DNA of 64,000 nucleotides, taken from positions 104,265,773 through 104,329,772 of the forward strand of contig NC_080423.1 of the NCBI RefSeq assembly GCF_029873635.1, in the 5' to 3' direction. The notes beneath the pieces are model-generated. The model was not told the origin of the DNA, searched no databases, and saw only the letters and a program-made list of their open reading frames with translations. The stretch comes from Malania oleifera (lineage: Eukaryota > Streptophyta > Magnoliopsida > Santalales > Ximeniaceae). Of this stretch, positions 1-64,000 are shown piece after piece (the stretch's first letter is position 1; each line of letters begins with the position of its first letter). Made by a program: the position numbers and the translations under genes.

Positions 1-3000
1 CTTGTAGTAAAGGAGTTTACGGACGTTTTCCCAAATGAGTTACCAGGCTTGCCACCCGATGGTGAGGTAGATTTCCCTATTGATCTACCTTCCGGTACAG
101 TGCCGATTTCTAAAGTACCTTATCGTATGGCGCCAGCATAATTGGTAGAATTAAAGAGTTAGTTGCAAGATTTGCTTGATAAGGGCTTCATACGACCCAG
201 TGTATCTCTGTGGGGAGCTCTAGTTTTATTTGTGAAGAAGAAAGACAGGACTTTGAGGATGTGTATGGACTATAGGGAGATTAATAAAGTGACAATCAAG
301 AACAAGTATCCTCTACCCCGTATCGACAATATATTTGACCAGCTCTAGGGTACACGAGTGTATTCGAAGATTGACCTCAGATCCGGCTACCATCAGGTAA
401 AAGTGAAAGCAGAAGACGTCTCGAAGATGGCCTTCAGGACCAGGTACAAGCATTACGAGTTTCTTGTTATGCCGTTGGGTTTGACGAATGCTCCTGCGGT
501 ATCTATGGACTTGATGAACAGAGTCTTCCACCAATACCCAGTCCAGTTTTTTGTTGTTTTAATTGATGATGTACTGGTCTATTCGAGGAGCTATGAGGAG
601 CATGAGACGCACTTGAGGCAGGTTTTGCAGACACTTCGGGAAAAGAAGTTGTACGCCAAGTTCAGTAAATGTGAGTTTTGGCTTGAGAAGGTCGTGTTCT
701 TGGGGCATGTTGTATCTGGAGACGGTATTTATGTGGATCCTAGCAAGATTGAGATGATAGTGAATTGGGCTAGACCGAGGAATGTTTAGGAGATCAGGAG
801 TTTCTTGGGGCTAGATGGCTATTACCGCCATTTCATTTAGGGATTCTCAACTTTGTCAGGACCTTTGACACGACTAACGAGGAAGAATGTCAGATTTGGG
901 TGGGACAACAGTTATGAGCAGAGTTTTCAAGAACTAAAGCAAAGATTAGTCACAGCACCAGTATTGGTTATCCCATTAGGGGGTGAGGGGTATGTCATTT
1001 ACAGTGATGCGTCCTTGAAGGGACTTGACTGTGTATTAATGCAGCATGGCAAGGTAGTGGCGTATGCGTCTAGGAAATTGAAAGAATATGAAAAGAACTA
1101 CCCTACACATGATCTTGAATTGGTTACAGTGGTACACGCATTGAAAATTTAGAGGCATTACCTGTATGACAAGTAGTGTGAGATTTTCTCCGACCACAAG
1201 AGCTTAAAGCATTTCTTCACACAGAAGGAACTGAATATGAGGCAGAGAAGGTGGTTGGAGCTAATTAAGGATTTTGATTGTATCATCAGTTATCACCCAG
1301 GAAAAGCAAACGTGGTAGCTGATGCGTTGAGCAGGAAATCTAGGGAACTAGTGTTGGCGGCTATGGAGATCCAGTATCCGATCATGATGGATCTGGAGAG
1401 ACTCAGCATAGAGTTGGTAGAGAATGATCCTCTAGTGTGTATTGCCAGCCTAGTAGTACAGCCTACTCTGCGAGAAGGAATTAAAGACGCTCAAAAGGAA
1501 GACCCAGAATTAGCAGAAGTGATGGATAAAGTACAGAGTGATCAGGGGGAGGAATTCAATATTGTAGATGACAGAGCTTTGTGGTTCCGTTCCAGATTAT
1601 GCGTTCCTGTTGATACTGAGATCAGGAAGACTATTTTAAAGGAGGCTCACATATCTTTGTATACAGTTAATCCCGCTAGTACGAAGATGTACAGAGATCT
1701 GCGAGATTCGTACTGGTGGAGTGGTATGAAGAGAGAGATTGCCGAGTATGTAGCCCAGTGTTTAACGTGCCAACAGGTAAAGGCTGAGCACCAGAGGCCG
1801 GAAGGGCAGTTGCAATCATTATTTATCCTAGAGTGGAAGTGAGATCATATATCTATGGACTTCGTGTTAGGATTACCGACGGCATTATATGACCAGAATG
1901 CCATCTGGGTGATTGTTGATTGTTTGACTTAGACCGTCCACTTTTTACCTATCAAGATTAGCTACTCCCTCAACCGTTTAGTGGAGATCTACATTCAGGA
2001 GATAGTTCGTTCTCATGGGGTGCCAGTATCGATTGTGTCAGATCGAGACCCGCATTTTACGTCACATTTTTGGAAGAGTCTGGAGGAAGCACTAGGGTCT
2101 TAGTTGTCATTTAGTATGACATTCCATCCTCAGTCAGATGGGCATACTAAGCGGATGATACAAACATTAGAAGATATGCTCCGAGCTGTGTATTAGACTT
2201 TGGGGGTAGTTGGACTCAGTTCATGCCGTTGGTAGAGTTCGCGTATAATAACAGTTGCCAGTCAAGCATTGGCATGGCATCATTTGAGGCTTTATATGGT
2301 AGGAGATGTTGTTCTCCTTTATTTTGGGATGAAGTGGGTGAGCGGCGATTAGTGGGGCCAGAGCTTGTGCAGCAAGCGCGTGATAAGGTTCGGATTATCA
2401 AAGACAGGATCAGTACAGCTCAGAGCCGACAGAAAAGTTATGCTGATAATTACCGCAGGAATCTAAAATTCGATGTGGGTAATCATGTGTTTTTGAAGAT
2501 AGCTCCATTGAAAGGGGTTATGCGATTTGGGAAGAAGGGTAAATTTAGTCCTAGGTTTATCGGTCCATTTGAAATTCTAGATAAAGTGGGATCGGTAGCT
2601 TACAGGCTTGCTTTACCACCTGTGTTGTCCAAGATCCACGACGTATTTCACCACGACGTATTCCATGTTGCTATGTTAAGGAAATACGTCTCAGATCCTT
2701 CTCATATCATCAATTATGATGAATTAGAGTTTAGTGATTTTACTGGTGTATGAGGAAGTACCCATAAAGATTCTGGATAGGAAAGTACAGGGCTACGTAA
2801 CAAGAAGATTCCTTAGGTAAAAGTTTTGTGGAGGAATCATGCAATTAAAGAGGCTTCATGGGAATCCGAGGAACAGATGAAACAAAAATATCCGCATCTA
2901 TTCCAAGAAGTTTGATTTGGTAAAATGTAAGTAGTTAGGTAGTATTTCTTTTGCATGTACATGTAATGGTTTAATTAGTGTAACATTTTAGTTTTGGGAG

Positions 3001-3170
3001 AATTTTTCTTTTGTTTATATGTAATCTCCTAGGACTCGAAATGTAACCACGGTATTCCTCCGCCATAAGTGGGGGTAGGTAATAAAATAAGTAGACCCTT
3101 TTCTTGCTAAGGGATGATGAATTACGTGAATAGTAAATTTTGAGGACGAAATTTTACAAGGAGGGGAGAA
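1..3170 (+). mobile_element. Ty3/gypsy chromovirus (Tekay/Del-like) internal region, pol part, partial
   Basis: Fossil retroelement whose 5' part lies outside the window. The + strand shows, in order: reverse transcriptase (about 1-830, with the core RT motif near 565 and the motif around YREINK near 270), RNase H (about 850-1210), the integrase zinc-binding segment (about 1640-1790), the integrase core (about 1850-2330), and an integrase C-terminal region ending in a chromodomain-like segment (about 2750-2910). That order and the terminal chromodomain are known for plant Tekay/Del chromoviruses. A purine-rich tract ending GGAGGGGAGAA (3160-3170) abuts the LTR as the polypurine tract. The coding region is broken in several places and is not functional. 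The family call is by motif recognition; the clade assignment is an inference. Confidence 0.9.
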
Positions 3171-4653
3171 TGTAATGACCCAAAGAATAATGGAATTTAA
3201 ATAATAAAAAGAAAGGGAAATGGAAACCGGAAACAGAAGGAGGCAGTCGACCTTGTCGACGACATTGCATTTTGGAAAGGATAAATCCCGAGGAATTTTT
3301 CAACTCCTTGTCGACGAATACAGGGGACTCGTCGACGAGGGTATAATAGGAGCTCGTCAACGAGGGTTGGAGTTCATCGATGAACTTTCTACAGGACTTG
3401 TTGACGAGGTGACGTGGCTCGTCAATAGGGAAATACCAAGGGGATGACTTTGGGGTTTTTGAATTTCGTTGACGAAGGGGAGAGTTCGTCGATGAATCTT
3501 CTCTTGACCTCATCGACGAATCTTCTCTTGACCTCGTAGACGAGGTGACGTGGCTCGTCGACGAAGGCCACAGTTTGAATAAGCCTAATCGAAATTTCCT
3601 ACGCAGAACACTTCTCTCTCTTACCCTTCGGTTTCTTTTCCTTCTCTCTTCGATTTCAGGCCAAATTTTCGCCAGTTCGACGATCTGAAGCCATCACGAT
3701 GCTCTTGGAAAAGTTCTCTGCAAGTCTGTTGGAGCGGATTGTCGGTGGGGCTGAGTTGGAAACCATCCCAAATCCAGGGTAAGGCTTTCTACTCAATATT
3801 TGGATTTTTGGAAGTTATAGAAAGTGTTATACGCTTGGAAATACTGAACTTTAGTTCTGGGAAATTCTGTTTTCAGGGTGTTGAACAGGGAACCCTGCGG
3901 GTGCGGGACAGATTTTCTTAAAGGCTTTTCAGGAATTAGGTAAGGGGATAAACTAAGCTAATTCTTTTTGAGAAAATATATGTATATATAGCATTTGATT
4001 TCAGGAAAGTAAATATGTTCATATATATAATTTATATATGAGAAAAATAATGGTAGGTTGAATATATATAAAATCTGTTAGTGTGGCATGAGTATAAAAT
4101 GTTATGAAATACTATTTTCTAGAAATGTAATTATAATACGGATTTTTATAATGGGAAAATCTGCGTACGGGCCGAGATTTTAATATATGTTTGCCGGCAT
4201 ACAGGCTGGCTATGTGTATGATTTGCCAGTGTATGGGCTGACTTATGTATATGATTTGCCGGCGTATGGACCGAGCTATGGATGTGATTTGCCAGTGTAC
4301 GGGCTGTAGTGACCCGAAGAATAATAGTATTTAAATAATAATGAGGGAGAGAAATGGAAAAAGAAACAGAATAAGGCAGTAGGCTTTGTCGACGACATTG
4401 CATTTTGGAGATAACAATTTCAAGGAATTTCTAGGGGTTCGTCGACGAAGGTTCTTTAGGACCTCGTCGACGAGGTCCCGTCTCGTCAACAAGAAAATAC
4501 TGAGAGAAGGATTTGGACTACTTTGAATTTCGTCGACGAAGGGTAAGGTTCGTCAATGAATTTACTTAAGGACTCGTCGATGAGGTGACGTGTCTCGTCG
4601 ATGAATCTGGCCTTATAAATAGTGAAAACTTGGATTTTTATTCAATTTCAGTG

Positions 4654-4697
<44 letters not shown>

Positions 4698-7424
4698 GGT
4701 CTCTCTCCTTTCTCTCTTCGATTTTAGCCCCTCCAGTCGCCGGATCAATGATCTAAAGCCACCACGATGTTCCTGGTGAAGTTCTCTTCAAGTTTGCTGA
4801 GGCAGATCGTCGGTGGGATCGAGTTGGATTTCATCCCAAATTCAGGATAAGACATTTTAGTCAATTTTTGGCCTTCTGACAGTTATAGGAAATGATGTAG
4901 GTAAAGAAATATTGATATTCTGTTCTGACAAATGTTGTTTTTAGGGTGTTGTGTAGGAGGCCCTTCAAGTGTTATGCCAGTATACCATAGGGGATTTTCA
5001 ATAATCAGGTAAGAAAAATATGCTATACTAAACAATTTTTCTATGTTTCAGTATAAACTATACGTTTTTATCAGTTGATTATTCATAATGGAAATTTATA
5101 CAGGTTATTATTTATGTATAATATGTTTAAAATCACTGTGTGGCTTGAGAATATGGGTATAATAAAGAAACATGTTTTACAGTATTTTCAAGATAAGTTT
5201 TATAGAATATACAACCAGTGGTTAAATTTTATAATAATTACAGAATGCCATGATTATACAGTTTTTAGTACCATGATTATACAGTTCATGATATATAGTT
5301 TTCAGTATCATGATTATGCAGTTTTCAGTACCATGACTTACAGATTACAATTCAGTTCAGAGATACAGATGATACAGTTACAATTTATTTCATTGTCATG
5401 GTTTATACAGTTATTACAAAATCATGGTAAAACAGTTAGTTGTTGATAGAAATATATATTATATAGTATCATACCCTGTTGGATCATACAGTTATAGAGC
5501 ACGGTACCGTAGCTACATACAATTTACAGAGTGCAACCACCTATTCAGATAATACGCGATAGTAGGTCGATCATATAGTGCCCTAGAGGTGGATAGGCTC
5601 CCCATAAGATATGGGTTGAGGAGGGTAGATCAAACCGAGGGAGTATAGTGATTTACCCTGGTCAGCTAGCCAGTGTAGATCCCGCCTACGGGCTGCACAG
5701 CCTTGTCATGCGGGGTTAAATCATGACACACAGTTATCCACAGGGAAAGTTTTCAGTTACTATTACGTATATACAGATTTACAGAAATAGAGAATATACT
5801 TATATACATTAGAAGTATTTTGAATAGTAACCTACAATATTGTTATGTTAAGCAACATGAAAAGGGTGGTGGATTTTATTACTTGTACTATATTTACATA
5901 TCCAGTTATACATGATTATATAGAAACAGATTTTCATAATATTGTAGCTCATTTGCCACACACTAGTAATAGCATATTTCGTCTTACTGAGCGATGGCTC
6001 ATCCCAATTACTTTAACATTTTTCAAGTGATCTAGGTAGGCGAGCAGACCAGGCTCACAGATAAAGGGGCCATAATACTGCCCTGTCAGTAGAGAGTGAG
6101 TATATTTTTGGGAGTATTTTTGTATAGACCTATCTAGTTGAGAATATTTTTGGGAAACAGTTATATATGTATATTTTGGGAAACCTGTTAGCACTCTAGT
6201 ATTGTATATAATTATATACGGATATGTTTATTTGATTTTCGCTTCTTACTGCTTAGGTTAATGATTAGGTTTACCCAATATGGTATTAGAGCATGTTAAA
6301 TGTCATAGTATAAAAAAAAAAAACTCAGTTAAATAGCAGGTCGTTACACGGGCTGTGCTATGATATGATTTACCGACGTATGGGCCGAGCTATGGTAAAA
6401 TGTGTAATACCAGCGTAAGAGTTGATGATTTTCATGATATATGTATATATGCAAAATGACATAATTGATTTAATAATTAATGATATGAAATATCCATGTA
6501 TCACAGTTTTAGTATATGTTATATGATATCAGAACCTGGTTGGCTTGGTCTAGGCTAGCACTTGCACAGTACCGTTGCTATGTGTCCATGGTCTTCGTGA
6601 TCATGATATTTGTGTTAACGCCGCTGTACGAAGTGTTGTGAGATTGGATGGTCGATGTGGTTTTTAAGAAGTGTGTGAGTGCCCCTGGTGTACGGACCAG
6701 GTTTGGCAGACCCATTAGACTTACAGACTATACTTTTGACTTAGCAGTGGTTGGCCAACCATTGTCAGGTCCCGCCTTGGACCACACAACCCAGTTATGT
6801 GGGGGTAATACATGACAACAACCAGTTAACCTACCGGGAATGTTTTTGTGTTATTATTTTTATATGAGATGAAATATGTCTATGAAAATGTAGTATGTTC
6901 TACCATGTTTTGATGATATATATGTTTTCCCAGATTTGACAAAAACAGTTGCTGATTATGTTCTGTCTGGTACATGTATAAAACGAAATACTCATGTTGC
7001 CACACATTAGTATTAGTTTATTTCCCTTACTGAGAGGTGTCTCACCCCAAAATTTTATAAACTTTTCAGGAGCCCCTGATAGGAGAGCGGGTAAAGCCCT
7101 GCTGATCTAGTACAGTAGATCTGCCCTTCCAGAAGGGTAAGTATTTTTATAGGGTCGGATGTATTTTGTGAAAATGGCTCTAAGACATTCTTTTGGGTTG
7201 AGTGTTGTGTATATATGTATACAGTGATTGTAGTAACTCTGGTATTGTGATGTATGATATAATGAGGTGTTTATGATTTACGTTTCCTACTGCTTAGGCT
7301 TTTGTTATGTGTTCTGATGTATCCCTGGTACCCACGGGTCCAAGTGGATTATGATCTGCTGAGTTGAGATTTGTGATATTGAATTTTTTTTTTTTTAAAT
7401 GTGGAAATTAAGTAGGTCGTCACA
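3171..7424 (+). mobile_element. 3' LTR of the left-edge Ty3/gypsy element, interrupted by a nested LTR
   Basis: It starts TGTAATGACCC directly after the polypurine tract and ends GGTCGTCACA at 7424. Without the nested insert (4305-6348 plus 5 bp of duplicated target) it is about 2.2 kb. The first 400 bp hold an array of palindromic TCGTCGACGA-type motifs (3246-3565), followed by a CT-rich stretch. The partner 5' LTR is off the window, so the target duplication cannot be checked; the bases after the element are GATGT. Homologous LTRs lie at 4305, 45380, 57536, 58184 and 61741. Confidence 0.85.
4305..6348 (+). mobile_element. Nested solo LTR (Ty3/gypsy), perfect 5-bp target duplication
   Basis: It begins TGTAGTGACCC and ends GGTCGTTACA, flanked by the identical target CGGGC at 4300-4304 and 6349-6353. 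It is 2044 bp with no internal region, so it is a solo LTR left by LTR-LTR recombination. It carries the GTCGACGA palindrome array (4386-4605), a TATA box (TATAAATAG near 4614), and a (CT)n tract at 4655-4693 in the presumed leader. It is inserted in the same orientation into the older LTR 3171-7424. Confidence 0.93.
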
Positions 7425-7860
7425 GATGTGATGGATTCTCCCTCATCCATTTTAAATATTTCATATTCATTAAGTAGCATATATATTTTGGACTTCTTGA
7501 GAAGTACCTTCATATGTGACTTCAATTTTGTCCCAAATTTCTTTGCCGGTTTCACATCCACAAATCCTATTATATTCATTATCACTCAAAGCACAATAAA
7601 GGAAATTCTTAGTTTGAAAATTAAGTTCAACTAAGCTTGTTTCGGTGTCCGACAATTCCTCAATTTGTTTTGGTTCACCTTTGGCATTTTTGAATTCATA
7701 GTCTCCCTTTGTGATGACCTGCCACATTTTGAGATTGTGTCCATGCGAAAAGGTGTCCACCAAATACTCCATTTGATCTTTTATACTCTGGATTTTACTC
7801 CAAAAAATACAAGCGCCTCGCTCTGCGTCCCACCCGAGAGTATATAAAGTTTAAAGGGGG
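7425..7860 (-). mobile_element. Ty1/copia gag fragment
   Basis: Reading -, the translation resembles the copia Gag (UBN2-type) region, with segments such as LYCALSDNEYNRI, GKEIWDKIEVTYEGTSQ and YEIFKMDEGESI. The fragment is cut on its left by the gypsy LTR ending at 7424, so the gypsy element inserted into this copia element. On the right it runs into a C-rich stretch (7855-7863 on the opposite strand) that commonly follows copia LTRs. The element is broken and incomplete. Confidence 0.7.
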
Positions 7861-9610
7861 GTGAGTGGATTCTTTTCAGGTATTTGGGCTTTCTCTACAA
7901 AATAAAAATCTTAGCAAGATTGCAAGTAATTATATTACAATATATAATGAAAATCAAGCACAATACAAAAATTAAAGAGTGAACGGAGAGAAAGCTTAAC
8001 GTGGTTCGGTACCAAGTCTATATCCACGCCTTAGCACCAAGCGAATGATTCCACAATCCACTAAGATACTCCTTCACCGGTGGAGCAAGTCTTACAACTT
8101 GGGTATTAAACCCTACACTCGGGAACAAATCGCTACCCGCTCACGAAGAGCCTTTGATCACAAAGAACCTTCACCAAACAATGGTTCACAAAGAACCTTA
8201 CAAGAGATTGGAATTACAAATCAATGCTCCTTAAATGAGCAAATATTAAAGACAATCAAATCCTCACTTTATTCTCTCAATGAATGAATCAAACACAACG
8301 AATGAGCAAGAGAGGATTGAACACTTGTGATGAATAACTAAAATGCAAAGTGCAAAGTGCTTAAGTTTTGGATAAAATGATTTTTTTTCACAAATATGAT
8401 AAAAAAAATGTTCAAAATTATGTCTAAACAAGCCTAATAGCTTGTATTTATAGCCAAAGAGCTAATATGAACGTTAACTAGCCGTTGGGAGCAAATCTTA
8501 TGTGATTTGTTTGAGAACTAAATGTTTTCTAACCATTATGGTGTTGGGCATGAGACCACTCGTCGATGAGTCCCCTACTCTCTTCGACTAGTCACACTCT
8601 GCCAACAATCGTTAACATTCTGCCTGCGACTCATCAACTAGTGCCCTACACTCGTCGACTAGTGTCTCCCCCTCATTGACGAGTTCCCTGAATAAAAAAA
8701 AGTCATCAAAATGAAAGTTGTGAGATTTTTTATTAGCTTTCCAACGACACTAAGATCGTTCTTTTTGGACTTTTCTAGCAAAAGTTATGCTCCAAATACC
8801 GAAAGGTATTTAGGACTCAAGGCTGTACTACAATAGTTGACGATTCCTCTGTTTTTCCTTGTCAAGAAGCCTTTTAATGACTTAAAACATTATTGGACAA
8901 AAATATAAGAAATATATTAATTCTAATGAAGATTAAAACTTGTTCAAGTGAGTTTTCCTATAAATATAAGATATCTTGTTTTATGAAAACATATTTGAAG
9001 ACTTGTTTTGATATTTTATATGCTTAGTATGTCCTTTATTAAATATACTTGACTTTATTGAGTGCTTAGGACATAAAGCTCGTTTTGACACAACCAGGAC
9101 TAAGTATAAAAATATTCTTAAAACTAGCTAGGATGTTAAAAACTTGTCCATTTGAAAACATATTTTGAGTTTAGGATTCTTTTGACAAACTCTTTGATAT
9201 TTTAACATTGAAAACTATTAAAGTTGAGTTTGTGACTTAAGTAAAATCTTACAAACTCATGTGTCCTAGTATGCATATGCATTTGCTCAACTCTTGCTCA
9301 GAAATCATGTTAGAAATACACCCGCAAGAGTTACAAAATGTTCTTACCTCGCACAACCCTTATTAGATATAATTTAATAATTAAGCTTTCGTTGGTTGTG
9401 CTTAAGTCCTTTCTGAGTGAGTGTCTTTTTTATCTTTTCTTCTTGACGTTTATTCGGTCCGATCTTTGCCTTTGATCCAGTACCTCCATGTATTTGCCAC
9501 TTGAACCTGTACTAAACATGATCTGTAAAGATGGAATACACTATGAACAACTTATAAGTTAATATTATCAAAACATATAAACCATGATAGTGTAGCCACC
9601 AAGGCTAACA
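7861..9610 (-). mobile_element. Probable LTR of the same copia element (minus orientation)
   Basis: On the - strand the sequence beginning TGTTAGCCTTGGTGGC at 9610 has the look of a copia LTR start. It runs to about 7860 next to the copia gag fragment. A TATA-like box on - lies at about 8443-8453 (GGCTATAAATAC). Upstream of it, at 8555-8690, are CTCGTCGATGAG and TCGTCGACTAGTG type motifs. The inner boundary is approximate because no clean primer-binding site is visible. It might instead be two abutting repeats. Confidence 0.45.
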
Positions 9611-11592
9611 ATAAGGATAGTAAAAGAAATTTTAGGTGAGTACAAAGGAAGACACTTGGATAATAAAGAAAGTTGGTAGTGAGATCAAGAAGTCTAGAAA
9701 GCCATTAAGACAAAAAAAAATTGGTATAAAATATGACAAATTTACAAAAAATATAAAAAATCTTGAAAAATATAAAGAAGCAAGCAAAAATGCAAAAATA
9801 ACTATTAATGAAGCTAAACATAGAGCTTATGATACTTTATATACTAACTAGATTCAAAAGATGGAGAAAAAAAACATTTACAAACTTGCTAGAGATAGAG
9901 AAAGAAAATATAAAGATTTAGGCGATGTAAAATGTATAAAGGATGAGAATGATAATGTCTTAATTAGAGAATAAGATATAAAAGAGAGGTGGCGAAGATT
10001 TTTTGATAAGTTGTTTAATGAAAACTAAGATGAAAGATTGAAATTGAAAGTGACAAATGAGGAAAATATTAAAAATAGGAGACTTATTTGCAAAATTAGT
10101 GTCCTTGAAATTAAGATGACATTAAGAAAGATGAAAAGTGGGAGATCTATAAGATCTGATAAAATACCAATTAATGTTTGAAAATGTTTAGGGGATAATT
10201 GAATTATTTGGTTAACAAATTTATTCAACACTATTATAAAACAAAAAAAATATTGGAAAAATGAAGGAAAAATATGCTAGTACCTTTGTACATAAAGGCA
10301 AAATTCAAAATTGTAATAAATATCGTTGATTTAAGTTACAATTCATATAATGACATTATGGGAAAGGGTAATTGAACGTAGGATAAAATTAGAAACAAAG
10401 ATTTGGAAAAAACAATTTGACACTATGCCTAAGAGATCAACAACAAAAATTATTTATCTTTTAAAAAGTTTAATGGAAAAGTTTTTTTTTTTAAAAGAAG
10501 AGGAATTTGTATATGATTTTTATTAACATAGAGAAAGCTTATGATAGAGCATGTAGAGAAGTTCTTTGCTGGGTCTTAGAAAGGAAGGGAGTGTGCAGTA
10601 AATATATAAAAGTCATTAAGGATATATATGATAAAGTAGTGACTAGCTTTAGGACTGTAGAAGGAGAATCTAAAGATTTTCCAATCACAGTAGGTGTACA
10701 TCAAGTTTTACTTCAAGTCTTTACATTTTACTATAGTAATTGATGAACTAATTAAAAAGATCCAAAATGAGATTCCTTGGTATATATTGTTTGTAGATGC
10801 TATTGTATTGATCGATGATAGTAGGAGCGGAGTGGAATCTAAGTTAGAATTTCAAAGAGCCACATTAGAGTCTAAAAGGTTTGGGATAAGTAGGAATAAG
10901 ATAGATTATATAAAATGTAATTTCAGAAATGTAAGGAGTAAAAATAAAGAGAATATTAAACTTGATAATCAAGAGATTAATAACATGATAGATTTACTTA
11001 TCTTGGATCTATTATGTAAGCTGAAGGGGAAACTGATGAAGATATAGTACATAAAATTAAAACAAGTTGGGTAAAATGGAGGAGTGCATCGTGCATGTTG
11101 TGTGATTGTAAAATACCTTTCAAATTAAAAGAAAATTTTTATAAAACAATTATAAGACCAACTATGCTTTATGGTTTAGAATGTTAGGTAACTAAAAATA
11201 TGTACAAAAGATAAAAGTTGTTGAGATTGCGAAGTTAAGATGGATGAGTGTTTTAGCATTAAAAGATGAAGTAAAAAAATAAGCATATACCTAATAATTT
11301 AAGCATAGCATCGTTTGAAAATAAGATAAGGGAGAGACTACTTAGATGGTTTGGACATTTGAAATGTGGGCATAGTAGAATACCTGTGAGGAAAAATGTA
11401 TTAATTATTGTTTCTAGCATGAAAATAGGTTAAGAGAGACTTAAAATAATTTGAAATGAGGTACTAAATAAGGATCTAATAACCCTTAATCTAATAAGAA
11501 AAATACTTTTGATTGAATAAATTAGAGAAAAAGAATTCATATAATAGATCCCACCTAGTGGGACTTAATGCTTGTTGTTGTTGTTGTTTGTT
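9611..11592 (+). mobile_element. RTE-clade LINE remnant, 5' truncated, (GTT)n tail
   Basis: The + strand encodes the C-terminal part of a non-LTR element. It shows a pre-RT segment (IYKLARDRERKYKDLGDV and neighbours), RT blocks around 10500-10740 (FINIEKAYDRA, VLERKGVCSKYIKVIKD), a segment near 10780 where the RT catalytic box FADD would be (here FVDA), and a C-terminal part near 11040-11180. The 3' end CACCTAGTGGGACTTAATG plus a short (GTT)n run at 11571-11590 is typical of plant RTE elements. Several stops and frame changes break it, and the FADD aspartates are altered. The endonuclease part is missing; the left end is cut by the copia LTR at 9610. Confidence 0.8.
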
Positions 11593-11994
11593 AATTAATC
11601 ATATAATTATCTTATCAAAGATGGGAAAATTGTGCATTGTTACTTCCATAGTTTCTATCGAAGTTTTGCCTAGCAAAACACAAAAAAAGTTTATCCAGGA
11701 TTTCAAATAGGTGGGCCGAACTAATGAACTTGTTGGGGAGAGGGGGGCTGGGCCACCAAATTATATCAGGAGCAATTCTAGGCCTACTTATACTCACTCT
11801 AAAAGCCCACATACCACATTGAGGCCCATTTCAAAACATCCGCCGCTTTGCAAAGTGCAGTCTGTGGTCTTCCCCTCCCCACCTCCTTATCCTCAACTCC
11901 TTACCCCTCTCCTAAACCCTTCTCCTTCCCTCCCTCCCTCCCTTCCCCTTTTTCTCTCTCTCAAATCCCTCCTCTTCCTCTTGCCCTAAGAAGA
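11593..11994 (+). promoter_or_regulatory. Upstream region and 5' UTR of the CP31 gene
   Basis: Only 402 bp separate the LINE tail from the CP31 start codon. No strong TATA box is seen. A long pyrimidine-rich stretch (11866-11980, CT and CCCT runs) lies just before the ATG, a common leader type in plant nuclear genes for chloroplast proteins. An in-frame ATG at 11848 exists, but its product would be low-complexity proline/serine, so I treat it as untranslated. Confidence 0.5.
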
Positions 11995-14240
11995 ATGTCT
12001 CTTTCTACCATAACCAAGCCTGTCTCCAAGTCCTCACCCATGGTCAATGGTGTTCTCATCTCTGCCCCAAGCATCTTCGCCGCAAAATATTCACACCCGT
12101 ATCTATCAGTCCCATCAAGACCAATTCGAGTACACCTGTCGTGCTCTCAATCTTCTTTGCTTCTCCCCTTTCTCTCTCTGAAAAAGAAGACCCATTCTTC
12201 AACTGTAGTTACTTCCGTAGCCCAGACCTCAGACTGGGCTCAGCAAGAGGGAGAGAACACTGTCCTTGAAGAAGACCCACAAGAATTAGGAGGGGTATCG
12301 GATATAGAAGAAGCAAAAGATTTCTCTTGGGAAAATGAAGAGGCCGATGAGACCCAAGCGAGCATATCTGATTGGGAAACCGAAGAAGGGAAAGAGGCGA
12401 CGGAGCCGAGCGTCGATGGTGAAGAGAGTACCGGCGAAGATGGATTTGCGGAGGAGCCGTACTCGGAGCCGTCTGAAGATGCGAAGCTTTTTGTTGGGAA
12501 TCTGCCGTACGACGTTGATAGTCAGAGATTGGCTGAAATCTTCAACCAGGCCGGGATTGTCGAGGTTGCTGAGGTATAATTCTGTGCGTCTATCGATTTT
12601 CAAAGCTCTTGCTCTGGAATTTAATGGAGTTAAAATGATAGCTGCTGGCTGACTTTTTAAAATTTATACGTTTTATCACTGCAATTTTTTCGCAGGTCCC
12701 CTATCTTTTCAAAATTGTAGATATTATCAGTCATTGTATATTTCATTATGTTGCATTTTCAGTTTAGTGTTTGCACCAGGCTTTGCTCAATCATCTGGTG
12801 ACCAACATTTATATTTTTTCTTTTTCAAATACAAAAACCAACTGAGCATTTAATTCAAATTTTTATTATTGAGGATATTTTTTTGTTACATGTGAACATG
12901 TGTTGGTTTCGATGCATTATTATTATTATTACTACTACTATTATTTTGTTTCTAGGTTATTTATAACAGGGAGACTGATCAGAGTCGTGGTTTCGGGTTT
13001 GTGACAATGAGCACTGTTGAAGAAGCTGAGAAGGCTGTGGATATGTACCATCGTTATGTAAGTCTCTTACACTTAGCAGCATGAAATTTTCAGTTTTGTT
13101 TTGTTTCAGTAGTTATGAGAAACGGAAACCCCATGAGGGGGAGCACCATGGTTTGTTATCATGGGCTGGTCTCTGCTCCTAGATAATTTACTCATGTGTT
13201 CCTATTTCTGTTAGTAGGGCAATAAGATTACAGAAGATTCAGCTGAATTTGCAATCCTTCTTTTTTTTTTTGTCCCCCATTTTGTGAGCTGTGGCTTGGA
13301 TTGTTTTCATGGTCACCCCCCGGGGGTGGGGGGCGGCGGTTAGGTTTGGGAAGTAGGAATGTTATTTCTTTTAATGAGGTTTTATTGAAGATATGGGTTT
13401 GGAGGATTACAGTCTTTGGGCAGCCATTTGGAATCCTTTACTTGCATTTGTTCAAGGTGAGGATGGTAAAAGATTTTGTAAAGATTTGTGGTTGAAAATT
13501 GCCAGCTCATGCTTTTTCAGGTTTATACTTGTTGTTTTTGGATCAAGATGTTCTTTTGTACTCTTATTTGGATTTTAGGTCTGGTATGGCATGCTGAAAT
13601 TTGGGTTCTTGTTGATATCAATGATTTGGACTTGGATTTGTTTGCTATGTTGATGGACTGGTTATGTAAGGAAAAGGTTGAAGCTTGGTTTGCATGAGGG
13701 CAAGATTATTTGTTGGGTAAGGAAATTTGGACCTTTTTTGTTGTCCTTTCATTTGTATCTTACTGGAGTTAATGTTAGGAATTTCCTGTGGAAGGATTAT
13801 GCACTTGTAAGATCCCTCGGAAGGCCTGTTATATTTGACAGTCGATTAATTGATAACCTGTGTAAGAGAGGTTTGATTGGTTAATAGGTGTTGCATGTGT
13901 AAGGTGGACGGGAGATGGTCGGGCAATGGGCAGTTACTGCACTGTCCAATGCTGTCAGAGGTTTGGGATGTGATGATATCTAATGCCTTTGATTGGGATA
14001 GCTTCACTCATGCCTTTTTCCTGTGAGGGAGTTGCTATTATGTTAGAAAAAAGCTCTCTGCTCATATGTCTAGAAAGAAGTGTTTTTTTGGCTTTGTTAC
14101 TTTGTGGACTTTGTGTAAATTGAAATGAAAGAAATCACAGTGTTTTTTCAATGTGCCTGAGGTGACTACTGCAACTTCCAACACTAGTATTCTCTAGACC
14201 CTATCTGAAATTCTGAATACTTAATACAGCAGGAATTCTG

Positions 14241-14300
<60 letters not shown>

Positions 14301-17300
14301 ATTTTGTTGAATTTTTGTCACTTGTTTATTGTCGTCTTTTTTGTTTTTTCCTTTCTTGATATTGTATATATATATGTTGTACTCATTTATCTCTTTTAAA
14401 TCATGGGCTGATGTCTGCAGAATAATCTGCTAGATGAAGTGAGAAACAGGTACCAGTGGAGCCCTCCTTATTGGCACTGAGATCAGGAATTCTTCATCTG
14501 TCTCCCTTCTATAGCTTAAGCATTTTTCTTCATTCTCAAACCTAACAGACTCTATCATTCCAATGAAATTGCCCTTAATACTGTGTGCCTTCTTGCACAA
14601 GATGCTTTTAAGTTCAATTTACATGTCTCTATGCTAAATTAAAGATTCTCTTGTTATGTTTTCTTGCTTCTGCCTTAGTGTCACAGGTACAGAGATCGAA
14701 ATTACTGACAAAATTTTCTCCACTGTGATGGCACTGAGTTCCCCTTGGCAACAATCTTCCTACAATCATATTTGTTGGTTATTATCCTGCGAGTAGCGAG
14801 ATAGAACAAAGCATACACACGGACACTTCAGGAGCAACATGTCCTGACCTTTATCCATAAATAAGACAAAGGAAACACTCTCTACAGGAATAGGTCCACA
14901 GGAATTGGTTGGTGTTTCATGCATGCAGTATGTCTATTTTACAGTTGAGACCTCCAACTATCAAAGGATCTGCAATTGACAACCCCAACTTGTTAGGTTA
15001 TCCTTGATGCTACCAGAATGTGCCAGCAAGCCACAATCCGCTCTGACTGTTGCTGCATGGCTGGAATACTGCTAAATGTTGGAAACCCATGAGATCTCTG
15101 CTAGTCAAGTATCCCATAAGACTGTTAAGTAGCTATTCTGTTGGTTAGAATGCCAACCAACTGTCCATGTTTCTGGCTAGGGTGCATGGTCTATGGGTCA
15201 AGTTGATGTGCCATTTGCATGGATTTCCTTTAGTCGTGCTACCCTCCGTACATGACCACGTAGCCACTTAATACACTTGTCTGACCAGTCATGCGTCAAC
15301 CACCCACACATCTGCATGCATAACCTATCTAAGCCAGCCACAAGACTTGGTGTGATCAGGCCATAGGCCCAACCTTGTTTGTCTTTGACTTGACCAAGTG
15401 TCCACTGAGACATCCCAATGATTGTCAAATGAGAATGCTATGTGCTTCCCATGAGCAAACGATTACTAATCAGAACCCTAGAAGATAGCCTATGATAGAT
15501 TATCTCCTGCTGCTTATTGGCATATGGTTGTTGTCCACATGCCTTGGCCAATTGAAGTGATCAAGGGGAAGTAGTTTGTGCTGTGAGTCCACTAAAGTAG
15601 ATCAGCACCTCCACCTTGTACTATAATATTATATCTTTGGTTTGTGTAAGGTTGTAAGGTAACTTCCCCTTTTCTTGACATTCAAGACAAAAATATCCCT
15701 TCGGGTCTCACCTATGATACTAGGCCCAACTGCTTAAGGAATATATATATATATATAGTTTAGATGTGCCTCTTGATCCAATCCATCTTCTCTGGCCTCC
15801 TCAGTACACTCTTGATATGAAATGCTATAGAGAAGAGATCTGAAGTCAGGGGCTATACCCTCCACTCCAAAAGGGAGAATGTCTTGATGCCCCAAAAGCC
15901 AGCCGTCCTGCTACGGAGAATAAAGCAAATCAGTGACACATGAATGCTTGATCCTCAACTTGGAATATTCAGAGCAATGACCACTTCACTCATTATTTTT
16001 GTCCTTAACAATATGATTTACCTAGTTTGAGCCCAAGGGTTTTGCATACTTTTTCCACTCCCTGACAAAACTATCTTACGTTACAAGGCTAAGGATTATG
16101 TTGTGTATAGGAATAGTTATTTTTCAAAAACTGTGCTTTTGAAAAGTGATACTTAGATGTTAAGGATCTTGAGACTGATGGCACCTCCACCATTCACATA
16201 ACCATTTTGAGGGCTTCTCACTCTCTCTTCAACACCCCAACCCCCCCCAACCCCAACCTAAAAAAAAGAAAAAAGAAACCCTTCGTTTTTTAAATTGGAA
16301 CTCTCAAAATTCTTATTAATCTTGGATAGTATGAATCATAATAAATGGGTAAGATATTTTTTCCCCTGTAGCATTCTTTGACTGCAGCGTCTTTTCAAAT
16401 TAAAAATTTTAATATAGTGGAGGTTGGTGAGTTTTTGAGGAAATGCCTTGTTTTCCCTAATTTTGATATCCACTGCCAATATGTGTCTCATAAATGAGAG
16501 ACTTGTACAGTTCAAATCCCACTACCCCTTTATTTGAGTTTAATTAAGGGCTTCAGGGTACTAAATACATCCTGAAGTTCAGGGAGAGAGTGGGAGGGAG
16601 AGGGAGAGGGAGAGGAGGAGAGGAGGAAAGGGAGAGAAATGTGGAGAAAAAAGGCAGCTGAGTTGCCATAAATGTTGGTGATCCATGCATGGTTGAAACG
16701 AGTAGAAGAACCAACATTCTTCTAAGTACCTATACATGGCTGAAGAGAAAATGGCTGTCAGATAAATATAAAAATATGATGTATAAACAATAATACATAG
16801 TCTTTTAATTCTTTGAAGATGTGGTGAGGAAAACAATAGAGGAAAAGATATGTGCTTTGTTCTCCTAGCCATCCTAAAAATTTGTGAACAGAATTTTGGA
16901 CACTGGACCTGACTAGGAAGCAAGCAGAATATTTTTGAATAAACTAAGAATGTGTTTACAATATGTTGTTTTCATAGAAGAAGACTGAAGAAAATAGTGG
17001 TGCTTTATTGTCTTAATGTGAAAGACTATCTGGTGTAATCAAATACATAAATCTAACAAATGGGAGTTAGGGAGCAAATTTTTTTGTCTGGGTCAGCCCA
17101 ATGGTGTTTTTGTTTCTCTATAGAAGATGCCGGCTCGAGATAGTGAAAGGATATGTGCTGAGGATTTGATGAGCAAAACCAGTACACTGTTTAAATTAAA
17201 ATTACAAGTATACACCTAGAGGGTTGAGTCTACTAAGCAAAAGCTTGATGAGACTGCATTTGTTACAAAATGGAGAAATCTGGTAGATTATGATGGATTG

Positions 17301-20300
17301 TCCTTCTGAAAGATATAGTTGAATATGGTTGTGCCAAAGTGTCTAGTACCAGTCTATCATGAGCAAATGCTAGCAAAATAGTTGCCTAATTGAATCTGAA
17401 GTTGAATCTAAGGACAAAGAAGACCTTGTTGTCATAGCTGCTGTTTGCTTGGTTAATGCTCACCTTTCCTCGTCAAACTGGAAAAGAATAAACCTAAATA
17501 TTCACGCCACAATAGAAAACCACTGAACTCAATACCCTTAAGCAAGGATCCTAGATGATCGCCTGCTTGACTCACCTTTTTAGCTGACTTCAGATGCCCT
17601 ACTAAAAGTATTTGACCCCCTAAAAGTCAGGGGAACACCCTTCGCCAACCACTCCTTTTGCCATTACCATTTCCCTACATGTATGGCATCAATGATTTTC
17701 CATCACTTTGGCCCCAGCCACAAAAGGACAATGCATAGCCCTTTGCCATGCCATACGAGGTCTCATCGATAGTGTAAGGATCACCAAGCCTAAATCTCAA
17801 AATCCAACATCACCATCTACCCACTCTTGAACCATAATTTCCTGGTTCCAATTTTATAATTTTTTTATTCAAAAATTTCATTTCGACCTAGAGTTCCATT
17901 GGACAACCTAATATCATACCGTAATGTAAGTTTGCATCTCGTGCTCCCTCTCATTTTTAAAAATTTTTTGCCTCCAGCGCTCTGGCATGTGAAGATATCA
18001 TGGAGAAAGAAGAAGGGGGGGATTATTATAACTGATGAGATGGTGGGTGGGGCGGGGGTGGGGGGTGGCGAGGGCATTTTCTTGGGAAGATTTGTGGGTT
18101 TAGAAGAGAAAGGGCACTATATCAAATAGGTGTCCAAGAATTTGAGATTTGAGGAAGAATTTTTTAAGCAGCTGAGGAAGCATTATGAGAAAATGTCCAT
18201 TTGGGGTTTGATTGTTGCACCTCTTGCTGCCACCCATATGTTTTTTCCTACATATTTCCTGTACAGCCACCAATTTATTGATTGTCTCTCTTGTTCCCTT
18301 CTTTGATGAGGATCTACTAATTGAAGGTGTACGGTACCCTAAAGCCCTCTACATCGCATTATGTGGTTGAGGCAAGAGTGTTTTGTATGCATTGATTGAC
18401 AAATTGACAATGGATCTGCTTTGGGCATTTGTCTTTTGCAAATTGTAGTGAGAGTAGCAATGGAGCTTGCCACTTTGTTTATTCCCTCTAATTAGTTGTA
18501 TGAGGCTATGACTATACATGACTAGGAATGTTACTTTGGCTATGACGGTGGGGCCATTTGTGGCTTCTTGGAGACACTGCCTTACATCAATCTCCTATTT
18601 GGAAGGCTTTCAATCCACACACAAGGTTCTCTCCACCCTACACCAAAAGGTTAGATTCTCATGAAATGGTGGGATAGTCACCATTGTGTCTATCAATGAG
18701 TTATTCGTGCTCTTAAGGTCCAAGAAAAACAAAGGAACCGCAGGAGTTTCTAGTTTAATAAGGCGAACATGGTTGAATTTACAACTCCTTCCGAAGAAGA
18801 CTTTGCACTTGCATTACAAGCCCTTTTATGATAGAGAGAGATGGGATACTTAACCCACATGGACTGGGGAAGAAGCTACAAGGCGTGTTTGAGCCAATTC
18901 AAGTGAAAGTCCTGATGTTTCCTATAGGTTGGGGTATGAGCCTACCCAAAAATTGGTTGAGGAGATCTTGATGAAAATGAGAGAGAGATGACATGGAGCA
19001 ATGAAGCCTATTTGATTTTCCCTGACTGGGATATTTTGTGAGAATTGGCTAAGATGAGTTGTAATACGAGTTTCCCAAACCGTGGATTGAACTTGCGACT
19101 AGGATGACATACGTGGGTTTAAATCTTTTATGGCTACAAAAGTTACTATTAAGAGCCACAATTTTGGTTGGAAGGGAAGAAGAGGAGGACTGGTGGATGA
19201 TTTGTGCAAAACAAAAAGAGGCAGTTGGGATCATGGATATCTCCTTGGAGCTATAATGACAAATTCAAGATTAAGCCTGCTAAACCAAGCTTATTGAACA
19301 TATTAAAACTATAATCTTGACATGAAAGATGATCCTAAAGAATTAAAAATTTGGACAACTTTAAAAGAAAATGAAAATAAATTATGCTTCTGAAGGAGTA
19401 TATTAGTACCTATTTGCTTGGTCCTACAAAGGCATGCTTGGCATTGATTCTTAGATCAAATGGCACAAGACCCCTTTGTAACTAAAGATTAAGCTGGTGA
19501 AATGAAACTAAAATTGAGAGATGGAAACCTAGATGAACAAATAAAATAAAAGAATTAATTAAGCAGTTATATGCTAGATTTTTAAAGATAGTCTCTTAAT
19601 TCAACTAATTGGCAGATGTCTTCTTTCCCTAAAAAGGATGGAAGAGTGAGGATGTGATGACTATAAGGACTTGAACAAAGCAAGCTCAGAGAAAAATTTC
19701 TTGTCCCTCTAATTAATGTGCTTATTGATGACAATGCAGATCATACCTTACTATTATTCATATTTCATGGATTGGTTTTAGATCCAATCAGATAAAAATG
19801 GCACTTCATGAGGTTATGAATACCTCATTTACCATGAATTAGGGGGTGTACTTATAAGGTTATGCCCCTTGGCTTGAAGGATGCTAGCATAATGTACCAA
19901 TGAGTTGTTGTCACTTTGCCCAAGAGAATGATTCTAAGGAAGTAGAAGTTTGTGATTGCAAAATTTCAACAATAGAAGGCCATACCAAGATCCTCTGATA
20001 ATTCTTGAAAGAATAACAATGTGTTGACTATGATTGAATTCAAAGAAATTCTTGAATGCCGACCAGTTACTTGGTTCACGGTAAGTGAAAGAGGAATCTA
20101 GGTGGATCTTGACAACGATAAAAGGTCAGTTGCATGTTCATAGCAAAGACTTAAGACTCCATAACAAAGATGTGCTATGCTAGCAGAAGGATGAGTGTCA
20201 AAATCTTTCAAAAATATTTAAGTGGTATTTGGCCAATTTCTTGTTCCTAAAACCTCAACAAAGAAGGAAATTGAGAAGGTGGTTCCGTCTTAGTCGAAAG

Positions 20301-23300
20301 AGGAACATTTGTGAAGTTTGTTAACTTGTCATCTAGAAAACCTGCCTAGTGTTGGTACATGTGGCCTAAAAGAAAAGGCATTAGTTCATGGCATACCTAG
20401 TATAGACGAGTCAATCCGAACTTGACCCGTTTAATAAACGAGTTAGGCGAATTTGGGTTGGATACTCGCCGGGTGGCCTGTTTAATTTGATATATATATA
20501 TATAGTGTGTGTGTGTGTGTATTACATTAAAAAAAATATTAATTAAAGAGATGTACTATTTTCTACATTTTATGTTTTTTTGTTAAGATATTAATAAATA
20601 AAATAAAAAGTGCTATTTTTTTTTAAATGTCACTTTATATGAAATGTTTTAAAAAATTAAAAATAAATAAATTATATTTTTAAACAGATTCTTAACAGGT
20701 ACCCATTTATTAAACGGGTAGTTTTGATTTATATTTTAATCGCCCGTTAGTAAACGGGTCAATCCAAATCCAAATCCAAACTCGTTTAATTCCTACCCGT
20801 TACGACCTGCTCAAACTTGACCCGCTAACCATTTTGCCACCCCTAGGACCTACCGTTTGAAGTATTTTTATTAAATAAAAAAGACTAGATAGGAGAATCA
20901 CATTGGTCCTCAGAAAGAGCAATGTAAAAAATTAGGTCTTGAGAGAGAACTAGCATAGTCCTCCCATCAAATTCTATTCATCTAATGAAAATATTTCAAA
21001 TAATGGATCCTACATCATGTGATTCACATATAATTTAATATGATATAGAAAGATCTAATAGAAAGATCACATCTCTCTTTCAAAAGAATATAATTTTTTC
21101 TTGTGATGGCAACACTTTGGCGAAAGATTAATTAAAGAAAGAAAAAGTGTTGAACGAACTGAAACTCCTGTGCAACAAATTGATTTTGAATTCAAGGATC
21201 TTGAGATGAATGATGATACTAGTGGAATTTGAAATACAAATTGTGGTGGAAAAATGGTCAAAGGCCATGCAACAGGTGACCAAAACCTAGATGACCATCC
21301 ATCTGTACTAAAGGTTTGGACTTCGATAAATATATACTAAGGGTAAGGAAGAAGAACGGAAAATGTTTGTGGACAAAGCCTCCAACAAGGGAACTGGCCT
21401 TGATTTGTGTTAATTTCAATCAAAGAAATGATGTCATTTGCTGAATTATGAGGCCAACAGTGCTACCAAATATGAAGCATGCATAGTTCAGCTCGGGGCT
21501 TTGGGGATTAAGGAGCTAAAAGTGTTTTGAGGATTCTCCTTTGATCATCTATCAAATATGGTAGTAGAAGAGAGGGATAAGTCACTAATGCCTTATTTCA
21601 ATTACCTCAGTGTCTAAGGGATGGCTCAGATAAACCACATTCCACTATTTGCTGAGAAATAAGAAATAGTTTACTCAGTCTTTTGCCATAATTACTGCTA
21701 TAGTTGACATGCCTAATGGAGTAAAGTTTTGATCACTAGAGATAGAATAAAAATTTTATGGTTGATTATTAACCAAAGAAATTCAAAACAACAATTACAT
21801 TCTTGCGCCTTGCTTTTATATTTCTTGACTTTATTTTGTCCTCAAGACGGAATCTATTTATTGATTTATTCTATTGCAATAGATTTGTTGGCAGTTAGCA
21901 TATTGTTTTATGCACCTTGGTGGGATATGTGCTCTTTAACAATATTTTTCCAAATTCATCATATTTTCATATCTGGTGGAGGATAACACAGATAAGTAAC
22001 CTGTATCTTGCCAAGATAGTCTGACAGTCATTCAGTTCTCTCTGATAAATTAGTGGTCAATGGGTGTTTGCTGCTTTTCAGATCATATTGCTTTAAATAC
22101 TTTACTTTTTTTTTTCTTAAATTTTCAGAAGAGAGAATAATACGCACTGAAGGAGGATGAGTCTTCTAGACAAACAAAAGCTACAAGAGAAACATTATGT
22201 TTCTCATAAATGTTTTAAAAGGTGAAAGCATAAAGCGAGGTGTTTTAACCCTTAAGAGGCGAGGATAAGCCTCTTTAGAATTTTATTTTTAGATAAAAAA
22301 AAGATGCAAATAGATTATGTATATTGTTAAAATAAATAAAAAATTAAGAAAATAAAAATATAATGTAAAATAAAATCAAATATAATTTGCAAATTGCTTG
22401 ATGGCCATTTAAAAGTTGCTAGCTTGGAATTCAGCATGTAATCATGATAAGAGATATCTATAACATTACAAAGTTCAAATTGTTTTCAAGATCTAAGAAA
22501 CAACTTTCAATTATTTTGGAAAGGTTGAGGTTAAAGAATTTTAGAAATTAACTCGTATTATGACATATTAAGACATTTTTTTTTATTATATAAATATGGA
22601 GTTCAAATTTCTAGCCAAATCTAACTAACTTGACACACCCAAAATCTGTAAGCCTCGGCTAATAGGGGTGCAAAAGGCATGTCTTTTTACACAAATTCGT
22701 AAGCCTTGGCATTAATGCATTAACCTTGTTGGAATATGGTATTTTGGATTGAGCCTCAAGGTGTTTTAGGCATGCCTTACCTCTGAGGTGGGCCTTGATT
22801 GAGCCTTTTAAAACATTGTTTCTTATTACTCGAGTGTAATTCTAATCATGGTATATTAGACATGTGCACGCATATCCATCAAGAATAGAAGTCGAGCTGA
22901 TGATATAACACAACAATAGACCAAATAAGAGGGTAAAGATAGAGAATGAACTTATTTTCTGTGTATACGTGATTATGCATTTTTCTAGTAATTTGCATAT
23001 GCATGCATGGTGGCTACAGATGTATGAGTGGATCTAGACTCTAGATTGGCAATTTGGCAAGCATTAACTGCATATTAGTTTTTTTTAAATACAAGTATAA
23101 TGCATTTACAGGTGACATGAGAAGCGCGTCTTTTCATCATTAGAACCATGATCTTCAGTGGAAGACAATCTTCTTAGAAGTGACTGTCCTCTCTCCCATG
23201 ATACATTAATGTTGTTATGGATCCCAGCATTTTTTGGTGATTTTGTCAACTTTTCTGATGGCTCCTTTGCTTTTGGACAGGATTTGGGTGGAAGGCTCTT

Positions 23301-24056
23301 GACTGTAAATAAGGCTGCTCCTAGAGGATCACGGCCAGAACGTCCCCCTCGCATATTTGAAAATGCTTTCAGAGCCCATGTTGGTAACCTACCATGGGAC
23401 GTAGACAGTGGTCGCTTGGAGCAGGTTTTCAGTGAACATGGTAAGGTTGTGGACGCTCGAGTAGTATATGACAGGGAGTCTGGCCGTTCACGTGGTTTTG
23501 GCTTTGTAACGATGTCCACCGAGACTGAATTGAATGATGCCATTGCTGCTCTTGATGGGCAGGTAAATATGCTTTGCCCTTTCTTGAATAGAACTAAATC
23601 AGGGATTTGGGTTCTCTGTAACTGGGAGCAGTGTAGATATATGAGGTTGAAGTTCATTTTGTTTCGTTTTTTAATTCATAGATGTCCAATTGTCCATCAA
23701 GGTTATCCTCATAGACTGGTGTGGTTCTAATGACAGGCGGAGTAGAACCTATGAACACATGTGGGCATGTCAAAAAAATGCCAACTTTAATTTCCCATCG
23801 TTTGTTTAAGTTAAAAAGAACTAGCTTTTTATTATTGTTCAACTCCATCAAAATTGTCAGAGAACTGAAAAAACAATTTGACATTTTCATAATTCTTTAA
23901 AAACTCAATGAAAATGATAATTATGCCTTTAATTTCCCAAAGGGCCCTAAACATTTTCTATGACTAACCTTGTTGGGTGTTCTGTTGCTGCAGACTTTGG
24001 AAGGGAGGTTAATCAGAGTAAGTAAAGCTGAGGAAAGACCAAGGCGCTCGTTTTGA
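11995..24056 (+). CDS. CP31: 31 kDa chloroplast ribonucleoprotein (CP31-type, two RRMs), 4 exons
   Basis: Exons: 11995-12573, 12956-13057, 23281-23562, 23994-24056, all with GT-AG introns and continuous frame, giving 341 residues. Residues 1 to about 75 are Ser/Thr/Pro-rich and fit a plastid transit peptide. Residues about 84-160 are acidic (Glu/Asp rich), the acidic domain typical of cpRNPs. RRM1 (about 163-240) has RNP2 LFVGNL and RNP1 [11 protein letters not shown]2 (about 257-335) has RGFGFVTM again, but its RNP2 reads AHVGNL where the family normally has an aromatic residue (YVGNL). The protein ends PRRSF. The family is known to bind chloroplast transcripts in the stroma, stabilising mRNAs and aiding C-to-U editing; that role here is inferred from homology. 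Intron 2 is 10,223 bp, very long for this family. The gene converges on the PIMT gene. Confidence 0.93.
13058..18130. other. CP31 intron 2, left part: no recognised gene
   Basis: Intron sequence without a convincing coding frame. It contains a G-rich stretch (13315-13345), a (CT)n tract (14242-14295), short TA runs, and ORFs under 120 codons that match nothing I recognise. Old unclassified repeats are likely, but none has clear ends. Confidence 0.4.
14242..14295. repeat. (CT)n microsatellite in CP31 intron 2
   Basis: An almost pure CT dinucleotide run of about 54 bp. Confidence 0.95.
18130..21720 (+). mobile_element. Strongly decayed Ty3/gypsy (Tat-like) element within CP31 intron 2
   Basis: Pieces of a gypsy polyprotein can be recognised in order on +. 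There is a G-patch-like segment (about 18840-18990), a pre-RT region, RT with KKDGRVRMC near 19635 and GLKDA-like residues near 19875, and RNase H residues near 21470 (KYEAC, LGIKEL). This motif set resembles the Tat/Athila group. It is a fossil broken very many times, with no LTRs I can place, which implies considerable age. A MITE has inserted into it (20395-20850). Confidence 0.65.
20395..20850. mobile_element. hAT-like MITE rich in ACCCGTTTA/AACGGGT motifs
   Basis: Short non-coding element ending TTTTGCCACCCCTAGG, a terminus common to plant hAT MITEs (inverse TAGGGGTGGCAAAA). The left end is degenerate. Internal repeats of AACGGGT and ACCCGTTTA plus TA and GT runs (20490-20520) are characteristic. 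It is inserted within the decayed gypsy element. The superfamily call rests on the terminus only, and no clean 8-bp target duplication was identified. Confidence 0.5.
22209..22817. mobile_element. Candidate inverted-repeat element (MITE) in CP31 intron 2
   Basis: The left end AATGTTTTAAAAGG (22209-22222) is mirrored by CCTTTTAAAACATT (22804-22817). Next to both ends are GAGGC/GCCTC words. The middle is AT-rich and non-coding. The size of 609 bp fits a MITE. No target duplication is convincing, so the superfamily is unknown. Confidence 0.45.
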
Positions 24057-24087
24057 CTCAATCGATGAGATGAACTGAAGGTGGTCT

Positions 24088-24135
<48 letters not shown>

Positions 24136-25876
24136 GTTTTTTGCTTTTTCCCCTGTGGTGGGATAGAGTGGTCCAATTTTTGCCAGCTAGTTTGCAGTGA
24201 TGTTTTTGATTAAAGTAAAACAGGTTATACACATTGTGTTCCTATTAACTTGATATTGTGTTGGTAATGTTATGTAGCTTTTTAACATTTATGTTTGTGT
24301 CCGTTTTAGTGGCGGAAGCTGTAGCTGCGTTTTTGGGTACTGAGAATTAAAAAAACTTGATGGTAAGGTTTTTTTTTATTTTTAAATAATGGGCAATGCT
24401 AAAAAGGCAGGGTTTGTGTGTGTGAAAAGAGAGAGAGGGAGAGATGGTACTTGAATACTGGTCTGAGTAGAGTTTAGGGCAAATGTTGCTGAAGCTAAGC
24501 GTTCGTCTGTTCCATCATTGCAAAAAATCATAGAAATAAAAATAAAAAATTAAAATTTGCTTTATACATTTATAAAATTAATATAAATTTAGAATTTAAT
24601 TAAAAAATGTTTTTATTTTTAAGTTACATAATATTACAAAAATATGATTAACGTAGTAAAATTATATATAATACACATTGAAAAATATTATAGTAAAGTA
24701 AAATAAAGTTTATTATAATTATTTTACTTAATTGTTCTACTTTTAAAATTTACTATTTCAAAAAATTATTTTAAGATGTTAGAATTTTTGGCTTGTCAAA
24801 ATAATTGAAAATCATAAAATTTGATTTTCAGTATTTTTGAAAGTAGTTGAAAAATTGACGACAAAAATAAGACTGGCAATATAAATAAATATATTTTTAT
24901 AATTTTTTCGTGCAGACTAAAATTTCCATGAAGTTGATTATGAATTGTGGTGATTGAAGGTGTTATAAAATGATTAGAAGGGATAAAATTCTTGAAGAAA
25001 ATGAAAATTATAAGCAATATGCAAACTAGCGTTTTCTGGTATTTGTAGAAAGTCAGTTTGCTAGTTTTCTTAGGCTTATGTGCTTAATGGGCTTATCTCA
25101 ACCATTTATGTATACTTTTGAATCCTCCAGATATGTGCTAATGCTCCCTATAATAGTTTCAGTTTAACTCGAGTATATTAGAAAGTGACGAGCCTTGCAG
25201 ATTAGGTCCCAATCTTTTATTCCCAAACATCCAATTCAAATGAAGCCAGAAATAGAATGGGATAAAATGAGAGGAATAAAATAATTCTATAAAAAATATG
25301 CAGACATCGAGTGATGAATTTTGATTATATTATATTTTTACCGGAGGCATAAACCCCTAGTCGTGATTCTGAAGAAAATCCATGCCATCCCTCTACCAAA
25401 ATATTGGTAACTCTGACTTGATTAATTCAATGCAAATTCAAAAATAATTTTTAATATGAGAGCCATTTATAAAGAAGTAAAGAATCATGATCAATACATG
25501 AAATTAATTATTCAACTTCTGGTTTATGTAGAGTTCCTGTTATGGATGAGCAGTGGCCCCAATAATCTCAGGAACACAGTATATTGTTACAACCCACAAA
25601 ATTTCAAGCTCAAACGGCCATCTTCTTCACTAAAAGCATGAACGATTTACAGGCTGGTGTGGATCTGTTCAGAGACAAACTTAACACAACCTTGACCCAG
25701 GACATTAAATATACAAAGTAACACTCCTAAAACAAGGAAATCAGCGAAAACTCAAAGCAGCCAACACCTACTGCAGCAACAGATTTCTAGGGTCTGCATG
25801 CTCCTTAAGTTCAAAGCAGCCAATCCCTCGCAGCAACAGATTACCAGGATATGCAGGCATAAGGAGCATTCCTGGT
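24057..25876. other. Intergenic gap between convergent CP31 and PIMT, incl. both 3' UTRs
   Basis: Right after the CP31 stop there is a (CT)n tract (24088-24128), then about 130 bp of plausible 3' UTR. The middle (24500-25300) is AT-rich with no coding signal. The last 250 bp before 25876 are probably PIMT 3' UTR on -. No repeat with clear ends was found. Confidence 0.5.
24088..24128. repeat. (CT)n microsatellite in CP31 3' UTR
   Basis: About 40 bp of CT dinucleotide 32 bp after the stop codon, so probably transcribed. Confidence 0.95.
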
Positions 25877-28800
25877 TCAGTAGCCCCGCAGCTGCGCATC
25901 TCGATTCGTCAGAGGGACATATCGGACGGAGGTCTCATCCCGCACAGTAACAGAACCGTCTGCATTCTTGTCCACAACCTTCAAATCCTGGAAAATGTTC
26001 CCAACCGGGATCACCATCCTGCCTCCAGGCTTCAACTGCTCAATAAGTGCCTTGGGGATTTCTGGGGCAGCTGCCCCTACGTGTATGGCATCGTAAGGTG
26101 CAAACTCTGGCCAACCAAGCCTACCATCTGCAACCACATATCGTCAAGGCTAATCATAATCCTTCAACAGAGAGGTGCCGCGGGTGATTGAATTACCTTT
26201 TACAAATAATTACATAAAAATAAGAGCAAAAGACACTCAACTTCCCAAAGTTTGGCAAAAAGACAGGTACCTCCCCTAAGATCTTCAAAAATTCCATTGA
26301 CCTCCCCGTGAGATTTCAAAAATGTTACAGATCTCACTTGAAGTTTGCCAAAACGACACAAACCTCCTCAAGTCTTTTGAGGGGAGGTTAGCGTCTTTTC
26401 AGAAAACCTCAGGGAAGGTCTATGCATTTCTTGAAACCTCAGGGAGGGTTCCTGAAATTTTTAAAACCTCAAGAGAAGTCGGCTTAGTGTTGGGAGCACA
26501 TACATTGTACATGTCACCAGTCTAGTGAAATTCACGGAAGAGATTAAAAAGACCTAAGGGATTTTCCACTGCCTACAACCAATGGAATACATGATGCTCA
26601 TCTTTCAACTATGGAATACATAATGCTCATCTTTCAACCTATAGAATTCCTTGAAAAAAAAAAAAACCATCCTATATAATCATGTGGGTGCCTATGGAAA
26701 TGTTATGTGCTCTTTATTTTTTATTTCATAAAAATAGAAAACATATTACTTGTTTCCCAAGTATAACGATATCAAGAGATAGTATACAGAAGCATTGTCA
26801 AAAAGAGTAGGGGACAACTGTCTTTTCAAAACCTGGTCATTTTTTCAACATGCTCTCAAAAAACTAAAGACAAAGACTGGACTAGACATGTTGATCCCAA
26901 CTGGAAAAATTAAACTAAGTTGCATAGAAGTTTTCTGATGAAGAAGACACTGTTTCAAGCCCATCCACCATTCATAGAAATATTGCTTCCATACCATTCC
27001 TAGGGCCTATTAATAGAGATTTTTTTTCCTGTACCCAGTAAAAACCAGCACATCACCACCATTCTTTGCGTAGAGCCCATGTCGGACCAACCAAATAAAT
27101 AGTGGGGGTAAATGCATGTACCAGCTGGCACATGCACAAAGTTCTCCTAGCAATTAGCTTCAAACCCTCTTCCCATCTATTTAAAACAAAACATTGTCAT
27201 AAAAACAAACATAGACCTTTTAGAAACATACCACCAACGTGTAAAGAGAGGAAACCCTTTTCCAACAGTGGAGCAGCTGCACATTTCTGAATATTCTGAA
27301 TCGAGGAAGCCACCAACTCAGGAATATGTTCTACACCAACTGCACGACCTTGTGGTCCAACCATCAATGCAAAGCATGCAGTCAAATAGCCCGTTCCTAC
27401 AAGGATCACAGTAAGGGTCACAAACTGGAAAGCGCAACACAATAACAATGTGGAACGGAAATATGGGATCAACTTCCTTATGGACTATGGAGACCATTAG
27501 ATTGGGCGGCTTTGAGTTATTTTTTTAAGGATCAAAATAGAGCCACTAAATATATATCCAGAAAAAAAGGCCTGGGTAAATTTTCTAAGAGGGCAAGCTA
27601 AAATAGCACACACAAATGCAGAATTTTGTGTGTGTGTGTGTTTTTTTTTTGGGAGGGAGGGGGGGTGGGGGGGAGAGGGAGAGAAAGAAAGAGAAACACA
27701 TGTTCATTGATAATAACTCTAAGTAAAAGAGACATGAGAATTAAAACAAACTCAAGATGCTTCTATTGTGGAGCTTTATTGGTGCATCGCAACCAAACCA
27801 CGTCACCTGCAACTTGTTTGTTAGTTGCATGGGATGCTTGCTACAAAATGTTCATCAAGCCATATACAGATATATTTTCAAGTCTTGAGTTTCCATTGCA
27901 AAATATGCATGAAAAGTAAATCAATTGAAATACTATTGGCATGGAGTACTTTGACCCTATATTTGGGGAGACCTTGGATTTGAATTTGTATTGGATTTGT
28001 AAGGTGGTTGCCGTGTGACCTGGAGGTTATAGGTTCGAGGTGTGGAAACAACCTCTTGCAAAAATGTAAGGTAAGGCTGCGTACTATAGGTCCATTGTGG
28101 TCTGCCCCTTCTCTAGACCCTACATAAGTAGGAGCTTTGTGCACTGGACTGTTTTTTTTTTTAAATAATTTTTATATTTGTCCAAATCCAAATCCAAGAT
28201 CCAAAACCCATGCCCTCAAATGCAGCGTTTGAAGGTAATTCGAAAACAATGAAAAAGTTCTAGCTAATTTGGCATAACAATAAGAGAAAGTGATGTCCTG
28301 AAAATTTATTGCACAACTAACACTATTGAGGCACAAAATCACCTGAACCAACATCTAAGGCATGCATGCCGGGCTGCAAATTCTCCTCCAGCAGTTGAAG
28401 GCATGTGGCATGCATATGAGGTGCAGAAATAGTGGCATTGTATCCTATTGGTACTGGACTGTCCACATAAGGTTGGCTTCCACCTGGAACGAATAAAGCT
28501 CTATCAACAGTCTCCATTATTTCAGCTACCTTCCTTGATGTAATCACACCATAATTCTGCAAATGCTCCACCATTGTTTTGTTCTTATTGATACTACTTG
28601 CAGTCCAGAAGCGCTGTAAATCATCACAAGAATAACAAAAGTATAAATTTCAAATATTGGTGAACTGGAACAATGAATTTAATTTCTTAGCAGACAGCCA
28701 AACAGCAAAAATACAATATTTAAATTGAAAATTATCATCAAATGAGGATGCATCAAACTCCATAATACGTAAGAAAAAAATAAGCAAACTTTATCTTGAG

Positions 28801-29462
28801 CAATTGGGGTCAAGTATGGGACTTCTTTCGCCCATTGAGTAGGCTCAACATTAACAACAATTATCACTAAGTATTTCTCCCAAAAAATGAATCAAATCAA
28901 ATACATGGATTCTTTTCCTCGTTCAGCACAATTTAGGACAAATCCTTAATTTTTTTCCCTTTCTACCTAACACAACCTTTGTTCTTCAGAGCTTCCTCCT
29001 CAACCTTGGTCCTGCCCCCTGAAATTTTTCTCCCCAAGTCAAGCCAAATAATTTCACCCAACAACCCATGCTGTTTCAGCCAAGGCAACACATGGACAAT
29101 ATTGCCAAGTTTAACAGCCACAAACTGAACAATATCTAATAGGTGCCCATATCCTCAATATCCATTGTTTTCCACACATACCCGTAACCAATGGATTCTA
29201 CAAACAATAACTACAGATTTAGCATATGATTCAAATAAATTTTAATGACAATAACATCATATTCAGAAAAAATTCCAACTCCTGAAAGATGGCAATTCTA
29301 TAAACATAATTTGAATGAACAATCCCACGCGCTCTTTAAAGCAAATTCATTCCAATAACAACGAAATATACTGAACAGGAGTCCTACAAACAAGAAAAAA
29401 TCAACCAATTTGCAAGCTGGAGCAATCAACCTTTCGAATATCATTCAATTAAGCAATCCACT

Positions 29463-29526
<64 letters not shown>

Positions 29527-29740
29527 CCTCCATGCCGGAGAAGAGACAGTTCCCCGTGAAGATATTAGGGTTAGGGATCTTAGAGCAAGATAGGGAGGCC
29601 GAGACGTAGGGGAGAAGTGGAGTGGGGCGGCGGAGGAGGCAGTGGGGGCGACGGTCTAGGGGCGCGTTGAAGCTTATCAGACGCTTAATAGGCGCACGGT
29701 AGCGGCAACCATACGCTACTGCAGAGGAAGGCATTCTCAT
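25877..29740 (-). CDS. PIMT: Protein-L-isoaspartate O-methyltransferase (PIMT), 4 exons
   Basis: Exons on -: 29740-29528, 28613-28343, 27396-27235, 26127-25877. Frame is kept across all junctions, giving 298 residues. The enzyme transfers a methyl group from S-adenosylmethionine to abnormal isoaspartyl residues, starting repair of aged proteins, and is well known from seeds. Recognisable parts are MVEHLQNYGVI at the catalytic N-terminus, YVDSPVPIGYNATIS (substrate loop), the SAM motif I region LDVGSG/TGYLTACF split by intron 2, GVEHIPELV, APYDAIHVGAA, and PGGRMVIPVGN. The C-terminus DAQLRGY is as in plant PIMTs. The first 69 residues are a basic, Ser/Pro-rich extension. The Met at residue 70 matches the usual cytosolic start (MERFW in the family), so plastid or nuclear versus cytosolic isoforms by alternative starts are likely, as known for PIMT2. 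Intron 1 begins with a CT tract. Confidence 0.93.
26229..26490. mobile_element. MITE copy in PIMT intron 3 (related to 52425-52759)
   Basis: It contains the family words TTTGGCAAAAAGACA, TTTCAAAAATG, GACACAAACCTCC and mirrored AAACCTCAGGGA blocks, giving a long imperfect foldback. The same layout occurs in SEO intron 3. The ends are degenerate here and no target duplication was identified. Confidence 0.55.
27957..28225. mobile_element. Foldback MITE in PIMT intron 2, split by a SINE
   Basis: CCTTGGATTTGAATTTG (27972-27988) pairs with CAAATCCAAATCCAAGATCC (28182-28201). Together these make imperfect terminal inverted repeats of a type common in plants. A SINE-like body lies between the arms. 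Outer limits are approximate. Confidence 0.45.
27990..28163 (+). mobile_element. tRNA-derived SINE
   Basis: A pol III box B-like word GGTTCGAGG (28032-28040) is followed by AACAACCTCTTGCA, GTAAGGCTGCGTAC, GACCCTACATAAG and GGAGCTTTGTGCACTGG. It ends in a T run (28151-28162). This body is a widespread plant SINE type. Box A upstream is degenerate. It lies on + inside an intron of the - strand PIMT gene. Confidence 0.75.
29467..29522. repeat. (GA)n microsatellite abutting the PIMT intron 1 donor
   Basis: About 56 bp of pure GA on + (CT on the coding strand). The run starts within 6 bp of the GT donor of intron 1 (donor at 29527-29526). Confidence 0.97.
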
Positions 29741-31985
29741 TTTCTGGCATGTTCCATCCCTTATCGTTGCCCAGTGTGCACTTTACTCGCACGATCGCAC
29801 GTCACCGCTTCCATCCTCACACGTGCGATTTGGTGGACTTTCTCTTTGGTTTTTGGGCCTATTCGTGATAAGGCCCACAGCCCATGTGTTTGGGCCCGGC
29901 CTTACAGGAGAGAGTTTTGAAAGATCTGTGTCGATAAGACCAGGAGATTACTTTATGACTCATATTTATTATAAGGATTTAAAAAAATATATATATATTT
30001 GTGTGCTTCACAATTTTTTTTTTTTTAAAAATTTTAAAAAAATTATAAAAAGAATACGCAAGGGTGAAATAATATTTTAATTTATAAATTATATATATAT
30101 ATTATAAAATTTTTTTGAAAAATTATAAGGGTGTTTTGGGATTGTTATGTGATTGTGGGTGTGTTTTGAGATAATTATGAATAATTATATAGATAAATTT
30201 GATATTTTTTTTTAAAAAAAATGTACCAGAGGGGAAATTCGCTTTGCATAACAACAACCACAACAACAAGTCCTCTATGGGATGAGATATAGGATACTTC
30301 CTAACGTGGAGCCTAGGTTTAACTAGTGAATTTTCAGTTGACTCCAAAAAAAAAAAAGGATACCTCTTGCCACTCAAATAATTCTTAACCTATGTTTGAT
30401 TTGTAGATTCTTGATTCCTAAAATTAGATTAGTTATATATAATAGGTTAGTTACAATTAGTTAGATTAAAAATTACATTGAAATTATAAAGCAAGTAAAA
30501 ATGTAAAATTTTTTTATGAGTGGTAAATATCTATTCTATGAGAAGATTTATTTCTTTCTTATTACATATTAATGGGATAAGAAGAAACATATATTAAGGG
30601 ACACCTATTACTTACATTTTCCAAATTTTCACTATTTTTAATTTTATTCCAAGTAATAGCTATTGTGCAAACTAAATAAGCCGTTAATATTGTTAAAGTT
30701 TTTGAGATAAAAAATGATTACAATGTTCTCAAATAGCGCAATGAAAAAATCTGTACTCTTACTCCGATCCTCTAACCCTAGAAAAATATGAAAGAATCCT
30801 CACGAAGCTTCTCAACGAGACCACGAAGAACCACTTCACAAGTCTAGGAACTCAGTGCAACTAATCTAAAATTAGCCCACTATCAACTAAAATTCCAATA
30901 TTCAAGCACAATCCAATCTCAAACACAGCTGATTGTGAGGGATTCACAACACGGTCAAAGAGATTAGCCCTACAATCACATTCGGTGAGCATGCACCTTC
31001 TAGAGAGAAGGGAGAGTTTCTCTCTCTAACATGCTCTTCTTCTCTTGTCTTCCATGTATGTCTTTGGGGGTTCATTGTTCTTAAAATGTTATCTGTAGAT
31101 TATGAGATCTGGGGTTTCTTCATCTCCATGAGCATTTAAACAGTTGTTTGTTTTGTTGAAGTTCAAATTACAACTTCAGGAGGAGATCAGATTCGAAGAT
31201 CGATCATCCTCTTTGCATCTGAATAATAAAATTTCATCACTGTTAAAGCATTGAACTGGTTTCATGAAAATGCCTAAACATCATATCCTCTCACTATTAC
31301 CACAATTCAATGTATTGTACAATCAAATAAAATAAGTAATGATCAAATGCATGATATTTAGATGCACTGGACAATGATACTACTATTGATGTTCACGGTT
31401 GTATGAATATTTATTGAAACAAATTTATGAATCTCCAAGAATAAGAGTGTCCTTCAATATATTTTACTATTTTAATATCTATTGTGATTAAAGCAATATT
31501 TACCACCACTGATTTTCTATTGGCCTTTTCAAAACGACGTCGTTAATTTTGGCCTAGACATGTGGGTCCACACACCAAATTTTTATTTAATTTTTCTTTT
31601 GAATTATTTTTTTCTTCTCTCTTTTTAATTTTTTGAAAAAAAAAATTCCTTTTTTCAAACAAAGTAGGGTGCCAACAACCTCCTCTATGTATATTCTTAT
31701 TCATGGATTGCTAGTTTCCCAAATAAAAGCCTACTAGTTTTGTGAACATTGCTTTGACTTTGAATTTCTAATAAATTTGTAGTTAACTAGGTTAAATAAA
31801 AATATCGTACTTAGTCCATCGAACATAAATTGATAGGAAACCCATATTTTTACACTTATAACTCATTATTCAATTCATCAAGTATTAGAACTTTAGAGTG
31901 CACTTTATGGCAAATAGTAATGAGAAATCAAGTTTCAATGGAATTTTTAAAAAGGCGCATCCTCAAAATTTTTTTGAATGGTTCG
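29741..31985. other. PIMT upstream region and intergenic DNA, no gene seen
   Basis: The first 150 bp hold the PIMT promoter/leader on -, with no clear TATA box. A CAACAACC run near 30248-30268 may be a minute RTE-tail remnant on -. The stretch 30700-31250 looks like an old LTR or leader-like repeat (CTCTAACCC, TTCTCTCTCTAAC words) that I cannot classify. 31250-31985 is AT-rich without signal. Confidence 0.4.
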
Positions 31986-34469
31986 TGTGATGACCCAAAA
32001 ATATATATATGATTAAAGCACAATAATAATAAAATAATAAAAATAGTCATTGAGTTAATATCAATACAGAAGTGTTTTTCTGTAGGATCCTTGATTCCAT
32101 GTTTGATGCCTAAGAAAGACCTTGTCTAAGCGAGTGCTCAAAGACCATTGCGGCTCAGTCGCTCCCTGGAGGTCGGCCTGGTCAAAATGGAATTTCATAG
32201 GATAAACAGGATAGACACTGTTTGTACACGTAAATAAGTATATATATATATATAATAGTGTTTTGACAGACATAATTTGTAGAAATATATAATAAGATGA
32301 TAATAATATAGGTATCATATGTGGGGCCCACAAAACTATGTGGGGTCCACATGAGTCCCGGAACTACAAGACACTGTTTATATACGTAAATAAGTACATA
32401 AAATAATATTTTGACTGATATAATTTGTAGAAATATATGATAAAATAATAATAATATAGGTATCCTATGCGGAGCTCACAAGACTGCGTGGGGCCCACAT
32501 GAGTCCCGAAACTGTATGGAGGTTTACACGAGTTTCAAAGCTATGTAGGATGCATAAAATCGTATAAGAGTTATTCAAGTTACGTAGGATCCATTCGGGT
32601 CTCGAAGTTGTGTGGGGCCCACATGAGTTTTCAAAATTTAAATTTAATTCTTGTTCAAAAATAAATAATAAAATCAATAAATACTAAAAATAGTTTAAAA
32701 GTAATAACAATGATAATAATAATAATAATAATAATGATTAAGAAAAATAATAAAATAATAAAATAATTAATTAACTAATTGATTAATTAATTAGGTAAGT
32801 AGTTAATTAAAAATTTATTTAATGAGAATGGTGGCAAGCACTCCTACATGGCCTCCATCCCCATCCCATACTCAACCCATACCTTGCCCATCCCTTGCCC
32901 ATTCTTTAATTTTAAAAAAATTATAATTTCACCAAGTTCCCCACACTTTAAAAATTCCATTTCTTCCCCAAAATTTTCCTATAAATAGGGAACTCTCAAC
33001 CTTCATTTTTCACAACAATTTTCTAAGGAAGAGAATGATTAGTGAGTGAAAGAAATTATGGTGGAGAGAGAATTTTTGAGTAAGTTCTCAATCACCCACT
33101 CTTTCCGATCTCATTCTTAGAGATAGTTACAGTATTCGTAAGGAAAAAGGTAAGTAAATTTTGATTATGTTAGTTTTTTTTTTAATTTAAAATTTATACT
33201 CGAGTTTATTTTATAAGTAAATTTCAATTATTTTAATTAGTTTCACAAAATTTATATGAGTTTATTTTTACGCATATTTAATTATATCAGTTCTATCTTT
33301 AATATACTTGCATCTATTTTTTGGTTAATAAATGTTCTAATCCCCTCGGGTAAATTTTCAGCATTTCTTTTTATTCAAAAATAAAATTATATATATTTTT
33401 AGCACAAAAATTGTGTGACATGAGTTTATTTTTATGTTGCATTTTTTTATGAAAATATGAGTAAAGATGAGATTTTTACGATATTATTTTAAATTACATA
33501 AATTATAATAAGATGATTTTAAAACCCCTTATGGCAACGAAAGTTCAAAGTTACAGATGCTCGGTACCACAGCTTAAAGTTTATACTGATTAGAGTGCAC
33601 CCACACTGTTTACAGAGTGGTTATTTATGTTAGTGGATTTCTCCTGAGTGCACACCTGGTTCCGAACTAGAATTTAATAAAGAAAATCTCACTTAAAGTT
33701 TACGTACGTTGATTTAGTTTGGTCGGCCAACTAGATAAGTCTAGTTTTCGGACCGCACAACCCAGTCATGGGGGTAAACATGACTTACGACAAACAGGCC
33801 TAAGGGTGGTTTTTATAATATATATTTATATATAGTTAATTACGTATATAAAGTCACTGATGATTTGAAAAAAAGTGTAAGTTTACATGAAAAGGATCAT
33901 TCTAGTGCTTAAATGACGATCTAAAGAAAACGTATAAGAAAAAGTATATGTATATTTATTATTAAATATTTATATAGTTTTAAAGTTAAAAGTTTAATTT
34001 AACAGTTATAGTATATGATTATAAAATTTTACTGTTATAGTTGATGGTAAAAGTTTTATACAGAAATTTTTAAATTTATATTTATTCTAGAGACAGTTTT
34101 GAAGTTATAATATTAAATATTGTTTTACGAAATTTTAAAAAAACTCATTTTGGCCACACACTAATAATAATCTTATTTACTTACTGAGCGTCGTTTCGCT
34201 CCAATCATATTTTTATTTCAGATAACTCTGAAGAGCATGTTGGAAATCAGGCTTAACAAGCACGCGGGTGGGGATAGAAAAATAAAGATTGATTAGAAAT
34301 ATTAGCATGATGCCAGATATTTATATTGTGAAATTTTTCTTTTTTAAATAAATGATTGTAATATGGATAATTAGCGCTTTGGTTTAATAACAATTGAGTT
34401 TATTTGCTTCTATTATAAATCAGTAGTAAAAAGTTAATATCCCAGACCCCTCGGGGTCGGGGTGTTACA
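31986..34469 (+). mobile_element. Solo LTR, second LTR family, perfect 5-bp target duplication
   Basis: It starts TGTGATGACCC and ends GGGGTGTTACA. It is flanked by GTTCG at 31981-31985 and 34470-34474, so a complete solo LTR of 2484 bp. A TATA box TATAAATAGGG lies near 32981. Upstream, at 32315-32640, the words GTGGGGCCCACA and ACATGAGTCCCG repeat, and a short AAT run lies at 32713-32740. The same family forms the LTRs of the element 35353-42504. The general TGTRATGACCC...GTTACA frame resembles the Ty3 LTRs at the window edges. Confidence 0.92.
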
Positions 34470-34474
34470 GTTCG

Positions 34475-35352
34475 AGCGAAATTCTCCTTAATTCATAGTG
34501 TTGGATCAATTTTTTGGTCGAAAATTTTCTATTTCTCATTTCTCATGAGTCAAGGAATAAGATCCCAAATTACTCCTAAATATCTGCTCTATAATAATTG
34601 AAAAATGGAAAGTGTAGATATTTCTTTAATACTCCCCCTCAAGTTGGAGCATGGAAATCCGTAATGCCCAACTTGTGTGATAAATCCAGGAAATGTTGTT
34701 AGGTTAGGCCTTGGTGTATGCGTGTTAAATTCATTGTAAGTATAAAGTGTGAGCTGGACACTTTGGTGCCTTTCCCCTTCTAATATTCTACTACTAAAAT
34801 TTGTGCATTCATTTGAGATAGTACCATAGTTGTCTTTTATGACTTTATGTCGTACATGTTACATTAATATGTGACCGAGTTATTTATTATTGTGCACGGG
34901 GTTGTTGGGCTTATTTTTGGAAGTGAAAACTCTACTTCAGGCGAAGATAGATAAGCTACTCTTATATGTTCATGATTATTTGTAAGGGATAATTTTTTTC
35001 CATTGAACTACTGGAATACATGAAAGGCCAAGAACTAAATGTCATATGAAGTAAAGTGGCAAATTAATTACTGTTTGTTCTTGTGTTGTAGGTTGTTATA
35101 TTTTATAACAATAATTTATTTTAAAATTGATTGCAATAAATTTTCAGAACTAAAATGTATAAAAGGCCAGTGAAAAGACAATAATTAAATGCCATGTGAA
35201 GTAAATCTTCTAAATTTTTTAATTTTCTTAGTCTGAATTATATTACACCTCTTGTGAAATACTGGATTGAGTTGCCATACTGGTTGTGAATGATGCAGAT
35301 TTGTGTATTGCATGCTGGTAGTGAATCTAGGTTCTCGCATGCTCTTATATGT
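34475..35352. other. Repeat-derived DNA between two LTRs, probable copia trace
   Basis: The words ACTCCCCCTCAAGTTGGAGC (34631-34650) and GCCCAACTTGTGTGA are typical of the gag-leader region of some copia elements read in reverse. About 35040-35190 contains two related copies of a segment with GGCCA and AATGCCATGTGAAGTAAA words. No gene was seen. Confidence 0.35.
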
Positions 35353-37138
35353 TGTAAGGACCCGAATCCGAGTGAGTTCCTGCATATAAATTTTTTAGCG
35401 GAGATCAAATAAATCTAAATGATTTTTATTACCATAACACTAATTAGCTTTATTACAAATATATGTCTCAATTATTAAAATGCAAATTTTAAAATTCTAT
35501 AATACACAAAAGTATTCTAAATTGTATTATGCTAAATTTTTATTCTACTCGACTCTTTCTACTCTCGCCCATGTACTTGCTACTCCAGATTTCTGGTACG
35601 CTTCTCAAAATGATCTGAAATATAAAATAATGATTGGGGTGAGACGATGCTCAGTAAGTAAGTAAGATTATTATTAGTGTGTGGCCAAAATGAGCTTTCA
35701 TATTTTCGTAAAATAATATTTAATACTATAATTTCAAAAATACTTTTAAAATAATTGTAAATTTAAAAATTTCTGCATAAAAACTTTTGTCATTAATTAC
35801 AACAGTAAAATTTTATAATCATATACTATAACTGTTAAACTGAACTTTTTAACTTTTAAAATTATAACTATAATACTCAATCATGTATATATAGATATAT
35901 ACTTTTCCGTATTAAATCATTAACTAGGCACAAGAATGCCCTTGTTCACATAAATATATAATTTTCTTTCAATTCATCAATAACTCTATATACGTAATTA
36001 AATATGCATATACACGTACTGTAAAAACCACCCTTAGACCTGTTAATCGTAAGTCATGTTTACCCCCATGATTGTGTTGTGGGATCTGAATACTAGACTT
36101 AATTGGCTGGCCGGCCAAACTAAATCAACGTACATCATCATTAAGTGAGATTTTCCTTATTAAACTCTACTCTGACCTATGTGTGCACTCGAGAGAAATC
36201 CACTACTATATAAAATCACTCTGCAAATAGCATGGGTGCACTCTGATCCGTTTAAACTTTAAGTTGCGGTACCGAGCATTCATAATTTTCTGTATCGTTT
36301 GAGCCATAAGGGGTTTTAAAAATATTTTTATTATATAATTTGTACAATTATAATAATATCATGAAAATCTCATTTTTACTCATATTTTCGAGAAATACAC
36401 AACACAAAAAAAATTCATCTCATCTAATCTTTACTCATTTTTTTGTAAAATATGCAACCTAAAAATAAACTCATGTCACACAATTTTCGTGTTAAAAATA
36501 TTTTCTTAAATAGAAATTAATGATGTAAAATACCCGAAAGATTTAGAATATTTCTTAACTCAAAAATAAATGCAAGTATATTAAAGATAAAATTAGTATA
36601 ATTAAATATGTGTAAAAATAAAATCAGGAGAATTTTATGAAATTAACTAACATAATCGAAATTTACTTACAAATAAATTTGGGTATGAATTTTAAATAAA
36701 AATCTAACATAATCAAATTTATTTACTTCTTCCTTTACCTTGTGCTACGAACACAACGAATATCTCTAAAAAATGAGATCGGAAAGAGCAGGCGAGTATG
36801 AATTTTAATTATAGTAAAAATTCTCAGTTCACCATTAATTCTTTCACTTACTAATCCTCTCTTCCTTTGAAATTTTTTTTTTGTAAAAAATGAAGGTTGA
36901 GAGCTTCTTATTTATAGAAAAATTTTGGAGAAGAAAATGAAATGTGTACAAGTGTGGGAAGAGGGGCGAAATTAAATTTTTTTTAAAATAAAGGAATGAC
37001 CATGGATGGGTTAGGAATGAGATGAAGATAGAGATGGAGGTCATATGGGAGAAATGGGAGTGCTTGTCGACACTCCCATTTAATTAATTTTTAATTAATT
37101 ATTTACTTAATTAATTAATTATTAATTATTTTTTAAAA

Positions 37139-37191
<53 letters not shown>

Positions 37192-37421
37192 TTTAAGCTA
37201 TGTTTTATTTTTTTTAAAAAAATTAAGTTTGAATTTCGAAAACTCATGTGGGCCCACACAACTTCGAGACCCAAAGTGGGTCCTCCGTAACTTCAATAGT
37301 TCTCACACAGTTTTATAAGCCTTACATAGTTTCGGGACTCATGTGGACCCCACATGACTTCAGAACTCATATGGACCCCACATGACTTCAGAACTCATAT
37401 GGGCCCCACATAGGGTACCTA

Positions 37422-37470
<49 letters not shown>

Positions 37471-37780
37471 TTACTATGTATTTCAACAAATTATGTCTGT
37501 CAAAACACTATTTTATGTATATGTACTTATTTACGTGTACAAAGAGTGTCTACCCTATTTATCCTATGAAATTTCATTTTGACCAAATTGACCTCCAGGG
37601 AGCGACTGAGCCACAAAGGTCTTTGAGTACTAGCTAAGACAAGGTCTTTTTTAGACATCAAACATGGAAGCAAGGATCCTACAAACAAACATTTCTATAT
37701 TGCTATTAACTTAATGACAATTTTTATTATTTTATTATTGTTATTATGCTTTAATCTTATATATATTTTTGGGTCATCAC
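35353..37780 (-). repeat. 3' LTR of the minus-strand element
   Basis: On + it starts TGTAAGGACCCG and ends GGGTCATCAC before the polypurine tract. It contains ATT microsatellites (37139-37191 and 37422-37471), GGCCCACA/ATGTGGACCCC words, and a TATA-like word on - near 36910. It belongs to the same family as 31986-34469. Confidence 0.85.
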
Positions 37781-38087
37781 GTTCTCCCCTCCTTATAAAA
37801 ATTTCGTTCTCAAAATTTGTTAATTTAAAATGAGTACTGTATAATTGGTTGCGCTATTTAAAAGAGTAAATTGATGAACGATTCAGCTAAGTCTTAGAAT
37901 AGATTGAGGGTCAATTTGGCGAAATATTTTATTTTGGGAACTGAAGTGTGAATCGTTGGTCTAATAGGGGTTGAAATAGAAAAGAAATTTAAAAGATGTG
38001 GAAAATGATAATTATATATATATATATTATACATGTCTTATAAATTAAAAAAATATATATAAAATAAAATGAAACGAAATCTGGCCT

Positions 38088-38788
38088 TTAGAGCCTTAAC
38101 TCAACGTCAACATCTATTGAAGTGCTAGCGGTGTCATTGCTAACTACCTGGGTTATTTCTTAGCGGAGTTGACCTCTTGTAATATCGCTTGCTTGGGTCG
38201 AAAAAAGGGAGAAAACACTCGTTTCCCTTGTGGCCTTCAGTGTGGATGCTTGTAACGAGCCATTGGTGGCCTGTACATGAGTTTCAATGCGTATTGGATC
38301 TCTTGACAATGGTAGAGTAGGCCAACATTATCCGAAACCCTTAGTGTGGTGACTGCGATGCTGCCATTGTAAGGGGTATGACTCATTGGTGTGATGTTAG
38401 TTGTAAGCTTCATAGACGGAATATTGTCGATAGGGATGAGGGTACAAGTGGTTGGGAAAATGGCAGGGGCACTACTTGGGGCGGTGGTGGCGGAGAAGGT
38501 AAGATGGATAATTGGTGGGGTAGTAGTTGAAATAGTGGCTTCTTCAACTGATCCCCACTTACGCTTACGGTTCTCAAACCAAAAGCGTACATTTCTCGGC
38601 TTGATTGGATCATACCGTCGAAGTCGTGCTGCAAGCAAGATAGCCCACTCCACAGAAGGGAGTTCCCCTTGACTGTTGCGGAAGGCCTCCTCTAAAATCT
38701 CCAGCTACGCCTTGTTGGGTTTCCATCTTTAGATTGGTGATCTAGTGCTGCTCTCAGCAACTTGGGGAGTTGGGTGATTTGACAACAT
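38088..38788 (-). pseudogene. WOX: WUSCHEL-related homeobox (WOX)-like gene copy, intronless, broken
   Basis: On - an ATG at 38788 opens a frame whose translation has a WOX-type homeodomain. It shows RWKPN at the start, LEILEEAF in helix 1, LAARLRRYDPI in helix 2, and NVRFWFENRKRKW as recognition helix. RW.P, L.IL, L..Y..I and NV.xWF.N are family hallmarks of WOX proteins; the usual YWFQNHKAR is altered. A Thr/Pro/Ser-rich tail follows. Close to the end, in another frame, lies DVELRL before a stop (38088-38090), similar to the EAR-like C-terminus of WUS. No introns are visible. About three interruptions make it non-functional as read. WOX proteins are plant transcription factors of stem-cell niches and organ initiation. 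It sits inside, and in the same orientation as, the LTR element, so a captured host transcript is the likely origin. Confidence 0.65.
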
Positions 38789-38903
38789 TTTCCAGTAATG
38801 AGACAACCAAGAGAAAAGTTAGGAAGAACTAATCTTTACAAATTGAAATGTGGTTGTTAAAGATGATAGAAAGCTGTGATGCTTAGAGTTCGAGGAGGGC
38901 AGA

Positions 38904-38916
38904 CCCTTTTTATAGG
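38904..38916 (-). promoter_or_regulatory. TATA-like box upstream of the WOX-like copy
   Basis: The - strand reads CCTATAAAAAGGG about 115 bp before the WOX-like ATG. This is a good plant TATA spacing for a leader of about 85 bp. It suggests that promoter sequence was carried along, or arose, with the gene copy. Confidence 0.4.
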
Positions 38917-38939
38917 GGAAGGGCCGCGTGTTGTGGAAA

Positions 38940-39340
38940 TCGAGAGAGAGCGACGTGATCCGCGAGAATCGAGAGAAAGCGATGCGTGTCACGGATATCG
39001 AGCGACGCATTTTGCAAAAATCAAGGGAGAGCGACGTTTGCCACGAGAATGGAGAGAGAGCGACGCATGTCACGGATATCGAGCGACGCGTTTTACATAA
39101 ATCGAGGAAGAGTGACGTGTGTCGCAAGAATTGAGAGAGAGTGACGTGTGTCATGGATATCGAGCGACGCGTTTTGCAAAAATCGAGGGAGAACGATGTG
39201 TGTCGAGAAAATCGAGAGAGAGCGACGTGTGCCTCAAGTAATGTATTTTTCAAAAATCGAGGGAGAGTGATATATGTTGCAAAAATCAAGAGAGAGTGAC
39301 ACGTGTTGCAGAAATCAAGCGAGCGACACGTATTGCAAAA
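38940..39340. repeat. Minisatellite, 81-bp unit made of three 27-bp subunits
   Basis: The word ACGGATATCGAGCGACGC recurs at 38991, 39072 and 39153 (one base changed in the last), an exact 81-bp period. Inside each unit the motif ATCGAGRGAGAGCGACG recurs about every 27 bp. Both periods are multiples of three, so long ORFs appear across it on both strands without being genes. It lies directly upstream of the WOX-like copy. Confidence 0.85.
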
Positions 39341-39414
39341 TTTGCGGACTCAAGGTTCTTTTCATGTTTCTACATCTTTATTAATGGTTTAACTATAATT
39401 AATCTCATCCTTAG

Positions 39415-39575
39415 GTCACCACTTGGGTGGGTGGCCTAGTGGTAAGGAACCGGTTGTGCATCCATGTGATCGCGGGTTCGGGTTCCCATTATGCCAAAGT
39501 GGTCTCATGCCTTGGCCTTGCTTTAGGGGTAAGTGAGTTGTAGTCGATAATTTCCATCCATGAGGCTTTTTTTTT
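39415..39575 (+). mobile_element. tRNA-derived SINE inside the minus-strand element
   Basis: Box A-like GTGGCCTAGTGGT (39431-39443) and box B-like GGGTTCGGGTTCC (39474-39486) have tRNA-like spacing. A non-tRNA body follows, ending at a T run (39569-39578). No acceptor stem is present, so it is a SINE rather than a tRNA gene. Confidence 0.65.
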
Positions 39576-39579
39576 TTAC

Positions 39580-39599
<20 letters not shown>

Positions 39600-39616
<17 letters not shown>

Positions 39617-39970
39617 TAAAATTTAACTTGTATTAACTTTTATAAATTTATACAAAATAAAAATTAAAGATTCCGTCAAAATTTGTACTCCTAAATCAAA
39701 CTTGGATACTTGATGGGAATTGAATATGCAATGAATATATATATATTCATATTTAACTTACACATGCTAAGAGATTTTTTTTTTGAATTTAAATATAATA
39801 TAATAACATTTAAATTATATTTAATTCCTTATAAACTAATACAAAATTAAAATTAAAGATTTCGTCAAAATATATATTCTTCAATTAAGTTTGAATGTTT
39901 TAATGAGAATTGAATATGTAATGTAAAAATATAGATATTTATATTCAACTTGCACATGTAATGGAATTTT
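39600..39970. repeat. Two diverged direct repeats of about 190 bp
   Basis: AATTAAAGATT(C/T)CGTCAAAAT and GAATTGAATATG(C/T)AATG each occur twice about 195 bp apart (39660 and 39855; 39718 and 39907). The sequence is AT-rich and non-coding. Confidence 0.6.
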
Positions 39971-40532
39971 GGGTAAATTCAGATTTCAGAATAAACCATT
40001 TGTTCATATTTATTTGTATGTATAGCACTTCCAAACCCAGTAGGGTCTAATGTGTTCTTATATTTTTAGTGAAAATAATAAAAACAAAAATAAATAAATC
40101 TAGGATATTATTATATTATTATATTTATATATATGAAAATTTTAAATTATTAATGCACCTAATCTAACAATTAATTATGAGTCATCAATATGAGTACGTG
40201 TTTTTACAAACATAAATAACATATTTAACTTAATTAACGTATCTTCAATAATACTATCATTTTTTTTAGAGAATATAAAATTGTTATCTGTCCTTGGAGC
40301 CTTCACGTTAATCTCATTTTCTCAAATGTTACTATCTTTAGGATCTATTATTAAACAATGATCAAATGTTATTTTAAAATCGTAAATCTATTATTAACGT
40401 ATAATAATATAACAAACTAAAATAAATATTTTAAACTACTCAATTCTACCCAAATCATGTTTTATATTTAAGTTCTAGTAAAATCTATATGCTAGAGTAT
40501 GCAGAACCTATATCCTATTCTCTGATACTAAT

Positions 40533-41958
40533 TGTAAAGACCCGAACTCGAGTGGGTTCCTACAAATATAAATTTTTCAACGGACGCAAATAAATCTAAA
40601 TTATTTTTCTGTATAAAAACTTTTACCATCAACTACAACAGTAAAATTTTATATTCATATACTATAACTGTTAAAATGAACTTTTTAACTTTTAAAACTA
40701 TAACTATAATACTCAATCATGTGTGTATATATATAGATATATACTTTTCCGTATTAAATCATTAACTAGGCATAAGAATGCCCCTATTCACATAAATATA
40801 TACTTTTCCTTCAATTCATCAATAACTCTGTATATGTAATTAAATATGTATATACACGTACTGTAAAAACCACCCTTATGTCTGTTAATCGTAAGTCATG
40901 TTTACCCCTATGACCGGATTGTGCGATCTGAAGACTGGACTTAACTGGCTGGTCAGTCAAACTAAATCAACGTATATCATCATTAAGTAAGATTTTCCAT
41001 ATTAAACTATGCTCCGACACAGGTGTGCAGTTAGAAAAAATCTACTACCACATAAAATCACTTTGCAAACAGCATGGGTGCACTCTGATCTGTTTAAACT
41101 TTAAGCTGCGGTATCGAGCATTCATAATTTTTTGTATCGTCTGAGGAATAAGGGGTTTTAAAAATATTTTTATTATATAATTTGTACAATTATAATAATA
41201 TCATGAAAATCTCATTTTTACTCATATTTTCGAGAAATATGCAACATAAAAAAATTCAACTCATGTAATCTTTACTTATATTTTTGTGAAATATGCAACT
41301 TATAAATAAACTCATGCCACACAATTTTCGTGTTAAAAATATTTCCTTCAATAGAAATTAATGATGTAAAATGCTCGAGAGATTTATAATATTTCTTAAC
41401 TAAAAAATAAATACAAGTATATTAAAGATAAAATTAGTATAATTAAATATGTGTAAAAATAAAATTAGGAGAATTTCATGAAATTAACTAACATAATTGA
41501 AATTTACTTATAAATAAACTTGGGTATGAATTTTAAATAAAAATTTAACATAATTAAATTTACTTACTTTTTCTTTTATCTTGTGCTGCGAACACAACGA
41601 ATATCTCTAAAAAATGATATCGAAAATAGTGGGTGAGTGAGAATTTTAATTATAGTAAAAATTTTCACTCCACCACTAATTCTTTTACTCACTAATCCTC
41701 TCTTCCTTTGATTTTTTTTTTTTTTTTGTAAAAAATGAAGGTTGAGAGCTTCCTATTTATAGAAAAATTTTGGGGAAGAAAATTGAATTTGTAAAGGTGT
41801 GGGGAAATGAGTGAAATTATAATTTTTTAAAATTAAGGAATGAGCATGGATGAGTTAGGTATGGGATGGGGATCGAGGTCATATGGGAGAAATGAGAGTG
41901 CTTGTCGACACTCCCATTTAATTAATTAATTAATTAATTTTTTTAAAAAATTTTTAAA

Positions 41959-42028
<70 letters not shown>

Positions 42029-42504
42029 GTTATTATTTTTAAGTTATGTTTTATTTTTATTTATTTATTTTTTAAAAAATTAAGTTCGAATTTTGAAAAC
42101 TCATGTATGCCCCATATGATCTTGTGGGTCCCACACAACTTCAAGACCTAAGTTGATCCTATGTAACTCCAATAGTCCTTATACAGTTTATTGAATCCTA
42201 CACAATTTCAGGACTCATGTGGACCTCACACGACTTCGGGACTCATGTGGGCCCCACGTGTACAAGCATTGTCTACCTTATTTATCCTGTGAAAATTCAT
42301 TTTGACCAGACCGACCTCTAGGGAGTGACTGAATTACAATGGTCTTTGAGCACTCACTAAGACAAGATTTTTCTTAGGCATCAAACATGAAATCAAGGAT
42401 CTTACAAAAAAATATTTCTGTATTAATATTAATTTAATGACCATTTTTATTATTTTATTATTGTTATTATGCTTTAATCTTATATATATTTTTGGGTCAT
42501 CACA
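40533..42504 (-). repeat. 5' LTR of the minus-strand element
   Basis: On + it starts TGTAAAGACCCG and ends GGGTCATCACA. Compared with the other LTR it lacks about 0.4 kb near its U5 side. A long AAT run followed directly by an ATT run (about 41961-42029) forms a perfect inverted repeat. Confidence 0.85.
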
Positions 42505-43057
42505 TATATAATCTCTTTTTCAGGTAAAATATTTTTTTTGGAAGTGTTCACTTTACAGTCGGCATGTTGCCGAAATTTTGTTAAAAACTTTTTCAAAATA
42601 TAAGATAATAGATGTTGAAGTATATAACTGTATAAGCACCAAATGAGATAAGTAATGTTCTTGGAACCACAAATAGCATGTATATGTTTGAGTTGGCCGC
42701 AGTTGATCACTTGACCACATTCACACGTGTTTTAATAAGTATGGGTGAATATTTTCTCATAATGTTATTGTTAAGTATGCCCCTTCGAAAAATTTTTTGT
42801 TATCAACATAAATCTTAAGGTTTCATCTTTCCTGGCCAATGCCTCCGCGAACGAAGCCTTGGGTTGCCTCAAAGCATGGCCACTCGCCACGATGCGTTGC
42901 CAAGCGGCAGAGGTTCTAGGACCCACCAAGGGGAGAGTCTTCTTCTAGCGGTCAAGCAGCCCTGAGTGATTACGAACAGATTTCAGATGAGACGAGAGCA
43001 CCAAGGGTGACTTTTGAGGATGTGCAGTTGCCCTCGGCACGTTCTGCTATGCCACCC

Positions 43058-43792
43058 ATTGAAATGATTTATTTGCAGAAAACAACTAGGTTTCAAGTAC
43101 AGGTTTTATGGGAAAATGTCTAATTTATAGACGGTGGCTCCTCCTCGCAACAATAAGGTGCTTCTTCTTGTACATTGTGATGTTAGGATCTTAGTTCAAT
43201 TGATCTTACAAAATGCTTTGTACTTTGTTTTAGAAACTAGTGGAGCCAATAAAGATTAAATGTTGGGGTGTTGTGAACTTCTCAGCTTAATTAATGTGAT
43301 ATCCGAGGTCTTGTGAGAGATCTAATCAAATGTGGAGAAATGAAAGGAATTGTAAGTTTTATTATTATGTTTTCTGCAATATAAGAGACGATGGTATTAT
43401 GTTATATGAATTGTAGAATTCGCGGGTTGGAATACATGCTTGTGTTGAACACCATCCGCATGATTGATGCAGTATATTGTGAATTGTATGCTCGTAGTGG
43501 ATTTAGGCTGTTGCATGATTGAAATGATTTATTTGCTGAAAACAATTAGGTTTCAAGTATAGGTTTTATGGGAAAATGTCCAATTTACAGACGGTGGCTC
43601 CTCCTTGCAACAATAAGGTGCTTCTTCTTGTACATTGTGATCTTAGGATCTTAGTTCAACTGATCTCACAAAATTCTTTGTGCTTTGTTTTAGAAATTAA
43701 TGGAGCCAATAAAGATTGAATGTTGGAGTGTTGTGAACTTCTCAACTTGATGTGATATCCGTGGTCTTGTGAGAGATCTAATCAAATGTGGA
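43058..43792. repeat. Direct duplication (about 278-bp copies, 460-bp offset)
   Basis: 43058-43337 and 43518-43792 match closely, both starting ATTGAAATGATTTATTTGC and both ending GAGAGATCTAATCAAATG plus a few bases. They are separated by 180 bp of other sequence. Confidence 0.85.
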
Positions 43793-44002
43793 TACGCCGA
43801 GTCTCGGGCGAAGGAGTTGGTTCAGCGGATGCATACGATGGAAATGGAGAATCAGCAATTGAAAGACATGGTGTCTAATGTCACAGTGGAGAACCAGAGT
43901 TTGAAAGACAAGGTGTCCAATGTTGAAGCCATGCTTGCAGTAATTTTGAACAGGCAATTAAGCACAGTTCGAACAAATAATGCGCCAATCTTGACCAGAT
44001 GA
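43769..44002 (+). CDS. Unknown coiled-coil ORF, possible fragment
   Basis: A 77-residue frame with strong heptads. NQQLKDMVSNVTVE is followed directly by NQSLKDKVSNVEAM, a 14-residue (two-heptad) duplication. It begins inside the second copy of the direct duplication, and no promoter or splice context is visible. I do not recognise a family. Similar coiled coils end some plant CACTA transposases and also occur in retroelement accessory ORFs. It is most likely a transposon gene remnant rather than a host gene. Confidence 0.25.
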   Translation: MRDLIKCGYAESRAKELVQRMHTMEMENQQLKDMVSNVTVENQSLKDKVSNVEAMLAVILNRQLSTVRTNNAPILTR

Positions 44003-45379
44003 TGCAGGTATGTAAAACGTAATTTGAACTGCGTGCTGGTAGTTCTGTTGCTTGTTTAATTCTATTCATATGCTAAATTGTGAATTGTTGGGAGATACTG
44101 GAACTGTGTTGCTTATATTGTTAGGACTTGATTTATATTTTCCGCAATTTCGTATATGCGTAGACGAACTTGAGGTTTTGTACTACTGCTGTTGGCTTAA
44201 CTAAACCTAGGAGGAACTTTTGTGACTTGCAGGTTTGGGAAATGTTTTATTTATAGACAGCATGGTGCTAAAAAATTGTTAAATTCCAACGCCTTCTTAA
44301 CCTCCTCCGAAATAAATCTTCCAAACACTATAGCCTACAAGTAATACAGGAGCCTCCCAACTCCTTAATTGAAGATCTAATAACATTAAACTTCCAACTT
44401 AAGACCCAATTAGGGAAACGAAGATCAAAAGCATGCATAAAATCTAGTCAGAATAAAGATCATCAGAATAAATTTAAATAGATCATAGTGTTTCAAAGCT
44501 TACTTTTTTTTTTTTTTTTTGTGTGTTTTGTACCACTTATAAGGTGCAGTCATTACTGGTTGGATTATTCTTAACTGTTTAGAGTAAACACCCAGGTTTG
44601 GAATATATTTCTATGGAAAATGTCTTATTTATAGGGAAAATGCTGCCAAATTTTTATAAAACTTCTATAATTTTGGAAAACATAATCCTATGAACTTTCA
44701 TGCATATCATTGTCTTTATTTTTAAGTCATAAGGTTGTCTTGAGCACATTGAGCATCTGTATGATGCAAAAATCTTCTGAATTGCATACTTTTGTGACTT
44801 GCAGGTTTGGGAAATATTCTATTTACAGACAGTATGCTGTTGAAAATTTGTTAAATTTCTCCCAAAATAATCAAAGACATATACCATATTTGTGAGAATG
44901 ATTATAGTGTGGTGAATGTTAAAACATTTTTGAAAGGATGAGTGAAGTTCAAATGAATTTTAAACTTCATCTCTAAATTTACTTTTACATATGTTAAGTG
45001 AAAATTCTATCAATAAAGGACTCATTTGTATTTGATTATTATAGTTGTTTTTGAGTCCTAAAGAAGCCATGTAAACCATTATCAACATCACATTCTATTT
45101 TTTCATAGACCTATAGTCTGATATAGATTGTTTGTGGGATGCATAAACACATTACATTATTTAATGCTGATTATATGTAGATCTTGTGCACTCATATAAT
45201 TCATTAATTACTGGTTCGATTATGTGAACAGTTTAATGTAAACACCCAGGTTTCGAACATATCTCTATGAAAAATGTCCTATTTACAGGGAAAATGTTGC
45301 CAAAATTACTTAAAACTGATAAAACTTAGCTATTTAACATAGTATTATTTTTGGAATGGTTCCCAAACTTCTAAAATCG

Positions 45380-45516
45380 AAATTCTGCTCTGGTTAGGTG
45401 GTAGAGAATCTCCCCAAGATCATCATGGTAGCTTTTGATCGTCGAACCAGGGAGAAATGTGGCCAGAAATCTAAAGAGAAGTGAGAGAAACTGAAAACTA
45501 GTGTGGTGTGTGTGTA

Positions 45517-45594
<78 letters not shown>

Positions 45595-45915
45595 GGCTGA
45601 TTTTTTCGTCAAAAATCTGATTTTTGCCCTTATATAGATGGCTGACCATGTGGCCTCATTGACGAGACATGTTGACTTATCGACGAGGTGAAGAAGGCAG
45701 TTCGTTGATGAAAGTAAAGAATTCGTCAACGAATTAATGGGTCTGAAATACACCCTCTTGGTATCTCTTTGTCGACGAGATATTGAGACTTGTCAACGAC
45801 CCATATAAGGAAGTTCGTCGACGATGTCAGGGCATTCGTTGACGAGCCCTGCTTTACCTCCTCTGAATTTTCCTTTCCCTCTTCTATTTAATGACTATTA
45901 TTTTCCACGTCTTTG
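45380..45915 (-). mobile_element. Truncated Ty3/gypsy LTR (same family as window edges)
   Basis: On - the order is GTCGACGA/GTTGACGA palindrome array (45640-45850), TATA-like word near 45635, a CT-rich leader including a large microsatellite, then a GGTTCGACGATC word as in the other copies. The LTR start on the right and the U5 part on the left are missing. Confidence 0.7.
45519..45591. repeat. (GA)n microsatellite
   Basis: About 70 bp of pure GA, inside the LTR fragment at the place where related LTRs have a shorter CT tract in their leader. Confidence 0.97.
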
Positions 45916-45927
45916 CCGAAAATTTGG

Positions 45928-46362
45928 AATTTCAGGGTAACCCATCATATCCTATTTGTCCTAGATATAATAAAAAGCATTCGGGGGAATGCCAAAGTGG
46001 ATCAAATACATGTTTCTAGTGTGGTAGACCTAGCCATGTTGCACGACACTGCCTTGGCTCGACGAATAATGCATCCCCACCTAATCAATATTAGGGAGGG
46101 AATTAGACACCCCGAGGCAACTACCAAAGGAACACCGCCCAGGCGTGAGTTTATTCTCTTATTCCCGGAGATGCAGAAAATGTGGGAGACATGGTGACAA
46201 GTGATATCTTATTGTTTTCAAATAAAGGTATGGTGTTATTTGATTCAGGAGCAACACACTCTTTCATATCTTTGGGGTATATTAAATGGTGTGGGGGTAG
46301 AAATTTAGTTATTAGACGCCGAATTATCTTTAATCACACTAACAATAACAGTAGTAGTATGT
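45928..46362 (+). mobile_element. Ty3/gypsy gag-protease fragment
   Basis: The + strand shows a retroviral-type zinc knuckle (CGRPSHVARHCL part, near 46015-46055), and about 180 bp later a protease active-site segment LFDSGATHSFIS (46217-46270). This fixes it as the gag/pro junction of a plant gypsy element. It is a broken fossil and abuts the oppositely oriented LTR fragment on its left. Confidence 0.8.
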
Positions 46363-46395
46363 AGAAAAGTGATTAGAGATTATCTAGAGAATAAC

Positions 46396-46740
46396 TGTTA
46401 CTTCCAATGAAGGAAAACCGTCGACGGATTGATGAAACCGTCGATGATTTTTTTAGGGTTGTTTTTGAAATTTAAACTGAGAAGATCAATAGGTTGGGGA
46501 TATGGAGGCAAATCTTCCACGGATTGATACATTGGTATTTGAGGGATTCTCTAATACCTCTATCTGTATAGGGGTTAGTATAAATATAATGTTGTAACCC
46601 TAATTTTGCAAATTTCAGCTACCACTTGCTCCTGTGGACGTAGGCATTCTGCCGAACTACGTTAAATCTTTTGGTATGTCTTTTATTGCTTTCATTATAT
46701 GTGTGTTTCCGTATTGTTCATCGTGATTGTTACATTGCAT
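46396..46740 (+). mobile_element. Probable copia-type LTR
   Basis: It starts near TGTTACTTCC (46396). Motifs CCGTCGACGG and CCGTCGATGA lie at 46426-46455, a TATA-like GTATAAATATA near 46577, then CCTGTGGACGTAGGC and ACTACGTTAAATCTT (46630-46672). The latter are hallmarks of the R-U5 part of plant copia LTRs. The right end is uncertain and no target duplication was identified. Confidence 0.5.
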
Positions 46741-48717
46741 TGCACGATCGTTTTTGCGCTACATTGCACAATACAAAGAAAATATGTTTTATTCCTTAAA
46801 CAAAATTCTTAATCCAAACAAAATTTAAGGAATTAACATGTGGATTGACTGGTTTGTTTGGGAAAGAAAGGCTGAAAACGCTGTCTTAGGGCATTCCTCC
46901 TCCATAATCACACTAAATAGCATGATGAATATTATAATTTTATCAAGCTAATAATTAAATTAATAATATAAAAGTTAGCCATATATGCACAAACAAGAAG
47001 GCCCTAACATATGTTGGTGTGTAAAAATAAACTGAAACTGAATGAGTAGCATCAAATTTTTGTTTTTTATTTATGCACATTTCTTTTATCCAATTTGTAT
47101 GTATTTGGAACTTGAAAGTATTAAGAAAAAGAATGGAAAATATGAAAGATTTCACTTTTTTCATTTTTAGTTATTAAGAAAAATAAAAAATAAAAAAACA
47201 CCAAATCAATGATTTTTTTTTTGATATTACACATAACTAATATTCAATTTTTCTTAGTATTTAATAACATTGGAATATTTTTAAAAAAAAATTTTTTTTA
47301 ATAACATTTGACATTGAGAGAAAATATATTAAAAAATGGAATTCCTTCTTAATTAAGAGAGAAATCATAAGACCAGAGTTCATTTCCAAGAAAAATGCTC
47401 AGAACAACTGCATTCTCTTTTAGTACATCTATATATATATTTTAAAGAAATGGTAAATTTATTAAAGGAGCGACAAATAAGAAACTTTCAATCCTCTTGA
47501 ATGAAACATCTATGACCCTGTGTTGTGCACATCATATGATTTTATAAATAGGTTTTAAATTCATTTATTACACAATAAGATTAATTTTTCTTTTCAACAT
47601 AAAAAAATTCCAACTCCATATTTTCTACATCACGCTATTGAAATCACTTTAGATAAGTGTTGTTGAAAATATCACCCTTATATTTTAAACATTTTAGATT
47701 TATCCTGTAGAAAAATAAATACAATTGTATATAACTCAAAAACAACGCATGTACCATTATGCTCAATCCAAGTTTAACACACAACATTACAACCAATTAA
47801 AAAAATTTAATTCTAAATTTACAAAGGAAAAATATATGAAGACTTAGATATTTTAAACATAGCATGAGGTAACTATTTCCAATGATATTGGATTCTTGAT
47901 GGTACCCTTTCTTGAAAAAAGTCTAGCTTAGTTATAAAATTTTTTTTGCCAGTTATCTTATCGATTTCCAAATCTCAATCACCAGAGAAATTATATATGA
48001 GACCTATCTCTCTATATTATTAACATGTCTGTTTTTTAGATGCAAAGCATACGAAAATAAATCCTACATTTGTTCGCATCATCAGACACATGAAAAATTG
48101 GAGCGATTGTCACATATTTTAATTTAGAAAACAGGCATATAAACACCATGTAGGGTTAGGTCGTGTTTATAATTAATTTCTCCCATCGCACCATTCAAAA
48201 AGAAGAATGTGTCTTGAATTACCTTACATGCATAAAAATTTCAGCTGAATATATTGGATAAAATCAAAATCATCTAAATATTAAGATCAATTGTATTTTG
48301 TAGCATCTTCATAACACATTGCCTTAAGTTCTTGACTTTTGTGTAGCTTTTATCCATTATAATTTTAATTTTTACCCATTAATCTTTTTGTAGAGCAAGC
48401 ATTACTTTTTTCACAAGCTAGCCAGCCAGCCATTGTGTAAAACGATGAATGTGAACAGGGAATCCGACAAGCTGGTAGAACTGCTAGCTTTAATCTACTT
48501 GGATGCTGGATTTGGCAACATGGAAATAAATAAAACATAATGTTTTATTCTATATGTTTCCTACATGCATCCTTTTGTTTTGTCCCTTTGCTCTTTTTGA
48601 CCTGAAAAAGAGAAGGAATAATGAATCCAGAGAACCATACTATGGAGTGAGAACTCAAATCGATTTCATATATAGCAGTCCATGATCTTCCCAACGCTGT
48701 TTTTAATATTCTATATA

Positions 48718-48749
<32 letters not shown>

Positions 48750-49450
48750 TTTATATACTTTTAGTTTACAAAATGTAATCAACCTCATGCCATGTACAAA
48801 TTGTTTGCACCAGAAGAGTCTATGGTCGGTTTGATACATATGGGTGAGCACCAATTTGACCCAAAAGCTTAATTATAATTTTTGAACTACATTCCTAACA
48901 GATAAAGTATTATATGCATGCGTCTTCTTAATAAAGTACAAAGAAAATCACTGTTGATAAAATATTTAGCATGCTAGAATGAAGTACATTAACATCGTGT
49001 TTAGAAGCATGAATTTTGAACCTTAAATTTGGATTTGAATAAATTTGTATACAATTTTATATTGTATCTTATCCAAATTTGATATAAATTCAAATCAAAT
49101 GATTTGGATAAAAGTGAAAATGATGCATATAAATATAAAAAAATTGTAATGATGAATTACATTTCATTTTTACAAACCAAACAAATTAATCAATCATCAA
49201 GAGTGGCACAGAGAGATGACTTAAATTATTGTATAAAGCCAACTGCATAAATAGTTAGTATGGAATGAGTGTGTTTGAAGTAGCTAAACCCTTAACTTTA
49301 ATGTCGAAAAGGGAGAGACAAAAAATAAAAAATTAAAAAACAAAAGCTTACGGTGTTTGATTTTTGTATCAAATTTCCTGAGAAAAGAAAAAGCTGAAAC
49401 AAGATTACAAACGTACCATCCAAGATTGCCAGCTAAATAATATATATAAT
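46741..49450. other. AT-rich intergenic DNA upstream of SEO, no gene seen
   Basis: There is no coding frame above 70 codons that looks real. It contains TA runs (48714-48748) and a weak foldback around 49020-49110 (TTTGGATTTGAATAAA against ATTCAAATCAAATGATTTGG). Distal SEO promoter elements may lie here, but nothing can be assigned. Confidence 0.4.
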
Positions 49451-49454
49451 TATA

Positions 49455-49599
49455 TAAATATATATATAAGGCAGTCTCTGTTCTCACTTCTCACTACTTC
49501 AAAACAAGACGACGTCGAGGAAGGAACCCAGGGCTTTCATCCTTGTTTTCGAGCTCGAAATTGACGACGTTTTGACCTTCTTCTTCTACTGGGGGTGCA

Positions 49600-49651
<52 letters not shown>

Positions 49652-49687
49652 CGTTCACTGAAGTGAAAAGTATACAGTAAAGTAAAT
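49455..49687 (+). promoter_or_regulatory. SEO core promoter and 5' UTR
   Basis: TATATATAAGG (49461-49471) is a good TATA box about 225 bp before the ATG. The presumed leader contains an (AT)n run (49602-49648), so leader length may vary between alleles. A TCTTCTTCTAC pyrimidine stretch lies in between. Confidence 0.5.
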
Positions 49688-49911
49688 ATGTCGACAAATC
49701 AGGGATTGTACGTCCAAAACAGTGGGTGTTTCTCCTCGTCATCGTCGGTGAAGTGGGAGGAAGAGGACGCCATTTTGGGGAGAGAGGTGTTGGCCACCCA
49801 TGCAGCTCTCACCCCTTCCACTAATGTGATCAAGAGTGTTGATGTCAAGTCCATCCTCCGCACTGTCAAGTCCATCGTCTACAGCTCCTCCTCCTTCATC
49901 TCCACTGTACG

Positions 49912-49981
<70 letters not shown>

Positions 49982-52950
49982 AATCCAGACTAAGGCGCCA
50001 AACAGGTAGAGCAGACCCATGCGAGATTCACAGACAAGAGAATTTAATGTATATGTTCTATGTACTTAATATTTTCTTGTAGAACACACGTATACAGGCT
50101 TGTCACGTTAACAGTTTAATTATATAGGAGGAGCATGTTTCAAGGGAAGATGCCTATTGTGGTGGTTGTTATGGCCGCCTCAATGAAGATGTGTTGGATG
50201 CCATTCAAAAGGTCACTTGTGAGGTAATCCTCTCAAACTAACTTCATATTGAAATAACTCAACACTTTAAGAAAAATTAAGAGAAGGATGTTGAGAAAAG
50301 AATTCAAAATATATCAAATTTGTAAAAAAAATTAGTTCTAGATATTGTCAGCCGATAATCAATTGTAGTTTTTGGTTTAACTAATTTATTTGTTATATAG
50401 ATGTGTTGCAACGCTCCGGTGGGGGCAACCACCATGGCGATACTGAAGCTGCTGTCCAACTTCGAGTGGGAAGCGAAACTGGCCATCCCACTGGCAGCCT
50501 TCGCCGTCAAGTACGGCGAATTCTTGATGGTAAACGGCCCACATCCGTTGCTTCCGAAGCCGGAGTATGCCTACTGGCACTGCCCGCCAGCGAACGCACT
50601 GGCCCAATCGGTGGATCTGCTGAGGCGCTGGGCGCTGCCGGATCTGTTAGAGATAGGCTCCGTGAAAAAGATGTTCGCCGGACTGATCGGGGGCGTGGTG
50701 GAGGTGACTACCCAGATGGTGAAGTTCAACGAGCTCAAACAGCACTACGTCGCAGTGCAGGAAATGTGTAGTGCGTCGGCGTCGGCGTCTGTCCACGATC
50801 TGCCCCTCCACATTTACCGGTTCATCAACGGCGTCGCTTTCTGCACTAGCATTTTGAGGTCCGTTTTTGGCTTTTGTTAGGCTTTCTTTATTGAGCAATG
50901 CTATTTTTTTACATGGGGTCCACCTTTCGTTTAAATACGTCAGATTTAACATAATTTTACTACATTAAATTTAATCTGTAGCTGTCACTAAACTGTCATT
51001 GCTAATTAATAGTCAACATTTTAAACCGTCACTGAAAGGTTTTTTTTTTTTTTTTTTTCTTGGTGGTGAAAGAAGAAGTGAGCTGGGGTTTAATGTTTAA
51101 TTTTTTTTCTTTTAATTATATATATAATTTAAAATATTTATTATGTATATATTTTAATATATTTATATGTATTGTATATAACATTATAAATAAATATGTA
51201 TATTAATTCAGTCCAGATAATCTTTGGTTCGGGATCAATACAAACCAAAATCCAATTGATAATCGAAATCTGTAAAAAATCTGAACCGGAACCAAACCAA
51301 AAAAATCGAATAACTGAATTTTCAGCTTGATTCGATTCGTGTTTCAAATATTTTTGAATAGCCTCAAACAATCCTATTTCATCTCATCTTCTGAGGTAGT
51401 GTGTAATGTGGATCCAAACTAATGACACTAAGGATTTTATTTTCTATTAAACTTTTTAAAACTATGGGGGTGGGCCTTGGCTGAGAAGGCCCTCTTAAGT
51501 GTTTGGAATGATCCTAAAATATAAATACGGATTTTTAGAATTAATATATTATTAATGAAATTAAGTAAAAATAATTAAAATTGTGACGTTCGTGACGTGC
51601 GAGTGTTCTTGCCAAACATGGGATTAGGGTGGTGGAGTTGTTGGTAATAATTTTAATCCATAAATCTAACATCCCAAGATCATCATGTTATTTAATTAAG
51701 AAAACTAAACACGGAATAAATACCTAAATCCATACTAAATGTAGAATAAATATATGGATCCATAGACGTGTCTGATTTGATTGTCCAACAGCCTTTAGCG
51801 AAGAGTTTTAATCTTCCACAGTCAAATTCTTAAGTGCCTTACTCGTGTTCTTCTTTTTAGATGGGGAAAAGAAAGAACGTGAAAACTATTTCTGATTTGA
51901 TTTGGGGACCATGATCCTATTATTTTTTTTTCTATATATACAAAGTTAAGTTTAGAAGTCCATCAATTCTAAATTAACTTAGTAATGAACTTCTATACAT
52001 TACAAAGTTTATATCTAATAGATGTTAAAATAGTCTAATAAAATAATTATTCTTAAATATGTGAGCCCACAATAGGAAATTAAAATTTCCTAACAAGATT
52101 AACTCCATGCGTGCACTGAGTGTGGGGTTTGAATACTATTGAGATAAAAAGTTTGAAGATGCCCATATAATGAAATTGAATTGAATTTATTTGTCACTAT
52201 TTCATTAAAATTTTAATAGTTGGTATTGAGGTGACAAAAAATATAATAAAAAATAACTAAAAAGAAATTGTGTGATGATAGTTTGAGGTCAACTTAATGT
52301 TTGTTTCAGTTCTGTCTTGTTTTTTTCTTTTAAAAAATTTACTGCAACACTGGAGCACCAAATTTGAGCTTATAGAAACTTTGTTACATAAATTATGCTG
52401 ATATAATATTCTTCAATAATTAATTGGATAAAAGATATTCACCGTACTTGAGGTTTGGCAAAAAGACAAAGACTTTCCCTGTGATTTCAAAAATTTCATG
52501 GACTTTCTTTAAGGTTTGTAAAAAAAATGACACAAACCTACTCCAAGGTTTCAAAAATGTCATTAATTCCTTTGAGATTTGTCAAAAAGACACAACTCTC
52601 CCTTAAAAAAATTATCTTTTTGTAAAATGTAAGGCAATGTTGGTGTATTTTTAACAAACCTTAGGGAAGGTTTCAGGGAAGGTTTTTGAAATTTTTGATA
52701 CCTCGGAAGACGCCATAATCTTTTTGTCAAACCTCAAAAGAGGTTAGTGTCTTTTACCCTAATTAATAATTTAAAAATGACCCATTTCCTTTAACAGCTC
52801 TAGAATACAGCCAGTGCAAGTTACAGAGTTTCAAACCTTGGCCGTCGACATTGAAAGGAGGAGAAGGAATTTTGAATATCAACTTTTACTTTCTCATCAG
52901 CGTAATGGTGAGTCTTAACTTCAATTCTTTGCATTCACTAAAAATTATCT

Positions 52951-53011
<61 letters not shown>

Positions 53012-56000
53012 TTATCATTAACTTATTTGTTATATCTCTAACATTTAGATTTTAACATGTTAGAAATGAATTATTATAATTAAGATGATAGACCAAAAAG
53101 TTTAAGTAAAATGATTTTTAATTAAATTAAATTTTGAATAAAGATATTTGAAGATGAAAAAATTGAACATAAAAGATAAAGAGTCTTTTTTTGTTTTGTT
53201 TAAACACCCCAAATTTATTGATTGCTCTCGCTTATGGCGGAGAAAAACCGTGGTTACAAACATATCACAAGGGATATACAAAGAAACTAGCAAAACCATC
53301 CCATGCCACAGAACCAACACAAGCCTAATGAAACCCGAACCAATATCCAACTAAATCAAACTAAACAAGACCATATGAATCAAAGCAAAACAAACACAAT
53401 AAAACTTAAGGAAAATATAGGAGAACCAACTGATGACATTAAACAAAACCGAAGGTTTGGAATACTCATCTTATTCATACGAATTAGACCTCTCATTTTA
53501 CTCCACAACACATCACCTACAAAATATTTCCTTGTGTTGCCTCCCTTGTCTTGACGAGCCAAATAATCTACCACCCGATTAACTTATCTAAATTGGTGCT
53601 TTATAGAGAACTGAAAGCCTTGTAGCTCCTCCTCTAACAATTACCAAAAGTCCCATAAGTACTAGGAAGAACAAATCTTAGATGTGAGCCAACCCACCAC
53701 CAATTCCGAGTCACTTTCAATACAAATATTCTAATATCTCAACTCTTTATAGAGCTGAACACTACTAGTAAGAGCCTGCAACTCCGCTCCATTATTAGTA
53801 CTTGACTCAAATTTTTCAGAAAGAGTGGCCTTAATATTACCTGTAGGAGGCTTTTCCCAGACTACTTTTTGAGGAGTTATAACCTTCAAAGTTTTCATTT
53901 TCACTTAGAACTCTTCCAATAAATTCTTATCAATAGAAGGCAGAGAACCCTTCACGCCTTCTACAATTTTAGTGAGCCAAGACCTCACCGATAACCAAAC
54001 TGCATTTCCTAACTCATGCCTATCTTCTATGCGAGCTTTACAACGTTTGAGCCAAAGGCTCCAAGAAATCATAGTAGGTAACAAACCAATGATTGTACCT
54101 TTTTGGGATGATTTTTTGGTACATCTAAACCTTCTACTAATTTTTACGCTCTAAGGTTCATCCTCAAAGTTTAGGATTCCCAAGACAGACGTTGCTCTCT
54201 TCCAAACCATACTTGCAATGGAGCCCATACTCAGAACATGATTGAGAGATTCCTCCTTTTTATCCATGCAGCAGTAGCAATAAGAGACCATATCAACTCC
54301 CAGTTTCCTCACTCTCTCATCTACAAGAAGACATTGGAACATAACTTTCCACATACACATCGATACTTTCTTAGGTAGAAGTTTATGCTAGACCCACTCC
54401 ATCCACGGGTACTGATCCCTTTTAATTATTATCACTTCCCATGTCGAGGCAGTTGAAAAATTTCTATCTATGGATGGCTTCCAAATAAACACATCAGGCC
54501 TCGATTTGTTCTTTATAGACGACAACAAAATCTCATCCGTTTTGGGGACCCCTACCAAATCTTTCAGTATATCAGTATCCCAATTCTCTGACTCTCAGCA
54601 ATCTTGAATCTTAAACTTAGGATATTGGACCATGCGAGAACACTCCGCAAGGGGACCACTACTCAACCACTTATCAAACCAAAAAGAAGTTTTTCCTTCT
54701 TTAACCTTCACATAAACATTCTCATAGACTTTTGGAAAGATCTTCAAGATTGTCTTCCAAAATCGATAGTGCTTAGGAGTATAATTGATAGAACTCATGT
54801 GACCTGATTTAACATATTTAGCCTTAAAGAAATGGGTCCAAAGATTATCTAACGTCATCAGTCTCCAAGCAAACTTCATGTGAAAAGATCTTTGAACATT
54901 TACTATTCAATCAATAGCAATATATATATATATAAAATAAAAATAAGTGTTAACGTAGAATAATCCTTTTTCTACATATGAATAAAGTGTAATTTTTTTT
55001 TTAATAATTACATCATCAAATATATTGCAGCTCGTCAAATCTTCACAAACACCTTTACAACATCCCATACTACAATTACTACAAATGTGATAGATATGTT
55101 GATATGCTCTATGGTCAATCAACCACCACTCCGTGACTGCTGTTCTGGAGAATGGGTAAGTGGTCGTTCTTAATTATATGATTTCAATCTAATCGCCACT
55201 TTAATCTTTAATTGTATCCTTTATTTGGTTATTGATTTCCATATGTAGTAACAGTATATATATTAAGCAGGTTAACATTGAAGTACTGAGGGGAAAGAAA
55301 GTGTTCTTGTTCATATCCAATCTTAACATCTTTGATGAAGAGTTAGAAATTTTGAGAGAGAAGTTTGAAATGTTGCATAAAAGAGAAGGTGGGTTTTGTG
55401 TAATGGTGTGGCTTCCCATCACAACAGTGGACCTAATTAAAGACACAACATTTAATAATAAGAGAATGAAGATGATAGGGTACACAGTGCGCCACCCTTT
55501 ACTGCCTGATGCTTGGGGTAGCAATGAGGAGGCCACTTTGGTGGCAGTGGACCAAGAAGGGAAGGTAATGTGCCCTAATGCCCTACACACGTTTCGAATT
55601 TGGGGCTGTAAGGCACTGCAATTCAGTGGATTTAAGGAGAGAGAGCTGTGGCGGGAAGAGAAGTGGGGCATTCGACTTTTGTTAGATACTGTTGATTCCT
55701 TCACATTGAATGAGGTATGTATGAGTATATGCTTCACATTGAATGAAGTATGTATGAATATAAGTGTGTTTTATATTATAGAATTTAATATTTTGAAAAT
55801 TCATCTTAAATAATGTCTCAATTAGACACATGAGTGAGTCTCGCAACCTTGTACCCATTAAAATATCACCCGAGATGTTGGTTGATTATTTTGCGTTTGC
55901 AAATGCCATTTCGTTTTACAACCTTGAACTTTTTTCCTCTAATGAATCAATCCATTTCCTCCTTTATCAGAGAAGGAGCGATGACTTGATTTGTCTATAC

Positions 56001-56612
56001 GGAGGTGTGAAGGAGGAATGGCTTCGAGACTTCCAAAGAGAAGCAACCAAACTCATGAACCAAAGGGATATGATCTATGTGGGAAAATCCAACTCCACCA
56101 AGGAACAAATCTCAACCCTCTTAACCCACTGCAACACCATAGACACGTGGAGGCATTACAAGACCGTCCGCCACTTCTGGGCTCGCCTCACCAGCATCCT
56201 CCATGTGGGCCACCAGCTGGTGCATGTGGGTGAGAATGACGTTGTTTTGAATGAAGCTAAGAGCCTTTTGGCCCTCGATGGCCATAGGGAGGGATGGGCC
56301 CTGTTTGGCACTGTGGGAGGGTCGGAGATGGTGGCAGCGGCCGGAGAGTCGATTCTCCCAGCGCTGAAGAGGTGTGCGGAGAGGCAGGTAGTCGAGACAA
56401 GCGGAAGGAGCATGATTCTGGTGGCGTTGAAGGAGTGTATTGGCAGTAGTAACAACGTGGGTATTATGTGGCCACAGGCGGCAAACCATTGTTGCTGTAT
56501 GGCGATGGCGAGGGACTTTGATTGCAAGTACTCGAAGAACCCAATGGGCACTCAGTGCAGCCAAACAATGGCTCCACACACAATGTCCCGATGCTGCTGC
56601 AGGCACCCTTGA
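49688..56612 (+). CDS. SEO: Sieve element occlusion (SEO/P-protein) family protein, 7 exons
   Basis: Exons: 49688-49906, 50128-50223, 50401-50858, 52798-52907, 55031-55155, 55271-55714, 55971-56612. All are GT-AG and in frame, giving 697 residues, within the usual family range. The N-terminal SEO domain (about 25-300) includes DAILGREVLATH, CEMCCNAP, TTMAILKLLSNFEWEAK and LAAFAVKYGEF. The central thioredoxin-fold-like part starts VNIEVLRGKKVFLFIS (about 337). The C-terminal SEO domain (about 470-690) includes LICLYGG, DMIYVGKSN, HFWARL and a Cys-rich end (SRCCCRHP). SEO proteins form the P-protein filaments of phloem sieve elements that seal sieve plates after wounding; the role here is inferred from family. 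Exon 5 is the most divergent part. A duplicated donor region ends exon 6 (55699-55764). Intron 3 holds a MITE and intron 4 an antisense LINE. Confidence 0.92.
49915..49974. repeat. Compound (CT)n(CA)n microsatellite at SEO intron 1 start
   Basis: A CT run followed directly by a CA run, beginning 8 bp after the intron 1 donor (49907). Confidence 0.97.
52425..52759. mobile_element. MITE in SEO intron 3 with 8-bp target duplication
   Basis: It is flanked by TAATTAAT at 52417-52424 and 52760-52767. Termini TGGATAAAAG and CTTTTACCC are imperfect inverted repeats. The inner arms TGAGGTTTGGCAAAAAGAC and TTTTTGTCAAACCTCAAAAG extend the foldback. An 8-bp duplication suits hAT-type mobilisation. It is 335 bp long. 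A relative sits in PIMT intron 3. Confidence 0.75.
52958..53007. repeat. (CT)n microsatellite in SEO intron 4
   Basis: About 50 bp of CT starting 50 bp after the exon 4 donor. Confidence 0.96.
53110..54900 (-). mobile_element. L1-type LINE, 5' truncated, antisense in SEO intron 4
   Basis: Reading -, the order is the post-RT region (FWKTILKIFPKVYENVYVKV, SFWFDKWL; 54879-54600), the RT zinc-binding region (MCMWKVMFQCLLVDERV with a Cys-rich segment after it; 54360-54150), and an RNase H-like domain (NICIESDSELVVGWL, NRVVDYLARQ; about 53900-53400). This is the 3' end of a plant L1 with RNase H. The frame is broken several times. The RT core and ORF1 are absent. Confidence 0.8.
55699..55764 (+). 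repeat. 33-bp tandem duplication spanning the SEO exon 6 donor
   Basis: 55699-55731 and 55732-55764 differ at three positions. Each copy contains ATTGAATGA followed by R then GTATGTATGA, so both carry a usable GT donor (55715 and 55748). The segment between is open and in frame, so use of the second donor would add 11 residues. Confidence 0.9.
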
Positions 56613-57530
56613 GTAATTAATTTTCGGGCTACTTCATGTTTTTCAAAACATATTTTGCTACTTCAGATTGTCTTTTCTGCTTTGAGGTCAATATTTTATG
56701 ACTGAATTAAGTTGTTGGTTCAAGTTTAAAAGAAGGGAGGTTGATCCTTCTAATGGCACTCCTTTAAGTTGAGGCAAGTTGATCTCAAAAATATTTTTCA
56801 AGTAAAAAGAGTGTAATCATCCACAAATTTTTTTTCAAAAGCATCAAATGTCACTATTGAATGTTCTATTTGCGTATCTGTTATTTTGGGTCTCCTAAGA
56901 TGGAGGATGGGATGCAAGGTGCTTGACCTCGCTTTGTTTACCTAAACGGTGCCAATTCTTTTTCTTACATGCATCTCATTAAATTAATCTGCTGATGGAC
57001 CTTGAAAGTGGGGTAGCTGCATCATTTTGAGACTTTTTGAGGTGGGACAAACTTCGTGTTTTTGAATTGAATTTCAGATGGACACAAAGGATTCAATACC
57101 AAAATTGGGTGTTAATTGGAAAAAAAAAAGAAAAGAAAAGAGAATCATATGTCATCATGATGTAATTTGAGAACGTCCAATATTAATTAGGCACTATTTA
57201 TAAAGTAGGTGTGCAGGGAGAGAATTTTTTAAATTTAAAAATCGAAATTGATTTTCATGTATCTTTCTCAACGTGAGCAACAAGAAAGATTACAATAGGT
57301 ATTTAAGCCCTGTTAGACAGAGAAAAAAAAAGGCAAGAATATATTTTTTGTGCAAAGGGAATTGTGCAGGAAATAAAGGAGAAGGTAGAGACAAATCTCC
57401 ATGTTGCCTTGACTTGTAGGATCAGATCTTCACGCACAGATTTGGTGCATCAAATCTCCACAAATCTTGAATCTTCCTCATTAAATGACGAATCTCCACA
57501 AATCTTAACGGATTGATGAGCATGCCAATT
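56613..57530. other. SEO 3' UTR and flank, no further gene
   Basis: The first 200-300 bp are probable 3' UTR. The remainder is AT-rich with an A-rich run near 57121-57140. Nothing else was recognised up to the target duplication GTGAA (57531-57535) of the following LTR. Confidence 0.45.
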
Positions 57531-58183
57531 GTGAATGTAACGACCTGCTATTTATTATCCAGTTCTGTTTTTTTTTTTTTACTATGAAATTTATAATGCT
57601 CTAATACCATGCTGTAACGACATGCTATTTACTTTCCAGTTCTGTTTTTTTTTTTTTTTTTTTTTCTACTATGAAATTTATAATGCTCTGATATCAATTG
57701 GATTAAACCAAACCAACAACCTAAGCATCGAGAAGTTGAATTCATATAAACACAACCATATATAAATATGCACAATACCAGAGAGCTACAGTATTCCCAA
57801 ACTATACATATATGACTGTTTCCCAAAATACCCTCAACTGGACTAGGGCTATACAAAAATACTCCCAAAAATACTCACTCGACTGATAGGGTGGTGCCGA
57901 AACCCCTTTACCTGCGAGCCTGATCTGCTGGCCTACTTGGATCGCCTGAAAAATGTTAGTTTGATAGGATGAGATGACGTTCAGTGAGATGAAATATGCT
58001 ATTACTAGCGTGTGGCAAATGAGTTACAATACTATGAAAAATATGTTTCTATATAATCATGTATAACTGAATCTGTAAATACAGTACAAATAATATAAAC
58101 CACCATTTTTTTGCATGTTACTTAACACATCTATATTTTAGGTTTCTATACATAATACTTTTAATATATATACATATATTCCT

Positions 58184-59291
58184 TGTGAAAGGACCCGAAA
58201 AATAATGATATTTAAATATTAAAGAGAGAGGGAAATGGAAACAGAAACAGAAGGAGGCAGCAGGCTTCGTCGACGACATTGCATTTTGGATGGAATAATA
58301 CGAAAATTTTACACAAGGCCTCGTTGACGAACACAAGGAGTTCGTCAACGAGCTCGTAAGTATCGTCGACGAAGCCACGCCTCATTGACGAGAAGATGCT
58401 GAGAGGGGTTTTTGGACAGTTTGAAATTCGTCGACGAAATTATTGAAGGACTCATCGACGAGGTGACGTGTCTCGTCGACGAATCCAACTCTATAAATAG
58501 TGAAAACCCAGATTTTTATGAAATTTCAGCACAGGAAATCTTCTTTTCTCTCTCTCTACGTCCCTTTCTCATTCTCTCTTCGATTCCAGGCCCATTTCTT
58601 GCCGAATTGAAGATCTGAGGCTGCCACGACACTCCTGGCGAAGTTCTCTGCAAATCTGCCGGAGCTAGTCATTGGAGAAGTTGATTTGGATTTCGTTCCA
58701 ATCTCACGGTAAGGTATTTTATTCAGTATTTTTTTCCCTCAGTTGTGAGAAATACAATACACGAAGAAATACTTATGTTTTGTTCTGGAGGAATTGATTT
58801 TTCAGGGTGTCGAGTGGAGAACTCTGTGGGTATAGGGCCAGAATTTAGTAGGGGCTTGACTTTTCAGAGTTAAATAAAGTACGGGAAATATGCTATGCTA
58901 GGGTTTTAAGAATATTAACAGAGCTTTCATAGATACATATATACCAGTTATTATGCAGTTTTTACAGAACAAATGTTTTAATGTTGTGTGGCCTGAGTAG
59001 ATATTTTCCTGATGAAAAATGTGTACAGTACTTCAGCATATCAAGTTATATAGCATGTACATACAATTATTCACAGATGATTAACAAATAAATTTATATA
59101 GATTTTATTCAGTTCAATATATATCATAGTTTTTTATAAAATGCTATGTTTTCCTGAATACCATAACACACAGTTTATAAAGACAGATTATACAGTTATA
59201 GCATCGAGATGCTACAGTTACTCAGATTTTACAGTATTTACAGTACAAAATTATAGCGTTATGGTTATTTTGGAAACATGATGAAAACAGT

Positions 59292-59348
<57 letters not shown>

Positions 59349-60233
59349 TGTACTTATATATAATATTAGATCCCTGTGGAGATATTACAAACAGATATAG
59401 TTTACAGAGCACGGCATCGTTGCTATATATAGATAGAGTGTAACCACATATCTCAGATGGTGTGACGATACTGTCTAATCGTGCTCGGAGAGGATGCAGC
59501 TCCCAAATACACTGAGTAGAGGGGGCCGGTTAGACGAGGTAGCAGCCAGTCCCGCGCTTAGGAGTGGATGCAGTTTGACCGGCCTGAGGTAGTGCAGAGT
59601 ATGATGACTTACCTAGAGGGCCGACCAGGTTAAGTCCCGCCTACGAGCTGCATAACCCTGTTATGAGGGGTCAAATCATGACATACATAGTCCTAGGGAA
59701 AGAACACAATTATGTATATGTATACAATTTTATAGTTTTTATTGTATATAGTATGTTATAGCAGTATGAATGATAGAAAGTTTAGATGATACAAATGTTT
59801 TAAGTTTTTATACATGTGTTTTATAGATTTGTCAAATCATGCAGTTTTAAATACTATTATTATAATTTTATGACTCGATCGCCACACACTAGTAATAACA
59901 TATTTCCACTTACTGAGCGTCGACCTATCCCATTACTTTAACATTTTTTTCAGGTGAGCCAGCTAGGCGAGCAAATCAGGCTCGCGAATAGAGATCCCTT
60001 GGTCACCCTAGTTATAGGGTAAGTTTTGTGTAGGGTTTTGTATTTTTGGATAGTTAACACTGGAGAGAAAGATGTATTATGTAGCTATGGTTGAAATACT
60101 GAATTCTGGTATTGTATATACATGTATATGTGGTTATGAGATTTATGTTTTCCACTGCATAGGGGTGCCCATTATATTCAAAAATTAGAGTAATTTATTT
60201 AAAAAAAAATGAAAAAATTTTGAGGATGTTACA
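58184..60233 (+). mobile_element. LTR nested in opposite orientation inside 57536-61662
   Basis: It starts TGTGAAAGGACCC and ends GGATGTTACA, 2050 bp. It is the same family as 4305-6348, by its opening, its GTCGACGA array (58265-58490) and TATAAATAG at 58493. The host LTR resumes with matching sequence on each side. The flanks TTCCT and CCCTA overlap only imperfectly, so the target duplication has decayed. A (TA)n run lies at 59298-59346. Confidence 0.85.
58262..58502 (+). promoter_or_regulatory. Palindrome array plus TATA box of the LTR promoter
   Basis: About eight copies of TCGTCGACGA or one-base variants (TCGTTGACGA, TCGTCAACGA, TCATCGACGA) lie at irregular 20-45 bp spacing. The last reads GAGGTGACGTGTCTCG with an ACGT core (bZIP-type), followed by TCGTCGACGAATCC and the TATA box TATAAATAG about 15 bp on. 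The same order occurs in the sibling LTRs. Confidence 0.6.
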
Positions 60234-61740
60234 CCCTATTTCTGTGAAATTGTGCATACATAATAATAATTGAAAACTTCCCTAGACGGATAACTGTATG
60301 TCATGATTTAACCTCTCATGAAGGGTTGTGCGACCCGTAGGCGAGATTTAATCTGGCTGACGTACTAGGATAAACCACTATACTCCGTGAGTCTGATCAA
60401 CCCCCCTCAACCCATATCTGATGGGGAGTCTTTCCACACGTGGGCACTATGCGATCAACTTATCTATCACGTATTATCTAAATAGGTGGTTGCACTCTAT
60501 ACTGTATATAACAATGGTACTGTGTTCTGTAAACTATATCTATAATGGTCCATCAGGGTCTGATACTATATAATGTATCTCTATATACAACTATCTATTT
60601 TACCATAATTCTGTAATAACTGGATTAACCACAACGCTGTAGTAAACTATATCTATATTAATTGTGTTTCTGAAATTAACTGTAAATCTGTATGTCATGG
60701 TACTGTAAACTGTATAATCATGGTATTCTGTAATTGCTATAAAACATATCCGCTGTCTGTATATTCTGTAAAACATAACTCTGAAAAATATTGTAAAGCA
60801 TGTTTCTATACTATATTTATATTCTCAAGCCACATAGTAATTAAAACATATTATTTATAATTGATAAACTGTATAAAGTTCTACTGTGAATTATAATCTG
60901 GTAAAAATATACATTTCATAATGAAAATCATTTTAGAACTGCCTAAAATAGCATATTTCCCTTACCCGACTCCTGCTAAAATCCCAGACCGTGACGGGTT
61001 TTACACCCGTAGGTTCCTCACTCAACACCCTGAAAACCATATATTCCAGAACAAAATATTACTATTTCTACGTCTACAACATTTCCTACAACTGTTGGAA
61101 AGCTAAATTTTTCTTAAAAGACCTTACTCTGAATCTAGGATGAAATCCAACTTTGTCCCACCGACGATTCGCTCCGGCAGACTTGAAGAGAACATCTCCA
61201 GGGGCGTTGTGGTGGCCTCAAATTGTCGATCTAGTGACTAATGGGGCCGAAATCGAAGAGAGAAGGGGGAGAAATTGAAAAGGAGGGAGAAAGTAAAGTT
61301 TTTACTGAAAATTTTGCTTAAAATTCGAGTTAAACACTATTTATACACTGACCTTCGTTGACGAGTCACATCATCTTATTGACGAGGTCATGAAGAAAGG
61401 TCATCGATGAACACCATCTCCTCGTCGACAAATTTTAGAGTTTAGTAACAACCTCTCAGTATCTTCTCGTTGACGAAATATACCCTATGTTATCCTCGTC
61501 GACGAATCCCCTTTATTAGTCAACGAGTCCTTGATTAATTTCCTGGGTTATTATACAGCCTCTTAGCATCTTCTCGTCGATGAAATATACCCTCCTTCTA
61601 TTACTGTTTCCATTTCCCTACCTCTTTATTATTTAAATCCCATTATTCTTTAGGTTGTTACAGTGAAGATATACTTGATTGTGAGCATATGCTTCCTTAT
61701 TACTCCAAAGTGTCGTAATCTCTTTATTTCTCCACGTAGC

Positions 61741-63862
61741 TGTAGTGACCCTAATTTTCTTTAACATAAAATGTAATATAATGAATAAATGGTCAACCCG
61801 AACCCGTGGGTAACGGGGACACCTATCAATCATAGCGGAAGCTTAAGTAGCAGTAAAATAAAATCTCAATCATTCAACAGTGAAACATAATACCAGAGTT
61901 ATTTACATTTCAAAAATACTATATTTATTTACGATCTTTCAAAAAGTCAAAAATGACACTAGGACCTTACAACAAAAATCTTCTAGTCCTAGTTCAATGC
62001 TTACCCTTCTAGTAGGGAAGCTCCACTCACTCAACGATGGCCTTGACCTGCTGGTTTCTCTGTGTTTCCTGAAAAATGTGTTAATGTTGGGGGTGAGACA
62101 CTTCTTAGTAAGGGAAAATAAACTAAATACAGCTGTGTGACACATGAACATTTAATGCAATCATATATATACAGTACAATTCATTTTTCCGTACACATTC
62201 ATCGTCGTAAAATAAATCATCATAAACTTTCATATTTACTCGTAAATGATATCATAAATAATGCATCTGTTATACTGATAGTACTGAAATTACTGAAAAC
62301 TTACCTAGGATGAATAGTTAGCTAATGTAATGTATTACCCCCCATGACGGGTTGTGCAGCTTGAAGGCGGGACCTGACAATGGCTGGCCGACCATTGCCG
62401 AAATCAAATATGTCTGTAAGTACGATGGGCCCGCCACACCCTGGTCTGGAATTCCAGGTAGACGTCCACACTTTACTGAAAGCCACATCGACTACCCATC
62501 TCCCATCCCCTCGTGGGATGGTTAGCACTAATCTGACATAGATATTTGATCTACACATATAGTTACGGTATCGAGCCCTGAACTGAACTAAACTAACATC
62601 CTGGTTGTAATAACATATAATACATGAACATACATAACATCATCATGGCCTCGTGCCGAAAACATAGATACGACCTCGTGCTGAAATCATAAATACATGG
62701 CCTTACGCCAAAATTGTAAATACGGCCTCGTGCCGATAATATAAATACATGGCCTCGCTCCAAAATCATAAATACGGCCTCGTGCCGATAATATAAATAC
62801 ATGGCCTCGCGCCAATAACATAAATACGTTTCAGGTATTTACATTCTGAAAATAACTCATTTTTCACATATTCGTCAAACTTAGTATAACATAACTCGTC
62901 TTTTCAAAACACCTGGAAATATGCTTCCTCGTAAAATCAATTATATCTTAATTCACTTCACATAAAAAATAATGTTCATGCCACACATATGCCGTTTAAA
63001 GTCATGCTTCATATTCTAAAAATCATCATTTCTGGCATCTCGTACATACATATACATTTCTATTATAATAGCAGTATTTTCCAAACATACGTTTCATATG
63101 TAATATACAAAGATAGCATAGGCTTTTATGAAAATAAATGTGCTCATAATTAATAATAACATGCATGGAAAATAACTGCTTTAGTTTATTCCCTTACCTA
63201 GTTACTGAGAAAGCCCCCAAAATATCCTAGGCTAACCCCCGTATGACTTGCTGATCAATACTCTGAAATTCAAAACCCCCAGTACTAAACATCAGTATTT
63301 TCATGCGCACATCAATTTCTATAACTACCAAAAAGTCTAGTTTGGCTTAAAAAGCCTTACCTCAGCCTAGGGATGATTTCCAACTTCGTTTCCCCAACGA
63401 TCTGCTACAGCAAACTTATAGGGAACTTTGCGAAGAGCGAGGTAGTCTCAGATCTTTGATTCGGCGTAAAACTAGCCCAAGATCGAAGAGAGAGAGTGAG
63501 AGGGCCGAAGAGGAGAGAGAGAGAGAGAGTAGAGAGGAAGCTTCAAATGATGTTTAAAATCGGATGTTTCATATATATATATATAGACAGCAGAATTTGT
63601 CGACGAGCCTGATTTTTGTCGATGAGTTCTTCATAAATTTCGTCGACGAGACCTATATTCGTCGACGAAATTCAGGCTATCTCAGAACCCTTCTCGGTAT
63701 TTTCTCGTTGACGAAACCCTGTGTTCATCGACGAAATCTTTAAAGCCTTCGTCGATGAAACTCTGTGTTCGTCGACGAAGCTTGGCAGCTTCCCTTCTTT
63801 TCCCTTTTTCCAATTTTTCTTTCTTTATTATTTAAATTTCATTTAAAATTCAGGTCGTTACA
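61741..63862 (-). mobile_element. 3' LTR of a Ty3/gypsy element running off the right edge
   Basis: On + it starts TGTAGTGACCC and ends GGTCGTTACA, followed directly by a polypurine tract in reverse (TTCTCCCCTCCTT). It is 2122 bp. Palindrome array at 63598-63785, with a TATA-like ATATATATA just beyond it on - (63572-63585). The 139-170 bp segment near the U5 end resembles the end of the LTR 3171-7424 (words GAACCCGTGGGTA). Confidence 0.9.
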
Positions 63863-64000
63863 TTCTCCCCTCCTTATAAAATTTCGTCCTTGATATTCAT
63901 GTAATTCATCATCCCTTATGAGGCAAAAATGGTCTACTTATTTTATTACTCACCCTCACTTATGGTGGAGGAATACCGTGGTTACAACTCAAGTTCTAGG
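63863..64000 (-). mobile_element. Internal 3' end of the right-edge Ty3/gypsy element
   Basis: It is the reverse complement of 3032-3170 at the left edge in layout and wording (for example GGAGGAATACCGTGGTTACA against its counterpart near 3045). It is non-coding sequence between pol and the polypurine tract. The rest of the element lies beyond the window. Confidence 0.88.

Follow-up and report, generated by a model that had tools for sequence, protein, structure and literature searches.

Host-gene capture by plant retroelements is already known. Maize Bs1 is named in PMC7264820 as a case of gene transduction by a plant LTR retrotransposon, PMC3726574 gives 672 LTR-captured genes for rice and 1343 for sorghum, and such transduction is the subject of a review (PMC13317346); the word 'homeobox' is absent from the main text of both PMC3726574 and PMC13317346. 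Other plant LTR elements carry additional ORFs (aORFs) beyond the gag-pol type (PMC7264820; Retand, PMC11963269), with no homeodomain named in the main text of these two sources. On the host side, WUSCHEL (WUS) is mainly a repressor (PMC6305195), and the WUS-box and EAR-like motifs are defined in PMC5977200 and PMC6305195.

The window, a 64,000-bp stretch of Malania oleifera contig NC_080423.1 (C7 of a 1.494-Gb genome), contains one minus-strand LTR element with its internal region at 37782–40532. A chloroplast RNP exon matches Malania at 100% identity, whereas the species ranked next reaches 57%. The initial annotation read this as a non-autonomous LTR element with a WOX-type homeobox gene inside, and the LTRs, primer-binding site (PBS), polypurine tract (PPT), 4/5 target-site duplication, lack of gag-pol and WUSCHEL homeodomain bear this out. 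As in LTR-transduced plant genes, an intronless gene of host type reads in the sense direction of the element, flanked by LTRs, PBS and PPT, and its copies may keep an open frame and be subject to selection; unlike in those cases, the one long ORF here encodes a single WUS-type factor, and the family has more than 500 sites. The element resembles the aORF elements in having an ORF beyond the gag-pol type, but Retand/Ogre-type gypsy elements keep gag-pol, which the window copy lacks, and the Malania ORF has an evident host homologue. Assignment to that class, which combines gag-pol with an extra ORF, was rejected. The features of the locus are as follows.

31986–34469, plus strand: solo LTR of a related kind in opposite orientation, with GTTCG at both sides
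35348–35352, no strand: target-site duplication, left copy TATGT (4/5 against TATAT)
35353–37781, minus strand: 3′ LTR, 2429 bp
36909–36916, minus strand: predicted LTR promoter TATA TATAAATA, in 12/13 LTRs examined
37080–37118, no strand: four TTAATTAA sites, homeodomain-core-like, ~170–200 bp upstream of the LTR TATA
37782–37794, minus strand: PPT-like AAGGAGGGGAGAA, adjoining the 3′ LTR
38088–38788, minus strand: broken WUS-type homeobox ORF, usually 229–230 aa in intact copies
38088–38108, minus strand: EAR-like C-terminus DVELRL (motif 38108–38091) plus stop, off-frame here and in frame in intact copies
38193–38216, minus strand: WUS-box relic VFSLFSTQ, off-frame here (VLSLFPTQ in copy L009)
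38558–38728, minus strand: homeodomain relic (RWKPNKA...FWFENRKRK), from Pfam, PDB and tblastn with 119 WOX proteins
38907–38915, minus strand: TATA-like CTATAAAAA, ~127 bp upstream of the start
38929–39351, no strand: tandem repeats with 81-bp spacing upstream of the ORF
39418–39580, plus strand: tRNA-like stretch of SINE-like appearance inside the element, with A-/B-box-like motifs and a T-run end
40520–40530, minus strand: PBS relic of iMet type, TAGTATCAGAG, adjoining the 5′ LTR (TGGTATCAGAGC in young copies)
40533–42504, minus strand: 5′ LTR, 1972 bp
42505–42509, no strand: target-site duplication, right copy TATAT (4/5 against TATGT)

The two window LTRs are 87.9% identical across 1919 aligned columns (K2P 0.134), and the 5′ LTR is 0.46 kb shorter, mostly through a single gap near its 3′ end. 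Their ends are of the TG..CA type (TGTGATGACCC..TTACA), with a single end base altered in the 3′ LTR. Because TAGTATCAGAG with at most one mismatch occurs four times in the window against a chance mean of 0.94, the evidence for the PBS is its position and not its rarity. Six-frame Pfam analysis of the internal region returned PF00046 as the sole match and no gag-pol. The tRNA-like stretch was negative in both ARAGORN and Rfam. The solo LTR differs from the LTR at 35353–37781 by K2P 0.257.

The homeobox is in sense relative to the element. Translated with X at its stops, the homeodomain matched PF00046 (29.7 bits, E = 5.9e-7) and, as the best solved structure, WUSCHEL 6ry3 (E = 5e-7). It was also the best place in the window for tblastn with the 119 WOX proteins (E = 1e-11), followed at a distance by an ATT repeat (5e-5) and one further place (1e-4); these Pfam, PDB and WOX-protein matches rule out chance similarity. 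The sense orientation and WUSCHEL type of the intronless gene first proposed therefore hold, but the window ORF is broken: it starts at 38788, carries stops at 38731–38729, 38707–38705 and 38239–38237, and has its C-terminal part in another frame. Since the homeodomain frame ends at 38239–38237, DVELRL is off-frame, and the EAR-like end claimed by the initial annotation was rejected for the window copy and accepted for the family. The TATA-like box is present as described, with the exact CTATAAAAA string at a like place in 6 of 25 other copies.

A homeobox 24-mer matched 516 genomic sites with up to two mismatches, compared with 0 for the reversed 24-mer at the same limit; the segment is not unique, and the suspected many-copy family exists. 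The gene lies between an LTR pair of the same kind in 6/6 first copies and in 14 of the 25 flank-fetched copies in all (the limits of L009 and L012 being blurred by neighbouring repeats), so that the same WOX segment recurs between the same LTRs. Target duplications were scored in the 13 copies where both end motifs could be located, each value being the best of candidate ends. Seven were perfect over 5 bp (L009, L011, L013, L014, L016, L019 and L024), L022 and L030 had 4/5, L034, L028 and L012 had 3, 2 and 1 of 5, and L025 gave no value. Young copies show the PBS TGGTATCAGAGC after the 5′ LTR and the PPT AAGGAGGGGAGA before the 3′ LTR, and several show AAGGAGGGGAGAT as polypurine tract. With direct LTRs, 5-bp duplications, PBS and PPT, this is an LTR retrotransposon.

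When copies were sampled independently of the homeobox, by taking the 40 sites that best match the PBS-side region (window included), a homeobox among the matches listed lay 1.4–4.4 kb downstream in 20. Eight other copies contained no long ORF besides the homeobox gene, which is not strictly the sole ORF because four of these eight elements have an antisense ORF of 78–93 aa over the tandem repeats. One homeobox match falls within a 1069-codon open frame at C8:90178064. No autonomous partner with gag-pol was found among the fetched loci. Pieces of gypsy RNase H/integrase from the window have matches at four of these loci, lying outside the LTR limits in L022 and L031, while the element limits of L027 and L029 were not located. 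The family is large and has spread recently; its copy in the window is one of the older ones and is dead.

Forty-five copies, ranked by homeodomain score, were read. A full ORF, usually of 230 aa, is present in 22 and 24 are stop-free. All 24 stop-free copies end in [DEN]LRL, and 17 have a WUS-box-like LxLFP at the aligned place; LxLFP occurs anywhere in 0.26% of shuffled tails, and the two motifs, chosen post hoc, occur together at 5e-6 in shuffles of one copy's tail. The family homeodomain also has the extra loop residue of WUS. As judged from sequence, the layout of homeodomain, LxLFP and C-terminal LRL matches that of WUS and WOX5, and the homeodomain fold and most core residues of these modern-clade WOX proteins are likewise shared. 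Unlike WUS/WOX5, however, the ORF is uninterrupted and multicopy within a retroelement, the homeodomains of stop-free copies are identical to Malania WUS at only 20–26 of 57 positions, and the WUS residues Y47, Q50 and A54 (canonical homeodomain numbering) are mostly replaced, so that DNA binding may differ from that of WUS. In a homeodomain tree (57 columns, with other WOX references), the pair of element homeodomains sits on a very long branch. The window copy shares 81% identity with an annotated gene, LOC131144967 (P0001); the P0001 homeodomain is predicted to fold with pLDDT >90, and the top 11 PDB matches of the fold are WUS or STENOFOLIA chains (E = 0.008–0.05). P0001 is without the family N-terminus and is therefore more simply taken as a further copy whose first exon is a gene-model prediction.

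Codon models over the whole ORF gave omega values of 0.717 for the 24 stop-free copies (p = 0.0026), 0.764 for all 45 (p = 2.5e-5) and 0.628 for the internal branches of the 45 (p = 0.0016). For the homeodomain alone, omega was 0.435 on those internal branches (p = 0.014) and 0.702 in the stop-free copies (p = 0.12). In a set of 14 copies the ORF reached 0.774 (p = 0.022) and the homeodomain 0.569, the ORF value falling within the spread of 20 control frames (0.69–1.40, 3/20 nominally significant). The NG86 ratio of 0.435 against a neutral 0.746 looks stronger than the codon model and is supporting only. Choosing copies by homeodomain score favours conserved homeodomains and open frames, and it is in this sample that 24/45 are stop-free, where neutral simulations average 1.3 and 1/300 of them reaches 24. 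Residues 78–229 are stop-free in 32/45 copies, a value reached by 15/300 neutral simulations, and 13/200 reach the observed contrast between single and shared missense changes. Across the 24 copies, 12–14 of 16 pan-WOX invariant columns are kept against 7–13 of 41 others (Fisher p = 1e-6 to 0.001, with eight WOX references included); without these eight the contrast weakens to 15–18 of 30 against 5–8 of 27 (p = 0.008–0.097). When WUS was left to drift neutrally to the observed homeodomain identity, 169 codons stayed open in ~1% of trials. The comparison of the window copy with P0001 alone is uninformative on selection: 135/169 residues are identical, a level that ~10% of neutral simulations attain when run to the LTR divergence, and homeodomain (42/57) and tail (93/112) do not differ significantly (p = 0.16). 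Selection on the ORF is thus significant yet moderate, and purifying selection is partly shown.

The capture interpretation is supported by these data, and our preferred explanation, to which we assign a probability of about 0.57 including its proposed steps, is that a non-autonomous Malania oleifera LTR retrotransposon acquired a WUS-type homeobox gene and came to occupy more than 500 sites. The element would have picked up a spliced transcript of WUS/WOX5 type by template switch or read-through during reverse transcription, and gag-pol would be supplied by an autonomous element elsewhere. Malania WUS has three exon blocks with introns near residues 149 and 185, and the family ORF is uninterrupted at both places; some WOX genes are given as single-exon in PMC5977200, so that a spliced template is presumed, and with the low identity to Malania WUS the choice of parent among WOX genes is likewise conjectural. 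The small RNAs against WOX genes suggested in the initial annotation are a conjecture as well. By contrast, it is extremely improbable that an ancestral host WOX locus was flanked by two independent LTR insertions: the divergence and unequal length of the window LTRs would fit such an origin, but the 4/5 duplication and the PBS and PPT adjoining these LTRs contradict it, and the LTR-paired copies with seven perfect duplications elsewhere and the 516 sites rule it out. A later capture, from a host WOX-like paralogue that had first diverged under its own selection so that the kept core residues reflect host history, is unlikely. It would account for the distant homeodomain alongside young dated LTR pairs, and P0001 could be seen as such a relative, but no single-copy host parent was found among the matches listed, and P0001 itself is probably another copy.

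The transduced gene may be a hitch-hiker in a successful non-autonomous element, kept intact through recent amplification from an intact copy; we regard this as possible though doubtful. All nine full-ORF copies whose LTR pair was dated are young (K2P 0.009–0.043), and the older dated copies (L022, L030, L031, L032 and the window; K2P 0.048–0.134) are broken, as is the young L024 already (K2P 0.023). ORF divergence also resembles non-coding internal divergence in the 14 copies, and the control-frame omegas scatter widely. Against simple hitch-hiking stand the omega values below 1 in the 45 copies and on their internal branches, the excess of stop-free frames in the homeodomain-score sample, the preferential keeping of WOX core residues and the retained WUS-box and EAR end. 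We entertain, tentatively and by analogy with WUS, that the element selectively maintains its own WUS-type factor and uses it either on its LTR or, through TOPLESS, to keep cells in a stem-cell state from which new insertions reach the germline. Like WUS, the protein would enter the nucleus, bind AT-rich homeodomain sites and recruit TOPLESS through its WUS-box and EAR motifs. Its target might be the element's LTR, where the TTAATTAA cluster lies upstream of the predicted TATA, or it might instead benefit the element by shifting meristem or germline founder cells in its favour. Two to four TTAATTAA sites at a like distance from the TATA are present in 12/13 LTRs, which are not independent cases because the LTRs are related by descent. 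A general TAAT excess was absent from most LTRs and present in one window LTR.

Retroviruses encode trans-activators such as Tax and Tas. An analogy with these would apply only if the Malania protein acts on its own LTR, and fold and origin differ; if it does, the element would be a plant counterpart of retroviral trans-activators, made from a captured stem-cell gene. The initial annotation had called such elements rarely described, and among the open-licence papers listed in our searches none showed an LTR element with a WUS/WOX gene inside. Nor did those papers include a captured stem-cell regulator that has become the one long gene of a family with more than 500 sites, readable in 22/45 copies and with signs of selection. 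With roughly half of the copies examined still intact, this mobile DNA may bring along a developmental switch of its own, which raises the testable general question of whether non-autonomous elements gain from a host-derived transcription factor of their own. Annotation of Malania WUS/WOX genes, and small-RNA and expression studies in this species, must allow for the many WUS-like ORFs that lie in repeats.

The minus-strand copy in the window is organised as follows (window coordinates).

35353–37781, minus strand: LTR, direct repeat pairing with 40533–42504
40533–42504, minus strand: LTR, direct repeat, 0.46 kb shorter than its partner, mostly through one gap near its 3' end
37782–37794, minus strand: PPT-like tract adjoining the LTR
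40520–40530, minus strand: PBS relic adjoining the LTR
31986–34469, orientation opposite to the element: third, older LTR with GTTCG on both sides

The two direct repeats are the LTR pair of one minus-strand element, with an identity of 87.9% across 1919 aligned columns (K2P 0.134) and flanks of TATGT and TATAT that match at 4 of 5 positions. The PBS relic is of the initiator tRNA-Met type, and the third LTR is a solo LTR. A six-frame Pfam scan of the internal region (2751 bases) returned the homeodomain as its sole match and no gag-pol. Inside the element are a stretch resembling a tRNA-derived SINE, in which motifs like an A-box and a B-box are followed by a terminal T-run (39418–39580), and, upstream of the ORF, tandem repeats spaced by 81 bp, or 27 codons (38929–39351), which occupy the same place in other copies, several being open in one or other strand. 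Elsewhere in the window, a chloroplast 28-kDa ribonucleoprotein exon (11803–12579) lies 11 kb from a second RNA-binding-domain piece (23152–23730), which is either the next exon of that gene or a duplicate. Over 75% of the query, the ribonucleoprotein exon matches Malania oleifera with 100% identity, the species ranked next reaching 57%. The window also contains ORFs for Gypsy RNase H/integrase, together with several LTR-like repeats related to one another (1177–2753 and 3028–7145/57536–64000) that gave no match to the LTRs of the homeobox element.

With X at stops, translation of the minus strand from 38788 yielded a homeodomain scoring 29.7 bits against PF00046, preceded by 19 residues and one stop. 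Its top solved structures are WUSCHEL and STENOFOLIA, and the structure-search alignments place in it the extra loop residue of WUS relative to STENOFOLIA. The ORF contains stops at 38731, 38707 and 38239, with its C-terminal part out of frame with the rest, and this copy is dead. A protein search with the window homeobox found one relative, the annotated Malania protein LOC131144967 (81% over 89%), which scored 377 bits with a broader profile, against 101 for the next, and was the only close protein among the 120 listed of 3527 matches.

The Malania assembly comprises 1.5 Gb in 13 pseudo-chromosomes with a scaffold N50 of ~112.6 Mb (PMC10199050), and the genome searched here holds 1.494 Gb in 510 contigs (the window is C7:104265773–104329772). 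A PF00046 search listed 150 of 656 candidates. Of these, 101 were treated as putative members of the family, and their open frames mostly span 200–260 codons. We read 46 of the 101 (26 with 9.9 kb each, 20 as 821-bp ORF regions) and left out one that is another gene, giving 45 copies, 25 of them with flanks. The initial annotation had proposed a homeobox gene captured between LTRs and possibly present in many copies, and the genome supports this: a 24-mer from homeobox helix 3 matches 516 genomic places with ≤2 mismatches, against 0 for its reversed control, and an LTR pair surrounds the homeobox in 14 of the 25 flanked copies (internal region 2.79–2.99 kb, LTR K2P 0.009–0.110). In the remaining 11, no such pair was located within 9.9 kb, or other repeats only were found. 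Perfect 5-bp duplications occur in 7 copies, among 13 in which both end motifs were found. In young copies the PBS reads TGGTATCAGAGC and the PPT AAGGAGGGGAGA. Among the 40 best genomic matches to the PBS-side region, which were not picked by homeobox, at least 20, the window included, have a listed homeobox 1.4–4.4 kb downstream; the other 20 may have an unlisted homeobox or be homeobox-free.

Some homeobox copies are spaced by 5.3–5.8 kb, which equals the combined length of an LTR and an internal region, and probably form tandem LTR-internal-LTR-internal arrays.

Closely spaced homeobox copies (the C1, C2 and C3 places from the 24-mer search)
C1: 68237775/68243404/68249039
C2: 65969336/65974670/65980001
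C1: 29240964/29246345
C2: 95942160/95947525
C3: 123248764/123254108
C6: 84607386/84612975
C7: 96281010/96286776

The L009 copy sits in a satellite, a tandem array with a period of ~66 bp lying directly beside the element (L009:8222–9901) and recurring before its 5' LTR (L009:110–363). At C8:90178064–90178528, a homeobox-tail match lies inside a 1069-codon open frame, which may reflect expansion of the 27-codon repeats or an ORF fusion.

The homeobox gene is the one long sense ORF in all eight elements scanned, with 230 codons in seven of them and 161 in L024; four of the eight also have an antisense ORF of 78–93 codons across the tandem repeats, one has a 135-codon antisense ORF, and there are a few other short ORFs. 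A start followed by 227–240 codons to the stop is found in 22 of the 45 copies, and additionally by 243 in L054, a proportion that is not the genome-wide fraction because copies were ranked by homeodomain score. In 21 of the 25 flanked copies the ORF is preceded by an in-frame stop, either 6 or 23 codons upstream. The homeodomain occupies residues 20–77; in canonical numbering, W48, F49, N51 and R53 are kept, and most copies differ at 47, 50 and 54. All 24 stop-free copies have a [DEN]LRL end, and 17 of them have LxLFP at the aligned place. Shuffled tails of one copy gave LxLFP in 0.26%, a [DE]LxL end in 0.06% and both in 5 per million, the motifs having been chosen after the sequence was seen. 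The predicted structure of LOC131144967 has a three-helix homeodomain with pLDDT >90 (mean pLDDT just 59.5), and the 11 PDB entries that Foldseek ranked best for it are chains of WUS and STENOFOLIA (E 0.008–0.05), none with E <0.001.

Whereas Malania WUS on C1 has three exon blocks (residues 1–149, 148–186 and 183–331), the element ORF is unbroken between the homeodomain and the EAR end. A spliced transcript would look like this, although some WOX genes are single-exon (PMC5977200). Homeodomain identity to Malania WUS is 20–26/57 in the 24 stop-free copies, which keep 12–14 of 16 WOX-invariant columns versus 7–13 of the 41 remaining columns (p from 1e-6 to 0.001), a comparison that includes eight non-WUS references; with WUS references only, 15–18/30 versus 5–8/27 are kept (p 0.008–0.097). 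Under neutral drift to 38–46% identity, 169 codons stay open in 0.7–1.2% of trials. The reading frame was therefore probably guarded during divergence, within the element or in a putative host paralogue before capture. A homeodomain tree (57 columns) did not resolve the parent WOX gene. Clusters of WUS-like pieces at C1:44.56–44.82 Mb, C13:48.34–48.53 Mb and C435 are a second, separate WUS multiplication; the pieces correspond to single exons of Malania WUS, mostly at 75–87% identity, several have stops, and those on C1 lie 0.8–1.1 Mb from the true WUS gene. LTR-element gene capture is well documented (PMC3726574, PMC13317346, PMC7264820), and the gene-capture literature matches listed, with most subscription journals outside coverage, included no WUS or WOX gene within an LTR retrotransposon.

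Fitted to the whole ORF, a codon model put omega at 0.764 in all 45 copies (p 2.5e-5) and at 0.717 in the 24 that are stop-free (p 0.0026). For internal branches of the 45-copy set, the estimates were 0.628 over the whole ORF (p 0.0016) and 0.435 over the homeodomain (p 0.014); allowing two ratios did not improve on one (p 0.13 and 0.32). In the stop-free copies, the homeodomain alone gave 0.702 (p 0.12), and residues 78–230, unused in picking copies, 0.678 (p 0.0036). That the homeobox gene rides as a passenger of the element would fit two results counted against selection: ORF divergence is about that of non-coding sequence, and 20 control frames, taken in smaller copy sets from LTR and non-coding sequence, the antisense strand and wrong frames, span omega 0.69–1.40, three being nominally significant, with the ORF at 0.774 and the homeodomain at 0.569 in the 14 copies also used for these controls. 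Of 300 neutral simulations, 1 reached the 24 of 45 copies stop-free over the whole ORF and 15 the 32 of 45 stop-free over residues 78–229; the single-versus-shared missense contrast was matched by 13/200. NG86 ratios were 0.435 overall and 0.262 for the homeodomain against neutral means of 0.746 and 0.673 (0/150 simulations each); by region, 1/150 simulations reached the ratio of the C-terminus, 11/150 that of the linker and 60/150 that of the N-terminus. We read the constraint on the element ORF as real but moderate, and consider the passenger model less likely than not.

According to PDB titles, there are solved structures of the WUS homeodomain with TAAT, TGAA and G-box DNA. TAAT as such shows no excess in most LTRs. 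In 12 of 13 LTRs, TATAAATA is present with 2–4 TTAATTAA sites ~163–213 bp upstream, an arrangement that marks a conserved place and is not independent evidence because the LTRs share descent; the L022 LTR has neither. The encoded protein might regulate its own LTR, or it might act on the host meristem through TOPLESS.
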